Shown here piece by piece: positions 1 through 64,000 of a stretch of DNA of 64,000 nt. The notes below the pieces were generated by a model. It had not been told where the DNA came from and ran no database searches. It worked only from the letters and a program-made list of their open reading frames with translations. Position numbers and translations under genes: made by a program. The first letter of the stretch is position 1. Each line of letters begins with the position of its first letter. This stretch comes from Sinomicrobium oceani (GTDB taxonomy: Bacteria > Bacteroidota > Bacteroidia > Flavobacteriales > Flavobacteriaceae): contig NZ_FPJE01000004.1 in assembly GCF_900119185.1 (NCBI RefSeq), forward strand, positions 62,001 through 126,000, in the 5' to 3' direction.

Positions 1-407
1 TTGCTATCAAATACGCAGCTCTGCTGGCTTTACTCGTTTTTACCTTTATCATGATATTTCCCGAGGCCATCGCAAGGGTGTTTACGACAGACGCTGACGT
101 GGTCAACAATACACCCCATGCCATGCGCTGGGTGTTTGCCGCTACCCCTGTTATTGCTATACAGCTTATCGGGGCGGCATATTTTCAGGCCGTAGGCAAG
201 GCTGTTCCGGCCCTGCTGCTCACACTGACCAGGCAAGGTTTTTTCTTTATCCCCCTTATCCTGGTGCTTCCGCGTTTTTACGGAGAGATCGGGGTGTGGA
301 TATCCTTTCCCATAGCCGATCTGCTTTCTACAATGGTTACGGGCTATTACCTGAACAGGGAGGTCAGGCAAAAGCTCAAGCCGGCCATCTCTGCTGAAAA
401 GGAATAA
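1..407 (+). CDS. MATE family multidrug/cation efflux transporter, C-terminal part (5' end outside window)
   Basis: The reading frame is open from the first bases of the window and ends at a TAA, giving about 135 C-terminal residues. Hydrophobic helices alternate with short loops. The visible order (helix with an AIKYAALL start, the NTPHAMRW loop, a long helix with QLIGAAYFQAVGKA, a helix with QGFFFIPLILVLPRF) is typical of the last helices of MATE/NorM-type sodium- or proton-driven exporters in the inner membrane. The protein ends in a short charged tail. The start is not visible, so subfamily and length cannot be judged. A second, complete and distinct MATE gene lies at 36138-37490. Confidence 0.8.
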   Translation, partial: AIKYAALLALLVFTFIMIFPEAIARVFTTDADVVNNTPHAMRWVFAATPVIAIQLIGAAYFQAVGKAVPALLLTLTRQGFFFIPLILVLPRFYGEIGVWISFPIADLLSTMVTGYYLNREVRQKLKPAISAEKE

Positions 408-484
408 AAGGAAAATCTATATCGTTCGGGTCATCCTCTTTATGAATATTATTCCTAAATTTATCGGAACAAATCAGTCGCTTC

Positions 485-1039
485 ATGACAGACTACTATA
501 ATTATATCAAATCCCTGCACTTGATATTTGTAATAACCTGGTTTGCAGGTTTGTTTTATATTCCCCGTTTATTTGTGTACCAGGTCGAAGCTGCCGGAAA
601 GCCTTCGCCGGAAAGAGAGATCCTCGGAAAACAGTTGGGGCTTATGGCCCGGAGGTTATGGTATATTATTACCTGGCCTTCTGCAGTGCTCGCCGTCATC
701 TTTGCCGTGTGGTTGTTGTTCCTCTACCCTTTCTGGCTGAAAATGGGATGGATGCACGTAAAACTTTTCTTTGTGCTTCTCCTGTTTCTCTACCATGGGG
801 AGACACACCGGATATTCAGGAAACTGCAAAACGGTGAAGCGTTGAAGTATACTTCCGGGTTTATGCGTATCTGGAATGAAGGGGCTACTATCCTGCTTTT
901 TGCCATAGTATTCCTGGTTATCCTGAAAAACAGTATCAACTGGATTTTCGGAGTGCTGGGAATTATTGTCCTCGGTATCCTACTTATGCTGGGTATCCGG
1001 TTGTACAAACGCATAAGGGAAAAGAACCCGGAAGCCTGA
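485..1039 (+). CDS. hemJ: HemJ-type protoporphyrinogen IX oxidase (CopD/UPF0093 family)
   Basis: 184-residue integral membrane protein with about five predicted helices. HemJ oxidises protoporphyrinogen IX to protoporphyrin IX in haem synthesis in bacteria lacking HemG/HemY, at the inner membrane. The N-terminal helix carries the family pattern K-S-L-H-L-I-F-V-I-T-W-F-A-G-L-F-Y with His12, and a Lys in WMHVKLFF (Lys93) matches the other residue conserved in HemJ. Length is close to the family's usual size. It starts 77 bases after the MATE gene and ends 68 bases before a histidine kinase gene, so it may be co-transcribed with either. Assignment rests on recognised motifs, not on a search. Confidence 0.85.
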   Translation: MTDYYNYIKSLHLIFVITWFAGLFYIPRLFVYQVEAAGKPSPEREILGKQLGLMARRLWYIITWPSAVLAVIFAVWLLFLYPFWLKMGWMHVKLFFVLLLFLYHGETHRIFRKLQNGEALKYTSGFMRIWNEGATILLFAIVFLVILKNSINWIFGVLGIIVLGILLMLGIRLYKRIREKNPEA

Positions 1040-1107
1040 TAAAGTTATGCCCCGGAATTTGCGACATTCCCTCATGTTGCCAAATGTTTTTAAATGTAAC
1101 GCTATAA

Positions 1108-2586
1108 TTGGACAAGAGAATATCATTAAGGCTCCGCATTTTTATCACCATGATCCTTCTGGTGCTGGTGGCTTTTGTGCTTATCGCAGGCGTTACCATT
1201 CTGCAGTACAAGCAGCAGTCCGAAGAGTACCACCGCGAGCGCATGGAACGAAAGGAAGATCAGGTGATCGCGAGTATCAATTACACACTCGAAACGACCA
1301 CATGGCCGCCCACCACGGAAAACCTGAAATATATCTTTCGCAATGAGATCTACAAGATCTCGGACGTGCAGAATGTATCCTTTAATATTTACGACCTGGA
1401 GGGGAACCTCATTGTGAGTTCCAAACCCTACTCGGAAGAAGACTCTGCCATGTTCCGGCTGGATACACTTACGCTTAGTAAAATTGCGATGAGCCCGTTT
1501 AAGCGGTATGTGGAAAAGCATCTTGCAGCCGGTGACCGCTACAGGTCCTCGTATTCATATATTACCGATATGCGGTTTAAGCCCATAGGGATACTCAATA
1601 TTCCGTATTTCGAAGATGATACATTCAATAACAGGGAGCTTCGCTCGTTCCTGTTTCGTCTCGGAGGAGTCTATGTGTTTATCCTTATCATAGCCATTTT
1701 CCTTGCCTATTTCATTTCAAAATACATTACGAGATCCTTAAAGACGATCAGCGATAAACTCCAGGACACCCGATTCAGTTCCGGGGTGCAGAACAAGAGG
1801 ATCATACTCGACCATGCCAGTGAGGAGATATACAATCTGGTCAATGCCTACAACAGTATGGTAGATGCGCTCGAAGACAGTGCGGTAAAACTGGCAAGGA
1901 GTGAGAGGGAGCAGGCCTGGCGGGAAATGGCAAGGCAGGTGGCACACGAAATTAAAAATCCGCTGACACCCATGAGGCTCAGTGTACAGAGTTTTCAGCG
2001 AAAATTCGATCCTTCCGACCCGGAAATGGAAAAGAAACTCAATGAATTTTCTCGTACCCTGATCCAGCAGATAGACACGATGAGCAGTATAGCTTCCGCA
2101 TTTTCCAATTTTGCGAGTATGCCGGCTCAGCAGAACGAAACGCTTAATGTTGTGGAGATTGTAAAGCTGGCCCTCGATATTTTTACCGAAGATTATATCG
2201 TTTTCAGTACATACGAAGAAGAAGTTACAGCGCGTCTGGACCGTACTCAGCTTATCCGGGTAATTACCAACCTGGTGAAAAATGCGATTCAGTCCATCCC
2301 CGAAGACAGAGCTCCCAAGGTGGTGGTTTCTGTGTTTTCCGAGGGTGACCATGTAAGAATAACCGTAGCAGATAACGGTATCGGGATTCTTGAAGAAAAC
2401 AGGGATAAGATATTCGAGCCCAAATTTACGACCAAAACCAGTGGCATGGGACTCGGTTTGGGAATGGTAAAGAATATTGTAGAAAACTATAAAGGAAGTA
2501 TTAACTTTACTTCACAACCCGGGAGAGGAACAGTATTCGGTATTGTTTTTCCTAAAGAACAACCGGAAGAAGAACCTAAAAAATAA
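1108..2586 (+). CDS. NtrY-like sensor histidine kinase
   Basis: 492 residues. Helix 1 (about 11-33), an extracytoplasmic sensor region (about 34-184), helix 2 (about 185-204), a HAMP-like linker (205-258), a DHp domain with phosphoacceptor His280 in VAHEIKNPLTPM, and a catalytic ATPase domain with N-box Asn388/Asn392, G1 box DNGIG (422-426) and G2 box GMGLGLG (446-452). The H-box wording and the KFTTK segment resemble NtrY. The start is TTG at 1108: a TAA lies directly before it in frame and the next ATG falls inside helix 1, so TTG is the best start. No response regulator is adjacent; the crotonase gene follows after 4 bases. Confidence 0.85.
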   Translation: MDKRISLRLRIFITMILLVLVAFVLIAGVTILQYKQQSEEYHRERMERKEDQVIASINYTLETTTWPPTTENLKYIFRNEIYKISDVQNVSFNIYDLEGNLIVSSKPYSEEDSAMFRLDTLTLSKIAMSPFKRYVEKHLAAGDRYRSSYSYITDMRFKPIGILNIPYFEDDTFNNRELRSFLFRLGGVYVFILIIAIFLAYFISKYITRSLKTISDKLQDTRFSSGVQNKRIILDHASEEIYNLVNAYNSMVDALEDSAVKLARSEREQAWREMARQVAHEIKNPLTPMRLSVQSFQRKFDPSDPEMEKKLNEFSRTLIQQIDTMSSIASAFSNFASMPAQQNETLNVVEIVKLALDIFTEDYIVFSTYEEEVTARLDRTQLIRVITNLVKNAIQSIPEDRAPKVVVSVFSEGDHVRITVADNGIGILEENRDKIFEPKFTTKTSGMGLGLGMVKNIVENYKGSINFTSQPGRGTVFGIVFPKEQPEEEPKK

Positions 2587-2590
2587 CGTT

Positions 2591-3376
2591 ATGGATGAAT
2601 ACAAGAATATTTACGTAGAAGAAGATGACGGAATAGCCTTTATTACCATAGACCGTCCTTCGAAACTCAACGCACTCAACAGGGAAACAATAGCCGAACT
2701 GCACGAGGCTTTTAAAGAGCTTGACGAAGATCGGGAGATCAGGGTTATTATCATTACCGGAAGCGGTGAGAAAGCTTTCGTGGCAGGTGCCGATATCTCT
2801 GAATTTTCGGATTTTTCGGTAAAAGAAGGCGGGGCGCTTGCCGCAAAAGGACAGGAAGTGCTTTTCGACTTTATAGAAAATCTGTCTACCCCGGTGATCG
2901 CTGCTGTAAACGGTTTTGCCCTGGGTGGCGGATTGGAACTTGCCATGGCCTGCCATTTTCGTATAGCATCGCACAATGCCAAAATGGGGTTGCCCGAAGT
3001 GTCTCTGGGTGTGATCCCGGGATACGGTGGTACGCAGCGACTTCCTCAGTTGGTCGGTAAAGGAAAAGCTATGGAGATGATTATGACTGCGGGAATGATC
3101 AATGCAGAGGAAGCCAAGAGCTATGGGTTGGTCAATCACATGGTGGCACAGGAAGAGTTGCTGGATTATTGTGAAAGCATAGCGCGTAAGATCATTAAGA
3201 ATTCAGGAGTGGCCATAGCGGCGGCTATCCGGGCTATAAATGCCGGTTATAAGGATGGTATGGACGGTTACCGGGCCGAGATCGAAGCCTTTGGGAATTG
3301 CTTTGGCACCGAAGATTTCAAAGAAGGGACTACGGCATTCCTGGAAAAGAGAAAAGCAGATTTTCCGGGAAAATAA
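2591..3376 (+). CDS. enoyl-CoA hydratase / 3-hydroxybutyryl-CoA dehydratase (crotonase family)
   Basis: 261 residues when started at the ATG at 2591, four bases after the kinase stop; a start 16 codons upstream would lie inside the kinase gene and adds a non-conserved Lys/Asn-rich stretch. Crotonase fold with both catalytic glutamates of true hydratases: Glu116 in GGGLELAMAC and Glu136 in LPEVSLG. The oxyanion-hole glycines lie in the GADIS and GFALGGG segments. It hydrates trans-2-enoyl-CoA in beta-oxidation or short-chain acyl-CoA metabolism in the cytoplasm. Close spacing implies co-transcription with the kinase, although no functional link is obvious. A strong terminator follows. Confidence 0.85.
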   Translation: MDEYKNIYVEEDDGIAFITIDRPSKLNALNRETIAELHEAFKELDEDREIRVIIITGSGEKAFVAGADISEFSDFSVKEGGALAAKGQEVLFDFIENLSTPVIAAVNGFALGGGLELAMACHFRIASHNAKMGLPEVSLGVIPGYGGTQRLPQLVGKGKAMEMIMTAGMINAEEAKSYGLVNHMVAQEELLDYCESIARKIIKNSGVAIAAAIRAINAGYKDGMDGYRAEIEAFGNCFGTEDFKEGTTAFLEKRKADFPGK

Positions 3377-3388
3377 AGAGCATATCGG

Positions 3389-3422
3389 GCTGCAAAAAGA
3401 CGTAAGTTTTGCAGCTTTTTTT
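3389..3422 (+). terminator. Rho-independent terminator after the crotonase gene
   Basis: Nine-base-pair stem GCTGCAAAA / TTTTGCAGC (3389-3397 with 3407-3415), nine-base loop, followed directly by a run of seven T. It separates the first gene group from the efflux operon. Confidence 0.85.
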
Positions 3423-3626
3423 CTTTCCAGAACCGGTGAAAGGACCTCTTTTTTTTCTACATACAAAACGCCGGTTTTTTGTTTTTGCTTTTTTACGTCG
3501 ATAAAATTTTACTTTCCGTATAGAGAATTTTGGCAAACGTCTATCCCTGTTTGTTTTCGGCATAATTAGTACGTCTTTAGTTCTGTAATTAAGAGCTGGT
3601 ATACAGTGTCTTAAAAATAATACCGA

Positions 3627-4946
3627 ATGAAAAGACTTATTGTTATGACCCTGTTTTTGCTGGGAGTAAATGCAGGATTAATTGCACAGGATGATGGGAT
3701 AAAATGGTCGTTACAGGATTGTATAGATCATGCCGTTGAGAATAATATCACCATCAAAGAAGCAGCTTTGGACAAGGCTGGCGCTGAAGTGGATTACGAA
3801 GAATCCAAAATGTCACGATTACCCAATCTGTCCGGAAGCGTGTCGCAGAGTTTAACCAGCGGTAGCAGTATAGATCCCATTACCAGTGATTTTGTCTCTC
3901 AGAATATATACGCTACCAGTTTGGGGCTGAATTCATCGGTCACCCTGTTCCAGGGAAACCAGATCAACAACCAGATAAAAAGAAGCAGGTTGCTGGTTGA
4001 TGGTAACTCCTTTTATATGGAGGAAGCGAAGAACAATGTGGTTCTCAGTATTACCGAAGCCTATCTGCAGGCTTTGTATAATAAGGAGTCTATAGTTATA
4101 GCCGAAAATACGCTTGCCTCAGCGGAGAAAGAAGAAGCTCGTGCTAAAGCCAGGTACGATGCCGGTGATATAGCGATCAAGGATTATACCGATGCACAAT
4201 CGCAATCTGCCTCTTTCCGATACGATTTTATAGCAGCAAAAAACAACTACGCACAGCAGGTGCTTACCTTGAAGCAATTGCTTGAACTGGGACCGGAAGT
4301 CGATTTTGATATCGAAACTAAGGAAGTGGAAGCTGTGCCTTCACTGGTGCCGGATAAAATCGAAGTATATACTACTGCCCTGGAAAAAATGCCGGAAATA
4401 GGAGGTAGTAAAAATGATGTTGAGGTTGCGGAAAAGAGCCTGGACATTGCCAAAGGGGCCTATTTGCCAACCTTGTCTCTTACCGGGGGTTTAGGTTCCG
4501 GGTATACCAATACACAAGATCTGAATTTTAACGATCAGTTGGATGTTAATTTTTACAAAAGAGTAGGACTCTCTCTTTCCATTCCCATTTTCCAGAGATA
4601 TTCCACCAAAGCACAGGTAGCAAATGCCAAAATAGATATAGAGAAAGCCAAACTCTCCCTGAACACTAAAGAAAAGGAATTGTATAAAAAAGTGGAGACT
4701 GCATGGCTGAATGCCATAGCGTATCAGGAGCAATTAGAGGCCTTGAGGGTGGCGCGGGATGCGGCGCAAAAATCGTACGAGCTGGCACAGAAACAATATG
4801 AGCTTGGTGGATTGAGCACCGTGGATCTGGTGGTAAGCCAGAATACGTATGTCAATGCAGCGCAAAAATATACACAGACAAAATATTTAAGGCTGTTATA
4901 CAGCCAATTACTCGAATTCTATCAGGGAAACGATATTAAAATTTAA
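3627..4946 (+). CDS. TolC-family outer membrane efflux protein
   Basis: 439 residues with a Sec signal peptide (about 1-21, ending in LIAQ). The rest is the OEP repeat pattern: long amphipathic coiled-coil helices (for example about 140-215 and 345-420) separated by beta-strand segments, with the two halves related to each other as in TolC. It forms the outer-membrane channel of a tripartite exporter. It is the first gene of a run that continues with the adaptor (5-base gap), ABC ATPase and permease, so this is the channel for the MacAB-like pump. The 250-base leader region contains no exact TAnnTTTG promoter that I could identify. Confidence 0.9.
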   Translation: MKRLIVMTLFLLGVNAGLIAQDDGIKWSLQDCIDHAVENNITIKEAALDKAGAEVDYEESKMSRLPNLSGSVSQSLTSGSSIDPITSDFVSQNIYATSLGLNSSVTLFQGNQINNQIKRSRLLVDGNSFYMEEAKNNVVLSITEAYLQALYNKESIVIAENTLASAEKEEARAKARYDAGDIAIKDYTDAQSQSASFRYDFIAAKNNYAQQVLTLKQLLELGPEVDFDIETKEVEAVPSLVPDKIEVYTTALEKMPEIGGSKNDVEVAEKSLDIAKGAYLPTLSLTGGLGSGYTNTQDLNFNDQLDVNFYKRVGLSLSIPIFQRYSTKAQVANAKIDIEKAKLSLNTKEKELYKKVETAWLNAIAYQEQLEALRVARDAAQKSYELAQKQYELGGLSTVDLVVSQNTYVNAAQKYTQTKYLRLLYSQLLEFYQGNDIKI

Positions 4947-4951
4947 GAATC

Positions 4952-6181
4952 ATGAAAAGTAAAAAGGCAAAAATAATCATAACAGGGCTTGTAGTAATTC
5001 TTGGTGTTATAGCATTTTTCCTGTTTTCGGGAAGTGGAAAAATCAATGTAGAGATACAGACAGTCCCGGTGGCCAAAGGAAAAGTAGTTACCGAAGTTAC
5101 GGCAACAGGTACTGTAGAGCCTATTATACAGGTCGAAGTAGGTACCCAGGTGTCCGGGGTAGTCGAGAAGATTTATGTGGATTATAACAGTGAGGTAAAA
5201 GAAGGACAACTTATAGCCGAACTGGATAAAGTGAGCCTTAAAGCATCGCTATCCGATGCTCAGGCGAGTTATAACAATGCCATTAATGAAAAAAGCTACC
5301 GGGAGCAAATTTACAACCGGCAGAAAGAACTTTATGAGAACCAGGTGATAAGCCGTTCCGATTACGATGAAGCCGTATACAATTATACCAATGCTAAAAA
5401 TACGGTTACACAAAGGCTGTCCGATCTGGAAAGAGCAAAAGCCAATCTGGGGTATGCCAATATCTATTCGCCTATAGATGGAGTCGTGCTTTCGAGAGAT
5501 GTGGACGAAGGGCAGACCGTGGCAGCGAGTTATAGTACTCCTACTCTATTCACCATAGCCAAGGATCTTAAAGAGATGCAGGTAGAAGCTGATGTGGATG
5601 AAGCTGATATAGGAGAGGTTAAGGAAGGACAGCGAGTTACTTTTACGGTAGATGCCTATCAGGGCGTGCTGTTTAACGGGGAGGTAACCCAGGTACGTCT
5701 CAACCCTACCACAGCGTCCAATGTGGTTACCTATACCGTAGTAATTAAGGCAGATAATCCGGATCTTAAACTCAAGCCCGGACTTACTGCTACTATTTCT
5801 ATCTATACTTTAGAGTTAAGTGATGTGTTGACATTGGAGGCTAAAGCAGTGAATTTTCGACCGGATCCGGCTGTGCTTGGTACCTATGCGGAGCAGCAGG
5901 GTAAGGAGCCAATGCAACGACCAGAGCCGGGGACCAAAGGACCTTCCGCACCAGATGAAGATGCGGTAGTAGTATGGGTGGCGGAGAATGGGAATATCCG
6001 TCCGGTCACGGTTACTCTCGGGGCCAGTGATGGTGTTCATGTACAAGTGCTCGACGGACTTCAGGAAGGCGATAGCGTGGTATACCATATAGAAGTGCTT
6101 CAAAAAGGATCCGGAACCAGTAGCAGTGCAGAGGACAGCAGCAGCCCTTTCATGCCTAAACCTCCCGGAAAAAGAAAGTAG
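4952..6181 (+). CDS. periplasmic adaptor (membrane fusion protein) of a MacA-type ABC exporter
   Basis: 409 residues. One N-terminal membrane anchor (about 7-26), then the biotinyl-lipoyl-like half motif (VEVGTQVSGVVEKIYV), a coiled-coil hairpin (about 95-170), the second lipoyl half (YSPIDGVVLSRDVDEGQTV), a beta-barrel domain (about 205-290) and a membrane-proximal domain. The C-terminal region has a Pro/Ser-rich insertion (about 310-330) and tail. This order is that of HlyD/MacA adaptors that bridge an inner-membrane ABC transporter to a TolC channel. It sits between the TolC gene (5 bases) and the ATPase gene (49 bases), which supports the MacA role. Confidence 0.88.
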   Translation: MKSKKAKIIITGLVVILGVIAFFLFSGSGKINVEIQTVPVAKGKVVTEVTATGTVEPIIQVEVGTQVSGVVEKIYVDYNSEVKEGQLIAELDKVSLKASLSDAQASYNNAINEKSYREQIYNRQKELYENQVISRSDYDEAVYNYTNAKNTVTQRLSDLERAKANLGYANIYSPIDGVVLSRDVDEGQTVAASYSTPTLFTIAKDLKEMQVEADVDEADIGEVKEGQRVTFTVDAYQGVLFNGEVTQVRLNPTTASNVVTYTVVIKADNPDLKLKPGLTATISIYTLELSDVLTLEAKAVNFRPDPAVLGTYAEQQGKEPMQRPEPGTKGPSAPDEDAVVVWVAENGNIRPVTVTLGASDGVHVQVLDGLQEGDSVVYHIEVLQKGSGTSSSAEDSSSPFMPKPPGKRK

Positions 6182-6230
6182 TTTTTTGGGAATTAGACGG
6201 AGCGTTTAGTTAACAACAAAAGAAAAGAGG

Positions 6231-6971
6231 ATGAAAAATATCATAGATATAAAAGATCTGAAACGCCACTTTGTGATGGGAGAAGAGACCGTGCATGCAC
6301 TAAAAGGTATTTCGTATACTATCGAAGAAGGAGAGTTCGTCACTATTATGGGGTCGAGTGGGTCCGGTAAAAGTACGATGCTCAATATTCTGGGGTGTCT
6401 CGATCAGCCTTCTTCGGGAAGGTATGCCATAGATGGTATAGCGGTAAAAGATTTGAGTCGCAATGCTCTTGCGGAGATACGTAACGAAAAAATAGGTTTT
6501 ATTTTTCAGGCATATAACCTGTTGCCAAGAACTACTGCCGTAGAAAATGCAGAACTACCCCTGTTGTACAATTCATCTGTATCGTCTGCAGAGCGGAGAG
6601 AACGAGCCATAGAAGCGTTGACAAAAGTTGGTTTAAGTGAAAGATTATACCATACACCTTCACAATTATCTGGTGGGCAGCAACAGCGCGTAGCAATTGC
6701 ACGTGCTCTGGTAAATGATCCGGTAGTTATTCTTGCCGATGAGGCCACCGGGAACCTGGACACCCGTACGTCTTATGAAATCATGGCTCTTTTTCAGGAA
6801 CTCAATGCCGCAGGGAAAACCATAGTTTTCGTAACCCATGAGCCCGATATAGCAATGTTTAGTAACCGCACCATAGTTTTAAAGGACGGTACCATTATAA
6901 AAGACAGTGTCAACGATAAGGTGCTGAGTGCATCCGGGGCCCTGGCGGCCATGCCTAAAGAAGAAGATTGA
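6231..6971 (+). CDS. ABC transporter ATP-binding protein, MacB/LolD type
   Basis: 246 residues, a complete nucleotide-binding domain: Walker [10 protein letters not shown] (41-49), Q-loop Gln93, signature LSGGQ (146-150), Walker B ending in Asp170-Glu171 and switch His203. The wording of the motifs ([12 protein letters not shown]-type region, DEATGNLD) is that of the MacB/LolD/FtsE class, which pairs with MacB/FtsX-like permeases rather than importers. Unlike E. coli MacB, where the ATPase and permease are fused, here they are separate genes one base apart. Role: drives the tripartite exporter encoded by its neighbours. Confidence 0.92.
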
Positions 6972-6972
6972 T

Positions 6973-8193
6973 ATGAGGATATTAAATTTATTAAGAATAG
7001 CCTGGAACGCCATTAAGCTGAATAAAATGCGGACGTTCCTTACCATGCTCGGTATTATAATCGGGGTGGCTTCGGTGATTGCCATGCTGGCCATAGGTGA
7101 AGGGTCCAAGGAAAGCATAAGAAAGCAGATATCCAGTATGGGGTCCAATATGATAACCATACGCCCAGGGGCAGGTATACAGGGAGGGGTACGTATGGAT
7201 CCCACTGAAATGCAATCCTTAAAACTTGCCGATTACCAGGCTTTGAAAAAGGATGCTACCCTGCTCACAGCTATTTCACCACAGGTGAGTAGCAGTGGAC
7301 AGAGTATTCATGGATCTGATAACTGGCCTACGTCTATCTATGGGGTAACTCCCGAATACCTTTCCATAAGGGTGCTGGAGGTAACCAATGGAAGTATGTT
7401 TACCGATGCCGAAGTCAATGCTGCAGCCAAAGTTGCTGTGATAGGGCAAACCGTGGTGGAAAACCTTTTTGCCGATGGCGAGAACCCGGTAGGACAGACA
7501 ATACGGTACAATAACATTCCGTTTAAAGTTATAGGAGTGCTTGCAGAGAAAGGAGAAAACACCTTCGGTCAGGATCAGGATGATGTTATTCTGGCTCCTT
7601 ATACTACTGTTCAAAAACGTATTTTGGCTGTCGATTATTTACAGTCCGTGCTGGCCTCTGCCGAAAGTGAAGATAAAGCCCTGGATGCGGTAGAAGAGGT
7701 ATTGTCGATAATGCGTAAACAACACAATATTTCCGGGAATGACGAAGATGATTTTAATGTGTTTTCTATGGAAGAATTAATTTCTACCTTTAGTTCCACA
7801 AGTGAAATGCTTACGGTGCTTCTGGTTGCTATAGCCAGTATTTCCCTTCTTATCGGTGGTATAGGGATCATGAATATTATGTATGTATCTGTAAAAGAGC
7901 GTACCAGGGAGATAGGGCTACGGCTTGCTGTAGGTGGAAAGGGATCGGATATTTTAATACAGTTTTTGATAGAAGCGGTAGTGATCAGTGTTACCGGCGG
8001 GCTTATAGGAGTGGTATTGGGGGTGAGTGCGACTGTATTTATCGAAAAGGTTTTGAATTGGCCTACGGTAATTACAATATATTCCATAGTATTGTCTTTT
8101 GCAGTATGCGCCGTGACCGGGATATTTTTCGGATGGTATCCGGCCAGAAAAGCATCAGCTTTAGATCCTATAGTAGCTTTGCGATATGAATAA
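6973..8193 (+). CDS. MacB-like ABC transporter permease (FtsX domain)
   Basis: 406 residues from the ATG at 6973, one base after the ATPase stop; the reading frame extends 15 codons further up into the ATPase gene but that start would overlap needlessly. Organisation: short cytoplasmic start, helix 1 (about 20-42), a large periplasmic MacB_PCD domain (about 45-280), then three helices forming the FtsX domain (about 285-400) with the typical GIGIMNIM and VKERTREIGLR segments. Substrate is unknown; the family exports peptides, lipoproteins or small toxic molecules. Its 3' end overlaps the next gene by 8 bases. Confidence 0.9.
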   Translation: MRILNLLRIAWNAIKLNKMRTFLTMLGIIIGVASVIAMLAIGEGSKESIRKQISSMGSNMITIRPGAGIQGGVRMDPTEMQSLKLADYQALKKDATLLTAISPQVSSSGQSIHGSDNWPTSIYGVTPEYLSIRVLEVTNGSMFTDAEVNAAAKVAVIGQTVVENLFADGENPVGQTIRYNNIPFKVIGVLAEKGENTFGQDQDDVILAPYTTVQKRILAVDYLQSVLASAESEDKALDAVEEVLSIMRKQHNISGNDEDDFNVFSMEELISTFSSTSEMLTVLLVAIASISLLIGGIGIMNIMYVSVKERTREIGLRLAVGGKGSDILIQFLIEAVVISVTGGLIGVVLGVSATVFIEKVLNWPTVITIYSIVLSFAVCAVTGIFFGWYPARKASALDPIVALRYE

Positions 8194-9238
8194 CAGAAAA
8201 TTCATGGAAATCAGGAAAAACAAAGTGGCCATCGTTGTGCTTCACTTGTTGGTATGGCTGGTTTTGTTCGGGTTGCCCTATTTTTTGTCCTCCGGGCAGG
8301 AGGAGATGATCCGGCGTATTGCCGTACATACCTGGATACCGATGGCTTTTTATGCCGTTATCTTTTACATCAATTATCTCTGGTGGATACCTTCCTTGCT
8401 GTTTCGTAAAAAAAACGGGCTTTTTCTGGTGTTTAATGTGGTATTAATCGCTGCTTTTGTATGGCTGAACGGAATGCTGAAAGACTACTTTTTCTCAGAA
8501 TTCATGTCCCCACCGCCTGGAGGTCAGGCACCTCCCAGACAGTTTTTTCTTTATCTGGAAGGGATCTCGTTTACAGTGCCCCTGGTTTTCTCCGTAGCGC
8601 TTAAAGCAACAGAACGCTGGATTCGGACAGAAGCCGAGCAACGGGAAGCGGCCAATATAAGACTGCAATCCGAACTCAGGCATCTGAAATACCAGTTGCA
8701 GCCTCACTTTTTTTTCAATGCACTCAATAATATCTATGCCTTGGTGGATGTTTCTCCCGAAATGGCCAAGGAGACTATCCATAGCCTCGGAAAACTCATG
8801 CGTTACCTTCTTTATGAAACCAATACCGGAGAAGTCAGCCTTCGGAAGGAGATCGGTTTTATGGAGAAGTATATCGAACTGATGAAGTTGCGCTATTCCG
8901 ATAATGTCCGGGTGTATTACGATTTTCCTGCGGTTGGGCAGGAGCGGCATATAGCCCCGCTGTTGTTTATCTCTCTTGTGGAGAATGCCTTTAAGCATGG
9001 TGTTTCGGCGGGTTCTGGGGCAGATATTTCATTTGTGATGAAACTGGAAGGGAAACAGCTGACATTTACGGCGGCAAACCGGAACGTGCCAAAAACATCC
9101 GGGGATAAAAGCGGATCGGGTATCGGGTTGCAAAATCTGGAAAAACGTTTGCACCTGCTTTACCCGGAGCGTTATACGATGGAGACGCGGGTAGAAGACG
9201 ACAGGTTTATCGCTGTGCTGTCTTTGGAATTTCAGTAA
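8186..9238 (+). CDS. LytS-family sensor histidine kinase
   Basis: 350 residues: four N-terminal membrane helices (about 13-140), a short linker helix, then the His_kinase domain with His174 in LQPHFFFNALNN and an ATPase domain with Asn267 (VENAFKH) and the glycine box GSGIGL (310-315). This is the LytS/YehU class, which signals to LytTR response regulators. The ATG at 8186 overlaps the permease gene by 8 bases; a second ATG six codons on is possible. Translational overlap with the transporter suggests that it senses the pump's substrate or the resulting envelope stress. Confidence 0.9.
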   Translation: MNNRKFMEIRKNKVAIVVLHLLVWLVLFGLPYFLSSGQEEMIRRIAVHTWIPMAFYAVIFYINYLWWIPSLLFRKKNGLFLVFNVVLIAAFVWLNGMLKDYFFSEFMSPPPGGQAPPRQFFLYLEGISFTVPLVFSVALKATERWIRTEAEQREAANIRLQSELRHLKYQLQPHFFFNALNNIYALVDVSPEMAKETIHSLGKLMRYLLYETNTGEVSLRKEIGFMEKYIELMKLRYSDNVRVYYDFPAVGQERHIAPLLFISLVENAFKHGVSAGSGADISFVMKLEGKQLTFTAANRNVPKTSGDKSGSGIGLQNLEKRLHLLYPERYTMETRVEDDRFIAVLSLEFQ

Positions 9239-9277
9239 GCAGGCCCTAACGGTGCACTTAAATAAAAGTCAAGTAGT

Positions 9278-10021
9278 ATGGAAGCAGGAAAAATACGTTG
9301 TATCATTGTAGATGATGAGCCCATGGCGCTTCGCCTGATGGAAAGTTATGTTTCTAAAACACCTTTTCTGGAACTGAAACGGCAGTGTAGCAATGCTCTG
9401 GATGCCATGGATTATCTGGGGAAGGAAAAAATAGACCTCGTTTTTCTCGATATTCAGATGCCGGACCTTACCGGGATGGAACTTTCCAGGATGCTTCCCG
9501 CGGAGACCCGCGTAGTGTTTACCACTGCTTTCGATGCCTATGCGCTCGAAGGATTTAAAGTGGATGCCCTGGATTATCTGCTCAAACCATTCAATTATGC
9601 AGAGTTTCTTTCCGCTGCGACCCGGGCCAGAGAATGGTTTGCTCTGCTCCGTAAAAAACCGGAAAAGCAACAAGAGGTCGCGGTCAGGCCCGGAAAGGAA
9701 TTTCTTTTTGTGAAATCGGAATACAGGCAGTTGAAAATAAGGCTCGATGATGTGCTGTATTTCGAGGGGTTGAAAGATTATATCAAGATATATGTAAAAG
9801 GACAATCCAAGCCGATATTGACCCTGATGAGCCTCAAAGCGCTGGAGGCCGAACTGCCTGCAGAGCAATTCATGAGGGTGCACCGTTCCTATATCATTGC
9901 CCTGCGTAGCATAGATAGTGTGGAGCGAAGCCAGGTGCTTATCGGGGATAAGCGGATTACGGTCTCAGAACAATATCGTGCGGTGTTTATGGCTTATATA
10001 TCCCGGAACTCTCTCGACTGA
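9278..10021 (+). CDS. LytTR-family response regulator
   Basis: 247 residues. Receiver domain 1-120 with acidic residues Asp12-Asp13, phosphoacceptor Asp58 (FLDIQMPD) and Lys103; DNA-binding LytTR domain about 142-242 (FLFVKSEYRQLKI, VHRSYI). It is the partner of the LytS-type kinase 39 bases upstream and closes the six-gene exporter/sensor operon starting at 3627. The likely role is transcriptional control of this operon or other envelope genes. The gene ends only 6 bases before the convergent riboflavin synthase gene, with no visible terminator. Confidence 0.92.
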   Translation: MEAGKIRCIIVDDEPMALRLMESYVSKTPFLELKRQCSNALDAMDYLGKEKIDLVFLDIQMPDLTGMELSRMLPAETRVVFTTAFDAYALEGFKVDALDYLLKPFNYAEFLSAATRAREWFALLRKKPEKQQEVAVRPGKEFLFVKSEYRQLKIRLDDVLYFEGLKDYIKIYVKGQSKPILTLMSLKALEAELPAEQFMRVHRSYIIALRSIDSVERSQVLIGDKRITVSEQYRAVFMAYISRNSLD

Positions 10022-10027
10022 AAAAGA

Positions 10028-10618
10028 CTATTTGTGCAGATCGAGCAATCGCGCAACATACTTTCCGACAACATCAAATTCCAGGTTTACCGTAGTTCCC
10101 GGCCTGTAATTCTTAAAATTGGTGTGCTCATACGTATAAGGTATTATGGCTACGCTGAAAAAGTCCTTACCCGAATCCACCACCGTAAGACTGGTGCCAT
10201 CTATGGTGATGGAGCCTTTTTCTATGGTTATGTTATTTGATGTGGGGTCGTAAGTGAAAGTGAAAACCCAGCTTCCGTTGGCATTTTTAATGTCCGAGCA
10301 TACGGCGGTCTGGTCTACATGTCCCTGAACAATATGGCCGTCCAGCCGGTCTCCCAGCTTCATGGCGCGTTCCAGGTTGATGGTATCGCCGGTTTTCAAA
10401 TGGCCCAGTGAAGACCGTTCCAAAGTCTCTTTTATGGCAGTCACCGTATATTCGTCCTCGCTTATAGAGACCACGGTAAGGCAGACACCGTTATGAGAAA
10501 CACTCTGGTCTATTTTCAATTCGGAAGTCATGTTGCTCTTCACGGAAATGTGCAGATTGTCCTTTTCCGGAACAAGATTTGTTACGGTTCCGAGTTCTTC
10601 GATGATCCCTGTGAACAT
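10028..10618 (-). CDS. ribE: riboflavin synthase, alpha chain
   Basis: 196 residues from the ATG at 10618, which gives the canonical start MFTGIIEELG; the frame runs 78 codons further upstream but that part crosses the divergent promoter region and is not conserved. Two lumazine-binding repeats: the first with SVSHNGVCLTV (about 38-49), the second with GHIVQGHVD (about 95-103) and a matching SLTVV. It converts two 6,7-dimethyl-8-ribityllumazine molecules to riboflavin. Standalone, convergent with the response regulator gene and divergent from pdxA. Confidence 0.95.
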   Translation of the reverse strand: MFTGIIEELGTVTNLVPEKDNLHISVKSNMTSELKIDQSVSHNGVCLTVVSISEDEYTVTAIKETLERSSLGHLKTGDTINLERAMKLGDRLDGHIVQGHVDQTAVCSDIKNANGSWVFTFTYDPTSNNITIEKGSITIDGTSLTVVDSGKDFFSVAIIPYTYEHTNFKNYRPGTTVNLEFDVVGKYVARLLDLHK

Positions 10619-10636
10619 TCTTTCGTATTTATTGGT

Positions 10637-10644
10637 TAATTTTG
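10637..10644 (+). promoter_or_regulatory. candidate -7 promoter box for pdxA
   Basis: TAATTTTG matches the Bacteroidota -7 consensus TAnnTTTG exactly, 71 bases before the pdxA start. No TTG was found at the usual -33 distance, so this is only a half promoter. Confidence 0.4.
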
Positions 10645-10715
10645 CAAGGTAAAAGTACGCATTATAAAAAAGACCCCCGATCAATACTTTTATAAAATTT
10701 ACATAAAAACTGAAC

Positions 10716-11765
10716 ATGAAAACAATGAGCAATATACGGGTAGGAATATCTATAGGAGATATTAACGGTATAGGCGGAGAGATTATCCTCAAGGCTTTTG
10801 AAGACAGCCGTATGCTGGAATTTTGTACACCGGTCATATTTGCATCTAACAAGGTAATAGCCTTTCAGAAAAAGCATTTCGGACTGGAGGTCAATTATAA
10901 TGGTGTGCAGGAGGCTTCTCAGGCTGTAGAGGGTAAAGTGAATATCGTGAATATATCCAAAAATGCCCCGAAGATAGAATTTGGAAAAGAGACGGAAGAG
11001 GCCGGGAAATATGCTTTTCTTTCGTTGAAAATGGCAGTCGAGGCCCTGAAAAAAGACGAGGTGGATGTGCTGGTAACTGCTCCTATCAATAAACATAACA
11101 TACAGTCTGAAGAATTTAATTTTCCGGGTCATACCGATTATCTGGCCAAAGAACTGAATGGAGAGGCCCTTATGTTTATGGTGACTGAAGAGCTCAAAGT
11201 AGGCTTGCTTACCGACCATATTGCTGTTAAGGATGTCAGTAAGGCGATAACGAGAAATCTCGTCCTTAAAAAAGCCGGAAAAATACACGACTCCCTGGTG
11301 CGCGATTTCCGCATCCGTAAACCGAGGATCGCATTGCTCGGTATTAATCCGCATAGCGGAGATAACGGGGTGATAGGTAAAGAAGACGATACGGTGCTCC
11401 GTCCTGTGGTGAAAGAGCTTTTTGAAAAAGGAATTATGACTTTCGGGCCCTATTCTGCCGATAGCTTTTTTGGTTCGGACGGGTATAAAAAGTTCGATGC
11501 CGTGCTGGCCGCATACCACGACCAGGGACTTATTCCGTTTAAGACGCTGTCTTTTGGCAGGGGGGTGAATTACACGGCCGGGCTGGACAAAGTGCGGACA
11601 TCTCCCGACCACGGAACGGCCTATGAAATAGCCGGTAAAGGAGTGGCCGATTATCAGTCGTTCAAGGAAGCGGTGTTTACTGCCCTGCAGATTTACCGGA
11701 ACCGGGAAGAATATGAAGAGTTGACCTCCAATCCGTTAAAAAAAGCACCTGCAAACAACAAATAA
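10716..11765 (+). CDS. pdxA: 4-hydroxythreonine-4-phosphate dehydrogenase
   Basis: 349 residues, the usual PdxA length. Start MKTMSNIRVGISIGD with the family's GIGGEIILKA segment; metal-binding histidines lie in FPGHTDYL, in the HDQGLIPFK motif and in the region before it; LGINPHSGDNG is the characteristic substrate/NAD loop. It oxidises 4-phosphohydroxy-L-threonine in the DXP-dependent route to pyridoxal 5'-phosphate. It is transcribed divergently from ribE and followed after 294 bases by the DUF177-rpmF operon, a neighbourhood common in Flavobacteriia by my recollection. Confidence 0.95.
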   Translation: MKTMSNIRVGISIGDINGIGGEIILKAFEDSRMLEFCTPVIFASNKVIAFQKKHFGLEVNYNGVQEASQAVEGKVNIVNISKNAPKIEFGKETEEAGKYAFLSLKMAVEALKKDEVDVLVTAPINKHNIQSEEFNFPGHTDYLAKELNGEALMFMVTEELKVGLLTDHIAVKDVSKAITRNLVLKKAGKIHDSLVRDFRIRKPRIALLGINPHSGDNGVIGKEDDTVLRPVVKELFEKGIMTFGPYSADSFFGSDGYKKFDAVLAAYHDQGLIPFKTLSFGRGVNYTAGLDKVRTSPDHGTAYEIAGKGVADYQSFKEAVFTALQIYRNREEYEELTSNPLKKAPANNK

Positions 11766-11971
11766 CAACGGAAGCGTGTAAACGGCCGTTGCGCAAAGGA
11801 GTTTTGCAATGATGTTAATACGGTTCGTTTTGATCTTTTTCTCGTTTTGTTTGTGTACTTTTGATCGTACGACAGCAGAATAAGAGCTAAAAAAGCGATG
11901 GTATTTACTGTTTTTTTCATTTCGAAAAAGGACTTCCTTAAAAAAGGAGTGGAAAAAATAAAGATAGTAAG

Positions 11972-12000
11972 TTGGTCATTAATAAAAATTTATATCTTTG
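11972..12000 (+). promoter_or_regulatory. promoter of the DUF177-rpmF operon
   Basis: TTG at 11972-11974, 18 bases, then TATCTTTG at 11993-12000: an exact match to the Bacteroidota -33/-7 promoter pattern. It predicts a leader of about 53 bases. A second exact -7 box, TACTTTTG at 11856-11863 with a TTG 23 bases upstream, lies further up and may be a weaker alternative. The rest of 11766-11971 shows no gene that I can support. Confidence 0.75.
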
Positions 12001-12059
12001 CACACCCGTTCCAATACCGGAAGGTTAGGAATGAGATGCGAAGGTAACTGTGTTTTAAG

Positions 12060-12593
12060 ATGAAGAAGTTCAAGGAGTTCGATATCCCCTTTGTGGGATT
12101 GAAGCAAGGAGAACACCGGTTTGATTATCGTATCGATAATTCGTTCTTTGAGGAGTTTGGCTATACCGATTTCAACGAAACATCGTTGAAAGTGGATGTA
12201 GTCCTGCACAAAAGAAGCAATATGCTGGAGCTGGACTTTGCCGTAAAAGGTACGGTAAATGTAAACTGCGATCTTTCCAATGAGCCTTATGATCAGAAGA
12301 TCAAAGGGAAACTGGAACTTATTGTAAAGTTCGGAGAAGAGTATAATGATGAGAATGAGGATATACTCATTTTGCCACATGGCGAACATCAGATCAATGT
12401 AGCCCAGTATATCTATGAGATGACTGTGCTTTCCGTTCCCGCGAAGAAGATACACCCGGGAGTGAAAGACGGTACGCTCGATTCGGAGATAGTGCGCAAA
12501 CTCACAGAGTTACAGCCGGGAACAGAAAAAGAAAAAGACGAAGAGACAGATCCGAGGTGGGATTCACTGAAGAAGCTGTTGAGTGATAAATAA
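12060..12593 (+). CDS. DUF177 (YceD-like) protein
   Basis: 177 residues, acidic. The DUF177 pattern is clear: a conserved VNCDLSNEPY-type segment in the middle followed by LELIVKFGEEY and a C-terminal acidic stretch that includes QYIYEMTVLSVPAKK. The bacterial rRNA-processing protein YceD/RppY belongs to this family and is encoded directly before rpmF in many bacteria, as here (26 bases before L32). It is probably linked to 23S rRNA maturation. The zinc-finger cysteines of some homologues are reduced to a single Cys. Confidence 0.88.
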   Translation: MKKFKEFDIPFVGLKQGEHRFDYRIDNSFFEEFGYTDFNETSLKVDVVLHKRSNMLELDFAVKGTVNVNCDLSNEPYDQKIKGKLELIVKFGEEYNDENEDILILPHGEHQINVAQYIYEMTVLSVPAKKIHPGVKDGTLDSEIVRKLTELQPGTEKEKDEETDPRWDSLKKLLSDK

Positions 12594-12619
12594 GAAAGCG
12601 AAATTTAAAATAGACGAAA

Positions 12620-12817
12620 ATGGCACATCCTAAAAGAAGACAGTCTAGTACGAGAAGAGATAAAAGAAGAACGCACTACAAGGCGACTGCTCCTCAAATT
12701 GCCGTAGATTCCACTACAGGTGAAGCTCACCTTTACCACAGAGCACACTGGCATGAAGGAAAGTTGTACTACAGAGGTAAAGTGTTGATCGACAATTCTA
12801 CCGAAGAAGTAGCGTAG
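12620..12817 (+). CDS. rpmF: 50S ribosomal protein L32
   Basis: 65 residues starting [19 protein letters not shown], the invariant basic N-terminus of bL32. The form is Cys-free: the four zinc-binding cysteines of the other L32 type are absent. It is incorporated into the large ribosomal subunit. The gene lies 26 bases after DUF177 and is closed by a strong terminator, so DUF177-rpmF form a two-gene unit here. Confidence 0.97.
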
Positions 12818-12837
12818 TAATTACGGTCTGAAAAAGC

Positions 12838-12866
12838 AAAACTCTCACGGTGTGAGGGTTTTTTTT
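12838..12866 (+). terminator. Rho-independent terminator after rpmF
   Basis: Perfect-to-near-perfect stem with a three-base loop (CTCTCAC / GTGAGGG core flanked by A and T runs) ending in eight T. It is one of the strongest terminators in the window. Confidence 0.9.
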
Positions 12867-13153
12867 ATGAAGAAATATTTTTCTAAATAGTAAAAACCAA
12901 CTATTTTGCACCGATATTCAGAGAAAATTAATAATTTCACATTATGAAAACCCTGTAAGACACAGGAAGATGCGCGTTTGAATATACGGAGAGAATGTGA
13001 TTTTAATTTGGTTTGATTGTAGAAATTAAGATAGTGAGATACCGGAACGAAATGATTTTGCTGGGATAAAATCTATGCGGAATCATATAGGGAAAGGCAT
13101 TCTTGTGTTAATTTTCTTCGGTTTAGCGGTTTTGGTATAAACGAAATTAGACT
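12867..13153 (+). other. fabH leader region with a possible 21-residue membrane peptide
   Basis: AT-rich stretch between the rpmF terminator and fabH. No exact TAnnTTTG box was found (nearest TTAATTTG at 13013-13020). At 13075-13140 there is an ATG-started frame of 21 codons whose product is MRNHIGKG followed by thirteen mostly hydrophobic residues (ILVLIFFGLAVLV), ending 13 bases before the fabH start. It could be a tiny membrane peptide, a leader peptide or chance. Confidence 0.3.
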
Positions 13154-14152
13154 ATGAGTAGAAAAACAGCAGCAATTACCGCTGTAGGAGCATACGTTCC
13201 GGATTTTGTACTATCCAACCAGTTATTGGAAACTATGGTAGAGACCAATGACGAGTGGATAACCACAAGAACAGGTATCAAAGAGAGGCGTATTCTCAAA
13301 GACAAAGGCAAGGGAACTTCATATCTTGCTATCCAAGCTGCAAAAGACCTTATTCAAAAGGCAAATATCAACCCGGAAGAAATAGATTTGTTAATTATGG
13401 CTACTGCCACACCCGATTTGCTGGTGGCCTCTACGGGAGCGTATGTGGCTACGGAAATAGGGGCGGTAAACGCCTTTTCTTATGATTTACAGGCTGCCTG
13501 CTCGAGTTTCCTTTATGGGATGTCGACAGCGGCGAGTTATATAGAATCCGGACGTTACAAAAAGGTACTGCTTATAGGAGCCGACAAAATGTCTTCTATT
13601 ATTGATTATACCGATCGTACCACCTGTATTATCTTCGGGGACGGCGGCGGAGCTGTACTTTTCGAACCCAATGAAGAAGGGCTTGGTCTTCAGGACGAAT
13701 ATCTCAGGTCAGACGGACAGGGAAGGGCTTTTCTGAATATGGAAGCAGGAGGGTCGCTATTCCCGGCAACCGAAGAAACCGTGAAGAACAAACAGCATTT
13801 TGTACATCAGGACGGGCGGACCGTATTTAAGTTTGCCGTTTCCAACATGGCCGATGTTGCAGAGAAGATCATGGAAAGAAACAGTCTGTCCAGGGAAGAT
13901 GTCAGTTGGCTGGTGCCTCATCAGGCCAATAAAAGGATCATTGATGCTACTGCAGGCAGAGTGGGACTGGAAGAAGATAAGGTGATGATCAATATCGAAA
14001 AGTATGGAAATACCACTTCGGCAACACTTCCCTTACTGTTAAATGATTACGAAACTAAATTAAAAAAAGGAGATAACCTTATATTTGCTGCTTTCGGTGG
14101 CGGCTTTACCTGGGGGTCCATTTACCTCAAATGGGCTTACGATACGAAGTAA
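13154..14152 (+). CDS. fabH: beta-ketoacyl-[ACP] synthase III
   Basis: 332 residues. Catalytic triad visible: Cys116 in QAACSSFLYG, His256 in VPHQANKRI and Asn286 in YGNTTSA. N-terminal signature TNDEWITTRTGIKERR is typical FabH. It condenses acetyl-CoA (or a branched primer) with malonyl-ACP to begin fatty acid synthesis. Position just before accB and accC places primer condensation and malonyl-CoA supply in one transcription unit. Confidence 0.97.
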   Translation: MSRKTAAITAVGAYVPDFVLSNQLLETMVETNDEWITTRTGIKERRILKDKGKGTSYLAIQAAKDLIQKANINPEEIDLLIMATATPDLLVASTGAYVATEIGAVNAFSYDLQAACSSFLYGMSTAASYIESGRYKKVLLIGADKMSSIIDYTDRTTCIIFGDGGGAVLFEPNEEGLGLQDEYLRSDGQGRAFLNMEAGGSLFPATEETVKNKQHFVHQDGRTVFKFAVSNMADVAEKIMERNSLSREDVSWLVPHQANKRIIDATAGRVGLEEDKVMINIEKYGNTTSATLPLLLNDYETKLKKGDNLIFAAFGGGFTWGSIYLKWAYDTK

Positions 14153-14214
14153 AGCTTTGTTTTTGTCTTCATTGACGAAAAAAACGGACTTAAATACTAA
14201 CAAAACGAATACTC

Positions 14215-14703
14215 ATGGATCTAAAGGAAATTCAAAATCTGATCAAGTTTGTAGCCAAGTCGGGTGCCAGCGAAGTAAAGCTGGAGATGGATGACGTTAA
14301 GATTACCATTAAGACTGGTACAGAAGGAAATGCGTCAGAGACCACATACATACAGCACGTTCCGGTAGCCCCTACGGTTCCGCAACAACCTGTTCCGCAA
14401 CAACCCCAGGAACAAGCCGTTCCGGTTAAGACAGCAGATGCTGTTCCTGCGGAAAACGATAAATACATTACTATAAAATCTCCTATTATCGGTACATTCT
14501 ACCGTAAACCTTCACCGGACAAGCCTACCTTCGTCGAGGTAGGAAGCACTATAAAACAGGGAGACGTTCTCTGTGTTATAGAAGCGATGAAACTGTTCAA
14601 TGAGATAGAATCTGAAGTTTCCGGAAAAATCGTGAAAGTGTTGGTAGACGATTCTTCACCGGTAGAATTCGATCAACCCCTTTTCCTTGTTGATCCATCA
14701 TAA
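14215..14703 (+). CDS. accB: biotin carboxyl carrier protein of acetyl-CoA carboxylase
   Basis: 162 residues. Short N-terminal helical domain, a Pro/Gln/Val-rich linker (about 48-75; repeats of VPQQP), and a C-terminal biotinyl domain with the EAMK motif, biotinylated Lys126. It carries carboxybiotin between AccC and the carboxyltransferase. The gene lies 62 bases after fabH and 20 bases before accC. Confidence 0.97.
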
Positions 14704-14723
14704 GAAATTTTAAATTTCAACAG

Positions 14724-16076
14724 ATGTTTAAAAAAATACTGATAGCAAACAGAGGGGAGATAGCACTTCGTGTCATTCGTACCTGTAAGGAGATGGGAAT
14801 TAAGACCGTAGCGGTTTACTCTACTGCCGATGCCGAAAGCCTGCATGTTCGCTTTGCCGATGAAGCAGTTTGTATAGGACCTCCTCCGAGTAATATGTCC
14901 TACCTGAAGATGTCAAACATCATTGCAGCGGCAGAGATTACCAATGCCGATGCCATCCACCCGGGGTATGGATTTCTTTCTGAAAATGCCAAATTCTCCA
15001 AGATATGTGCTGAGCACGATATCAAATTTATTGGAGCGTCTCCCGAGATGATCGCGAAAATGGGAGATAAGGCCACGGCCAAAGCGACTATGAAAGAGGC
15101 CGGAGTACCTACAGTGCCCGGGTCCGATGGTCTTTTGGAATCCTATGAAGAAGCTGCAAAGCTCGCTAAAAAAATGGGATATCCCGTGATGCTCAAAGCT
15201 ACTGCCGGTGGTGGTGGTAAGGGAATGCGTGCCGTATGGAAGGAAGAGGATCTCAGAAAGGCGCTCGAAAGTGCCCAGCAGGAAGCTGCGGCTTCATTTG
15301 GTAATGATGGGATGTATATGGAAAAACTCATCGAAGAGCCGAGACATATTGAGATTCAGGTCGTCGGAGATGCGTATGGTAAAGCATGTCACCTGTCAGA
15401 GAGAGACTGTTCCGTACAGCGTAGGCACCAGAAACTTACCGAAGAGACCCCTTCTCCGTTTATGACCGATGAACTTCGTGAAAAAATGGGAAAAGCAGCC
15501 GTAAAGGCCGCAGAATATATAAAATATGAAGGAGCCGGAACCGTAGAGTTCCTCGTGGACAAACACCGGAACTTCTATTTCATGGAGATGAATACCCGTA
15601 TTCAGGTAGAGCATCCCATCACAGAACAGGTTATAGATTATGACCTGATCCGGGAACAGATCTTAGTTGCTGCCGGAGTGCCGATCTCAGGCAAAAATTA
15701 TATCCCTAAACTGCATTCTATAGAGTGCCGTATCAATGCGGAAGATCCTTATAATGATTTCCGTCCTTCGCCAGGTAGAATTACTACGTTGCATGCTCCG
15801 GGAGGACATGGGGTGAGGCTCGATACACATGTCTACAGTGGCTATATCATTCCGCCCAATTACGATTCTATGATTGCAAAACTTATCACCACGGCTCAGA
15901 CCAGGGATGAAGCGATTAATAAAATGAAGCGTGCCCTGGACGAGTTTGTTATAGAGGGAATAAAGACAACGATACCATTTCATAGACAATTAATGGATCA
16001 TCCGGATTATATCGCCGGAAATTATACGACCAAGTTTATGGAAGACTTCAGGATGAAACCGGAGGAAGAAGAATAG
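14724..16076 (+). CDS. accC: biotin carboxylase subunit of acetyl-CoA carboxylase
   Basis: 450 residues, the normal AccC size. Pre-ATP-grasp start [22 protein letters not shown]-grasp glycine loop [10 protein letters not shown], the [10 protein letters not shown] segment and the catalytic [15 protein letters not shown] segment. It carboxylates the biotin on AccB using ATP and bicarbonate. It ends the fabH-accB-accC unit, followed by a terminator. The carboxyltransferase genes are not in this window. Confidence 0.97.
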
Positions 16077-16124
16077 TTTTCAATCGGTGGACTTAGAAAA
16101 AAATCAACGTTTATAATATGAATG

Positions 16125-16155
16125 GCCCGGAAATGTAAATCTCCGGGCTTTTCCT
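16125..16155 (+). terminator. Rho-independent terminator after accC
   Basis: Seven-base-pair GC stem GCCCGGA (16125-16131) / TCCGGGC (16142-16148), ten-base loop, then a T-rich tail. It ends the fabH-accBC unit. Confidence 0.75.
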
Positions 16156-16190
16156 TTTAAAGCTTACTTCCTGGAAATAGCAGGTGTCCC

Positions 16191-16361
16191 TTATACTTCA
16201 TATTTGTCCAGTATCTTTTCGAGCTTTTTATGCAGAGCGACAATATCTGTCTCTCCCTCATTGAATTTCTCGAGCTCATGGTGTATTTCCAGACACTTGT
16301 TGATCTCGTGTTTAATCTGATCCGGAAGCTTCTCCAACTCCTTTTTGTTTTTACTGATCAT
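16191..16361 (-). CDS. 56-residue charged small protein (unrecognised)
   Basis: An ATG-started frame of 56 codons ending in TAA. The product begins MISKNKKELEKLP and ends KLEKILDKYEV; it is rich in Lys and Glu with heptad-like Leu/Ile spacing, so a helical hairpin or coiled coil is likely. Codon choice looks coding: no rare-looking or low-complexity stretches, and the composition is unlike the surrounding AT-rich spacer. No family is recognised and no promoter box was seen. It lies alone between the accC terminator and the SLC13 gene. It could be a conserved flavobacterial small protein or a chance frame. Confidence 0.55.
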   Translation of the reverse strand: MISKNKKELEKLPDQIKHEINKCLEIHHELEKFNEGETDIVALHKKLEKILDKYEV

Positions 16362-16672
16362 AATCGTGGTGCTGTAATATTTATTTCATTGTCGTACACA
16401 CTGCTATCCGTACGAGCCGGTAGCAATAAAAATTCATTACAATATCAATTGATACATGAAAAGCGTCACAGGTTATACCGTTTTCTCCTCTGTCGGATAG
16501 ACCACAACAAGGCCTGCGAAGCTAAAAAGGGGTAGTAGATTTACTTCACGAAACGGCTGTAACAATCAGTACTAAAACCGAAGCAAGAATTATTTCTGAT
16601 TTTAAGCCGATCCTATGTACAAAAATATGTTTTTTACGCTATAAAACAAATGAATTCTGTGTTATGTCTTCG
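16362..16672. other. intergenic region, no gene seen
   Basis: About 310 bases between the small gene and the end of the SLC13 gene. It holds no frame with coding character, no exact promoter box and no clear hairpin. Confidence 0.5.
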
Positions 16673-18448
16673 TTAAAAAGGGAAAAACTGGGGAATTATA
16701 AATGATGCCGTTAACCAGGTGATAATATTCAAAGGGGTTCCTATTTTCAGAAAGTCATTAAACCTATAATTTCCAGGCGCATAAACCATGGTGTTGGTAG
16801 GGTAGCTTACCGGGGTCATAAAAGTGAGGGAGCACGCAAACATGACGGCAATGAGAAACGGTTTCTCGCTGACTTCCATGGCCGATGCGAGACTGATTAC
16901 GATCGGGGTCATTAGTGCAGCGGCGGCTTTGCTGGATAATATATTGGTCGATAGAAAGGTGATGAGGTACAGCAGGCTCAGCGTAATACGGGGATCATAG
17001 GCTCCAAGGCTTTGTTGTACGAACTGGGCAATCTGCTCGGCTCCGCCGGTTTTTTCGAGAGCCGTTCCCATGGAGAGCACACCTGCCATCATAAAAATCA
17101 CTTTCCATTCCACGGCCTGGTAAGCTTCCTGGGGTTTAAGCGTTCCTGTAGTGACGAGCAGCAGGCATCCTATCATGCTGCTTATCAGTATGGAAGTAAG
17201 ATCCAGTGCCGCAGCAAGTACTACACCCAAGGCAATAAGAATAGCAGGAATAGCTTTTCGAAAATTAATCTTTGTGCTTTTGTGCTCGGAGAGTGTTACG
17301 ATCAGTCCTTGTGAAGAAAGTATACCCAACTCCTCTTTAGAACCGAGTATGAGCAGCATATCGCCCTCGACCAACCGGATGTCGGGTAGTTTTTCGAGAA
17401 GGAGTTGCCCGCGATGCCGGAGGGCGAGTACAGAAGATTTGTACTTTCTTCGAAAGTTAATAGCCCGTAGCGAACTTCCCGCAAGTGCCGACCCGTAAGG
17501 AATTATAGCTTCGTAAAGGTTTCTTTCGTTCTCCGGGTCTTTAAACCCGTATTCGGAATAATCTCCTTTGATCTTATAACCACTTGCATTCCGAAGGTTG
17601 TTGAGGCTGTCCGAAGGCAGAATAACCTGTAAAATATCATCTTGGTGCAGTGAGGTTTCCTGGCCTATATCAAAAGAATTCCTGTCCTGTCTTCGTATCC
17701 TTAAGACTTGGGCATTAAACTCTTTGACGAGCCGGGATTGGAAAACCGGTTTGTTCAGGTCAGGACAATCCTCTTCGATAATAATCTCCGTAACATATTT
17801 TCCGGCTTCCTCACTAAGTCCGGAATCTATGCTTTTTCGTTTGGGTAATAAGAGGGGCCCGGCAAAAAGAAGGTAAGCGAAACCTACGGACGCAATACAA
17901 AGTGCCGGAAGACTGAATTCGAACATCCCGAAACCTTCCAGCCCGTATTTTTCGGCATAACTGCTTACCAGGATATTGGTGGAAGTTCCTATAAGGGTAC
18001 AGGTTCCGCCAAATAGTGCGGCAAATGATATGGGTATAAGTAATTTGGAAGGGCTGATGTCGCTTTCCCTGCAAACTTTGAGCGCTATCGGTAGTAGTAA
18101 TGCCACTACGGCCGAATCATTTACAAAAGCGGAAAAGACAGATGCCGTGATACAGAAGATAAGCAGGGCGATAAAATAATTGGTCCGGGCCAGTCTGACC
18201 AGTTTAATGCTGATGCCATCCAGTAGTCCGGATTGAAAGACCCCTGCACTGATAATAAACATGCATCCGAGAGTGATGGTAGCGGGATGATTAAAGCCCG
18301 AAAAACCTTCTTCCGGACTAAGTACCCCGGCCACGATAAAAAGGGCCATGATGAGGACAGAAGTGGTGTCTATAGAAAAATAATCCTTTACAAAGAGAAA
18401 GATTCCTATGGCAATAATCACCATGGTGATGATGAGGTCAAGAGACAT
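16673..18448 (-). CDS. SLC13/DASS-type anion permease with two RCK_C domains
   Basis: 591 residues. N-terminal membrane half (about 1-200) with the family motifs AFVNDSAVVALLLP and GTSTNILVSSYA, a cytoplasmic insert with two TrkA_C/RCK_C-like domains (about 213-290 and 310-395), then a second membrane half (about 395-591) with a matching SKAAAALMTP segment. This is the layout of bacterial SLC13 permeases often annotated as sulfate, citrate or dicarboxylate carriers; the substrate cannot be told from sequence. It is the last gene of a reverse-strand unit and starts 10 bases after the antiporter gene stop. Confidence 0.85.
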   Translation of the reverse strand: MSLDLIITMVIIAIGIFLFVKDYFSIDTTSVLIMALFIVAGVLSPEEGFSGFNHPATITLGCMFIISAGVFQSGLLDGISIKLVRLARTNYFIALLIFCITASVFSAFVNDSAVVALLLPIALKVCRESDISPSKLLIPISFAALFGGTCTLIGTSTNILVSSYAEKYGLEGFGMFEFSLPALCIASVGFAYLLFAGPLLLPKRKSIDSGLSEEAGKYVTEIIIEEDCPDLNKPVFQSRLVKEFNAQVLRIRRQDRNSFDIGQETSLHQDDILQVILPSDSLNNLRNASGYKIKGDYSEYGFKDPENERNLYEAIIPYGSALAGSSLRAINFRRKYKSSVLALRHRGQLLLEKLPDIRLVEGDMLLILGSKEELGILSSQGLIVTLSEHKSTKINFRKAIPAILIALGVVLAAALDLTSILISSMIGCLLLVTTGTLKPQEAYQAVEWKVIFMMAGVLSMGTALEKTGGAEQIAQFVQQSLGAYDPRITLSLLYLITFLSTNILSSKAAAALMTPIVISLASAMEVSEKPFLIAVMFACSLTFMTPVSYPTNTMVYAPGNYRFNDFLKIGTPLNIITWLTASFIIPQFFPF

Positions 18449-18458
18449 GTGCTTTCGG

Positions 18459-20480
18459 TTAAGGGTAGATAATAATCTTGCTGTTCTGGTGAAAATGCTT
18501 CTCTGTTCGGGCAGGAAGGTTGTCCATACCGTGCCGATGGGAAATAGCTCCCTTACGGGCCGAAATGAGTATCAAAAGATCCTGTCGCTTTAGTTTGCCC
18601 GTGTGTGTAAAAAAATCCTCCGGACTGTTTATTTCTTCAAAACCATATACCGCATTTATGCTGTTTTCCTGTTTGTATTTTTCAATGGCCTTTCGGGTTT
18701 CCGTATTACAGCTATAAACGATGGGGGTGCTGAGTTCTTGTGCAAGGGCCGATATTTTAGCGGTCCAAAGGATAAAACCTTTTTCCAGTTCGGCGAATGG
18801 AGGTGCCATGACCAATATTCTGCCGTGGTCGACAAGGGGATATTGGAAATCGCAGATAAAAAGTGTTTTATCCGTATAGGTGAGAACATGCTCCATTTTC
18901 TCGCCTATGAGTTTCTGGATGAATCCTTTACGGCGTGGCCACCCCAGTATAATGAGGTTTGCCATGATCTCTCTTGCCGTTCTGGCAATCCCGTTGGAAG
19001 CATTGTAGTCGATGGTTGCGATAACTTCCGTGGCTGTTTCGGATGCTGACGCATCGCGTGTGAAGCTCTCCAGTTTGTCTTTTGCCTTGCCGATATTTTT
19101 TTCGGCCTCCTGGTTATTGGGAACTACACGGAGTATGGATATGGGGTAAGTGGATTTTTTATCCTTGACCAATGTAGCAAACTCCAGGGCCTTTTCCATA
19201 TTTTGCGTATTGGCAATAGGAATAAGAATATGCTCGTCGTAAACTACGGGTTCTGTGGAGTTCCCATAGTCTTCTTCGGAATTCTTCAGGATTTTTTTTG
19301 CTGCTTTCTCTGTGGCAAAAGAAGCGATGATACAGGTGATCAGTATCAGGATTATGGTGCCGTTGAGGATGTTTTCATCCAGTATCTTTGCCTTATAGCC
19401 CACCAGGATTACTGCCAGGGTGGCAGCTGCATGAGAACTGCTGAGTCCGAAAATAAGCTGTCTTTGCGTTCCCGAATATTTAAACAACACCTGTGTGCAT
19501 AACGAAGCCAGCCATTTGCCGAGCAGCGCTACCACCGAGAGTGTTCCTGCCACCACCAGGGCCATAGGGCCGCTTAGTATAACGCGAATATCCACCAGCA
19601 TACCTACGCTGATCAGGAAAAAAGGAATGAAAAGAGCATTGCCTATAAATTCTATGCGGTTCATCAGTGCTGAAGAATGTGGGATCAGCCTGTTGAGGGC
19701 CAGTCCGGCCATAAATGCTCCGATGATGGGTTCTACCCCGGAAATTTCCGCCAGGAAAGCCGCGGCAAAAACGATAAACAGTACAAAAATGTAATGTGAA
19801 TGTTTCTCGTTTTGTAATTTGCCGAAAAACCATTTGGCTATTTTCGGAATGAGGAAGAATATGATAAAGAGAAATATAGTTAATGATACTGCGAGCCTGA
19901 TCCAGAAATCAGTGGTCAGTCCGCCCGATTCCGATCCCATGATTACGGCAAGAATAATAAGCACCGCAGTGTCGGTAAGGATCGTCCCGCCTACCGTAAT
20001 GGCGACAGCCTGATTTTTGGATACGCCCAGTTTGCTTACTATCGGGTAAGTAACCAGGGTATGTGTGGCAAACATACTTGCCGTGAGGAAACTGGCATTA
20101 AAACCGTAATCCAGCAGGTAATAGCATACCGGCAGTCCGATACCCAGCGGAATGATAAAAGTGAAAAAGCCGAACATCAGACTTTTGTTGCGATTGGCCC
20201 TGAATTCGTTCATGTCCAGTTCGAGGCCTGCAATAAACATGATATACAACAGCCCTATGGTGGAAAAAAGGTCTACAGCCGAGTTTTTAGCCAGTAAATT
20301 CAGACCGTGCGGACCGATCAGCACGCCCGATAGGATCAGTACGATGATGCCGGGAATATTGAGTCTTCTCAGCAAGATAGGTGAAACCAGGATGATGAGT
20401 AATATGAGGGTAAAGACCAGAACCGGGTTTGCCAGCGGAAGCTCAAATTCGTGTGCGAGATGTTCAAAAAAAGTATCCAT
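18459..20480 (-). CDS. CPA2 cation/proton antiporter with C-terminal universal-stress (UspA-like) region
   Basis: 673 residues. Membrane domain about 20-395 with 12-13 helices of the Na+/H+ exchanger fold (GLELDMNEFR, GTILTDTAVLIIL and IGAFMAGLALNR segments). The cytoplasmic part about 410-673 has two repeats resembling UspA domains (HILIPIANTQNMEKALEFA and GRILVMAPPFAELEKG). Such proteins exchange K+ or Na+ for H+ at the inner membrane; the UspA part is presumed regulatory by nucleotide binding. It sits between another CPA2 gene (85 bases) and the SLC13 gene (10 bases). Confidence 0.88.
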   Translation of the reverse strand: MDTFFEHLAHEFELPLANPVLVFTLILLIILVSPILLRRLNIPGIIVLILSGVLIGPHGLNLLAKNSAVDLFSTIGLLYIMFIAGLELDMNEFRANRNKSLMFGFFTFIIPLGIGLPVCYYLLDYGFNASFLTASMFATHTLVTYPIVSKLGVSKNQAVAITVGGTILTDTAVLIILAVIMGSESGGLTTDFWIRLAVSLTIFLFIIFFLIPKIAKWFFGKLQNEKHSHYIFVLFIVFAAAFLAEISGVEPIIGAFMAGLALNRLIPHSSALMNRIEFIGNALFIPFFLISVGMLVDIRVILSGPMALVVAGTLSVVALLGKWLASLCTQVLFKYSGTQRQLIFGLSSSHAAATLAVILVGYKAKILDENILNGTIILILITCIIASFATEKAAKKILKNSEEDYGNSTEPVVYDEHILIPIANTQNMEKALEFATLVKDKKSTYPISILRVVPNNQEAEKNIGKAKDKLESFTRDASASETATEVIATIDYNASNGIARTAREIMANLIILGWPRRKGFIQKLIGEKMEHVLTYTDKTLFICDFQYPLVDHGRILVMAPPFAELEKGFILWTAKISALAQELSTPIVYSCNTETRKAIEKYKQENSINAVYGFEEINSPEDFFTHTGKLKRQDLLILISARKGAISHRHGMDNLPARTEKHFHQNSKIIIYP

Positions 20481-20565
20481 GAGAAGTAGTTAATTAACTT
20501 GGTAAGGAACAGCCTGGGGGAATTGCTTCTGCCTGAGGCATACTTTTTCCGTCGGGGTATTACTG

Positions 20566-22350
20566 TTACTTGATGTAATGAACCTTGTATCCGGGCTCCA
20601 GTTCCGCTCCGTAATGATATATATGTAATTTTCCGTCGGTGTTCTCATAGAAAACGGGGAGAACGTCCCCTTCCCTGCCCGATAGTTGTTTCAGGAAATT
20701 CCTGGAAGATATCTCCTCGGATATTTCGACACTGATCTCTTCAAAATCTTTATTCTCGAGCTTGTAATCCCATTTATAAGGGTCTGTTTTTTTAGCGAAA
20801 ATGGTAGAAGCTCCTATAGGTTCCAGCAATTCGATGTTCGCACCTTCCGAGGAGGGCGTAATGGAGACGTAAATATTGGGGATGCCTATAACCTCACTGG
20901 CCAGTTGGGCGGCGAGTACATTGATCTCGCTGTTGTTGGTGAGGCTGACAAAAAAGCCTGCCTCATGCCCTTCGGCTTCTATGATGGTTTCTTCTTTAAG
21001 AGCATTCCCCTGGATGCACCTGAGGCCCATATTAGTGGCTCTGGCACAGTTGTCGGCATTGGAATCGATCAGTGAAACAGGATTTTTTCCGGATAATTTT
21101 TTGGCGATATAAAGCGACAGCGGACCTGCTCCAAGGATCAGTACACCTTGTTTTTCCGAAGAAGATAATACGAGTTCCCCGCGTTTGCGCAGCCACGAAG
21201 TGGTCCAGGTCAGGAAAACGGGGACCGTAGCTGTGGTGAATATGGCCATAAATACCAGTATGGAAAAGATTTCGTTATCGATAAAGCCCATATTCAGGGC
21301 GATCCCTGCAATCACGATTTCTACTGCTCCGCGTCCGTTCATACCGGTCCCTACCGTTATTCCTTCCCGCCACCCGTTACCGCTGGGCAGGTAAAAAAGT
21401 GCGGTACCGAAGACCTTTCCGAGCACGGCTACGGCAAGGATAACAAGCAGAAGGGTAAGATTGTTCTGGAAAACATCGAAAGTCACATTGTAGCCGGCCG
21501 TTACAAAAAATATAGGGGCAAGAAAGCCTATGGAAATATCGTAAAACACCTTATTCAATTCTTTGGAGAGTCTTCGGTCAAAGACACTTTCCCGTAAAAA
21601 CAGCCCTGCGATAAAAGCGCCGAGAATAGAGTGTAAACCGGCCAGTTCCGCCAGCTCTGCAAAACCGATGGCAATGATCAGCATGATGGTAAAATACAGG
21701 GTACGATTGGTAAAGCCTGCTTTTTCCAGTTTTTTGCCCAGAAAGGGTAATACATATATTCCGAGCAGTCCCGTAACCACAAAGAACAGGACTGCTTTTC
21801 CGGTAACCATAAGGATCTCGGTAAGCTCGATGCTTCCTGCATCTGCAAAACTTATAATCCCGGCAAAAATAATCAGGGCCAGTGTGTCGGAGATGAGTGC
21901 CCCGGCCATAAGAACATGGGCAATACGGGTATTGAGCAGTTTAAGGTCTACAAGGATACGCGATTTGGTGGCGAGTGAAGTAACCCCTACGGCAATAGCC
22001 ACGAAGAGGGCACCCATCTGAGAGCCGCCGAAACCGAGTACGGCATAATACCCCAGGACAAAAGGAACCAGGAATCCGCCGATAGCAGCCAGTAAACCGG
22101 CCTTGGAGGCCTTGCCTAGTTCGCGAAAATCTATTTCCATACCTATGTAAAGCATCATCAGGAGTACACCAATTTCTGCGAGTACTGCGGTAGTTTCGGT
22201 AGGTGCCAGGATTCCCAGTAAAGCGGGGCCGAAAATGATCCCCGCGGTGAGCTCACCCAGAATAGAAGGGTAGCCAAGGCGGGTAGCCAGGGAGCCCCCG
22301 ATCCAGGCGGCAACCAAAACTAAAAGTAAATTCAACAGTTCTAATTCCAT
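20566..22350 (-). CDS. CPA2 (Kef-type) cation/proton antiporter with TrkA-N domain
   Basis: 594 residues. Membrane exchanger domain about 1-390 (ELTAGIIFGPALLG, GMEIDFRELGKA, MNGRGAVEIVIAG). It is followed by a Rossmann-type RCK/TrkA-N domain (about 403-515) beginning GVLILGAGPLSLYIAKKL with the dinucleotide-binding glycines, and a short C-terminal beta domain. This is the Kef/K(+) efflux arrangement, in which NAD(H) or another ligand gates transport. It is distinct from the adjacent UspA-linked paralogue, so the unit contains two differently regulated antiporters. Confidence 0.88.
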   Translation of the reverse strand: MELELLNLLLVLVAAWIGGSLATRLGYPSILGELTAGIIFGPALLGILAPTETTAVLAEIGVLLMMLYIGMEIDFRELGKASKAGLLAAIGGFLVPFVLGYYAVLGFGGSQMGALFVAIAVGVTSLATKSRILVDLKLLNTRIAHVLMAGALISDTLALIIFAGIISFADAGSIELTEILMVTGKAVLFFVVTGLLGIYVLPFLGKKLEKAGFTNRTLYFTIMLIIAIGFAELAELAGLHSILGAFIAGLFLRESVFDRRLSKELNKVFYDISIGFLAPIFFVTAGYNVTFDVFQNNLTLLLVILAVAVLGKVFGTALFYLPSGNGWREGITVGTGMNGRGAVEIVIAGIALNMGFIDNEIFSILVFMAIFTTATVPVFLTWTTSWLRKRGELVLSSSEKQGVLILGAGPLSLYIAKKLSGKNPVSLIDSNADNCARATNMGLRCIQGNALKEETIIEAEGHEAGFFVSLTNNSEINVLAAQLASEVIGIPNIYVSITPSSEGANIELLEPIGASTIFAKKTDPYKWDYKLENKDFEEISVEISEEISSRNFLKQLSGREGDVLPVFYENTDGKLHIYHYGAELEPGYKVHYIK

Positions 22351-22397
22351 AGTGATATGTGGTGTTGTTGTGATTCCCGGAATGTGAAAGGAAAAAA

Positions 22398-22733
22398 CTA
22401 TGCTTTCCTGTCCCCGGGCCTGTGATGAAATCGTTTTAAACTCTTTTTGAGCAAAAGAAACCTGTAAACGCCGATAAAGAGAAATATGACACTGAGGAAC
22501 AGCGATAGTATCCCGAGATAACGGATGTTGTAAAAATCATCCAGTTGGATAAAAGTGATACCACCCAGAATCAGGTACAGGAAAGTACGTATATACGACA
22601 AAAGTGTTCTTTCGTTCGATAACCTGGTTCTTTCCACAGAGAGATAATCCCGTAATATCATTTCTTCATCCCGCTCGAAATCACGGCCAAACCGTAGCAG
22701 TTGCATTTTTCGGAATGGGACAAATTTTTTCAT
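22398..22733 (-). CDS. DUF202 small membrane protein
   Basis: 111 residues from the ATG at 22733; the frame is open for 40 more codons upstream but that part is not like the family. The DUF202 signature YLSVERTRLSNERTLLSYIRT-like region (about 30-50) leads into two helices (about 50-68 and 72-95) and a basic tail. The function of DUF202/YidH proteins is not established. It is first in the reverse-strand antiporter unit, 47 bases before the Kef-type gene. Confidence 0.75.
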   Translation of the reverse strand: MKKFVPFRKMQLLRFGRDFERDEEMILRDYLSVERTRLSNERTLLSYIRTFLYLILGGITFIQLDDFYNIRYLGILSLFLSVIFLFIGVYRFLLLKKSLKRFHHRPGDRKA

Positions 22734-23182
22734 GGTCAACAGTTGTTCGATTGCTTTTTCCGCGAAATGCGGAGGTTGTTCCGACAGGTTATTTCCGGAG
22801 TAATTCCGGCCTGCTTCAGGATTAAAAATAGCGTAATATTTTAGAATAACCATACTTTGGCTTTTTAAATCTCCGAGAAAATGGAGAAATGTTAAAAAAG
22901 ACCCAATAAAACAGTGTTTTTTAATATTTTCTTCCGCTGTTTTGTTATTTTGCGGACTATATTTAAACAGGAAAAAAGTAAAAAATCATATTCCCGGTTT
23001 CCGGTATACAAAAGACTCCCGGAAAGCTGTGTTGTGACAGTGCGGACAGTCCTGTGGTCAAGTAGAGAAAACAAATTATAAATGGCTTGAAGAGGTCATG
23101 GCAGTTCCTGGCGACAGTGCTCCGGAAAGTGTCAGTGAAAATGAAATACACTTCCCGTTAAACCATAAATCACAGTATTTAC
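22734..23182. other. intergenic region between divergent genes
   Basis: About 450 bases between the DUF202 gene and the divergent MBL-fold gene. I see no supported gene, no exact TAnnTTTG box in either direction and no structured RNA pattern. A weak five-base-pair hairpin (TCTCC/GGAGA) lies near 22871-22888. Confidence 0.5.
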
Positions 23183-24049
23183 ATGCGGTTATACCCTATA
23201 GAAACAGGAAATTTTAAGCTGGATGGCGGGGCCATGTTCGGAGTGGTTCCTAAATCTTTGTGGAATAAGACCAACCCGGCAGACGCGAATAATATGATAG
23301 ACCTCGCAGCCAGGTCCCTGCTTATAGAAGATGGAGACCGGCTTATCCTCATCGATACGGGAATGGGCAACAAGCAAAGCGATAAGTTTTTCGGTTTTTA
23401 TTACCTCTGGGGAGATCATTCCATAGACCGGTCGCTGGCAAAATACGGTTTTCATCGCGATGATATTACCGATGTATTTATGACCCATTTGCATTTCGAC
23501 CATTGTGGAGGCAGTATACAGTGGAATAAAAACAGGACCGGGTATGAACCCGCATTCCGCAATGCCAGGTTTTGGAGCAATAAAGCACACTGGCAATGGG
23601 CCACGGAGCCCAACGCACGTGAAAAAGCCTCTTTTCTGAAAGAGAATATACTACCCTTGCAGGAGAGCGGGCAATTGTCTTTTGTGCAAGTACAGGATCG
23701 TAATACCGACTACCTGAAAAGTTCCGAGCTGGGGTTTGATATTCTTTTTGTCAACGGACATACCGATAAACAAATGATCCCGGTTATGGAGTACAAAGGA
23801 AAAAAACTGGTGTTTATGGCCGATCTTCTGCCTACGGTGGGTCACATCCCTTTACCTTACGTTATGGGGTACGATACCCGACCCCTGCTTACCCTGAAAG
23901 AAAAAGCGGCTTTCCTGGATAAAGCGGCTTCCGAAGATTATTATCTTTTTCTGGAACACGATGCACACCACGAGATCTGCACTCTCAAACATACAGAAAA
24001 AGGAGTTCGTCTCCGGGATATTCACACCTTTGACGAAGTATTTAATTAA
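23183..24049 (+). CDS. MBL-fold metallo-hydrolase (lactonase-like)
   Basis: 288 residues. Dinuclear zinc motif HLHFDHCGG with His102, His104, Asp106 and His107, plus His193 (NGHTDKQM), Asp214 (MADLLP) and a late His. This is the full ligand set of the metallo-beta-lactamase fold. Overall arrangement resembles the AttM/AiiA-like lactonase branch and general flavobacterial MBL hydrolases; no signal peptide is seen, so a cytoplasmic enzyme is likely. The substrate is unknown. It stands 45 bases before the subtilase gene on the same strand. Confidence 0.85.
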   Translation: MRLYPIETGNFKLDGGAMFGVVPKSLWNKTNPADANNMIDLAARSLLIEDGDRLILIDTGMGNKQSDKFFGFYYLWGDHSIDRSLAKYGFHRDDITDVFMTHLHFDHCGGSIQWNKNRTGYEPAFRNARFWSNKAHWQWATEPNAREKASFLKENILPLQESGQLSFVQVQDRNTDYLKSSELGFDILFVNGHTDKQMIPVMEYKGKKLVFMADLLPTVGHIPLPYVMGYDTRPLLTLKEKAAFLDKAASEDYYLFLEHDAHHEICTLKHTEKGVRLRDIHTFDEVFN

Positions 24050-24094
24050 AAAAACAGCCGGAAAACAACCGGCAGTATAAAAAATCGATTAATT

Positions 24095-25729
24095 ATGAAC
24101 CTTACAAGATCATTTCTTTTGCCGGTTTCGGCAGCTTTTTTGCTCGCAGGTTGCGGAACTGCGGCCATTGTTTCTACACCGATAGAAAATATTGATACGG
24201 TACCCCTAAAGGTTGCCGATCTCAATGAAAATGAGTTTAAAACCTGGCCCCATGCAGATCTTTTGACCGATACCATTCCCGGAATGAGTGTAAATCGCGC
24301 GTATGAAGAACTGCTGAAAGGGAGAAAAGGAGTTAAAGTTGTCGTCGGAGTCGTAGATTCCGGAGTGGATATAGAACATGAAGATCTCAAGGATGTACTT
24401 TGGGTGAATGAAAAGGAAATTCCCGGTAATGGAATCGATGACGATGGCAATGGTTATATCGATGATGTTCATGGATGGAACTTCCTCGGAGATGCCGTAC
24501 ATGAAAACCTGGAGTATGTAAGAATTATTAAAAAGGGAGATGATGGTTCGGCCGAATACAAAAAAGCCAAAGCCGAATATGACAAAGAGCTTCAGGAAGC
24601 CAAAATGAACAAAAACCAGTACGAGCAGATCCTTCAGATGGTGAAAAGTTCGGATGAAGTTGTTCAGGAAGAACTCAAAAAAGAAGATTATACCCGCGAA
24701 GATATCGAAAAACTTCCTTCGTCCGATCTCAAACTGGCACAGGCCAAAGCTTTCCTGACCAATATTATGTCGGTTGATAAGTCCCTGACCTCCGTAAAAG
24801 AATTGAAGTCCGAACTTAAAGAAGGTATTGAATATTTCGGAAATCAGTTGAATTACAATCTCAATCTGGATTTTGACGGGAGAGGACCGGTCGGTGACAA
24901 TCCGGATGATATTACCGATACCGATTACGGAAACAATAACGTGACGGGGCCCGATAAAGAAGAAGCCAAGCATGGGACGCACGTATCCGGTATCATAGCG
25001 GCTACCCGCAATAACGGTATTGGAATGAACGGAGTGGCCAATAATGTAGAGATCATGGCTGTGCGTGCCGTTCCGGGTGGCGATGAGTATGATAAGGATA
25101 TCGCTCTTGGCATACGTTATGCGGTAGACAATGGTGCCAAGATTATCAATACCAGCTTCGGTAAATACTATTCTCCGCATCCGGAATGGGTCCGCGATGC
25201 TATAAAATATGCAGGAGAACACGATGTACTTATCGTAAATGCCGCCGGAAACGAGTCTAAAGACCTCGATAAAACCAATGTTTATCCGAACGATGCAGTG
25301 GACAATGGTAAAGAGGTTTCTGATAATTTCCTGACTGTAGGTGCACTGGATTATACCTATGGCCCGGAAATGGTGGCAAAATTCTCTAACTACGGGAAAA
25401 ATAATGTAGATGTTTTTGCCCCGGGAACCAAAATATGGTCTACAGTACCTAACAATGGATATGAGTTTCAGCAGGGTACATCCATGGCTTCTCCCGAAGT
25501 AGCCGGAGTAGCTGCGCTCATAAGATCGTACTACCCGGAGCTGACCGCTTCACAGGTGAAGAAAATTATCATGCATTCCGGACTGACTTCAAAAACCAAT
25601 GTGGTACTCGAGGGTGATCCTTCCAAAAAGAAGCCGTTCTCTGAAGTGTCGAAATCAGGGCGTATGGTCAATGCATACAATGCCATTATCATGGCTGATA
25701 AAGTATCTAGGAAAAAACTGGAGCTGTAA
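24095..25729 (+). CDS. S8 family serine peptidase (subtilase), predicted lipoprotein
   Basis: 544 residues. Lipobox LAGC with Cys20. Catalytic triad Asp88 (VVDSGVD), His293 (HGTHVSGI) and Ser463 (GTSMASPEVAG), oxyanion Asn386 (NAAGNES). The Asp-His distance is about 205 residues because of a long, charged, Lys/Glu-rich helical insertion (about 145-250) preceded by a Ca-site-like DDDGNGYIDD segment. It is probably anchored in the outer membrane and digests proteins at the envelope or surface. No T9SS C-terminal domain is seen. The M1 peptidase gene follows. Confidence 0.93.
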   Translation: MNLTRSFLLPVSAAFLLAGCGTAAIVSTPIENIDTVPLKVADLNENEFKTWPHADLLTDTIPGMSVNRAYEELLKGRKGVKVVVGVVDSGVDIEHEDLKDVLWVNEKEIPGNGIDDDGNGYIDDVHGWNFLGDAVHENLEYVRIIKKGDDGSAEYKKAKAEYDKELQEAKMNKNQYEQILQMVKSSDEVVQEELKKEDYTREDIEKLPSSDLKLAQAKAFLTNIMSVDKSLTSVKELKSELKEGIEYFGNQLNYNLNLDFDGRGPVGDNPDDITDTDYGNNNVTGPDKEEAKHGTHVSGIIAATRNNGIGMNGVANNVEIMAVRAVPGGDEYDKDIALGIRYAVDNGAKIINTSFGKYYSPHPEWVRDAIKYAGEHDVLIVNAAGNESKDLDKTNVYPNDAVDNGKEVSDNFLTVGALDYTYGPEMVAKFSNYGKNNVDVFAPGTKIWSTVPNNGYEFQQGTSMASPEVAGVAALIRSYYPELTASQVKKIIMHSGLTSKTNVVLEGDPSKKKPFSEVSKSGRMVNAYNAIIMADKVSRKKLEL

Positions 25730-25827
25730 TCGGAGAAACGTGCAATGCAAGGGTTCCCAAATGTCCTTGCTTGCTTAAAAATACCTGACTTGCCTGTATG
25801 TACAGTATAGATGTAAAAGCAAAGTTT

Positions 25828-27696
25828 ATGAAAAAATTTATCGTAGCATGTTCAGCCCTTCTTGTCGGATTTGTTGCAGTGGCACAGAATGATTGTTACT
25901 GGCAGCAACATGTGGATTACAGGATGGAGGTAGACATGGATGTAAAAACCTTTCGTTATACCGGGACCCAGGAGCTGGTTTATACCAATAATTCACTCGA
26001 TGTGCTGGATAAGGTGTTTTATCACCTGTATTTTAATGCCTTCCAGCCCGGTAGTGAAATGGATGTCCGCCTGAAAACGATCGAAGATCCGGATAAGCGT
26101 ATGGTTACCAATAAAGGGACCAAAGAAGAACCGGAATTCGAAAGCCGTATCGGGAAACTGAAGCCGGATGAGATCGGTTACCTGGACGTAAAATCCCTTG
26201 CCCAGGATGGTAAGCCTGTGGTGTATGACGCGGAAGGAACTATTGTAGAGGTCAAACTCGCAAGTCCGCTGAAGCCCGGGACTTCTACCAAACTGGTCAT
26301 GGAGTTCGAAGGACAGGTACCGTTACAGATCAGAAGATCGGGAAGGAACAGTGCCGAGGGCGTAGCCTTGTCCATGACACAATGGTACCCTAAACTCGCG
26401 GAGTACGATGCCGAGGGGTGGCATGCCGATCCGTATATCGGCCGTGAATTTCACGGGGTGTGGGGGAATTTCGATGTTAAAATATCCATTGATAAAGACT
26501 ATATCATCGGAGGAACCGGAAATCTTCAAAACGGGGACGAGATCGGATATGGTTACGAAAAACCCGGAACCAAAGTAAAACGTAAAGGGAAAAAACTGAC
26601 CTGGCATTTTATAGCGCCCGATGTCCATGATTTTGCCTGGGCTGCCGATCCGGAATACATTCATGATACCCTGGAGACTCCCGGTGGAGTAACGCTGCAT
26701 TTTTTATATAAGGATAAGGCAGAAATCAAGGAGAACTGGAAGAACCTGCAGCCTAAAACTGCGGCACTTCTCGACTTTTACAATAAAAATATAGGGCCTT
26801 ATCCGTGGAAACAGTACTCCGTAATACAGGGGGGAGACGGCGGCATGGAATATGCGATGTGCACCCTGATCACCGGGGAGCGTAGTTTCGGAAGCCTGGT
26901 CGGTGTTACCGCCCATGAGATGGCTCACGCCTGGTTCCAGCATCTGCTCGCTACAAATGAGTCCAAGCACCCCTGGATGGACGAAGGATTTACCTCTTTT
27001 ATTTCCGATCTCGCCGAAAACGAGATCATGGAAAGGAATAAACAAAATCCTTTCGAAAATGCTTACCGCAGTTATTTTATGCTGGCGATGTCCGGTAAAG
27101 AACAACCGCAAACCACACATGGCGACAGGTATGCCATGAATATGGCTTACTCCTATGCGGCGTACAGTAAAGGAGAAGTTTTCCTGGCGCAGTTAGGATA
27201 TATCATAGGACAGGATAAGCTGATGGAAACGCTTCGTAAATATTATGAAGATTTCAAATTCAAGCACCCTACTCCAAACGATTTTAAACGCGTGGCCGAA
27301 AAAGTATCCGGTTTTCAGCTCGACTGGTACCTGACCGACTGGACTATGACCACCAACACCATAGATTATGGTATCAAAGCGGTAAAAGAGTCGGGAGACA
27401 GTACCAAAGTGACGCTGGAGCGTATAGGTCTCATGCCTATGCCAATTGATGTGCTGGTAGTCTATAACGATGATACATACGAAACCTTTTACGCGCCGTT
27501 GCGTATGATGCACGGAGAAAAAGCCAATCCGTATCCGAATCTCGAGAGGACTGTGCTCCCCAGTTGGGCGTGGGCGTATCCCACCTACGAATTCAGTATA
27601 GGAAGGCCCAAAAGCGATATCAAAGCTATTGTTATCGACCCTTCGGAGCTTATGGCCGATGTGGATAAAAGCAATAACGCCATTAGTTTTGAGTAA
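25828..27696 (+). CDS. M1 family zinc metallopeptidase, secreted
   Basis: 622 residues from the ATG at 25828, giving the signal peptide MKKFIVACSALLVGFVAVAQ; an ATG ten codons upstream would put charged residues before it. Aminopeptidase N-like: exopeptidase segment GGMEYAM (about 338-344), zinc motif His363-Glu364-x-x-His367 in HEMAHAWF, and Glu386 eighteen residues on in WMDEGFTSF. It cleaves N-terminal residues from peptides in the periplasm. Together with the upstream subtilase it looks like a peptide-degradation pair. It is closed by a strong terminator. Confidence 0.92.
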   Translation: MKKFIVACSALLVGFVAVAQNDCYWQQHVDYRMEVDMDVKTFRYTGTQELVYTNNSLDVLDKVFYHLYFNAFQPGSEMDVRLKTIEDPDKRMVTNKGTKEEPEFESRIGKLKPDEIGYLDVKSLAQDGKPVVYDAEGTIVEVKLASPLKPGTSTKLVMEFEGQVPLQIRRSGRNSAEGVALSMTQWYPKLAEYDAEGWHADPYIGREFHGVWGNFDVKISIDKDYIIGGTGNLQNGDEIGYGYEKPGTKVKRKGKKLTWHFIAPDVHDFAWAADPEYIHDTLETPGGVTLHFLYKDKAEIKENWKNLQPKTAALLDFYNKNIGPYPWKQYSVIQGGDGGMEYAMCTLITGERSFGSLVGVTAHEMAHAWFQHLLATNESKHPWMDEGFTSFISDLAENEIMERNKQNPFENAYRSYFMLAMSGKEQPQTTHGDRYAMNMAYSYAAYSKGEVFLAQLGYIIGQDKLMETLRKYYEDFKFKHPTPNDFKRVAEKVSGFQLDWYLTDWTMTTNTIDYGIKAVKESGDSTKVTLERIGLMPMPIDVLVVYNDDTYETFYAPLRMMHGEKANPYPNLERTVLPSWAWAYPTYEFSIGRPKSDIKAIVIDPSELMADVDKSNNAISFE

Positions 27697-27720
27697 TTAA
27701 AAACAGAATCGTTTACAGGA

Positions 27721-27750
27721 AAACCTCCCGCTTTCGGGAGGTTTTTCTAT
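27721..27750 (+). terminator. Rho-independent terminator after the M1 peptidase gene
   Basis: Stem ACCTCCCG / CGGGAGGT with a short CTTT loop followed by TTTTTCT. It separates the peptidase genes from rnpA. Confidence 0.88.
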
Positions 27751-27770
27751 TTTTACAGAAAGATAATCCG

Positions 27771-28178
27771 ATGGATCAACGTTTTTCTAAAGCGGAAAAA
27801 TTAAAAAGCAAAAAGCTCATCGGGAAGCTCTTTTCCGAGGGAAAAAGTGTTTCCCGCTTTCCGCTTAGACTGGTGTATGTAAAAACGGAATTGCCCGGAG
27901 CAACAGGAGTTCAGGTAGCGGTATCCGTAAGCAAACGCAGGTTTCGGAAGGCCGTAGACCGCAACCGTATAAAACGGCTGTTAAGAGAAACATACCGACT
28001 CAACAAGCAGGGAGTTACAGACAGAGCAGGGGCGTCTTTTGCATTTATGATTTTGTATCTTGGTAAGGAAATCCCGGACTACGCGAAAACAGATCGGAAA
28101 ATGAAAGAACTGCTTCACCTCTTCCTGGAGAAGGAAAGTGAAGAAGACCCGTCAAAAAAAGAAGCACATGAATTTTAA
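27771..28178 (+). CDS. rnpA: ribonuclease P protein component
   Basis: 135 residues, basic. It shows the family features: an N-terminal SKAEKLKSKKLI segment, a central VSVSKRRFRKA and the RNR motif AVDRNRIKRLLRE. It binds the RNase P RNA for tRNA 5' processing. It is not beside rpmH or dnaA as in the classic origin region, but followed by pncB, whose start overlaps the rnpA 3' end by 11 bases, so translation may be coupled. Confidence 0.95.
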   Translation: MDQRFSKAEKLKSKKLIGKLFSEGKSVSRFPLRLVYVKTELPGATGVQVAVSVSKRRFRKAVDRNRIKRLLRETYRLNKQGVTDRAGASFAFMILYLGKEIPDYAKTDRKMKELLHLFLEKESEEDPSKKEAHEF

Positions 28179-29583
28179 TACCGCATTATACACAGACCTT
28201 TATCAGCTTGCAATGGGGCAGGCCTATTACCTGAAAGGCAAACACAGAACGCAGGCAACTTTCGATTACTTTTACAGAAAAGCGCCTTTTGAGGGTGGTT
28301 TCGTGCTCTTTTGCGGGTTGGAGGATGCCCTGGAATGGTTGGAAAATGTCTCTTTTTCAGAAGAAGATCTGCAGTATCTCTCCGATCAGGGCTTCGATAA
28401 AGGTTTTGTAGAATATCTTGCCGGATTTAAATTTACCGGCACCGTAAAAAGTGTTGCCGAAGGTGATGTGGTGTTTCCTTTTGCTCCTATTCTCACGGTT
28501 ACGGGGCCTGTGGTAGAATGCCAGATTGCAGAAACTTTTCTGCTGAACTGCCTGAACTTTCAGTCGCTTATAGCAACCAAGGCCAGCCGTATCCGGTATA
28601 TTGCCGGGGAGGACAAAATCCTGGCAGAGTTCGGGTTGCGAAGGGCACAGGGATACGCCGGACTGCAGGCTTCAAGAGCAGCTTTTGTAGGTGGTTTTGA
28701 TGCTACTTCCAACGTGCTTGCCGGTAAAACCTTTCGGGTACCCATCACGGGGACTATGGCGCATGCCTATATACAAAGCTATGATGATGAGTTAACCGCA
28801 TTCCGCGATTTTGCCGAAACACATCCGGACAATTGTGTACTGCTTGTGGATACCTATAATACGCTGAAAAGCGGTATTCCCAATGCAATTACAGTAGCAA
28901 AAGAAATGGAGAAAACCGGGAAGAAACTCATAGGGATCCGGCTCGATAGCGGAGACCTTGCCTATCTGTCCAAAGCCGCCCGTAAAATGCTGGACGATGC
29001 CGGACTCTCTTATGTGAAGATCGCAGCATCCAACCAGCTCGACGAACACGTAATCCGAAGTCTCAGGGAACAACGGGCTGCTATAGATATTTTCGGGGTA
29101 GGGACCAACCTCGTTGTCGGCCATGAGAATGCCGCACTTGACGGGGTTTATAAGCTGTGTAGCTTTGAGGACAAGCCCCGTATCAAGATATCCGAAAACC
29201 TGAAGAAAATGAATTTTCCCGGCGAGAAGCAGGTGTACCGGTATTTTAATGACGACGGGCAGTTTGTCGCAGATGCCATAACCTTCGAAACACTGGAGGC
29301 ACCCGGGAGTATGGCACACCCATTTGAGCCGCATAAGAGAATGCCGCTTCGCCCTGCTTCGGCACGTCCTATGCTCAAGGCTGTGATGAAAGACGGAAAA
29401 CGGCTGTTTCCCGAAAGGTCCGTAAGGGATATCGCCATGGCCGCCGGTGAAAACCTCCGGCAATTGCCGGATGAACACAAACGTTTCGATTTTCCACATG
29501 TTTACAAAGTTGGACTGAGCAGGGAAATGGAACAGTTGCGGGACCGGCTCAAAGAAGAAAAACTGAAAGAAAGCGAATCATAA
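28168..29583 (+). CDS. pncB: nicotinate phosphoribosyltransferase
   Basis: 471 residues from the ATG at 28168, giving the family start MNFNTALYTDLYQLAMG; ten more codons upstream are open but Lys-rich and inside rnpA. The phosphorylated-His motif GTMAHA, the LRRAQG segment, LVDTYNT, IRLDSGDL and VGTNLVVG motifs are all present. It converts nicotinate and PRPP to nicotinate mononucleotide in NAD salvage. The nicotinamidase gene that produces its substrate follows 23 bases downstream. Confidence 0.95.
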   Translation: MNFNTALYTDLYQLAMGQAYYLKGKHRTQATFDYFYRKAPFEGGFVLFCGLEDALEWLENVSFSEEDLQYLSDQGFDKGFVEYLAGFKFTGTVKSVAEGDVVFPFAPILTVTGPVVECQIAETFLLNCLNFQSLIATKASRIRYIAGEDKILAEFGLRRAQGYAGLQASRAAFVGGFDATSNVLAGKTFRVPITGTMAHAYIQSYDDELTAFRDFAETHPDNCVLLVDTYNTLKSGIPNAITVAKEMEKTGKKLIGIRLDSGDLAYLSKAARKMLDDAGLSYVKIAASNQLDEHVIRSLREQRAAIDIFGVGTNLVVGHENAALDGVYKLCSFEDKPRIKISENLKKMNFPGEKQVYRYFNDDGQFVADAITFETLEAPGSMAHPFEPHKRMPLRPASARPMLKAVMKDGKRLFPERSVRDIAMAAGENLRQLPDEHKRFDFPHVYKVGLSREMEQLRDRLKEEKLKESES

Positions 29584-29606
29584 TTGTTTAAACCCATAAT
29601 CTGTCT

Positions 29607-30212
29607 ATGAGAGCATTGCTGATTGTTGATGTGCAACATGATTTTCTGCCCGGGGGGCGATTGGAGGTTCCCGGAGGAGATGAAGTTATACCCGTCATTA
29701 ATGTGCTGCAGGATCGTTTTGATCTGGTAGTCGCTACCCAGGACTGGCATCCGGAAGGACATGAAAGCTTTGCGTCCGCACATCCCGGAAAGAAACCGTT
29801 CGAAGAGATCCGTCTGCACGGACTGAACCAGGTGCTATGGCCCGATCACTGTGTGCAGGGAAGCAAAGGAGCTGATCTTGCGGATACTTTAAACAAAAAG
29901 ACGATAGCGGCTATCTTCAGGAAGGGAATGCATCGTCGGGTAGACAGTTATAGCGGTTTTTATGACAATGGAAAAAAATACCACACCGGATTGGCTTCTT
30001 ATCTCCGCAGTATGGGTGTGAAGGAATTGTTTGTCTGTGGTCTCGCGGCAGATTATTGTGTCTATTACACAGCAAAAGATGCCCGGAATGAGGGCTTCCG
30101 AACCTATTATATTACCGATGCTACAAAGTATATAGCTGCAGATACCTATGAAAAAGCAATTTCCGATTTAAGTGAAATAGGAGTACATTTGATATCCTCT
30201 ACAGAACTTTAG
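29607..30212 (+). CDS. pncA: nicotinamidase (isochorismatase fold)
   Basis: 201 residues. Catalytic triad Asp8 (IVDVQHDF), Lys106 (FRKGMH) and Cys151 (AADYCVYYTA); metal ligands Asp46, His48 and His52 in TQDWHPEGHESF; the cis-peptide VLWPDHCVQG region is typical of PncA. It deamidates nicotinamide to nicotinate, which pncB next to it uses, so the two form a complete two-step salvage cassette. Confidence 0.95.
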   Translation: MRALLIVDVQHDFLPGGRLEVPGGDEVIPVINVLQDRFDLVVATQDWHPEGHESFASAHPGKKPFEEIRLHGLNQVLWPDHCVQGSKGADLADTLNKKTIAAIFRKGMHRRVDSYSGFYDNGKKYHTGLASYLRSMGVKELFVCGLAADYCVYYTAKDARNEGFRTYYITDATKYIAADTYEKAISDLSEIGVHLISSTEL

Positions 30213-30264
30213 AACAGTGTTTTTCCTGTACAGGCAGCTCTAACCAATGCAATATCCGTAAGCC

Positions 30265-31899
30265 ATGAAAAAAATATTTAGAAAGCGAATAGTTATCCCG
30301 GTTCTTGCCGTAGGGATGCTTTTTACGGCGACATCCTTTAAAAATGATTTCTTTGAGATTGCCAAGCAGATCGAAATTTTCACCACACTGTTCAAGGAGC
30401 TGAATATGAATTATGTGGATGAGATCAATCCCGCACGACTCATGGACGGAGCGATCAAGGAAATGCTCGATAATCTCGATCCGTATACCGTGTATATGAA
30501 TGAGCAGGATGTGGAAGATTACCGAATAAAGAACAGCGGAGAGTATTCCGGTATAGGTGCGGTGGTACGCAGTTATCACGATAAGTTGCTTATCGTGGAA
30601 CCCTATAAGGGATATCCGGCGGATGAAGCCGGGTTGAAAGCGGGAGATGAAATTATCCAGATAGGAGATATCCGCATTGCAGACTTTAAAGATGATGCGG
30701 GAGAACTGCTGAAAGGCACTATAAACAGTAGTGTGGATATAACGTACAGGAGGCAGGGGAAAACAGCAAAAACGACGTTGACCAGGAAAGAGATTGAAGT
30801 AGATGCGGTTCCCTTTTACGGTAAGATCAATGATAATACGGGATATATCGTATTATCCCGTTTCAATCGGAAAGCGGCAAGCCAGACCAAAGAAGCCCTG
30901 GAAGACCTGAAATCGAAGGGGGTACAGCAACTGGTACTTGACCTGCGTGGAAATCCCGGTGGTTTGCTCACGGAGGCTATCGATATTACCAATTTGTTTG
31001 TTCCCAAAGGAGAGACCATAGTAACGACCAAATCCAAGGTGAAAAAATTCAATCAGGAATTCCGGACCCGGAAAGATCCTGTAGATACCGAAATTCCCCT
31101 GGTGATCCTTATCAACGGGCGAAGTGCTTCTGCCAGTGAAATCGTAGCCGGGGCTTTGCAGGATATGGACAGGGCTGTAGTAGTCGGAGCGAGGAGCTTT
31201 GGGAAGGGACTCGTACAGCGCCCCCTCAAACTGACGTATGGAACACAATTGAAAGTAACCATATCCAGGTACTATACTCCCAGCGGAAGATGTATCCAGG
31301 CCATGGACTATGCACACCGCGATGAAAACGGAAATGCGGTCAGGACAGATGCCTCGCGATATAACGCCTTTAAAACCCGAAAAGGCAGAACCGTATATGA
31401 CGGCGGAGGAATAACCCCGGACCTGGAGGTAAAAGTGCTGCGCCAGAATACACTGATTCAGGAATTGCTGAATAATCAGGTGGTGTTTAATTATGTGACG
31501 GATTATTATTATAGCCATCAGGTAAACGATCCGGAAAAGTTTTCATTTTCGGAAGCCGATTATAAAGATTTTAAAAACTACGTCTCCCGTACCGGATTTC
31601 ATTATGAAACCGAGGTAGAGAAATTGCTTAAAAAGGCAGGAGCAAATGAAGAGATGGAGCTTTTTGGTGCCCAGGTGCAGGAAGATTACAGCGTGTTGCT
31701 GGAAGATATTTCCAACAGTAAAATAGCCGCATTAGACAATTATAAGGATGAACTGACCAAAGAGATCGAAGACGAGATCATTAAGAGATACTTCTACAGG
31801 GAGGGACTTTACGATTATTACCTGTCGCACGATGAGGCTATCGTGTCTGCTTCCAGCCTGTTGAAAAACAGAACGAAGTACAATGCGCTGCTCAAGTAA
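30265..31899 (+). CDS. S41 family C-terminal processing peptidase
   Basis: 544 residues. N-terminal signal anchor (about 8-25), a helical region, a PDZ domain (about 95-175; GYPADEAGLKAGDEI), and the tail-specific protease core with DLRGNPGG (226-233), the catalytic Ser within NGRSASASE (284-292) and Lys314 in SFGKG. It then has a C-terminal helical extension (about 390-544). It acts in the periplasm, removing C-terminal residues from envelope proteins. It ends 6 bases from the convergent alr stop, with no terminator between. Confidence 0.93.
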   Translation: MKKIFRKRIVIPVLAVGMLFTATSFKNDFFEIAKQIEIFTTLFKELNMNYVDEINPARLMDGAIKEMLDNLDPYTVYMNEQDVEDYRIKNSGEYSGIGAVVRSYHDKLLIVEPYKGYPADEAGLKAGDEIIQIGDIRIADFKDDAGELLKGTINSSVDITYRRQGKTAKTTLTRKEIEVDAVPFYGKINDNTGYIVLSRFNRKAASQTKEALEDLKSKGVQQLVLDLRGNPGGLLTEAIDITNLFVPKGETIVTTKSKVKKFNQEFRTRKDPVDTEIPLVILINGRSASASEIVAGALQDMDRAVVVGARSFGKGLVQRPLKLTYGTQLKVTISRYYTPSGRCIQAMDYAHRDENGNAVRTDASRYNAFKTRKGRTVYDGGGITPDLEVKVLRQNTLIQELLNNQVVFNYVTDYYYSHQVNDPEKFSFSEADYKDFKNYVSRTGFHYETEVEKLLKKAGANEEMELFGAQVQEDYSVLLEDISNSKIAALDNYKDELTKEIEDEIIKRYFYREGLYDYYLSHDEAIVSASSLLKNRTKYNALLK

Positions 31900-31905
31900 A
31901 CGAAA

Positions 31906-33012
31906 TTATTCGGTATATATCCGTTTTACCCTTCTCGAAATCCCGGTAATGAGCTCGTAGGAGATGGTACCTGCCGTAGCGGCAAATTCTTCTGCGGTAG
32001 GAAAGCCGCCGTAAACGATGACTTCGTCACCTTCCTGGCAGTCTATTCCCGTGATATCAACCATGAGCATGTCCATACATACGTTCCCGATAATAGGGGC
32101 CTTCTTCCCGTTGATGTTTACAAAAGCCTTGCCCTTGCCATATTGCCGGCCTATCCCGTCGGCATGCCCCAGGGGCAGTGTAGCTGTTACCGTGCTGTGT
32201 TCTGCGATATAACCCCGGTTATAACCCAGGCTCTCCCCTTTTTCCAGGTGATGGATCTGTGAAATGATGGTTTTGAGTGTGCCCACCCGTCGAAGGAGCT
32301 TGTCTTTGGTTTCGTCATTACCATAGCCATAAAGTCCGATACCACTTCGAACCATATCGAAATGAGCATCGGGGTAACACAGGATTCCCGAAGTGTTGCA
32401 TTGGTGTAGCAGTGGTTTATATCCGGCTTGTTTTTCGAAAGCTGCCGCCATCGTTTTAAACAGTTCGATCTGGTTTCGTGTGAAAGCTTCTTCGTTGAGG
32501 TCCTCGGAAGCCGCGAGATGCGAAAATAGCGAAGCCGCCCGAATATGCTGCTGTTGTCCGAGTTGATAAACAAGCGCTGCCACTTCTTTTTCTTCAAATC
32601 CCAGCCTGTTCAGCCCCGTATTGAATTTGAGGTGTACCGGATAGGTTTTGAGATTCCGGGACCGGGCAGTTTCCAGAAATAACGACAGAACGCGCCTGGA
32701 ATATATGCAGGGTTCGAGTTGGGAGTCTATAATGCTGTTAAAATGCACATGTTGCGGATGCAATACCATAATGGGGGTGCGTACGCCTGCTTCGCGAAGC
32801 TCTATACCTTCACTGGTGTAGGCCACGGCAAAATAATCGACCCCGAGTTTTTCCAGAAAAGGGGCAATGATCCGGGAGTCGTGCCCATAAGCAAATGCCT
32901 TGACCACCGCTATAAATTTTGTGCCGGGGCGGAGTGTGGATCTAAGAAATTCGTAGTTGTGCCGGAGAGCTCCCAGGTCTACTTCGAGCACGGTTTCTGC
33001 AACTTTTGTCAT
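31906..33012 (-). CDS. alr: alanine racemase
   Basis: 368 residues, single-domain length. PLP-binding Lys38 in AVVKAFAYGHD; the second catalytic Tyr lies in the SLGYNRGY segment; NVCMDMLMVD is the usual C-terminal domain signature. It makes D-alanine for peptidoglycan. In many Bacteroidota alr is fused to murF; here it is a stand-alone gene, 75 bases after tdk on the reverse strand. Confidence 0.95.
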   Translation of the reverse strand: MTKVAETVLEVDLGALRHNYEFLRSTLRPGTKFIAVVKAFAYGHDSRIIAPFLEKLGVDYFAVAYTSEGIELREAGVRTPIMVLHPQHVHFNSIIDSQLEPCIYSRRVLSLFLETARSRNLKTYPVHLKFNTGLNRLGFEEKEVAALVYQLGQQQHIRAASLFSHLAASEDLNEEAFTRNQIELFKTMAAAFEKQAGYKPLLHQCNTSGILCYPDAHFDMVRSGIGLYGYGNDETKDKLLRRVGTLKTIISQIHHLEKGESLGYNRGYIAEHSTVTATLPLGHADGIGRQYGKGKAFVNINGKKAPIIGNVCMDMLMVDITGIDCQEGDEVIVYGGFPTAEEFAATAGTISYELITGISRRVKRIYTE

Positions 33013-33087
33013 CTTTTGTGCGTTTAGAATGCTTCCGCGGAGTGTTGGCGGGTATTTTAACAGGTAAAGTGGTTTTTTAAGCCGGGC

Positions 33088-33738
33088 TCAGCCTGTGGAA
33101 TTGCTCTCGTCCTTCTTAGGGAGTTCTTCCGGTTCCTTGACATCCATTTTACTGACTTTTTGCCGAAGCATGGCCTTGTAAAAAGCTGCGCGGCTCAGCG
33201 GCTCATATTCTTCCGTTTCTCCGAGCAGTACCAGTTTGTCGTCATTGGTTTTTCTGAAACTGTAATTGGCAAGATTTCCCGTCCTGGTACAGACGGCATG
33301 GACCTTGGTTACATATTCGGCAGTTGCCATAAGGGCAGGCATGGGGCCAAAGGGATTGCCCTTGAAATCCATATCCAGTCCGGCAACCACTACACGTATG
33401 CCTTTGTTGGCCAGATCATTGCATACGGTTACGATTTCGTCATCGAAAAACTGGGCTTCATCGATACCGACCACATCACATCCATCGGCAAGAATACGGA
33501 TGTTAGCCGCAGCAGGAACAGGTGTAGAGCGTATTTCGTTGGCATCATGGGATACCACCATATCCTCACTGTGTCGCACATCGATAGAAGGTTTGAAGAT
33601 CTCTACCTTCTGCCTGGCGATCTGTGCCCTTCGCAACCTGCGGATGAGTTCTTCGGTCTTTCCGGAAAACATGGATCCGCAAATAACCTCTATCCAGCCA
33701 AATTGTTCTTTATGATTAACCGTATTTTCGAGAAACAT
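33088..33738 (-). CDS. tdk: thymidine kinase (type II)
   Basis: 216 residues from the ATG at 33738; the frame extends 26 codons further but the extra part is not conserved. P-loop GSMFSGKTEELIRRL and the DEAQFFDDE (Walker B/catalytic) segment are clear. It phosphorylates thymidine for dTTP salvage. The structural zinc site of most type II kinases uses four Cys/His in two pairs. Here only Cys in HAVCTRTGN remains; the second pair region (EPLSRAAFYKA) has none, so zinc binding is probably lost. The tail is acidic. Confidence 0.92.
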   Translation of the reverse strand: MFLENTVNHKEQFGWIEVICGSMFSGKTEELIRRLRRAQIARQKVEIFKPSIDVRHSEDMVVSHDANEIRSTPVPAAANIRILADGCDVVGIDEAQFFDDEIVTVCNDLANKGIRVVVAGLDMDFKGNPFGPMPALMATAEYVTKVHAVCTRTGNLANYSFRKTNDDKLVLLGETEEYEPLSRAAFYKAMLRQKVSKMDVKEPEELPKKDESNSTG

Positions 33739-34134
33739 TTTGTATTTTTCAACTCGGAAACAAATATCAGGCCGCTGTTTGCGATATTCTGCAAATAACA
33801 GACAGGCTTCGTACATTTTTCCGACAGTAAGTAAAAACCTTGTTGTGAAACCAGGGAAATAAAAGCTGTATGTTCAGCACAAGGTTATAACCTTTGGTAT
33901 AAAGCTTGTGTGAACTAAAGTAGCTTTTTTTCATTAAAATCCATGCAAAGCTAAGGAAAAAATGAAATCCCTTTCTGTCGAAAGACAAGCTTTTTGCAAA
34001 TTGAGGATATCAGAATAATAAAGAATATATTTGTGTCTGTTCCCGGAAAAATTTATATTTTAATAGGAAGTAAGGGAATGAAGGGAGTGAAAATGAGTCC
34101 GGACAAACCTTGAATAAATAATAAAAATAAAGCA
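33739..34134. other. intergenic region between divergent tdk and the conserved hypothetical gene
   Basis: About 396 bases. A reverse-strand near-consensus -7 box (TACTTTAG, 33915-33922) with a TTG at 33946-33948 (23-base spacing) may serve tdk-alr with a long leader. A forward promoter lies at 34001-34033 and is listed separately. No gene, tRNA or recognisable riboswitch is seen. Confidence 0.4.
34001..34033 (+). promoter_or_regulatory. promoter upstream of the conserved hypothetical gene / rsmI
   Basis: TTG at 34001-34003, 22 bases, then TATATTTG at 34026-34033, an exact Bacteroidota -7 box. Leader about 95 bases. Confidence 0.55.
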
Positions 34135-34815
34135 ATGAGAAAGAAACTGGAATCTGAACTGGTGAGTATAGCCCATGACATCCTCAAGCTAAAGGGTAAG
34201 GAAGATCTGGCGGCACTCCAGGTGCAGGCGCAGAAAGTCTATGAGAAACTTACCTTGCTGAAGTTTGTCGAAGAACACTTCGGGGAAATACAACCCACTG
34301 CAGGAAAAAGTGAAGCCCTTCGCAAATTCGAACAGCTTGCCGGGGCGGTCATGGAAGAAAATACCCAGGTGCCCGAAAGTAATCCGCATAGCGAAGATAT
34401 CATTATTCCCGGGATCGATACGATAAAGGATATGGTCGCAGAGATGCCGGAGGAAGAAACTCTCGATGATATTCTGGCAGATATCCTGCCCGACCCGGTG
34501 TTTGAAAAGCGGGATGCAGATGATGTCGTGCCGGTTATGGAAAAAACAGGGAGACCTAAAGTGTCTTCTATCAACGACAGGTTTAAAGAAGGTATCAGTG
34601 TGGGGCTCAACGATAAACTGGCGTTTATAAAACACCTTTTTAACGATAGTACGGAAGATTATAACCGGGTCATTTCCCAGATCAATACCATCGAAAGTGA
34701 GGACGAAGCCAAGAACTTTATCAGGCACATGATAAAGCCCGACTATAACAACTGGGAAGGTAAGGAGAAGTATGAAGAGCGTTTTATGTATATCCTTGAA
34801 AAAAAATATATCTAA
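34135..34815 (+). CDS. conserved hypothetical protein (no family name recognised)
   Basis: 226 residues, acidic and without signal or membrane segments, so cytoplasmic. N-terminal part (about 1-75) looks helical; the middle (about 85-145) is acidic and probably disordered, with MPEEETLDDILADILPDP. The C-terminal part (about 148-226) is well ordered and looks like the functional domain: SINDRFKEGISVGLNDKLAF, then HLFNDSTEDYNRV and an end rich in Glu/Lys/Tyr. I recall similar proteins in Flavobacteriia but no described function. It lies 50 bases before rsmI and divergent from tdk-alr. Confidence 0.75.
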   Translation: MRKKLESELVSIAHDILKLKGKEDLAALQVQAQKVYEKLTLLKFVEEHFGEIQPTAGKSEALRKFEQLAGAVMEENTQVPESNPHSEDIIIPGIDTIKDMVAEMPEEETLDDILADILPDPVFEKRDADDVVPVMEKTGRPKVSSINDRFKEGISVGLNDKLAFIKHLFNDSTEDYNRVISQINTIESEDEAKNFIRHMIKPDYNNWEGKEKYEERFMYILEKKYI

Positions 34816-34837
34816 CACAGCCCCCTGATTTGTAATT

Positions 34838-34853
34838 CCGGCAGCGATGCCGG
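34838..34853 (+). promoter_or_regulatory. GNRA-capped hairpin just before rsmI
   Basis: CCGGCA, GCGA, TGCCGG: a perfect six-base-pair GC stem closed by a GCGA (GNRA) tetraloop, ending 12 bases before the rsmI ATG. There is no T tract, so it is not a terminator. It could limit ribosome access or be a processing site. Confidence 0.4.
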
Positions 34854-34865
34854 TAACTGAAAAGT

Positions 34866-35555
34866 ATGGCTAAACTATATATCGTGCCTACGCCGATAGG
34901 TAACCTGGAAGATATGACTTTCAGGGCTGTAAAAATACTGAAGGAGGTCGATACCGTATTGGCCGAAGACACCCGGACCAGCGGAAAATTATTGAAGCAT
35001 TTCGAAATTGTGACACCGTTGCAGAGTCACCACATGCACAATGAGCATAAAACCGTGCAGCATATCGTGCAGCGTATCGCAGGAGGTGAAGATATAGCTT
35101 TAATTTCCGATGCAGGAACACCTGCTATATCCGACCCGGGGTTTTTGCTTACCCGGGCATGTATAGAAAACGGCCTCGAGGTGGAGTGCCTGCCCGGAGC
35201 CACTGCTTTTGTTCCCGCTTTGGTGAACAGCGGGCTCCCTAACGATAAGTTTGTATTCGAAGGTTTTTTACCGGTAAAAAAAGGAAGGCAGACCCGCCTT
35301 AAAGTTCTTGCCGGAGAAACCCGCACGATGATATTTTATGAGTCGCCATACAAACTGGCAAAAACACTCGGAGATTTTGTAGAGGTATTCGGAGCAGACC
35401 GACCGGTGTCGGTGTCACGTGAACTCACCAAACTCTATGAAGAGAATATCCGCGGAACTGCCGAAGAAGTACTCCGGCATTTCGAAGAAAAACCGCCCAA
35501 AGGAGAGATCGTTATTATTGTGGGGGGAATGGTGAAATCAAGGGAAAAGGAATAG
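34866..35555 (+). CDS. rsmI: 16S rRNA (cytidine(1402)-2'-O)-methyltransferase
   Basis: 229 residues, shorter than E. coli RsmI because it lacks much of the C-terminal extension. SAM-dependent tetrapyrrole-methylase fold: start LYIVPTPIGNLEDMTFRA, EDTRTSGKLLKHF, ALISDAGTPAISDPGF and LPGATAFVPALVNSG are the diagnostic RsmI segments. It methylates C1402 of 16S rRNA in the decoding centre. It follows the conserved hypothetical gene after 50 bases. Confidence 0.95.
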   Translation: MAKLYIVPTPIGNLEDMTFRAVKILKEVDTVLAEDTRTSGKLLKHFEIVTPLQSHHMHNEHKTVQHIVQRIAGGEDIALISDAGTPAISDPGFLLTRACIENGLEVECLPGATAFVPALVNSGLPNDKFVFEGFLPVKKGRQTRLKVLAGETRTMIFYESPYKLAKTLGDFVEVFGADRPVSVSRELTKLYEENIRGTAEEVLRHFEEKPPKGEIVIIVGGMVKSREKE

Positions 35556-35563
35556 CTCTTTTG

Positions 35564-35591
35564 TCCGAAAGTACAGTTCGGAGATATTTTT
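35564..35591 (+). terminator. likely terminator between rsmI and the convergent VOC gene
   Basis: Six-base-pair stem TCCGAA / TTCGGA with a seven-base loop, followed by GATATTTTTG. It is a modest terminator immediately after rsmI. Confidence 0.5.
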
Positions 35592-35605
35592 GTCGCCGCT
35601 GTTTT

Positions 35606-35989
35606 TTATGCCAGGGTAGTAATCCACCATGTATTTCCGAAAGGATCGCGAAAGCCAGCGCTCCGGGTATTGTCATCTTCATCCAACGGAGACATAAGCG
35701 ACTCACTGCCTGCATCCAGAGCATCATAATATGTTTTATCGGTGTCCGTAACATAGACATACATGCATCCGGGGATCGAAGGGCCGGCTTCAGTGGCTTC
35801 AGCGAGGAGGATGGTACAATCTCCTATTTTAACTTCCGAATGCTGGATCTTTTTATCTGTATTTAGAATCCGTACCATCTCCTGTCCCCTGAAGATCTTT
35901 TTTATAAATTCTACCAGGGCATCAGCCCGGGGAGTGAGCAGGTATGGCATAACCTGTTGATGGCCTGCAATTAATTTCATTCGTCTCAT
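35606..35989 (-). CDS. VOC (glyoxalase/bleomycin-resistance fold) protein, PhnB-like
   Basis: 127 residues. beta-alpha-beta-beta-beta pattern of the VOC fold: start region QQVMPYLLTPRADALVEFIKKIF, then HSEVKIGDCTILLAEA, a GCMYVYVTDTDKTYYDA helix and a final FRDPFGNTWWITT strand. The HSEVKIG and DPFGN segments are those of PhnB-like members. Metal ligands are not complete enough to name an enzyme. Convergent with rsmI and divergent from the MATE gene. The start could be one of two close Met codons. Confidence 0.75.
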   Translation of the reverse strand: MRRMKLIAGHQQVMPYLLTPRADALVEFIKKIFRGQEMVRILNTDKKIQHSEVKIGDCTILLAEATEAGPSIPGCMYVYVTDTDKTYYDALDAGSESLMSPLDEDDNTRSAGFRDPFGNTWWITTLA

Positions 35990-36088
35990 CGTTCGTCCTG
36001 TTTTGCTTGTCAGATAAGATTATCAACGTCGTTCCGCTTCGATTATTTTTCTGCCTGGAATAAACACCCCCGAATACCTCTCTTTTTG

Positions 36089-36118
36089 TTGCTGAAAATG
36101 ATATTCATAGTATTTTTG
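36089..36118 (+). promoter_or_regulatory. promoter of the MATE gene
   Basis: TTG at 36089-36091, 19 bases, TATTTTTG at 36111-36118: exact Bacteroidota promoter. The start codon is only 19 bases after the -7 box, so the 5' leader would be about 14 bases. Confidence 0.7.
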
Positions 36119-36137
36119 TAAGCCAAAAACCCGCATT

Positions 36138-37490
36138 TTGTCAGGAACCCATATAAAAGATATCAAAAATAAAGTTTCATTCCGGTCGATCAATAAGCTG
36201 GCCATTCCCGCTATTATAGCAGGCATTGCCGAGCCGCTGATCTCACTTACCGATATTGCAATTATAGGGAATGTCGATGAAAATCCCGTGGAGGCCCTTG
36301 CAGCAGCGGGTATAGTAGGTTCTTTTCTCTCGGCGATCATATGGATCGTAGCCCAGACCAAAACGGCAATTTCCGCAATGGTTTCCCAGCATCTGGGGGC
36401 CAACCGGCTTCATGCCATTCGTACACTTGTTCCGCAGGCTATAGTTTTTAATATTTTGCTCAGTTTGCTTATCTACGTGAGTACATCGGTATTCGCGGAA
36501 ATCATTTTCGGGGCCTATAATGCCGAAGGTCTCATGTTGCAATACAGTGTGGAGTATTACCGTATCCGGGCCATCGGATATCCGCTAACCCTGGTGACCT
36601 TTGCGTTGTTTGGGGTATTTCGGGGTTTGCAAAATACCTTGTGGGCGATGAAAGCCAGCCTTGCCGGGGCTGTAGTTAACATCGTGTTCGATTATATCCT
36701 GGTATATGGCATAGCAGGTGTGGTGCCTGCATACCACCTCAAAGGCGCTGCTTATGCCAGTTTGCTGGCGCAATTAGTGATGCTGTGCATGGCCCTGTAT
36801 TTTTATTTCAGCAAAACGCCGTTCTCCTGGAAAGTCAGTTTGCATATAAATCCTCGTCTCCGGGGATTGCTCGCCATGAGTTTTAACCTGTTTATCCGTA
36901 CAGCGGCACTTAACTTTGCAATTTACCTGGCCAATGCCTATGCCACGGACTATGGCAGAAATTACATTGCAGCCCAAAGTATGCTGATGAATATATGGCT
37001 GTTTTTTTCTTTTTTTATCGACGGATACGCTAATGCGGGAAATGCTATTTCGGGGAAACTTCTCGGTGCCCGTGATTATCGCAGGTTATGGTACCTGAGT
37101 GTGGATATATGCAAATATGCTATCGGAATAGCCGTAATACTCATGGTGGTTTGCGGGGTGTTCTATGATGCAATCGGCTTGTTATTTAGTAAAGATCCCA
37201 TGGTCCTGGCCACGTTCGCTGCTGTGTTCTGGATGGTGCTTCTCATGCAGCCGGTCAATGCCGTAGCTTTTATGTTCGATGGGATCTTTAAAGGACTCGG
37301 AGAAGCCGCTTATCTCAGAAATGTACTTATTGCCGCTACGTTCCTTGGTTTTACGCCTACCCTTTTTATAACAGATTATTGGGGGTTGAAGCTGCATGGT
37401 GTCTGGATAGCTTTTATGGTGTGGATGCTGATCAGGGCCGGGGCCCTGATCATTAAATTCCGTAGAAAATATCTGAATGCAGTAGATTAA
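36138..37490 (+). CDS. MATE family efflux transporter (DinF/NorM-like)
   Basis: 450 residues with about 12 helices in two related halves. N-terminal segment INKLAIPAIIAGIAEPLISLTDIAIIG and the VSQHLGANRLHAIR loop are typical of the DinF branch, as is GVFRGLQNTLWAMKAS. It exports drugs or cationic compounds using an ion gradient. The start is TTG at 36138: the frame opens only at 36111 after a TAG, and no ATG or GTG is available before the first helix. It is followed after 41 bases by a crotonase-like gene. Confidence 0.9.
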   Translation: MSGTHIKDIKNKVSFRSINKLAIPAIIAGIAEPLISLTDIAIIGNVDENPVEALAAAGIVGSFLSAIIWIVAQTKTAISAMVSQHLGANRLHAIRTLVPQAIVFNILLSLLIYVSTSVFAEIIFGAYNAEGLMLQYSVEYYRIRAIGYPLTLVTFALFGVFRGLQNTLWAMKASLAGAVVNIVFDYILVYGIAGVVPAYHLKGAAYASLLAQLVMLCMALYFYFSKTPFSWKVSLHINPRLRGLLAMSFNLFIRTAALNFAIYLANAYATDYGRNYIAAQSMLMNIWLFFSFFIDGYANAGNAISGKLLGARDYRRLWYLSVDICKYAIGIAVILMVVCGVFYDAIGLLFSKDPMVLATFAAVFWMVLLMQPVNAVAFMFDGIFKGLGEAAYLRNVLIAATFLGFTPTLFITDYWGLKLHGVWIAFMVWMLIRAGALIIKFRRKYLNAVD

Positions 37491-37531
37491 TATTTGTAAA
37501 TTCGTAGATCAACGCTATTCTTAAACTTTCT

Positions 37532-38302
37532 ATGATGTCCACAACACGTCCTAACGGTAGCCTATACACCAAAACAGAGGGAAAAACTGCTATTGTCGAA
37601 TTCGGTCATCCCGCAGGGAATTCATTTCCCTTGGAATTGCTGGAACGACTGGAAAAAGAGTTTGATACCCTTTCCGAAAACGAAGATATACGAGTAATTG
37701 TATTGAAAAGCGAAGGCGAAAAGGCATTTTGTGCAGGTGCGTCTTTTGATGAACTCCTTGCGGTCAGTGATGCGGAAGCAGGGAAGAAGTTCTTCGGTGG
37801 TTTTGCCGGGGTGATCAATGCCATGCGAAGATGTAAAAAACTTATCGTAGGGCGGGTTCACGGGAAGGTTGTAGGTGGAGGCGTAGGACTGGCGGCTGCC
37901 TGTGATTATGTCCTGGCTGCCGAAGCAGCTGCAATAAAACTATCCGAACTCTCTATAGGGATAGGTCCTTTTGTCATTGCTCCAGCGGTAGTGCGTAAAA
38001 TGGGAAATGCAGCGCTGGCAGAACTGACATTGGCTCCGGATCAGTGGAAAAATGCGTACTGGGCCAAAGAAAAAGGACTGTATGCCCGTGTTTTTGATCG
38101 GGTGAGTGAGCTCGATAAAGAAGTGGCACTTTTCGCGGAGAAACTGTCGTCCTATAATCCGCAGGCACTTTTAGAAATGAAGAAAATATTATGGGAAGGA
38201 ACAGATCAATGGGATGCACTGCTCAATTCTCGTGCGGAAATATCCGGGAGACTGGTGCTTTCCGAATTTACGCAGCAGGCCCTGGTGAAATTTAAAAAAT
38301 AG
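37532..38302 (+). CDS. enoyl-CoA hydratase/isomerase-like protein
   Basis: 256 residues, crotonase fold: CAGASFDELLA and HGKVVGGGVGLAAACDYVLA supply the oxyanion-hole segments. The first catalytic Glu of classic hydratases (Glu in GGGLELA of the paralogue at 2591-3376) is Gly here (GGGVGLA), while the second Glu is kept in LSELSIG. Family members with one Glu are isomerases, methylglutaconyl-CoA hydratase-like or other activities, so the exact reaction is open. Two adjacent Met codons make the start uncertain by one residue. Likely co-transcribed with the MATE gene. Confidence 0.8.
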   Translation: MMSTTRPNGSLYTKTEGKTAIVEFGHPAGNSFPLELLERLEKEFDTLSENEDIRVIVLKSEGEKAFCAGASFDELLAVSDAEAGKKFFGGFAGVINAMRRCKKLIVGRVHGKVVGGGVGLAAACDYVLAAEAAAIKLSELSIGIGPFVIAPAVVRKMGNAALAELTLAPDQWKNAYWAKEKGLYARVFDRVSELDKEVALFAEKLSSYNPQALLEMKKILWEGTDQWDALLNSRAEISGRLVLSEFTQQALVKFKK

Positions 38303-38360
38303 AGGGGGAAGCCTTAGATTAAATTATCGTTTTTGAGGAGGTCGTAACCGATATAAAAGA

Positions 38361-38393
38361 AAAAAGGTTGCCTAACCACTGACAACCTTTTTT
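38361..38393. terminator. bidirectional terminator between convergent genes
   Basis: Stem AAAGGTTG (38363-38370) / CAACCTTT (38383-38390) with A and T runs on both sides, so it can serve the crotonase gene on the plus strand and the barrel-protein gene on the minus strand. Confidence 0.8.
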
Positions 38394-38438
38394 GCAGCCT
38401 TAATACGCTTTTTGAGCAATTAAAACTAACCTAACTAA

Positions 38439-40010
38439 CTAAAACCTAAAACTAAAGCCTGTATATACGCCAAATGTATACGGTCGGAAACCGCCGTTGT
38501 CATTGGAGAATGTATTCCATTGATATTTGAACATGGGTTCCAGTTGCAACTGGAGTTTGTCGGATAGGAGATAATCTACTCCGAGTCCTACATTGGTGCT
38601 GAAATTGACATTGTTCACATTGTTGGCTTCACCAAGTTCTGTGGCAATCGCATCTGATTTGAGCAGAATCGTATTGTCCGTAAGGAATAAGGAACTTACC
38701 CCGCCTATCAGGTTGAGCCCGAATCTTTCGTTTAATATCCTGTACTTCAATTCCATCGGAACCTCAATATAGCCGAATTCCTGTTGCATGGCGCCTTCCT
38801 GTGGGGCAAGGCTTGTTGTAACTTCTTGCTTCCCCGGCATAGCGGGGTCTGCAGGGCTATTGGCTACATACAGCCCGGAAGCCCTTTCGGATTGTCGGGC
38901 GTAATTAATGTTACTAAGCGACCTGGCCTCGAAATTCGGAGCAAAAGAAATGTCGTTGGTGTCATAGCCGTAATTGACCTTGTTGATACCGGAACGTAAA
39001 CTCAACCTGTCGTTGACCTGGTAGGCGACATTAACCCCGTAGCTGAGGTTGACCTTCCCGGATTTGGAATTGCTTTTGAATTCCGGATCGATTGGCGATC
39101 CGCTACTGATCGAATTATAATACACGGGAGCGATATTTGGATTTAAGCTCCATTTTTTGTGCTCCCCGTCTCCCGATGCCAGTTCTTTTTCGCGTTCTGC
39201 TTCATTCTCCATTTCGGCAATCGCTTCAAGCAGGGATTTTTTATTTTCTTCCTCTTTATTACGGATATCTTTTTGCTCCTTTTCCGCAACGCTGATTGTG
39301 TTGTTGTTCTGCCCGGTTACGTGGTTCGGGTGTTCGGCCACAGTGCTTTTTTGCGATGCGATAACCTGTCCGGAAGTGCTATTATCCGGATTGTGCTGTG
39401 TCGTAGGGTTACCATTTTCTACCAGCTTCTCATTTTCCTGAGTATGATGAGAAGGGGTGGTTTGTCGTACGGCTATTCCCGTTTCATTTTTGGAAGTGCT
39501 GTATTGTTGTGTTTTCGTATTGCCTGCTTTAGCCTGGCTGTTGTTATTTTGTAAAGTTGTTCCGGCTGTATTATCCGATGTGTCCGGAGAGGCTGTGAAG
39601 CGTTCGGTAGTGGTGACCGGGTTGCTTTTTTCTTTCTCTTCCCGGGTATTATTGTCCGGATTGGATATGTATTCTTCTGCAGACCTGGTGGCTTCGTCGC
39701 CCGGCCGTGTTTTTTGTTCCGGGTGTTCCCGGGTAATTTTTTCAAGCGGATCCATGTCGGGCGATTCCGGATCTGTAAATACCAGGTTAAAGCCTATGGA
39801 CAATAGCAGGGCTATAGTGGCGGCTATACCTCCCAAACGCCACCAAAAGAAAGGGATAGTCCTTCCGTCTTTTTTCGGGGCTTCGGCAGGAAGGGTTGAA
39901 GGTGCATTGAGCTTGGCTTCGATTCCGGACCATAAATCCTTCTCCGGAAAAGCTTCAAAATCCTTGAATTTTTCCTGGAAAAGTCTGTCTATGTTTTTTT
40001 TGTCGCCCAT
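38439..40010 (-). CDS. inner-membrane-anchored protein with C-terminal outer-membrane beta-barrel domain
   Basis: 523 residues in four parts. Residues 1-55 are cytoplasmic and charged (IDRLFQEKFKDFEAFPEKDLW). Residues about 57-78 form one membrane helix; there is no cleavable signal. Residues 80-275 are a low-complexity Asn/Thr/Gln/Glu linker ending in a strongly charged coiled coil. Residues about 285-523 are an OMP_b-brl-type barrel with alternating strands and the terminal GFSFRF. It starts 4 bases after the stop of the ECF sigma gene, so it occupies the place of an anti-sigma factor. Such N-anchored barrel proteins occur beside sigma factors in Bacteroidota; the mechanism is not established. 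Confidence 0.8.
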   Translation of the reverse strand: MGDKKNIDRLFQEKFKDFEAFPEKDLWSGIEAKLNAPSTLPAEAPKKDGRTIPFFWWRLGGIAATIALLLSIGFNLVFTDPESPDMDPLEKITREHPEQKTRPGDEATRSAEEYISNPDNNTREEKEKSNPVTTTERFTASPDTSDNTAGTTLQNNNSQAKAGNTKTQQYSTSKNETGIAVRQTTPSHHTQENEKLVENGNPTTQHNPDNSTSGQVIASQKSTVAEHPNHVTGQNNNTISVAEKEQKDIRNKEEENKKSLLEAIAEMENEAEREKELASGDGEHKKWSLNPNIAPVYYNSISSGSPIDPEFKSNSKSGKVNLSYGVNVAYQVNDRLSLRSGINKVNYGYDTNDISFAPNFEARSLSNINYARQSERASGLYVANSPADPAMPGKQEVTTSLAPQEGAMQQEFGYIEVPMELKYRILNERFGLNLIGGVSSLFLTDNTILLKSDAIATELGEANNVNNVNFSTNVGLGVDYLLSDKLQLQLEPMFKYQWNTFSNDNGGFRPYTFGVYTGFSFRF

Positions 40011-40014
40011 TAAT

Positions 40015-40557
40015 TTATAGTGACTTCACTTTTTTTTTATTTAGATCCTCTTCGATATAAGATTTGAGGATCGTTCTTGATCTGGATAGATTGGATTTGG
40101 ATGTGCCTTCGGAAACGCCCAGCATTTCGGAAATTTCCTTGTGCGAGTATCCGTCCAATACGTATAAGTTAAAGGTTAACCTGTATTTATCCGGAAGCTT
40201 TTGTATAAGGCTGAGGAGATAATCGAGACTGATATCTTCTTCCTCGATCTCCACTTCTATTTCGTCTTCAATGTCATCCGGGACAATATTAAACACCTTT
40301 TCTTTCCTGTACTTCTGAAGGACCGTATTTACGGTTACTCTGCGAATCCATCCTTCAAAAGAACCTTTGAAATGATACTTGCCGATCTTGTCAAATATGG
40401 CCAAAAAGCTATCCTGCAGATTATCTTCCGCCTCTGTCTGGTTACGGGAATATTTAAGGCAAATGCTGTATAATTTACTGCTGAATAAGCGGTATAACTG
40501 CTCTTGCGCTTTTCTATCCCGATCCTTGCACCGGTTTATGAGTTCCTCTAAACTCAC
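40015..40557 (-). CDS. ECF-type RNA polymerase sigma factor
   Basis: 180 residues: sigma-2 region about 10-80 (YSICLKYSRNQTEAEDNLQDSFLAIF, the acidic DNLQD core contact; FEGWIRRVTVNTVLQKYRK) and sigma-4 region about 110-170 with the helix-turn-helix GYSHKEISEMLGVSEGTSKSNLSRSR. It directs transcription of a specific, unknown regulon. The downstream barrel gene starts 4 bases away. A perfect 14-base inverted repeat lies upstream between this gene and the preceding lipoprotein gene. Confidence 0.93.
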   Translation of the reverse strand: MSLEELINRCKDRDRKAQEQLYRLFSSKLYSICLKYSRNQTEAEDNLQDSFLAIFDKIGKYHFKGSFEGWIRRVTVNTVLQKYRKEKVFNIVPDDIEDEIEVEIEEEDISLDYLLSLIQKLPDKYRLTFNLYVLDGYSHKEISEMLGVSEGTSKSNLSRSRTILKSYIEEDLNKKKVKSL

Positions 40558-40630
40558 TTATATAGTCTGCGTTAGTTTTGGTTCCCTTGTCAAAATCGGA
40601 ATGGATTGAACATGTGATCTGATGTTATTT

Positions 40631-40697
40631 CATTTTTCCGGATGAAGAAATTGATGTGTTTCCTGTCCGATAATCTTTCCGTACATCCGGAAAAATG
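40631..40697. repeat. perfect 14-bp inverted repeat upstream of the sigma factor gene
   Basis: CATTTTTCCGGATG (40631-40644) and its exact reverse complement (40684-40697), 39 bases apart, 74 bases before the sigma gene start. No T tract follows on either strand, which speaks against a simple terminator; it could be an operator for a dimeric regulator or a cruciform/RNA hairpin. Confidence 0.7.
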
Positions 40698-40768
40698 AGG
40701 CTATGCCTTCCTGTATTCCTTTTTTCTTTAAAGGTACTGGTTAATTCGGTTATGGTTCCGGTGGTGGG

Positions 40769-41209
40769 TTATTCTTCTTCTTTTACCGGGATGTCCCTGG
40801 TTATAAAAGTGTACTCACCCTCACTGTCTACACCGGTAATAAAGCGAAGCTGGTAAGGTTGCTTGTATCTCACTTCAATGGCAAACTTGTGTTCTCTGGT
40901 TACGGACTGCGCGCCTTCGCATTCTTCGCCGGTCTGTGCCTGTGCTACGGCCCAGAAGGTTCTTCGCTGTATAGTGTCTCCGGTTTGCGTATCATTGCTG
41001 AAATCAATACCTATAAATTCATGACATGCACCTGGGATTGAGTATCGTATGGTGATAGAGTCTGTTTTGTTATACACAAGAGTATCGGGAGTCACTGCAC
41101 TTGAAATGGGGAGTGTGGTGTAGTAAAAGTTTGCGCCATCATCATTCAAGCATCCGGATAAAGACAGTACTAAGGTTAAAAATACTGCGGCAATACTTAC
41201 TTTTTTCAT
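40769..41209 (-). CDS. small predicted lipoprotein (unrecognised)
   Basis: 146 residues. Lipoprotein signal MKKVSIAAVFLTLVLSLSGC with Cys20, followed by LNDDGANF, so Asp at +3/+4 and likely outer membrane. The mature part is beta-rich with four other Cys-containing positions or fewer (GACHEF, EECEGA), suggesting an immunoglobulin-like fold stabilised by a disulphide. I do not recognise a family. It sits on the same strand between recA and the sigma factor gene, separated from each by about 210 bases. Confidence 0.75.
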   Translation of the reverse strand: MKKVSIAAVFLTLVLSLSGCLNDDGANFYYTTLPISSAVTPDTLVYNKTDSITIRYSIPGACHEFIGIDFSNDTQTGDTIQRRTFWAVAQAQTGEECEGAQSVTREHKFAIEVRYKQPYQLRFITGVDSEGEYTFITRDIPVKEEE

Positions 41210-41360
41210 ACTAATTCTGTTTAATTTTTAGGAGGTTTATAATTAAAAGCTTGTTTATTATTTCTGTCGCTATTTACTTCTCTTAGTATAAAACACCTTT
41301 TTGAGGTGTATTATTCAACAAAAAGATGCATGGTTTTATATTAGGTTGCGTTAGAGATAA

Positions 41361-41397
41361 AAAAAATCCTGCTTCTTTTAGGATAGCAGGATTTTTT
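41361..41397 (-). terminator. Rho-independent terminator after recA
   Basis: Twelve-base-pair stem AAAAATCCTGCT / AGCAGGATTTTT (41362-41373 with 41385-41396), with an 11-base loop. It lies 25 bases after the recA stop on the reverse strand. Confidence 0.85.
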
Positions 41398-41421
41398 AAG
41401 TATTATGAGTTATCGGAATAT

Positions 41422-42429
41422 TTATTCCTTGATAGCTTTTAAAGCCTCTTTGATTTTGTTCTCCAGTTCTTCGAGAAGCTCCGGATTGTCTTCCAGGAGT
41501 AGTTTTACTGCATCTCTTCCCTGTCCCAGTTTGGTGTCGCCATAACTAAACCAGGAGCCACTCTTTTTAATGATCTCATATTCTACGCCGAGGTCGAGAA
41601 TCTCACCTACACGGGAAATCCCTTCGCCGTACATGATATCAAATTCAGCAGCCTTAAACGGAGGAGCTACTTTGTTTTTAACTACTTTGACCTTTGTCTT
41701 GTTTCCGGCAACATCTCCGTTACTGTCTTTTATCTGTGTGGAACGGCGTATATCGAGGCGTACGGAAGCATAGAATTTCAGGGCATTACCCCCGGTAGTC
41801 GTTTCCGGGTTACCAAACATTACACCGATCTTTTCTCTGAGCTGGTTAATGAAGATAACGGTACATTTGGTTTTGCTGATACTGGCGGTAAGCTTTCGCA
41901 GTGCCTGTGACATCAACCGGGCGTGAAGTCCCATTTTGGAATCTCCCATTTCTCCTTCGATCTCACTTTTAGGTGTCAGTGCGGCAACCGAGTCGACGAT
42001 GACAATATCGATAGCTCCGGAGCGGATAAGGTTGTCTGCGATTTCCAGGGCCTGTTCTCCGTGATCGGGCTGGGAAATAATGAGATTGTCCACATCAACA
42101 CCGAGTTTTTTGGCATAAAAACGGTCGAATGCGTGTTCTGCATCTATAAAAGCAGCAATACCTCCTCCTTTTTGTGCTTCGGCTATAGCGTGTAAGGTCA
42201 GTGTGGTTTTACCCGAGGATTCCGGTCCGTATATTTCGACAACTCTTCCCTTGGGGTATCCACCTACTCCCAGGGCGATATCCAGGCCGATAGATCCGGT
42301 GGGGATAACCTCTACATTGTCGACCACATTGTCTCCCATTTTCATCACCGTGCCTTTCCCGTAAGTCTTATCCAGCTTATCCAGGGTAAGCTTAAGGGCT
42401 TTTAATTTTGCGTCTTTCTCTGAGCTCAT
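41422..42429 (-). CDS. recA: DNA recombination protein RecA
   Basis: 335 residues. Walker [15 protein letters not shown] (68-75 core), Walker B region [12 protein letters not shown], the [20 protein letters not shown] and [19 protein letters not shown] segments are invariant RecA. It is the strand-exchange ATPase and LexA co-protease. Monocistronic by its flanks: own promoter at 42460-42490 and a strong terminator. Confidence 0.98.
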
Positions 42430-42459
42430 TACTGCGTTTTTTCTAAAAAATAATCCGTG

Positions 42460-42490
42460 CTAAAGTACCATTTCTTTTTCAGAGTGGCAA
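42460..42490 (-). promoter_or_regulatory. promoter of recA
   Basis: On the reverse strand: TTG (complement of 42488-42490), 20 bases, TACTTTAG (complement of 42460-42467), one base off the TAnnTTTG consensus. Leader about 25 bases. Confidence 0.55.
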
Positions 42491-42570
42491 CGGGTCTTTT
42501 ACTCTTGTTGATCAGGTAGGGAAGCTTTATACGGTGTTGAAAGCAGAAAACAGGCTATATGGGCGGACTT

Positions 42571-42600
42571 TTGTGATACCGGTTAAAAATATTACTTTTG
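42571..42600 (+). promoter_or_regulatory. promoter of trhO
   Basis: TTG at 42571-42573, 19 bases, TACTTTTG at 42593-42600: exact Bacteroidota -33/-7 pattern, 44 bases before the trhO ATG. Confidence 0.75.
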
Positions 42601-42644
42601 CAAAAAATATCCGAATTCTTTAACCTTAATTAAATTAGTATAGC

Positions 42645-43676
42645 ATGCAACTGTACAATACCTTAAGCGCTAAAGAGAGGGCGGAACTTATCGAAAAGGC
42701 AGGCAAAGACCGTCTTACGCTCTCTTTTTATCAATATCACCATATTAAAAACCCGCCGATATTCCGGGATCATCTCTTCGTTACGTGGAACGACATGGAG
42801 GTGTTGGGACGTATTTATATCGCAAAAGAAGGGATAAATGCGCAGCTTTCCGTTCCTGCAGATAATTTCCGGGCATTCAAAGAACATCTGGACAGTATTA
42901 CTTTCCTGGAAAATGTTCGTCTCAATATTGCCGTAGAACAGGATAACAAGTCCTTCCTGAAACTGAAGGTGAAAGTCAGGGGTAAGATCGTTGCGGATGG
43001 TCTTGACGATGATACTTTTGATGTTACCGATAAGGGTACACATGTCGATGCGGTAAGATTTAACGAGCTGATCGAAGATCCGGATACTATCCTGGTGGAT
43101 ATGCGTAACCATTACGAAAGTGAGATCGGGCATTTCAAGAATGCCGTAACTCCCGATGTAGATACGTTCCGTGACTCTCTTCCCATTATAGAAGATGACC
43201 TTAAGGCGCATAAGGAAGATAAAAAACTGGTGATGTATTGTACAGGAGGGATCCGTTGCGAGAAAGCCAGCGCTTATTTTAAACACAAGGGTTTCAAAGA
43301 TGTTTATCAGCTTGAAGGAGGGATCATCGAATACACCCGGCAGGTAAACGATAAAGGGCTGGAAAATAAATTTATAGGGAAGAATTTCGTGTTTGACGAG
43401 CGTCGTTCGGAACGTATATCCGAAGATATTATAGCCCATTGTCATCAATGCGGGAAGCCCTGCGATACTCATGTGAATTGTGCCAATGAAGCATGTCATC
43501 TGTTATTTATACAATGTGACGAATGTGCGGCAAAAATGAACAACTGTTGTTCGGATGCCTGTAAGGAGGTTGTGGCCCTGCCTTACGAAGAGCAGAAGGC
43601 CTTGCGTAAAGGAAAATACAAGAGTAATAACATCTTTAAAAAAGGCAGGTCAGCGGTGCTTAAATTCAAATCCTGA
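42645..43676 (+). CDS. trhO: tRNA uridine 5-oxyacetic-pathway hydroxylase TrhO (rhodanese family, YceA)
   Basis: 343 residues. N-terminal domain about 20-120 (FYQYHHIKNPPIF, AKEGINAQLSVP), rhodanese domain about 135-235 with active Cys199 in MYCTGGIRCEKAS, and a C-terminal Cys-rich metal-binding region (ten Cys between 266 and 306; CHQCGKPC, CDECAAKM). This is the full TrhO/YceA order; TrhO hydroxylates U34 of certain tRNAs in an oxygen-dependent way. It is transcribed divergently from recA with its own promoter. Confidence 0.92.
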   Translation: MQLYNTLSAKERAELIEKAGKDRLTLSFYQYHHIKNPPIFRDHLFVTWNDMEVLGRIYIAKEGINAQLSVPADNFRAFKEHLDSITFLENVRLNIAVEQDNKSFLKLKVKVRGKIVADGLDDDTFDVTDKGTHVDAVRFNELIEDPDTILVDMRNHYESEIGHFKNAVTPDVDTFRDSLPIIEDDLKAHKEDKKLVMYCTGGIRCEKASAYFKHKGFKDVYQLEGGIIEYTRQVNDKGLENKFIGKNFVFDERRSERISEDIIAHCHQCGKPCDTHVNCANEACHLLFIQCDECAAKMNNCCSDACKEVVALPYEEQKALRKGKYKSNNIFKKGRSAVLKFKS

Positions 43677-43682
43677 CCTGTC
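43644..43682 (+). repeat. inverted repeat across the trhO stop codon
   Basis: CAGGTCAG (43646-43653) pairs with CTGACCTG (43673-43680), extended by one G-T and one G-C pair, around a 19-base loop; the stop codon TGA lies inside the right arm. There is no T tract. It may be a weak terminator or mRNA-end structure. Confidence 0.45.
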
Positions 43683-43875
43683 GGACCGTGTTGAAAATAC
43701 CGGTTTTCGGGGACCGGCAAAACCACAACGTTCGCAAACCCGGTAAATAAAAAAATGTATCTTTACATTTTGTAAGGCATACATGTGCTTTACCGTACGA
43801 CAAATTGAATTATGAACCTTTTTCTGTGTTTTTCACGTTTTTTTGTGAGTAATACAGTTACAATATAGAGGAAAT

Positions 43876-45039
43876 ATGGGATGTAGCAGTTGTTCAACCG
43901 GCAAGGATGGGCAGCCAAGGGGATGTAAGAATAATGGTACATGCGGGACCGATGGTTGTAATAAGCTTACCGTTTTTGATTGGCTTTCCAATATGTCACT
44001 TCCCGCAGGTCAGGAACCTTTTGACTGTGTGGAAGTCCGATTTAAAAACAGCAGAAAAGAGTTTTTTCGAAATACAGAAAACCTGTCGCTTTCTATCGGT
44101 GATGTCGTGGCAACGGAAGCAACTTCCGGTCATGACGTGGGCATCGTAACGCTTACCGGCGAACTGGTAAGAGTGCAGATGAAGCGAAAAAAAACAGACT
44201 GTAAAGACCAGAATCTCCCCAAAATATACCGGAAAGCTTCCCAGCGCGATATCGATGTTTGGATTGGAGTCCGTGATAAGGAGGAAGAAGTCAAAAAAAG
44301 GTCAAGAGAGCTTGCTATTGCCCTCGGATTACAGATGAAAATTTCCGATATCGAATATCAGGGAGATGGCTCCAAGGCTACTTTTTATTATACCGCAGAA
44401 GAACGTGTGGATTTCCGCCAACTTATAAAAGATATGGCCAGGGCATTCAATGTGCGTATCGAGATGCGCCAGATAGGGTTTCGCCAGGAAGCTTCGAGGC
44501 TCGGAGGCATTGGTTCCTGCGGAAGAGAACTATGCTGCTCTACATGGCTCACGGATTTCCGTTCGGTAAATACGTCATCGGCCAGGTATCAGCAATTGTC
44601 GCTTAATCCTCAGAAACTGGCAGGACAATGCGGAAAACTCAAATGTTGCCTCAATTACGAACTGGACGCCTACCTGGATGCGCTTCGGGATTTTCCGAAG
44701 GCCGATGTTAAGCTGCATACCAAGAAAGGCCGTGCCGCTTGTCAGAAGATCGATATCTTCAAAGGTTTTCTGTGGTATGCCTACGAAGAGAACAGTGCCA
44801 ACTGGCATAAACTCATGCTGGACCAGGTTTTGGAGATTATCGAGAAGAACCAGAAGGACATCCGCGTAGAGAGTCTGGAGGATTATGCGTCAGAAATTGC
44901 AGAAGAAGATACTAAACGGGAGTTTGAAAACGTTGTAGGACAAGACAGTCTTACGAGATTTGATCAGCCTAAGAAGAAACGAAAGAGCAAAAGCCGGAAA
45001 AAGAGGCCCGCTAAGAGGACTGCCAAGAAAAGGGAGTAA
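43876..45039 (+). CDS. PSP1/RicT-like protein
   Basis: 387 residues. Cys-rich start (MGCSSCSTGKDG, then several more Cys to residue 28), the PSP1 domain about 55-270 with GGIGSCGRELCCSTWL and CGKLKCCLNYELD, and a C-terminal tail of almost pure Lys/Arg/Ser. In Bacillus subtilis the PSP1 protein RicT (YaaT) is part of the Fe-S-containing Y-complex that supports RNase Y and signalling; the conserved CC clusters fit metal or Fe-S binding. Here it is followed by gldH (77 bases). The basic tail suggests nucleic-acid contact. Function in Bacteroidota is not known to me. Confidence 0.85.
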   Translation: MGCSSCSTGKDGQPRGCKNNGTCGTDGCNKLTVFDWLSNMSLPAGQEPFDCVEVRFKNSRKEFFRNTENLSLSIGDVVATEATSGHDVGIVTLTGELVRVQMKRKKTDCKDQNLPKIYRKASQRDIDVWIGVRDKEEEVKKRSRELAIALGLQMKISDIEYQGDGSKATFYYTAEERVDFRQLIKDMARAFNVRIEMRQIGFRQEASRLGGIGSCGRELCCSTWLTDFRSVNTSSARYQQLSLNPQKLAGQCGKLKCCLNYELDAYLDALRDFPKADVKLHTKKGRAACQKIDIFKGFLWYAYEENSANWHKLMLDQVLEIIEKNQKDIRVESLEDYASEIAEEDTKREFENVVGQDSLTRFDQPKKKRKSKSRKKRPAKRTAKKRE

Positions 45040-45116
45040 GTGGAATAACCGGGTGGCTTTAGGCAGCGCAATCGCATTAAAGAGACGATGACAACAGAAA
45101 ACCGTTAATTTTAAAA

Positions 45117-45608
45117 ATGGGTAATATCTTCAGATTGTTTTTTGGTCTGGGCATACTGCTGTTATGGTCATGTGATCACGGTAGTGTGTATTCCGGCTAT
45201 CAGTCGGTAAACGATTCCTGGGAAAAAGGACAAAGCGTAGATTTTACTTTTCAGTCCCCCGATACCCTGAAAGCCTACAATATGTTTATCAATTTGCGGA
45301 ATGATAACGATTATCCTTTCAGCAATCTTTTCCTTATTGTAAAACTGAATTTTCCGGATGGCAGGATTATTGCTGACACTCTCCAATACGAGATGGCCAA
45401 GCCGGATGGAGAGTGGTTGGGAAGTGGGTTTACCGATTTGAAGGAGAATAAGTTATGGTATAAGGAGAATGTTGTTTTTCCCGTGTCCGGGACGTATACG
45501 GTAGGCATAGAGCATGCGATGCGAAAGGTCGGGGAAGAACAGGGTATAGCGGATCTCAAAGGAATAACCGATGTAGGTCTGGAGATTGAAAAGGTAAATA
45601 AAGAATAA
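45117..45608 (+). CDS. gldH: gliding motility lipoprotein GldH
   Basis: 163 residues. Lipoprotein signal ending in LLLWSC with Cys19. The mature protein is beta-rich and shows the GldH pattern (SWEKGQSVDFTFQSPD, YPFSNLFLIVKLNFPDG, GSGFTDLKENKLWYKENVVFP, GTYTVGIEHAMR). GldH is required for gliding in Flavobacterium johnsoniae. It lies between the PSP1 gene and the class A PBP gene, 50 bases before the latter, which is a typical flavobacterial order by my recollection. Its presence argues for, but does not prove, gliding and type IX secretion. Confidence 0.9.
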   Translation: MGNIFRLFFGLGILLLWSCDHGSVYSGYQSVNDSWEKGQSVDFTFQSPDTLKAYNMFINLRNDNDYPFSNLFLIVKLNFPDGRIIADTLQYEMAKPDGEWLGSGFTDLKENKLWYKENVVFPVSGTYTVGIEHAMRKVGEEQGIADLKGITDVGLEIEKVNKE

Positions 45609-45658
45609 TATCATACCGGTTTTTTTCGGTATATCAACATCCAATTAACAGAATAAAA

Positions 45659-47983
45659 ATGGGAAAGACTCCTGTAAAGAAAGAGAAGAAACAAGGCTTC
45701 GGTAGGTATATAAAGTGGTTTTGGGGATTGTTTTTCGGAGGTGTTCTCCTCGTCGTATTGTTATTCCTGCTCGCTTCATGGGGAGCTTTCGGAACCATGC
45801 CCACTTTCGAAATCCTGGAAAATCCGCAGACAAATCTCGCTACTGAAATCATTTCCTCGGATGGAAAAACGCTCGGAAAATATTATCTCAACGATAACAG
45901 GACCCCGGTGGCGTACGACGAACTCCCGGATCACCTGGTAAAGGCATTGGTAGCTACGGAGGATGAGCGCTTTTACGAGCACTCCGGAATTGATGCGCAG
46001 GGAACTTTACGGGCAGTAGTATTTCTCGGTAGAAAAGGAGGGGCGAGTACCATAACCCAGCAGTTGGCAAAACAACTGTTTACAGAGCAGGTGGCTAATA
46101 ATATCGTAGCGCGTGTGATCCAGAAAATAAAGGAATGGGTTATCGCGATCCGTTTGGAAAGGCAATATACCAAAGAAGAGATTATAAGCATGTATCTCAA
46201 TATCTACGATTTCGGGTACAGGGCAGACGGGATCCGATCTGCTTCGAGGATTTATTTTGGCAAAGAACCCAGGGATCTCAAAACAGAAGAATCTGCTATG
46301 CTGGTGGGGATGCTGAAGAACTCTTCCCTGTTTAACCCGCTGAAACGTGAAGAGCTTACCTGGAACCGGCGCAATGTGGTGTTGCGGCAAATGGAGAAAA
46401 ACGATTTTCTTACGAAAGAAGTTAAAGATTCCCTGCAACAATTGCCTATAAAACTTAATTTCTCGGCAGAAAGTCATAGGGAAGGTCTCGCAACATATTT
46501 CAGGATGTATCTTCAGAACTTTCTGAAAAAATGGACAGAAGATTCCAAAAACCGCAAGCCTAACGGAGATAAGTATAATATTTACCTGGACGGGCTGAAG
46601 GTTTACACCACTATAGACTCCAGAATGCAACGGTATGCGGAAGAAGCCGTTTCCGAACACATGAAAAAACTACAGGCCGAGTTTTTCCATCAGAATACTC
46701 CCGACAGGAACAAGACAGCGCCTTTTCTGGGGCTTAATCAGGAAGAGATAGATGCTACGATGGAACGTGCCATGAAGCAGTCGGATCGTTGGCGTAAGAT
46801 GCGTGACAAGCTGGGTAAATCCGAGAAGGAGATCCGGGCTTCGTTTAAGGAAAAAGCAGAAATGACTGTGTTTACCTGGGACGGTGAAAAGGATACGATC
46901 ATGACGCCGATGGACTCTATCCGGTATTACAAGTTTTTCCTTCGTACGGGGATGATGTCCATGGAGCCGCAGACGGGGCATGTTAGAGCCTGGGTGGGCG
47001 GAATAAACTACAAGCATTTTCAGTACGATCAGGTAAAACAAGGAGCCCGCCAGTCGGGATCTACATTCAAGCCTTTTGTGTATGCTACGGCCATAGACCA
47101 GTTGCACATGTCGCCCTGTGATAAACTGCCGGATGTTCAACATTGTATAGAAGCTAATAAGTACGGTAATCTTACGCCGTGGTGCCCTAAGAATTCCAAC
47201 GGAAAGTATACCGGTAAAATGATGACGCTTAAAGAAGCGCTGGCTAATTCCGTCAATACCATTACAGCTACACTGATAGATAAGGTGGGGCCCGTTCCCG
47301 TGACACAGTTGGTGAGAAGTCTGGGGATAGAGTCCGATATTCCCCCGGTACCTTCTATTGCCCTCGGAACTCCGGATTTTACCGTGTATGAGATGGTAGG
47401 AGCATATAGTACATTTGCCAACCAGGGGGTTTACGTAAAACCTGTCATGATAAACCGTATCGAGGATAAGAACGGTACCGTGCTGTTTGAGTCTGTCCCG
47501 GAGACCAAAGACGTGATGAGTGAAGAAGTGGCCTATACTACGGTAAAACTTATGGAAGGCGTTACCGAATCCGGTTCGGGTGCGAGATTGCGCAATAAAT
47601 GGGCCGTAAATAATACGTTGTACAAAGAAGTAATCACGGGATATCCCTATGAATTTACCAACCCTATTGCAGGAAAAACAGGAACTACGCAAAACCAGAG
47701 TGACGGATGGTTTATGGGGATGGTTCCCAACCTGGTGACCGGAGTATGGGTAGGTGGAGAAGACAGGGCCGTGCATTTCAGGAGCATTACATACGGACAG
47801 GGAGCGACTATGGCTTTGCCGATATGGGGATTATACATGCGTAAATGCTACAAGGATAAAGAGCTCGGTATTTCTACCGAAGATTTCAGGAAGCCGGAAA
47901 ACCTTTCTATCGAAATCGACTGTTCTAAAGTGAGTGAAGAACACACTCCGGAAGAACTGAATTTCGAAGAGATCGATTTTTAA
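45659..47983 (+). CDS. class A penicillin-binding protein (PBP1A type)
   Basis: 774 residues. Basic cytoplasmic start, membrane anchor about 22-42, glycosyltransferase (GT51) domain about 55-235 with catalytic Glu101 in ATEDERFYEHSG and the GGASTITQQLAKQL segment. The transpeptidase domain runs about 430-720 with Ser468 (SGSTFKP), NSVN and Lys673 (GKTGTTQNQSD). It polymerises and cross-links peptidoglycan at the outer face of the inner membrane. Located directly after gldH. Confidence 0.95.
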   Translation: MGKTPVKKEKKQGFGRYIKWFWGLFFGGVLLVVLLFLLASWGAFGTMPTFEILENPQTNLATEIISSDGKTLGKYYLNDNRTPVAYDELPDHLVKALVATEDERFYEHSGIDAQGTLRAVVFLGRKGGASTITQQLAKQLFTEQVANNIVARVIQKIKEWVIAIRLERQYTKEEIISMYLNIYDFGYRADGIRSASRIYFGKEPRDLKTEESAMLVGMLKNSSLFNPLKREELTWNRRNVVLRQMEKNDFLTKEVKDSLQQLPIKLNFSAESHREGLATYFRMYLQNFLKKWTEDSKNRKPNGDKYNIYLDGLKVYTTIDSRMQRYAEEAVSEHMKKLQAEFFHQNTPDRNKTAPFLGLNQEEIDATMERAMKQSDRWRKMRDKLGKSEKEIRASFKEKAEMTVFTWDGEKDTIMTPMDSIRYYKFFLRTGMMSMEPQTGHVRAWVGGINYKHFQYDQVKQGARQSGSTFKPFVYATAIDQLHMSPCDKLPDVQHCIEANKYGNLTPWCPKNSNGKYTGKMMTLKEALANSVNTITATLIDKVGPVPVTQLVRSLGIESDIPPVPSIALGTPDFTVYEMVGAYSTFANQGVYVKPVMINRIEDKNGTVLFESVPETKDVMSEEVAYTTVKLMEGVTESGSGARLRNKWAVNNTLYKEVITGYPYEFTNPIAGKTGTTQNQSDGWFMGMVPNLVTGVWVGGEDRAVHFRSITYGQGATMALPIWGLYMRKCYKDKELGISTEDFRKPENLSIEIDCSKVSEEHTPEELNFEEIDF

Positions 47984-48070
47984 TTCCTGTTTTTACATAT
48001 TCAAAATTTAAATCCTTCGTTTTCTCTTATTTGTTGAAAAATTCGTATTTTTCCAATAAAAAATTACGGA

Positions 48071-48769
48071 ATGATAAATAAGAGGGTAGCTTCGGTAACC
48101 GAGGCTCTGCAAGGTGTCCGTGATGGGATGACTTTTATGCTGGGTGGGTTCGGTTTGTGCGGAATTCCCGAAAACAGTATAGCAGAGCTGGTAAGGCTGG
48201 GTGTTAAGGATCTTACCTGTATTTCCAATAATGCCGGGGTAGATGATTTTGGTCTCGGATTATTGCTTCATAAGCGTCAGATCAGGAAGATGATATCTTC
48301 CTATGTGGGGGAAAACGAAGAGTTCGAAAGACAGATGCTAAACGGGGAACTCGAGGTAGAACTCACCCCCCAGGGGACACTTGCTGAAAAATGCCGTGCG
48401 GCTCAGGCAGGCATTCCCGCATTTTTTACTCCTGCCGGATATGGTACCGAAGTGGCCGAAGGAAAGGAAACCCGTGAATTCAACGGAAAAATGTATGTCA
48501 TGGAAGAAGCTTTCCGGGCCGATTATGCTATCGTAAAAGCCTGGAAAGGAGATGAAGCCGGAAACCTGGTTTTTAAGGGGACTGCAAGAAATTTTAATCC
48601 CTGTATGTGCGGTGCCGCTGCCATTACGGTGGCTGAAGTGGAAGAACTGGTGCCTGTGGGAGAACTGGAGCCTGACCAGGTGCATATTCCCGGAATATTT
48701 GTACAACGGATCTTCCGTGGAGAGCATTACGAAAAGAGGATCGAGCAACGAACCGTTCGGAAACGATAA
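48071..48769 (+). CDS. scoA: 3-oxoacid CoA-transferase subunit A
   Basis: 232 residues. Start with the CoA-transferase GxGxxG-type [15 protein letters not shown] segment and the family body [16 protein letters not shown] and [25 protein letters not shown]. It is the alpha chain of a heterodimeric succinyl-CoA:3-oxoacid (acetoacetate) CoA-transferase, used in ketone-body or short-chain acid activation. The beta chain follows after 23 bases. A near-consensus -7 box (TATTTTTC, 48046-48053) lies upstream without a good -33 partner. Confidence 0.93.
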
Positions 48770-48792
48770 CTCATAAACTTCAATCACCTGTT

Positions 48793-49446
48793 ATGTTGGA
48801 TAAAGACGGTATCGCAAGACGAATTGCAAAAGAAGTAAAAGACGGATATTATGTAAATCTGGGGATCGGAATTCCGACCCTTGTAGCCAATTATGTGCCT
48901 GATGGTATAGATGTGGAGTTTCAGAGTGAGAATGGTGTGCTCGGAATGGGGCCTTTTCCTTATGAAGGAGATGAAGATGCGGATATTATTAATGCCGGGA
49001 AGCAGACGATAACAACGTTACCCGGTGCATCTTTTTTCGATTCGTCCCTGAGTTTTGCCATGATAAGAGGGCAGCACGTACACCTTACTATTCTCGGGGC
49101 TATGGAGGTTGCGGATAACGGCGATATCGCCAATTGGAAGATTCCGGGGAAAATGGTAAAAGGAATGGGAGGAGCCATGGATCTGGTTGCTTCTGCCGAG
49201 AATATTATCGTGGCCATGATGCATACCAATAAAGCTGGGGAATCCAAATTGCTCAGTGCATGTACGCTGCCGCTTACCGGGGTAGGCTGTGTTAAGAAAA
49301 TTGTGACCAATATGGCCGTGCTCGAAGTTACGGACAAAGGTTTTAAATTATTGGAACGTGCACCCGGGGTGTCCGTAGAGGAAATTAAAAACGCGACTGC
49401 AGGAAGGCTTGTCGTTGAGGGAGATATTCCGGAAATGATTCTCTAA
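48793..49446 (+). CDS. scoB: 3-oxoacid CoA-transferase subunit B
   Basis: 217 residues. Start region YYVNLGIGIPTLVANY and the active-site motif QSENGVLGMGPFP with catalytic Glu46, which forms the glutamyl-CoA thioester; later GGAMDLV and the CTLPLTGVGCV segment are also typical. Partner of subunit A, which is 23 bases upstream. It ends 52 bases before the convergent radA stop; a short GC hairpin at 49456-49481 separates them. Confidence 0.94.
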   Translation: MLDKDGIARRIAKEVKDGYYVNLGIGIPTLVANYVPDGIDVEFQSENGVLGMGPFPYEGDEDADIINAGKQTITTLPGASFFDSSLSFAMIRGQHVHLTILGAMEVADNGDIANWKIPGKMVKGMGGAMDLVASAENIIVAMMHTNKAGESKLLSACTLPLTGVGCVKKIVTNMAVLEVTDKGFKLLERAPGVSVEEIKNATAGRLVVEGDIPEMIL

Positions 49447-49455
49447 ACTAATCTT

Positions 49456-49481
49456 CGGAGCCGTATGGTGTTTCGGCTCCG
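49456..49481. terminator. hairpin between convergent scoB and radA
   Basis: Eight-base-pair GC stem CGGAGCCG / CGGCTCCG with a ten-base loop and no strong T tract. It is probably a weak shared terminator. Confidence 0.45.
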
Positions 49482-49498
49482 TATCATATTCTTTCTGC

Positions 49499-50866
49499 TT
49501 ATCCGAAAAGATCGGAAATGACATCTTCTATTTTCGAGACGAGGGCTATCCGGATGTTGCTGTTCTTCACAGCAACTTTATTTTGTCCGGAGATAAAAAT
49601 AGTGGAAAATCCAAGTTTTTCGGCTTCCAGGATACGCTGGTCTACCCGTTGTATCGGGCGGATCTCCCCGGCAAGCCCTATTTCGGCGGCAAAACACGCA
49701 TCTTTCGGGATGGCAATGTCTTCATTGCTCGACAATACCGCAGCTACTACGGCGAGGTCAATAGCGGGGTCATCTACAGAGATCCCTCCGGTGACATTCA
49801 GGAAAACGTCTTTTGCTCCGAGGCGGAATCCGGCCCGTTTTTCGAGGACTGCCAGCAGCATGTTGAGCCGTTTAACGTTATATCCGGTGGTGCTGCGCTG
49901 TGGAGTTCCGTAAACCGCCGTACTTACCAGTGCCTGTATTTCTATCATTAGCGGGCGGATTCCTTCCAGGGTGGCTGAAATGGCCGTTCCGCTGAGGGCA
50001 TCCTTACTTTGGGAAATAAGTATTTCCGATGGGTTTGTCACTTCCCGTAGCCCGTCGCCAAGCATTTCGTAAATTCCCAGTTCTGCTGTAGAGCCGAAAC
50101 GGTTTTTCAGGGCGCGTAGTATACGGTAAACGTAGTTTCGGTCCCCTTCAAACTGCAATACCGTGTCTACCATGTGTTCCAGGATCTTTGGGCCGGCAAT
50201 ATTGCCTTCTTTGGTGATATGGCCTATAAGGATCACAGGAGTATCCGTCTCTTTGGCAAACTTGATCAGTTCTGCCGTGCATTCCCGTATCTGGGAAATG
50301 CTCCCGGCGGAAGATTCGATATAGTCGGAGTGCAGGGTCTGTATCGAGTCAATAATGAGGATATCCGGATCCGTGCTTTCGATTTGCTTAAAGATATTCT
50401 GGGTCTTGGTTTCGGTCAGTACATAGCAATGCTCACTGCCCGGATTAATACGTTCTGCCCTCATTTTTATCTGAGACTGGCTTTCTTCACCCGACACGTA
50501 GAGTGTTTTGTAAGGAAGCTGCAGGGCAATTTGCAACAGCAGCGTACTTTTTCCAATGCCGGGCTCCCCGCCCAGGAGGATGACAGAACCTGGTACGATC
50601 CCCCCTCCGAGTACCCGGTTGAACTCATGATCTCCGGAAGACATCCTGTGCTCTTCCGTTCTTGTGATCTCATGTATTTTGAGGGGTCTGGAGGTTTTTT
50701 TTTGTCCCGAACCCGATGTTCCCTGTTTCCAGGAACTCTTTTCTTCCTTCTGTATAACTTCCTCGACTATGGTGTTCCACTCGCGGCAAGACGTACATTG
50801 CCCCTGCCATTTGGCATATTGGGCCCCGCAGTTCTGACAAAAATAGGAGGTTTTTACTTTGGCCAT
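49499..50866 (-). CDS. radA: DNA repair protein RadA
   Basis: 455 residues. Zinc finger Cys10, Cys13, Cys24 and Cys27 (FCQNCG, CTSC), RecA-like ATPase with Walker A GGEPGIGKST, the RadA-specific KNRFG motif and a C-terminal Lon-like domain. RadA promotes branch migration in recombination as a DnaB-like helicase. It is the last gene of the reverse-strand group starting with panC. Confidence 0.96.
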   Translation of the reverse strand: MAKVKTSYFCQNCGAQYAKWQGQCTSCREWNTIVEEVIQKEEKSSWKQGTSGSGQKKTSRPLKIHEITRTEEHRMSSGDHEFNRVLGGGIVPGSVILLGGEPGIGKSTLLLQIALQLPYKTLYVSGEESQSQIKMRAERINPGSEHCYVLTETKTQNIFKQIESTDPDILIIDSIQTLHSDYIESSAGSISQIRECTAELIKFAKETDTPVILIGHITKEGNIAGPKILEHMVDTVLQFEGDRNYVYRILRALKNRFGSTAELGIYEMLGDGLREVTNPSEILISQSKDALSGTAISATLEGIRPLMIEIQALVSTAVYGTPQRSTTGYNVKRLNMLLAVLEKRAGFRLGAKDVFLNVTGGISVDDPAIDLAVVAAVLSSNEDIAIPKDACFAAEIGLAGEIRPIQRVDQRILEAEKLGFSTIFISGQNKVAVKNSNIRIALVSKIEDVISDLFG

Positions 50867-50935
50867 ATTATAGAGTTCGGATACGATGTTTTTTCCCGGT
50901 CTAAAATAGGCATTATTTTCTGATCGAAGACAGGT

Positions 50936-52066
50936 TTAGTAGTTAATGGCTTCAATCCTTTCCATGATAAGGTCTTTGTGGATAAAGTCAATTTCCTTCA
51001 TCCCGAATGCTTTTTTATACGCCCTGGTGGCTTTTTTGGTATCCCCTGTTTTTTCGAGGTATTCTGCCTCAAAGTAATATCCGAGCATCGTGTCCGGATA
51101 TTCTTTTTTAGCCAGCTCGCTCAACTGTTCGAGGGATGTCATATCTTCTTTCTTCAGGCATCCTGCATATATGGCCATAATATCGTTGATACTTACCGGT
51201 TTCCGAAATCCGAAAAGGTCTTCTGCCCTTTTGTATTTAGTGTCGAGATACTCATATACCGGATTTTCCGAAGTGAGAATATTGTTTTTGTATTCGTATG
51301 GTGTTATAGGCCTGTAGATGGCAAAAATATTGTTGAGCGCACGGGGAATAGCACAGGATGCGGCTGCATGGCCGTCTGTATTCTCAAAACTGTCAAAAAA
51401 ATAAAAGACGTGCTCGTTCTTTACTTTTTTCATCGAAGTGTTCAGGTCGTGAATGCGTTCTACCTGGTTTTTGTCTGCGTCTTCTCCCGTAGCCAGGTAA
51501 TAAAACTTGGTAGAAGAAAGTGCGGCTAACCGGTCGGGAATTCTTTTTTCGAGAAGGGGAGCAAATTCCGGTTGTATGTCGATATAAGCATCAAAAATAG
51601 GTTGGTCTTTAAACATAAAATAATTGATGAAATTTCCGGAGAAAAGATGTCCGGCAATCATTTTAAAGTTGGCCAGGTTGTATTTGTCGGCAATAGCAGG
51701 AAGCAGTTCTCCGCCGATAAACTCAAAAAAGTCGGCCCCCTTACCGGCCGGAAACCCGTTTTCGGCATCATATATGCAGTCTTTGTCCGATTGTCCTTTC
51801 TGGTCAATACCCAGAACTATGCTTTCCGGCATCTGGTCGTTGGAAGCATAAAACCTGGCATTGGTCACCACAAGATCAAAGAGATAGTCTGCGTCCAGAA
51901 CCACAATCAAGGGATAGGCCCGGTCGTCGGTATAGTTTTCCGGAACATACAGACGTATGTTGCGGGTTTCTTCAAGGATTTCCGAATCGAAGGAGATTTC
52001 CCTGGACTGGGAATACGCGTAGACTGACGAAAGCAGCCCGAGCAGGATATGACACAACGATTTCAT
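50936..52066 (-). CDS. esterase-D-like alpha/beta hydrolase-fold protein with altered nucleophile motif
   Basis: 376 residues with a signal peptide (about 1-19). Domain about 20-260 follows the siderophore-esterase/esterase D layout: RNIRLYVPENYTDDRAYPLIVVLDADYLF, then ESIVLGIDQKG, then the nucleophile elbow. The elbow reads AGHLFSGNF where the family has GHSxGG: Leu stands where Ser should be. The tail (about 265-376) has helical TPR-like repeats (YYFEAEYLEKTGDTKKATRAYKKAF). It is therefore probably a binding or scaffold protein rather than an esterase. Exported. Confidence 0.75.
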   Translation of the reverse strand: MKSLCHILLGLLSSVYAYSQSREISFDSEILEETRNIRLYVPENYTDDRAYPLIVVLDADYLFDLVVTNARFYASNDQMPESIVLGIDQKGQSDKDCIYDAENGFPAGKGADFFEFIGGELLPAIADKYNLANFKMIAGHLFSGNFINYFMFKDQPIFDAYIDIQPEFAPLLEKRIPDRLAALSSTKFYYLATGEDADKNQVERIHDLNTSMKKVKNEHVFYFFDSFENTDGHAAASCAIPRALNNIFAIYRPITPYEYKNNILTSENPVYEYLDTKYKRAEDLFGFRKPVSINDIMAIYAGCLKKEDMTSLEQLSELAKKEYPDTMLGYYFEAEYLEKTGDTKKATRAYKKAFGMKEIDFIHKDLIMERIEAINY

Positions 52067-52241
52067 GGCTCTAAAGGTGTATTTTTGGGTTTGATTGACT
52101 ATGCTTGTAACAGGGTCAAGGCTGTCTTTTTGATCTGTAATGATTTGAATCCTGGGGGATTGGACTGTAGAGCCAAGATAGCAATTATTACAATAATCTC
52201 AAATCGCGAATACGTTTTTTAACGAAAAGAAAATACGGGCT

Positions 52242-53207
52242 TCAGCGGGTCCTGTTGTACCAGGGGAGCAGAAGAAAAGAAACAAGCCCGAGGAATACGA
52301 TGACTGCGGTCTGTGATAGCCAGACGATCCATCCGAAAGAAGTACCTACGGTGTAGTCTACGCCGTAAAGCAATATGGCCTCAGCAATTAGGAAAGGGTA
52401 TGTACCGAAGCCTCCGTTGGTGAAGGCAATCGTAAAGGAGCCGACAACGAAAAGAGAAAGTGCCTGTGAGAATGTGATCGCTTTTGTTTCGGGAAAAGCG
52501 AAAATACAGATGTAAAACATGAGTACATACATGATCCAGATGAAAAGGGTGTGGCCGATAAAAGCCCATTTTTTCTTCATGGAAAGTATGCTTAGTATTC
52601 CGTCTTTAAGACCGTGAACAAAATTTCTGATTCTGATCCCGAAAGCCGACCGGGTACGCTTGAGGTAGATCCAGAACAACAGCATAACCAATATGCCTGC
52701 AATGCCGAGCAGAATAAGCTTTCCGGTATTGATATGGTGTGTGTCCATAAGCCCCCAAAGCGTATCGAACTGGAGGGAAAGAGCTATAAATAGGATACAG
52801 ACCGATATGAAAAGGTCCGCGATCCTTTCGGCTACGATGGTGCCGAAAGCTTTTTCAAAAGGGACGTTGTCGTATTTTGTAATGACCAGTGCTCTTGAAA
52901 CTTCCCCCGATCGGGGAATTGCAAAATTGAGAAGGTACCCTATGCTTACGGCCATGAAGCTATTGGCCAACCGGGCCCGGTGGCCGAGCGGTTCCAGCAG
53001 GTAATTCCACCGGTAGGCTCTCGAAAAATGGCTTAGCGCTCCGAAAATCATAGAAATCCAGATGTAGAGGTAGTCTGCTTTGAGGAAATTATCCTTGAGC
53101 TGGTCGAGTTGCTCCGGGGTAAACTTGGTATACGTGTACCAGATCAGGAACAACCCCAGTGCAAGGGGGAGGACTATCTGAATAATCTTGGATAATTTCT
53201 TTTTCAC
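52242..53207 (-). CDS. flippase-like integral membrane protein (LPG synthase transmembrane/UPF0104 family)
   Basis: 321 residues with about eight helices. The family signature is the N-terminal segment ALSHFSRAYRWNYLLEPLG followed by SIGYLLNFAIPRSGEVSRALVI and a late FTNGGFGTYPFLIAEAILL segment, as in the membrane part of MprF and in AglD-like proteins. It lacks the cytoplasmic transferase domain of MprF, so a lipid-flipping or transport role is inferred. It lies 54 bases downstream of panD on the same strand. Confidence 0.83.
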   Translation of the reverse strand: MKKKLSKIIQIVLPLALGLFLIWYTYTKFTPEQLDQLKDNFLKADYLYIWISMIFGALSHFSRAYRWNYLLEPLGHRARLANSFMAVSIGYLLNFAIPRSGEVSRALVITKYDNVPFEKAFGTIVAERIADLFISVCILFIALSLQFDTLWGLMDTHHINTGKLILLGIAGILVMLLFWIYLKRTRSAFGIRIRNFVHGLKDGILSILSMKKKWAFIGHTLFIWIMYVLMFYICIFAFPETKAITFSQALSLFVVGSFTIAFTNGGFGTYPFLIAEAILLYGVDYTVGTSFGWIVWLSQTAVIVFLGLVSFLLLPWYNRTR

Positions 53208-53261
53208 TGCGAATCTGCCGAAAATAGGTGTAGGGTTAATGCTGCCTCTGACAAAAGGGAT

Positions 53262-53612
53262 CTATTGCAGCGAATTGTCTTTTTCATTCGGGAAAACCAA
53301 GGAAGGTTTGAAAGATTTGGCTTCTTCGAAATCCATAATGCCGTATGATATAATGATGATAATGTCTCCTTTCTGTACTTTCCTGGCGGCAGGACCGTTC
53401 AGTGTGATTTCTCCACTGCCCCTGTTTCCTTTGATGATGTAGGTTTCCAGGCGTTCCCCGTTATTAATATTTACGATCTGTACCTTTTCTCCTTCGATCA
53501 TGTTGGCAGCTTCCATCAGGGCTTCATCTATGGTGATACTACCTATGTAATTGAGTTCCGCTCCGGTGACCGTAACCCTGTGTATTTTTGATTTTACTAC
53601 TTCTATCTGCAT
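53262..53612 (-). CDS. panD: aspartate 1-decarboxylase (pyruvoyl-dependent)
   Basis: 116 residues. Autocatalytic cleavage site Gly24-Ser25 in YIGSITID, with the catalytic ALMEAAN and substrate-binding NGERLETY segments. It makes beta-alanine for pantothenate. The gene is 78 bases after panC. The ATG lies only four bases after a consensus -7 box, which suggests a leaderless transcript of its own. Confidence 0.95.
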
Positions 53613-53616
53613 GTTG

Positions 53617-53624
53617 CAAAGGTA
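53617..53624 (-). promoter_or_regulatory. candidate -7 promoter box abutting the panD start codon
   Basis: Reverse-strand TACCTTTG, an exact TAnnTTTG match, followed by CAAC and then the panD ATG. Transcription would start at or very near the ATG. No TTG lies at -33, so function is unproven. Confidence 0.45.
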
Positions 53625-53690
53625 ATTATAAATTGGGAGTTAAATGTTAACTGATGTTAAAGCGAATACGTGGTGTGTTGTGACTGTGTA

Positions 53691-54539
53691 TTAATTCAGA
53701 GCGATATTATCTATCAGGCGTACTTCTCCGGCATACACGGCGATAAAAGCCCTGTATTTCCGGCCACTTTCCTTCTGCCTGGCCGGGATCAATGTGTCTG
53801 CATTTGCTATTTCTATGTATTCGAGCCGGAATTTCGGGTGTTCGTTTACTTTGTCCGATATCCATGTCTTGATATCCTGTACACTTTTCGTGCCAAATTG
53901 AGCTCTCGAGGTTTTCAGGATTTCATAAATGAATCCGGCCTCGTTTCTGAGATCATCGGGCAGACGTTCGTTGCGGGAGCTCATGGCTAATCCGTTTTCT
54001 TCTCTTTTGATAGGGCAACCGTGAATACTGACAGGCAACTTATGTTTTTTGACCAGTGTCCGGATGATTTGTAATTGCTGGTAATCTTTTTCTCCGAAAT
54101 AGGCGTGATCCGGTTCTATAATTTCAAAGAGACGCTTTACGACGGTGCCCACACCATCAAAGTGTCCCTGCCGGAACCTGCCTTCCATCTGAAATTCCAG
54201 ACCGTCGAAATCAAAAGAAGAAGAAGAGATGTCATCAGTATATATTTCCGCCACATCAGGTGCAAAGATCATAATTGTCGGATGCACGGTATGTAAAAGC
54301 GAAATATCCCTATCCAGATCTCTGGGATATTTGCTGAGATCGTCCTTGTTGTCAAACTGTGTAGGATTGACAAAAATACTGACTACTACAATATCATTTT
54401 CTGCGGCAGCTTGCCCGACCAGTGATAAATGCCCCTGGTGAAGAGCTCCCATTGTTGGGACAAGACCGATGGTCTTTCCCTGATTTTTTAAAGAGTGTAG
54501 CTCCTTGCGAAGCGATGCTCTTTCGTGGAATATATCCAT
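53691..54539 (-). CDS. panC: pantothenate synthetase
   Basis: 282 residues. HIGH-like motif in GALHQGHLSLV, the VVSIFVNPTQFDNKDDL segment, KDYQQLQIIR and the KMSKS-like AMSSRNERL segment. It joins pantoate and beta-alanine with ATP. Its product line continues with panD, whose enzyme supplies the beta-alanine. First gene of the reverse-strand group; the start is 295 bases from the divergent GT5-like gene. Confidence 0.95.
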   Translation of the reverse strand: MDIFHERASLRKELHSLKNQGKTIGLVPTMGALHQGHLSLVGQAAAENDIVVVSIFVNPTQFDNKDDLSKYPRDLDRDISLLHTVHPTIMIFAPDVAEIYTDDISSSSFDFDGLEFQMEGRFRQGHFDGVGTVVKRLFEIIEPDHAYFGEKDYQQLQIIRTLVKKHKLPVSIHGCPIKREENGLAMSSRNERLPDDLRNEAGFIYEILKTSRAQFGTKSVQDIKTWISDKVNEHPKFRLEYIEIANADTLIPARQKESGRKYRAFIAVYAGEVRLIDNIALN

Positions 54540-54561
54540 GAGTTAATGAATTAACAGCCTG

Positions 54562-54569
54562 CAAAGCTA
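54562..54569 (-). promoter_or_regulatory. candidate -7 promoter box for panC
   Basis: Reverse-strand TAGCTTTG, an exact TAnnTTTG match, 22 bases before the panC ATG. No TTG at the usual -33 position. Confidence 0.5.
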
Positions 54570-54752
54570 TATATTTTCGTGGAATTGCATGCCTTTACCG
54601 CGGGATATTCCCTTAAAACCTTATCAGTGAGGCCGGAAAGGCTTATTTTTTTTCAGGGAAAGATACGCTTTTCGAGGCTTGTCTTCGTATGGGAATAATG
54701 ATTTTACAGGCAATAGAGTGTGTCGGACTGAGTGCGTTAGGCATATTTTTTG

Positions 54753-54760
54753 TATTTTTG
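54753..54760 (+). promoter_or_regulatory. candidate -7 promoter box for the GT5-like gene
   Basis: TATTTTTG, an exact TAnnTTTG match, 74 bases before the start at 54835. The -33 element is not evident. Confidence 0.5.
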
Positions 54761-54834
54761 CATGCTTTGGGAGTTTTTCGGGGAAAATTGAACAGCTTCC
54801 GGTAGAAAAGTTTTATAGTAAACAAAACGAATTT

Positions 54835-55644
54835 ATGACTGATAAAAAAGTGTTATTTGTCGCTTCCGAAATGATACCATACCTGCCGGAGAACGAGGTG
54901 TCCTCACTGGCATACGAGAATCCCAGAATGGTGAATGACAGGGGCGGGCAAATACGAATTTTTATGCCTCGCTTTGGGAATATCAATGAGAGAAGGCACC
55001 AGCTTCACGAAGTAATACGCCTCTCCGGAATGAATCTGGTGATTAATGACATGGATATGCCGCTTATCATCAAGGTTGCATCTATACCTAAAGAAAGAAT
55101 ACAGGTTTATTTCATAGATAACGAGGAATACTTTAAACGTAAGGCTACTTTTTCCGATGAGGATGGTAATCTCTTCCCGGATAATGATGAAAGGGCTATA
55201 TTTTTTGCCAAAGGCGTGGTAGAAACAGTGAAGAAACTCAATTGGTCTCCCGACATTATTCATGTGCACGGATGGATGGCAAGCATGCTCCCTCTATATC
55301 TTAAGAAATACTATGCGGATGAGCCTTTGTTTGCCGATAGCAAAATAGTGACTTCGGTGTACAACAAAGATTTTGAAGGTACGTTAGATAAGCAAATGAT
55401 AGAGAAAGTGAAATTCGACGGCATTGCAGAAGAAGACGTAAAGTCGTTGGGAAATCCCGATTTCTCAGGGGTACTCAAGGTGGCTATCGACAATTCCGAT
55501 GCAGTGGTAGTCGCTTCGGATACCATACCGGCAGATTTGGATGAGTACCTGAAAAGCGTAGATAAACCCGTGTTGCCTTACGTGTCTATCTACGAATTTG
55601 AAGATGTCTATGAGCAATTTTACGAAACAAAGGTTTTAGGTTAA
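54835..55644 (+). CDS. GT5 (glycogen/starch synthase) N-terminal-domain-only protein
   Basis: 269 residues from the ATG at 54835, giving MTDKKVLFVASEMIPYLP; the frame extends 52 codons further but that part spans the promoter region. The fold matches the N-terminal half of glycogen synthase: VASEM start, MPRFGNINERRH, DNDERAIFFAKG, PDIIHVHGWMASMLPLYLK. The KxGGL sugar-nucleotide motif is replaced by LPENEVSSLAYENPRM, and the entire C-terminal GT-B half is missing, where full synthases have about 480 residues. It therefore probably lacks ordinary synthase activity. Divergent to panC; a DUF4270 gene follows after 122 bases. Confidence 0.8.
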   Translation: MTDKKVLFVASEMIPYLPENEVSSLAYENPRMVNDRGGQIRIFMPRFGNINERRHQLHEVIRLSGMNLVINDMDMPLIIKVASIPKERIQVYFIDNEEYFKRKATFSDEDGNLFPDNDERAIFFAKGVVETVKKLNWSPDIIHVHGWMASMLPLYLKKYYADEPLFADSKIVTSVYNKDFEGTLDKQMIEKVKFDGIAEEDVKSLGNPDFSGVLKVAIDNSDAVVVASDTIPADLDEYLKSVDKPVLPYVSIYEFEDVYEQFYETKVLG

Positions 55645-55766
55645 ATCTGGGCTGATAGGATAATGACGGGTTTTGTGGTCGTGCCTGGCATTTTTGGTAT
55701 ATGGAATAGCAAGGAAGGTCAGAGAGCAGTCATTGGTTTTTAGTCCGAATAAAATTAAAAGACAGA

Positions 55767-57476
55767 ATGAAGAAAGTGAACTTTCATTTACATAAAGCAA
55801 TACTGCTCATGGGCGGCATTGCTTTTTTTACTTCTTGTAGCGACGATGTTACGACCATAGGAACGGATATTATAGGCGATGGCAATTTTGAAACCGAAAA
55901 AGCCGAGTTCGAAGTCTATGCCTATAACCGTAAACTAAACGGTGTGCAGACCAACGGATTGCCGTTGTACCAGTTAGGGGTTTACGACGATCAGATATTC
56001 GGCCGGACGGAGGCCAGCATTGTCTCTCAGCTCTCTCTCGTTACAACACGCCCCGTTTTTGGCGTGAGCAGCCAGCAGCGGGAGGAAGAGTATGCCGCAG
56101 ATAATGACCCGAAGACTACCCCGGAGAATGAAAAAGCAACCCGAGTTTATATAAACATACCTTTTTTCGGTAGTGTGGCAGACGGAGAAACGGAGAACAG
56201 TGACGAAGGAGCTCCTATTGCACGAAAATATGATCTGGATTCTATTTACGGAAATGATAAAGCTACTTTTACGTTTAGGGTAGAAGAGCTGACTTATTAT
56301 CTCAGGGACCTCGATCCGTCCAGTGGATTTGTAGAGCAGCAGCGATATTTTTCCAATAAGGATTTTTCTTCCAATACAGGGGCAGTGCTCTATGATAATC
56401 GGGTGGAGATCAGTAATCTCGAAGAACTGATTTATAAGGACGATGACCTGGATACTCCCGATGTGGATGAGTCAGAAGAAGTGGAGACCAGGTTAAGCCC
56501 CAGGATACGTGTCGAGATTGATAGTCCGGATGCTTTGGCCTTTTTTCAGCAAATACTCGATAAAGAAGGCTCTTCCGAGCTTATGAGTAATAACAACTTT
56601 AAAGAGTTTATTAAAGGACTTCGTTTTTCCGCATCTTCGTTTTCTTCACCTGCACTGATGCTCCTGGATTGGAACAATGCCAACGTAGAGGTGCAGTACG
56701 AATACGACCGGGTGGATACTTCCGATGGGAATAAAATTGTAAAGGGAAATTCTTCCTTTACCCTGAGCCTCGGGGCATTTACCGTAGATTCCAATTCTGG
56801 AGCGCGGACGAGGAGGAATAATGTAGTGAATACTTTGATTAATGAAGCTTACCCGGGGGAAATCTCGGATCAGCTGGATAATAATATCAATGCTTCACGG
56901 CTCTACCTTAAAGGTGGCGCGGGAACTATGGTAGAGCTCAGTTTGTTTGATCCTTTGAAAGACTCTACGGTGGTCACCAGTATTGAAAAGCAGGGGTGGA
57001 TCATTAATGAAGCTAATCTTGTTTTTTATGTAGACCGGGACAAGCTTGATACATACCCTGACTTTGCCGAGCCGCAAAGGCTCTATGTTTATAACCTGGC
57101 AGATAATACTATTCTTGCTGACGTAGAGCTGGATTACACGGTTAACCAGGATAAAAGTATTTCGAGACAGATATTCGGAGGTATCCTGGAGAAGGAAGAA
57201 GACAAAGGAGTGAAGTACAAGATAAGGCTTACCGAGCATGTGGACAGGATTCTCAATCAGGATTCTACAAATGTCAATCTTGGCCTGGCATTGACGGCGA
57301 ATATTAATAATACCAGAAATATTTCTTCTGAAGGAAACGGGCAGGATAAAGAACAATTTATCCCGGAAGCATCCGTTATAACACCGCTTAGTACTATATT
57401 ATACGGAAATAATACAGGAGAAGAGCATAAGGATAAACGTCTCAAACTGGAGATATTTTACACGAAAGTAGAGTAG
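55767..57476 (+). CDS. DUF4270 lipoprotein
   Basis: 569 residues. Lipoprotein signal with Cys24 in FFTSCSDDVTT. The N-terminal part shows the DUF4270 pattern (VTTIGTDIIGDGNFETEKAEFEVYAYNRKLNGVQTNGLP-type region, YQLGVYDDQIFGRTEASI). The rest is beta-rich with many Asp/Asn/Ser residues. Surface or periplasmic lipoprotein of unknown function, restricted as far as I know to Bacteroidota. It lies 36 bases before glmS, so the two are probably co-transcribed. Confidence 0.85.
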   Translation: MKKVNFHLHKAILLMGGIAFFTSCSDDVTTIGTDIIGDGNFETEKAEFEVYAYNRKLNGVQTNGLPLYQLGVYDDQIFGRTEASIVSQLSLVTTRPVFGVSSQQREEEYAADNDPKTTPENEKATRVYINIPFFGSVADGETENSDEGAPIARKYDLDSIYGNDKATFTFRVEELTYYLRDLDPSSGFVEQQRYFSNKDFSSNTGAVLYDNRVEISNLEELIYKDDDLDTPDVDESEEVETRLSPRIRVEIDSPDALAFFQQILDKEGSSELMSNNNFKEFIKGLRFSASSFSSPALMLLDWNNANVEVQYEYDRVDTSDGNKIVKGNSSFTLSLGAFTVDSNSGARTRRNNVVNTLINEAYPGEISDQLDNNINASRLYLKGGAGTMVELSLFDPLKDSTVVTSIEKQGWIINEANLVFYVDRDKLDTYPDFAEPQRLYVYNLADNTILADVELDYTVNQDKSISRQIFGGILEKEEDKGVKYKIRLTEHVDRILNQDSTNVNLGLALTANINNTRNISSEGNGQDKEQFIPEASVITPLSTILYGNNTGEEHKDKRLKLEIFYTKVE

Positions 57477-57512
57477 TTTTTGTTTTAACAAGTTAAAGGT
57501 GAAAATATTATT

Positions 57513-59360
57513 ATGTGCGGAATTGTAGGATATATAGGGTATAGAGAGGCTTATCCTGTGGTGATCAAGGGGCTTCATCGATTGGAATACCGGGGTTATG
57601 ACAGTGCCGGAGTAGCGTTGTATGACGGAGAAGACATTCGGCTTTCCAAGACCAAGGGGAAAGTAGCCGACCTGGATGCCAAAGCCCGGAAAGAAATTGC
57701 CCTGCAAGGAACCTTAGGTATAGGACACACCCGCTGGGCTACGCACGGAGAGCCCAACGACGTCAATTCGCACCCTCACTATTCCAATTCGGGAGACCTG
57801 GTGATTATTCACAACGGTATTATAGAGAATTACGAGCCGCTGCGAAGAGAACTTATTAAGCGCGGTTATACTTTTACTTCCGATACCGATACCGAAGTTT
57901 TGATAAACCTTATCGAAGACGTCAAGAAAAACCACGAGTTGAAGCTTGGTAAAGCAGTGCAGATAGCACTGAACCAGGTGCATGGAGCGTATGCTATTGT
58001 CGTTTTTGACAAAACCAAGCCCAATGAGATCGTAGTGGCCAAACTGGGGAGCCCATTGGCTATAGGTATAGGGGAAGACGAGTTTTTTGTGGCTTCGGAT
58101 GCCTCTCCTTTTATAGAATATACCAATAATGCAATTTATCTCGAGGATGAAGAGATGGCGATTCTTCGAAGAGGGAAAGAAGTGAAGATTCGTAAGATAA
58201 AAGATGATTCACTGGTCGATCCGTATGTACAGGAGTTGCAATTGAATCTGGAGCAGATCGAGAAAGGCGGATATGATCATTTTATGCTCAAAGAGATCTA
58301 TGAGCAGCCGCAGGCGATACGGGATACCTATAGAGGCAGGCTCCGTGTAGATGAAGGGATCATAAAAATGGCCGGCATGGAAGATAACCTGGAAAAGTTT
58401 CTCAATGCCGATCGTATCATTATAGCAGCATGCGGAACATCATGGCATGCAGGCCTTGTGGCAGAATATATTTTTGAGGATATGGCCAGAATTCCGGTAG
58501 AAGTTGAGTACGCTTCGGAATTCCGGTATCGCAACCCGATTATTACCGAAAGGGATGTGCTGATCGTGATATCGCAATCCGGCGAAACAGCAGATACACT
58601 GGCAGCCATTAAACTGGCTAAGGAAAAAGGTGCATTTGTGTTTGGTGTGTGTAATGTTGTGGGATCTTCTATAGCCCGTGAGGCCCATGCCGGTGCTTAT
58701 ACGCATGCGGGACCGGAGATCGGTGTGGCGTCTACCAAAGCTTTTACCACACAGATTACAGTGCTTACCCTGATGGCTCTGAAACTGGCCATGGCTAAGG
58801 GGACTGTTTCCAGAACGCAGTTACAGCAATATCTCGCAGAGATGGAGGCTGTACCGGCCAAGGTGGAAGAATGCCTGAAAATAGATCATCATGTAAAGCA
58901 TGTCGCTTCGCTTTACGAGAAGGCTCCGAACTGTCTCTATCTCGGTAGGGGATATAATTTTCCCGTGGCTCTCGAAGGTGCTTTGAAGCTGAAGGAAATA
59001 TCATATATCCATGCCGAAGGATATCCGGCGGCAGAGATGAAACATGGCCCCATAGCCCTTATCGATGAGCAGATGCCGGTAGTTATCATCGCTACCAAAT
59101 ACGGGCATTACGATAAGGTCGTAAGCAATATTCAGGAGATAAAATCGAGAAAAGGGAAGATTATTGCGGTGGTTATGGAAGGTGATACTACGGTAAAGGA
59201 ACTTGCCGATCATGTGATAGAGATTCCGGAGACGACAGAGGCCCTGAGTCCGTTATTGACCACAATCCCGCTGCAGTTGTTGAGCTATCACATTGCGGTA
59301 ATGCGTGGGTGTAACGTGGATCAGCCTCGAAACCTTGCTAAATCCGTGACTGTAGAATAG
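57513..59360 (+). CDS. glmS: glutamine--fructose-6-phosphate aminotransferase (isomerizing)
   Basis: 615 residues. Class II glutaminase domain with N-terminal Cys2 after Met removal (CGIVGYIGYR), HTRWATHGEPN, then two SIS domains about 285-420 and 455-600 (CGTSWHAGLVAEY, SQSGETADTLAAI, GRGYNFPVALEGALKLKEISYIHAEGYPAAEMKHGP). It makes glucosamine 6-phosphate for peptidoglycan and LPS. Ends in KSVTVE. A strong terminator follows. Confidence 0.98.
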   Translation: MCGIVGYIGYREAYPVVIKGLHRLEYRGYDSAGVALYDGEDIRLSKTKGKVADLDAKARKEIALQGTLGIGHTRWATHGEPNDVNSHPHYSNSGDLVIIHNGIIENYEPLRRELIKRGYTFTSDTDTEVLINLIEDVKKNHELKLGKAVQIALNQVHGAYAIVVFDKTKPNEIVVAKLGSPLAIGIGEDEFFVASDASPFIEYTNNAIYLEDEEMAILRRGKEVKIRKIKDDSLVDPYVQELQLNLEQIEKGGYDHFMLKEIYEQPQAIRDTYRGRLRVDEGIIKMAGMEDNLEKFLNADRIIIAACGTSWHAGLVAEYIFEDMARIPVEVEYASEFRYRNPIITERDVLIVISQSGETADTLAAIKLAKEKGAFVFGVCNVVGSSIAREAHAGAYTHAGPEIGVASTKAFTTQITVLTLMALKLAMAKGTVSRTQLQQYLAEMEAVPAKVEECLKIDHHVKHVASLYEKAPNCLYLGRGYNFPVALEGALKLKEISYIHAEGYPAAEMKHGPIALIDEQMPVVIIATKYGHYDKVVSNIQEIKSRKGKIIAVVMEGDTTVKELADHVIEIPETTEALSPLLTTIPLQLLSYHIAVMRGCNVDQPRNLAKSVTVE

Positions 59361-59382
59361 CAGTTTTCGTCAATATAGGTAT

Positions 59383-59418
59383 AACCCGTTCGGCTTTCAT
59401 GTCCGAACGGGTTTTTTT
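59383..59418 (+). terminator. Rho-independent terminator after glmS
   Basis: Eleven-base-pair stem AACCCGTTCGG / CCGAACGGGTT with a nine-base loop and seven T. Confidence 0.92.
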
Positions 59419-59450
59419 ATGGGTTCAATTAAGATTAGCCCTTTTCCTTT

Positions 59451-59481
59451 TTGGCTTTTGTGTTTGAAATGTACAACTTTG
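59451..59481 (+). promoter_or_regulatory. promoter of the alpha/beta hydrolase gene
   Basis: TTG at 59451-59453, 20 bases, CAACTTTG at 59474-59481, one base off TAnnTTTG. Leader about 30 bases. An AAGGAGG sequence directly touches the ATG (59509-59515), which is too close to act as a normal Shine-Dalgarno site. Confidence 0.55.
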
Positions 59482-59515
59482 CATTTTCTTAGCTAAGAGA
59501 TAACGAAGAAGGAGG

Positions 59516-60292
59516 ATGATTATACAGTACAAAGGTATCCCCGTTTTTTATTCGGAAGAAGGAAAAGGACCTGCTTTGGTGCTATTGCATGGTTTTCTCG
59601 AGAATTCGGGGATGTGGGAAGGATTGAAGCCGGAACTTTCCGCTAAAAACCGCGTTATAACGATAGATCTGCTCGGTCATGGTGCAACGGGCTGCTTGGG
59701 GTATGTGCACACTATGGAGATGATGGCAGAGGCCGTAGAAGAGGTCCTGAAACATTTAAAGGTGCGTAAATCTGTGTTTGTAGGGCATTCTATGGGCGGG
59801 TATGTAGCTCTCGCCTTTGCCGAAAAAAATCCGGATGCCGTAAAGGGATTGGTTTTGCTCAATTCCACGGCGAGGGCTGATGACGACATGCGACGGAAAA
59901 ACCGGGATCGCGCTATAGCAGCCGTAAAACACAATCACAGGAACTTTATCCGGATGGCGATCTCTAATCTGTTTCGGCCCAAAAACCGTACGATATTCAG
60001 AGCGGAAATTAAGAAAATAAAATCAGAAGCGCTCAAAACGCCTCTGCAGGGTATAGTTGCTGCACTCGAAGGAATGAAAATCAGGGAGGACAGGGAGGTC
60101 TTATTGCATTTTTCACCCTACAGGAAAATGATGATCCTCGGAAAAAAGGATCCGGTGCTCGACTTTAATGCTTTAGCAGATCAGGTAAGAGGAGCGGACG
60201 TTACGATTTTTGAAGTTTCGGACGGACATATGAGTCATATTGAGAATAAAAAAGAAGTTTTAAGTGCAATATGTTGGTTTTTAAATAAATAG
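59516..60292 (+). CDS. alpha/beta fold hydrolase
   Basis: 258 residues. Oxyanion segment LHGFLEN (24-30), nucleophile elbow GHSMGG with Ser92, Asp in LGKKDPVLD (about 221) and His in DGHMSHIE (about 241) form a complete triad. Resembles the 2-hydroxy-6-oxo-hepta-dienoate hydrolase/MenH-like group; the substrate is not evident. Followed after 47 bases by a small Cys-motif gene on the same strand. No signal peptide. Confidence 0.85.
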   Translation: MIIQYKGIPVFYSEEGKGPALVLLHGFLENSGMWEGLKPELSAKNRVITIDLLGHGATGCLGYVHTMEMMAEAVEEVLKHLKVRKSVFVGHSMGGYVALAFAEKNPDAVKGLVLLNSTARADDDMRRKNRDRAIAAVKHNHRNFIRMAISNLFRPKNRTIFRAEIKKIKSEALKTPLQGIVAALEGMKIREDREVLLHFSPYRKMMILGKKDPVLDFNALADQVRGADVTIFEVSDGHMSHIENKKEVLSAICWFLNK

Positions 60293-60303
60293 CCCTTATT
60301 TTT

Positions 60304-60334
60304 TTGATTTTTATTTTATAAAACTGTATATTCG
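60304..60334 (+). promoter_or_regulatory. promoter abutting the start of the small Cys-protein gene
   Basis: TTG at 60304-60306, 20 bases, TATATTCG at 60327-60334 (one base off TAnnTTTG), five bases before the ATG at 60340. It predicts a leaderless or nearly leaderless mRNA. Confidence 0.5.
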
Positions 60335-60339
60335 GGGGC

Positions 60340-60612
60340 ATGAATACAAAACTACCCAAACCCATGCGTGTAAAGTCTAAAAAATCCGTTTTTTCTATGG
60401 CCAGAATACTTTGTTTTATATTCGGGCACCGATTCAGAGTAAGCAGGGAAGTGACATCTTACATTAAGGAGTATCAATGCAGTTGTTGCCGTGCAGAAGT
60501 GACGGTGAACGACGAAGGCCGATTGACCTCGCTGACCTCCCAGCTAAAAGAGATCAACGAGACTCTGGCCGAGTTGCACCAGAAAAAACAACATTCCAGT
60601 TCGGCAGCTTGA
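60340..60612 (+). CDS. small protein with a zinc-ribbon-like CxCC motif
   Basis: 90 residues. Basic start, a short hydrophobic stretch (ARILCFIFGHRF), then EYQCSCCRAEVTVNDEGRLTSLT, with clustered cysteines after a conserved Arg/His turn, and a helical Lys/Gln-rich end. The pattern FGHRFxxxREVTxxxxEYQCxxC recalls small flavobacterial proteins of unknown function. Metal binding through the Cys and His is possible. It ends 8 bases from the convergent thiL stop. Confidence 0.65.
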   Translation: MNTKLPKPMRVKSKKSVFSMARILCFIFGHRFRVSREVTSYIKEYQCSCCRAEVTVNDEGRLTSLTSQLKEINETLAELHQKKQHSSSAA

Positions 60613-60620
60613 AATTATAA

Positions 60621-61670
60621 TTACTCTTCGCGGAGTGCATTCCACCCTCTTGCCTTAAGAGGTATTTTGGTGTTTGCTCTTGAGACGAGATGCATACCTT
60701 CACTTTCAGGCGTCATGTGTCCTATGACAGAAAGGTGGGGATTCCCTTTGATCTTAGGGTAATCTTCCTGGGAAATTGTGAAAAGAAGTTCATAATCTTC
60801 CCCGCCGCTTAGGGCAACCATCGTGCTGTTAATGTCAAATTCTTCACATGTGGATATTACCTGTGGGTCCAGGGGGATTTTGTCTTCATATAAATTACAG
60901 CCCACCTCCGATTGTTTGCAAAGATGGAGTATTTCGGAAGAAAGCCCGTCAGAGATGTCGATCATAGCGGTAGGTTTTACCCCGAGTTCCCGGAGAAGTG
61001 CGGGAATGTCTTTTCTCGCCTCGGGTTTGAGCTGCCTCTCGATGATATAGGAATACATGGAAAGATCCGGTTGGTTATTGGGGTTGACTTTGAATACCTC
61101 TTTTTCCCGTTCCAGGATCTGTAGTCCCATATACGCGCCGCCGACATCTCCCGTGACTACGAGCAGATCATTGGCTTTTGCTCCATTGCGGTAAACGATA
61201 TCCTCACTGTTTGCTTCACCTATGGCTGTTACGGATATCAGTAAACCTTTGCCTGATGAGGTCGTGTCTCCGCCAATCAGGTCCACGTCATACATGTTGC
61301 AGGCCAGGGCAATACCGGCATACAGCTCTTCCAGTGCTTCCAGGGGGAACCGGTTGGATACGGCTATAGAAACGGTAATCTGGGTAGCTGTGGCGTTCAT
61401 TGCGTAAACGTCCGACAGGTTGACCATAACCGCTTTGTAGCCCAGATGCTTCAGGGGCATGTAGGCAAGGTCGAAATGTACCCCTTCTACGAGCAGGTCA
61501 TTAGTGACAACTGTATTTTTATCTTTAAAATCCAGAATAGCCGCATCGTCACCAATACCTTTGATTGTAGATGTCCTGTGAGGCTCGAAGTCTTTGGTAA
61601 GATGTTCTATCAGTCCGAATTCTCCAAGTTCGGAAAGTGATGTCCGTTGTTGATCTTTATCTTCTATCAT
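60621..61670 (-). CDS. thiL: thiamine-monophosphate kinase
   Basis: 349 residues. Start LGEFGLIEHLTKDF, the Asp/metal motif GIGDDAAILDFK, HFDLAYMPLKHLGYKAVMVNLSDVYAMNA, DLIGGDTT and MIDISDGLSSEIL and SGGEDYELL segments of ThiL. It phosphorylates thiamine monophosphate to TPP. No TPP riboswitch pattern precedes it. The start codon is four bases from a consensus -7 box. Confidence 0.95.
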   Translation of the reverse strand: MIEDKDQQRTSLSELGEFGLIEHLTKDFEPHRTSTIKGIGDDAAILDFKDKNTVVTNDLLVEGVHFDLAYMPLKHLGYKAVMVNLSDVYAMNATATQITVSIAVSNRFPLEALEELYAGIALACNMYDVDLIGGDTTSSGKGLLISVTAIGEANSEDIVYRNGAKANDLLVVTGDVGGAYMGLQILEREKEVFKVNPNNQPDLSMYSYIIERQLKPEARKDIPALLRELGVKPTAMIDISDGLSSEILHLCKQSEVGCNLYEDKIPLDPQVISTCEEFDINSTMVALSGGEDYELLFTISQEDYPKIKGNPHLSVIGHMTPESEGMHLVSRANTKIPLKARGWNALREE

Positions 61671-61674
61671 GTTG

Positions 61675-61682
61675 CAAAGGTA
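61675..61682 (-). promoter_or_regulatory. candidate -7 promoter box abutting the thiL start codon
   Basis: Reverse-strand TACCTTTG followed by CAAC and then the thiL ATG. The sequence around the start (TACCTTTGCAACATG) is identical to that at panD. No TTG at -33. Confidence 0.45.
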
Positions 61683-61854
61683 GCGGTTTTTGAAAGATAA
61701 TGGCTATTGCAGACATTCCCTGCGGGAGATTGTCGTGCCAATGCGGGCAAATGTGTTATCCTCCTGTTTTTTAAGGAGCTATTGTTATAAATTTCTCTTA
61801 TGCCGTGATTGTGTAATTGCTGTCTAAATAGTTTATTAAGTCTATTATAGTTAC

Positions 61855-61862
61855 TATCTTTG
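61855..61862 (+). promoter_or_regulatory. candidate -7 promoter box for the Fe-S assembly genes
   Basis: TATCTTTG, an exact TAnnTTTG match, 33 bases before the IscA-like ATG. The -33 position carries TTTA rather than TTG. Confidence 0.55.
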
Positions 61863-61894
61863 CATTGCAATTTAGGATTAAACCACTATAAACC

Positions 61895-62224
61895 ATGATA
61901 AAAGTTTCAGATACAGCAAAGCGAAAAGTCGTGGAGCTCATGACTGAAGAGGGTTATGACGCGACTAATGACTTTGTGCGCGTAGGCGTAAAAAGCGGAG
62001 GATGCAGTGGGCTGTCATACGAGTTGAAGTTTGACAAACTGCAAAGCGAAGATGATAAGCTCTTTGAAGACAATGCGGTACGTATCCTTGTAGATAAGAA
62101 GAGTTTTTTGTATCTGGTTGGGACTACACTCGAATATTCCGGAGGACTTAACGGAAAGGGATTTGTGTTTAACAACCCGAATGCACAACGTACCTGTGGG
62201 TGCGGAGAGAGTTTTTCACTGTAA
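61895..62224 (+). CDS. HesB/IscA-type iron-sulfur cluster assembly protein (SufA-like)
   Basis: 109 residues. The three conserved cysteines are Cys37 (KSGGCSGLSY), Cys101 and Cys103 (TCGCGESF). A-type carrier that receives Fe-S clusters from the SufBCD scaffold. First gene of the suf group, divergent from thiL; sufB follows after 67 bases. Confidence 0.93.
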   Translation: MIKVSDTAKRKVVELMTEEGYDATNDFVRVGVKSGGCSGLSYELKFDKLQSEDDKLFEDNAVRILVDKKSFLYLVGTTLEYSGGLNGKGFVFNNPNAQRTCGCGESFSL

Positions 62225-62291
62225 CCGGTGAAGGCATTTGATGCTTTCAAGTGGTTGCGTGGCCGCATATTAATGGTGTGAAATTAAAGAG

Positions 62292-63737
62292 ATGGCATAT
62301 ACAGAAGAAGAATTAAAAAAGGAATTAGAAACCAAGGAATACGAATACGGCTTTTATACGGATATAGAGTCGGAGACGTTTCCTGTTGGGCTTAACGAGG
62401 ATATCGTAAGGGCGATTTCCAGGAAAAAGGAAGAACCCGAATGGATGACCGAATGGAGGGTAGAAGCTTTTAGGGCCTGGGAGCAAATGATCGAACCGGA
62501 ATGGGCCAATGTACATTACAAAAAGCCCGATTTCCAGAATATCAGTTATTATTCGGCTCCCAAAAAGAAGGACAAATACAACAGTCTTGACGAGGTAGAC
62601 CCGGAGTTGCTGGAGACGTTTAACAAACTTGGGATCTCACTCGAAGAACAGAAAAAACTGGCAGGGGTAGCCATAGATGTGGTTATGGATTCCGTTTCCG
62701 TAGCGACTACCTTCAAGGAAACCCTGGCAGAAAAGGGAATTATTTTCTGTTCTATTAGTGAAGCCATAAAAAAGCATCCGGAACTGGTGAAGAAGTACAT
62801 CGGTTCGGTAGTGCCTAAAAAAGATAATTTTTACGCAGCCCTTAATTCGGCAGTGTTCTCGGACGGATCGTTCTGTTACATACCCAAAGGCGTGCGTTGC
62901 CCTATGGAGTTATCCACGTATTTCCGGATCAACCAGGCCGGTACGGGTCAATTTGAGCGTACACTGGTCATTGCGGACGAAGGGAGTTATGTAAGTTACC
63001 TCGAAGGTTGTACTGCTCCGATGCGTGATGAGAACCAGCTTCATGCGGCGGTAGTCGAACTTATCGCTCTCGATAATGCGGAGATCAAATACTCTACGGT
63101 TCAGAACTGGTTTCCGGGAGGTAAAGACGGAAAAGGCGGGGTGTATAACTTTGTGACCAAAAGGGGACTGTGTGAAACCAACGCCAAAATATCCTGGACA
63201 CAGGTGGAAACCGGTAGCGCCGTGACCTGGAAGTATCCGAGTTGTGTGCTGAAAGGAGACAATTCCGTAGGCGAATTTTATTCCATAGCCGTGACCAATA
63301 ATTATCAGCAGGCCGATACTGGTACGAAGATGATACACCTGGGTAAGAATACCAAAAGTACGATCATATCCAAAGGTATTTCTGCCGGAAAATCACAGAA
63401 CAGTTACCGGGGTCTGGTGCAGGTAAACAGCAGGGCCGAAAACGCCCGAAACTTTTCGCAGTGCGATTCCCTGTTGATGGGTAACAATTGCGGGGCTCAT
63501 ACTTTTCCGTATATAGAGGCCAAAAACAAAACAGCACAGATAGAACATGAAGCTACCACATCCAAGATCGGGGAAGACCAGATTTTTTACTGTAACCAGC
63601 GAGGGATAGATACGGAAAAAGCCATCGCGCTTATCGTGAACGGCTTTAGTAAAGAGGTGTTGAATAAGTTGCCGATGGAGTTTGCTGTGGAAGCACAAAA
63701 ACTTCTCGAAATATCCCTGGAAGGATCGGTAGGGTAA
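62292..63737 (+). CDS. sufB: Fe-S cluster assembly protein SufB
   Basis: 481 residues, typical length. Conserved SufB segments: [26 protein letters not shown]-type region, the [19 protein letters not shown] segment, [23 protein letters not shown], and C-terminal [37 protein letters not shown]-type block with IALIVNGF. It builds Fe-S clusters on the SufBCD scaffold. sufC begins 110 bases downstream. Confidence 0.97.
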
Positions 63738-63847
63738 TCGGCCTCGAGGATCGGAGTACAGTCAAAGTAGTAATGCTAAAAAAACGGGCGCCTGATTTTT
63801 TCCCGTCGGAAACCAAAAAGGTGCAGGTTTCATAATTTTAATAAGAA

Positions 63848-64000
63848 ATGCTAAAGATAAACAACTTACATGCCGGAGTAGAAGGCAAGGAGATATTAAA
63901 AGGAATAAACATCGAGGTGAATGCCGGAGAAGTACATGCTATTATGGGGCCTAACGGTTCCGGTAAAAGTACGTTGTCTTCCGTTATTGCCGGGAAGGAA
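63848..64000 (+). CDS. sufC: Fe-S cluster assembly ATPase SufC (3' end outside window)
   Basis: 51 codons visible from the ATG at 63848: [19 protein letters not shown], then an ABC ATPase Walker [15 protein letters not shown]. SufC is the ATPase of the SufBCD scaffold. The window ends inside the first third of the gene. Confidence 0.94.

Follow-up and report, generated by a model that had tools for sequence, protein, structure and literature searches.

In cell-surface signalling of the FecR type, an anti-sigma factor in the inner membrane places an ECF sigma factor under the control of the state of the outer membrane, with a separate TonB-dependent transporter as the outer-membrane part. For gut Bacteroidales, a design within a single chain has been described. 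The available text of two reports on P. vulgatus presents an "unusual" anti-sigma factor, later named Reo, which is predicted to span the periplasm and to end in a C-terminal outer-membrane barrel, and whose partner is the sigma factor later named EcfO (PMC9308784, PMC13114119). According to the same accounts, a transposon insertion in Reo or the toxin BcpT raises the regulon, which includes three NigD genes, and the locus numbers are M0N98_03762 for nigD, -03761 for the sigma factor and -03760 for the anti-sigma factor. In B. thetaiotaomicron, Dma1 and Dma2, each composed of a head, a helix, a disordered tether and a barrel, control the Das sigma factors and also vesicle output, Dma1-Das1 through nigD1; loss of Dma2 raises the das2 operon, and the available text confines the Dma2 operon to this species and its close relatives (PMC13088901). 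NigD proteins are known targets of EcfO and Das1, and the Reo/Dma design has been linked with stress at the outer membrane and with vesicle output (available text of PMC9308784, PMC13114119 and PMC13088901). The idea of an envelope-spanning anti-sigma factor is thus already published as Reo and Dma, which contradicts the sequence-only reading of the present locus, where no established mechanism had been known for this family.

Here we analysed a window of 64,000 nucleotides from Sinomicrobium oceani. At a probability of roughly 85%, we read one of its loci as the Flavobacteriaceae counterpart of EcfO-Reo and Das-Dma, i.e., a recA-linked group of a lipoprotein, an ECF sigma factor and a dual-membrane-spanning anti-sigma factor, from which outer-membrane stress would free the sigma factor. 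On the minus strand of the window, a lipoprotein gene is followed by the ECF sigma gene and this by the gene of the barrel protein, with recA upstream of the group; the P. vulgatus locus numbers suggest the same order of nigD, sigma and anti-sigma genes there. The sigma gene (40015..40557, minus strand; 180 aa, GTG start) is Das/EcfO-like by position, and its product matches sigma-70 regions 2 and 4 (PF04542, 7e-12; PF08281, 3e-16) and TIGR02937 (3e-26). Only 4 bases separate its stop from the ATG of the barrel gene (38439..40010, minus strand; 523 aa). Both the ECF sigma gene and the 523-residue protein 4 bases behind it had been proposed from the letters alone, and the reading frames and family matches bear this out.

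A survey of such sigma-barrel pairs, as the sequence-only reading had proposed, yielded 109 homologous loci, 80 from a scan of named genomes, in which the closest locus was from Sinomicrobium, and 29 from relatives. A related sigma gene was present at 107 of them, and in the two loci without a sigma match the barrel protein starts late, at a contig end or a gap. Leaving out these two and four identical proteins, 104 distinct pairs remained (103 plus the window), in 85 of which the gap between the two genes ranged from -4 to +6 nt; the genes overlap in 44. All 75 distinct named loci, which belong to Flavobacteriaceae, have recA preceding the cassette. Within the window's own genome, 45 ECF-like sigma matches were counted, the window sigma included. 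Among the 30 of these genes that were inspected, only the one in the window precedes a barrel-type protein according to our own profiles, and six have no ORF directly downstream. Downstream of one paralogue (L210), a 244-aa protein containing a membrane helix is encoded, and next a 365-aa protein whose barrel match is weak and stays below the cut-off (E 0.002). The adjacency of sigma and barrel genes is not a chance neighbourhood.

The barrel protein, modelled with AlphaFold2 on 79 sequences, divides into five parts. Its head (residues 1-36; 39903..40010, minus strand, as for all the parts) is a conserved cytoplasmic two-helix segment and the presumed sigma-binding module, with helices at 5-18 and 26-35 at a pLDDT of only about 67-81. 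A single inner-membrane helix is predicted at residues 55-77 (39780..39848), and the charge bias around it is positive-inside in 100 of the 104 proteins, in agreement with the earlier proposal of one helix (57-78) behind a cytoplasmic start. A cleaved N-terminal signal, which would remove the cytoplasmic part, is not apparent: in 104/104 proteins, 43-58 residues stand ahead of the helix. The tether (residues 78-242; 39285..39779) is rich in Thr, Asn, Glu, Ser and Pro and predicted to be disordered (pLDDT <50 over residues 79-244). The sequence-only reading had drawn one low-complexity or coiled-coil linker over residues 80-275; in the model, the disorder ends near residue 244 and two helices (243-255 and 260-279, within the pre-barrel part, residues 243-286; 39153..39284) come before the barrel.

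The C-terminal barrel (residues 287-523; 38442..39152) is predicted to be an eight-stranded, OmpA-like outer-membrane domain with Phe as its last residue. Eight long strands lie within residues 287-522 of the model, where the mean pLDDT per 10-residue block from residue 291 is 81-97, except for 56-75 over residues 371-400. OMP_b-brl_2 (PF13568) matches residues 314-446 above its cut-off (1.2e-7), the best PDB match of the model is the OmpA barrel 9fzc (E 3e-8), and the C-terminal Phe is found in 104/104 proteins, so that the barrel-like C-terminus noticed in the letters is well founded. Between helix and barrel (78-286 in the window protein), the 104 homologues have 104-298 residues, with a median of about 208; at the usual 0.36 nm per residue this stretch is long enough for crossing the periplasm. 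A single polypeptide linking the outer membrane with the sigma factor, as first imagined for this locus, fits the architecture, the conserved pairing and the published Reo/Dma picture. PDB sequence profiles of the barrel protein gave weak matches to unrelated proteins only (best E 0.039) and were set aside.

The OmpA-like fold would also suit an ordinary envelope tether that is only an operon-mate of the sigma factor, with another protein serving as the anti-sigma factor. In line with this, Pfam and NCBIfam gave no anti-sigma family above cut-off for the window proteins, and the Pfam matches of the barrel protein up to E 1 comprise three families, all of barrels, with no FecR domain among them. 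The distribution of conservation argues against it. Across 103 homologues, residues 1-36 share on average 61% identity with the window protein, the helix 46%, the tether 9% and the barrel 47%, making the head the most conserved of the measured regions. The head also co-varies with the sigma factor: its divergence correlates with that of the sigma protein at 0.62, vs 0.47 for the barrel, and the partial correlations are 0.55 vs 0.34. This co-divergence supports direct contact between head and sigma factor without demonstrating it.

Further evidence comes from similar heads that carry other outer parts. Of 394 genomes of the phylum searched by profile, 79 gave matches, and some of the weaker matches may rest on the low-complexity tether. 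In 40 distant stretches, a related sigma gene was present in 38, and a barrel protein was detectable by profile in 21. At five loci (L170-L174), the gene behind sigma encodes a Plug-vWA protein that has a similar head and helix and at L170 and L171 ends in a type IX secretion tail. At four others (L177, L178, L181 and L182), sigma gene, a short protein with a similar head and a separate barrel gene follow one another, one of the four barrel matches lying below the family cut-off; judging from these split forms, the covalent link is therefore not always needed. Heads that follow ECF sigma genes irrespective of such different C-terminal domains, as well as published relatives that act as anti-sigma factors in the available text of the reports, make the ordinary-tether explanation very unlikely, and we retain the barrel protein as the probable anti-sigma factor.

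The third gene of the cassette (40769..41209, minus strand) encodes a predicted surface lipoprotein of 146 aa, in which the lipid-bearing Cys20 is followed by LNDDG. It lies upstream of the sigma gene in 72 of the 75 distinct named loci (68 by BLAST and adjacency, four by inspection: L070, L098, L122 and L137). Four residues (C20, P41, C62 and C97) are invariant in 65 aligned lipoproteins, and at least two acidic residues are found among the six past the lipid Cys in 89/89. Acidic residues of this kind drive lipoprotein surface export in Bacteroidetes (available text of PMC5080379); by these signals, the cassette lipoprotein is predicted to be displayed on the surface.

Its AlphaFold2 model is a confident beta-sandwich (pLDDT 91.6). 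The best six VIA matches were 5bmt (Z 7.5), 3qwn (6.8), 3k0y (6.7), 3nqi (6.6), 7q61 (6.5) and 4pqx (6.4), where a Z below 8 is weak by itself and may reflect merely a common arrangement. Among these six, 3qwn and 4pqx are titled NigD-like, 5bmt, 3k0y and 3nqi are other Bacteroides or Parabacteroides proteins, and 7q61 is unrelated; the five bacterial matches fall in the C-terminal half of their chains. Foldseek returned nothing under E 0.018, its matches being generic Ig-like folds. PDB sequence profiles of the lipoprotein were likewise discarded, as they led to weak, unrelated proteins only (best E 0.34).

As a NigD protein by sequence, the lipoprotein was rejected because the NigD family model (PF17415, NigD_C) did not match: no Pfam family was found for the window lipoprotein at E<=1, PF17415 is absent from the 25 families listed, out of 28, for the 65-member alignment, and a search of the window's own genome with Pfam NigD_C gave no match over the cut-off. 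The likeness to NigD instead derives from the VIA fold matches and from gene order. In 13 of 247 genomes of the class we found 22 NigD_C genes, two of which (L396 and L407) directly precede an ECF sigma gene and the gene of a barrel anti-sigma factor (422 aa), in the order seen in the window; at L406, the protein encoded behind the NigD and sigma genes has 182 aa and no barrel match. The cassette lipoprotein thus weakly resembles, in its modelled fold, the C-terminal domain of NigD-like proteins.

The constancy of this third gene raises the question of its part in sensing. The lipoprotein could cap or plug the barrel, so that its export state, not barrel assembly, would be the signal. Its presence at 72 of 75 loci, the acidic export-type residues in 89/89 lipoproteins and the two further invariant cysteines would all fit, and the richness in lipoproteins of the other promoter targets described below would close a feedback loop. 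Against such gating, three of the 75 loci (L089, L118 and L135) keep promoter, sigma gene and barrel gene without the lipoprotein, the promoter standing before the sigma gene, and the NigD proteins of P. vulgatus are described as regulon products, not sensors, in the available text of PMC9308784 and PMC13114119. We consider lipoprotein gating less likely than not, and favour stress at the outer membrane itself as the signal.

A comparison of the DNA upstream of the lipoprotein genes brought out a family element, ACGCAACC-N15-YATCTA. In the window, the predicted ECF-type promoter (41323..41351, minus strand) consists of ACGCAACC at -35, a 15-nt spacer and CATCTT at -10, about 115 nt ahead of the lipoprotein start, and it is the one exact copy of RCGCAACC-N15-YATCTW in the window. 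The strict core GCAACC-N15-CATCT occurred in 83 of 104 upstream regions vs 0.005 expected per shuffled set. Allowing matches at at least 11 of 14 positions, the element was found in 98 of the 104 regions and in 94 of the 95 with at least 850 nt, the exception being L071 with a shifted spacing; only 10 of 2080 mononucleotide-shuffled regions reached the same score. From this conservation we infer that the cassette is transcribed by its own sigma factor from ACGCAACC-N15-YATCTA. Inspected by eye, the regions before the 22 NigD_C genes showed no evident copy of the Flavobacteriaceae motif. An earlier description of the promoter was not found in the literature, which was looked up by topic words and not by motif letters, and the available text of PMC9723704 does not contain "GCAAC".

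The strict element was present in 116 copies in 60 Flavobacteriaceae genomes, vs one for a reversed control pattern. Of 49 genomes with Dma, 42 carry it, and of 11 without Dma, none does (Fisher p 9e-8, uncorrected for relatedness and genome size); the window's own genome is among the seven with Dma and no strict copy. Dma presence was assigned by a single-protein query at E<=1e-3 in 29 genomes (G000 to G036) and by profile at E<=1e-5 in the other 31, and G021, with one weak match (8.7e-4), was counted as absent. Nine of the 11 Dma-less genomes are small (1.6-2.6 Mb), and therefore fewer sites are expected in them anyway. None of 29 order-level genomes contained the strict element; since G038 and G039 among them do have a Dma-like match, the motif does not track Dma outside the family.

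With so many ECF-like genes per genome, as illustrated by the 45 sigma-like matches counted above, a different ECF sigma factor might read ACGCAACC-N15-YATCTA, with the cassette as one target among several. In F. psychrophilum, the ECF motif SM6 has been assigned to a YceA rhodanese gene (available text of PMC9723704), and a similar-looking gene follows 13 of the 108 copies whose flanking DNA was examined. The near-universal position of the element before the cassette (94 of 95 full upstream regions) and its absence from the 11 family genomes without Dma and from 29/29 order-level genomes speak for the cassette's own sigma factor, which renders the reading by another one unlikely.

These 108 distinct strict copies precede the lipoprotein gene (16), the sigma gene directly (8), a gene beginning MQLYN (13), other genes (55), or no gene (16), the last class meaning that no ORF of 60 aa starts within 350 nt. 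The MQLYN gene is rhodanese-like and in the window is located beyond recA. Start codons lie at a median of 25 nt from the -10 element. Among the 55 other targets, 30 carry a lipoprotein signal, 8 pass the signal-peptide rule and 17 pass neither; by the strict rule, 30/55 compares with 71/774 background genes, the rules being crude and the background consisting of loci neighbouring recA instead of whole genomes. Several of the 17 look like lipoproteins by eye. In relatives, the regulon is therefore likely to be rich in lipoproteins, judging from these predicted signals, and surface-displayed proteins appear to be what the switch induces.

In the window's own genome, the core pattern gave four matches: the cassette, two within long ORFs, and one 58 nt ahead of a membrane-protein ORF and without the AC flank. 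A similar site recurs in three members of the genus (G002, G003 and G005). With one mismatch allowed, the search gave four matches vs two for controls. A wider regulon in this genome was rejected as unproven; as only the cassette promoter is convincing there, the wider regulon is drawn from the relatives.

Taken together, the mechanism we consider most likely is that an envelope-spanning anti-sigma factor senses stress at the outer membrane. The cytoplasmic head would hold the sigma factor at the inner membrane, where the predicted helix would anchor the barrel protein; the tether would span the periplasm, and the C-terminal barrel would be inserted in the outer membrane. Going by the relatives, the outer membrane would provide the trigger, most likely through failed barrel assembly or damage by an envelope toxin, upon which the sigma factor would be freed, perhaps through proteolysis. 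Free sigma factor would then transcribe its own cassette from ACGCAACC-N15-YATCTA and, as promoter copies suggest for many relatives, drive further genes, about half or more of them for lipoproteins. The cassette lipoprotein would be one of the target products, akin to NigD, and might also be the barrel's partner. More speculatively, the three proteins could form a homeostat for surface lipoproteins: a lipoprotein docked to the barrel would report both assembly and export, its loss or displacement would free the sigma factor to switch on a lipoprotein regulon via ACGCAACC-N15-YATCTA, and the heads would be reused elsewhere in the phylum. We put this forward tentatively and at well below even odds.

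Among the known systems, EcfO-Reo of P. vulgatus and Bacteroides fragilis shares with the window an ECF sigma gene followed by a large anti-sigma factor with an inner-membrane segment and a C-terminal barrel; there, one nigD is numbered beside the pair and the regulon contains NigD genes (available text of PMC9308784 and PMC13114119). It differs in that the window lipoprotein has one domain of 146 aa and matches no NigD family of Pfam, in that the group is recA-linked, and in that a stress response is reported there, the window system being read from its sequence. Das1-Dma1 and Das2-Dma2 have in common with the window the head, the single helix, the long disordered tether, the C-terminal barrel and the adjacent sigma factor. 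For these systems, the ECF21 class and a vesicle phenotype are reported in the available text of PMC13088901. FecR-type signalling likewise leads from the state of the outer membrane to an ECF sigma factor via an inner-membrane anti-sigma factor, but the window has both membrane parts in one chain and matches no FecR domain. With NigD-like proteins, the lipoprotein shares a weak fold match (Z 6.8 and 6.4), acidic export-type residues and the gene order of L396 and L407; it differs by its one domain only and the missing PF17415 match. SM6 of F. psychrophilum resembles the window motif by description, as an ECF-type promoter of Flavobacteriaceae whose genes include a YceA rhodanese and a pair of ECF and anti-sigma factors, and differs by its CGT box at -10 and its type IX secretion genes (available text of PMC9723704).

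By its architecture and gene order, the levels at which the comparison was made, the window protein thus belongs with Dma and Reo. New here are the recA-linked cassette including its lipoprotein, the promoter and, in relatives, a regulon that is likely to be lipoprotein-rich. Dma and Reo were described in gut Bacteroidales, and the present finding extends their kind to a fixed, recA-linked site across the Flavobacteriaceae sampled, where the lipoprotein gene and a precise candidate promoter make both what the switch controls and the role of the lipoprotein testable in free-living relatives.

In two of the loci compared from other Bacteroidota genomes (L170, L171), the ECF sigma gene adjoins a gene whose product starts with an anti-sigma-like head and a membrane helix; Plug and vWA domains come next, and the C-terminus is a type IX secretion tail. 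It is possible that this protein is anchored in the inner membrane and has a surface-secreted end. Split forms occur in L177, L178, L181 and L182, where the sigma gene precedes a gene for an anti-sigma-like protein of 254–283 aa and then a separate outer-membrane barrel gene. L194 carries two tandem pairs of sigma factor and barrel anti-sigma (2711-4416 and 4577-6318).

Between the lipoprotein and sigma genes of the cassette lie 211 nt in the window vs mostly 10–70 nt in relatives. This region holds a perfect inverted repeat with 15-nt arms (40630-40644 and 40684-40698) and a 39-nt gap; it may represent an insertion element or have a regulatory role as a structure.

A rhodanese-like gene was found 189–335 nt downstream of 13 of the 108 distinct strict promoter copies (in L247, L252, L259, L296, L309, L318, L325, L329, L332, L337, L338, L345 and one further locus). 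In several genomes, such a copy pairs with the cassette's own, which lies on the other strand at a distance of ~1.1 kb; this suggests a position on the far side of recA. These copies may drive a small gene or RNA that is unannotated. In L242, a locus from a genus relative, the promoter core is followed 28 nt downstream by a 413-aa lipoprotein-like ORF that, by eye, looks like a serpin.

Upstream of several genes encoding NigD_C, the C-terminal domain of NigD-like proteins, L398, L399 and L404 share an element visible by eye, TTTAACAAA ... TGCAGTA-like. It may be an EcfO-type promoter of Bacteroidales, and it differs from the Flavobacteriaceae cassette promoter.
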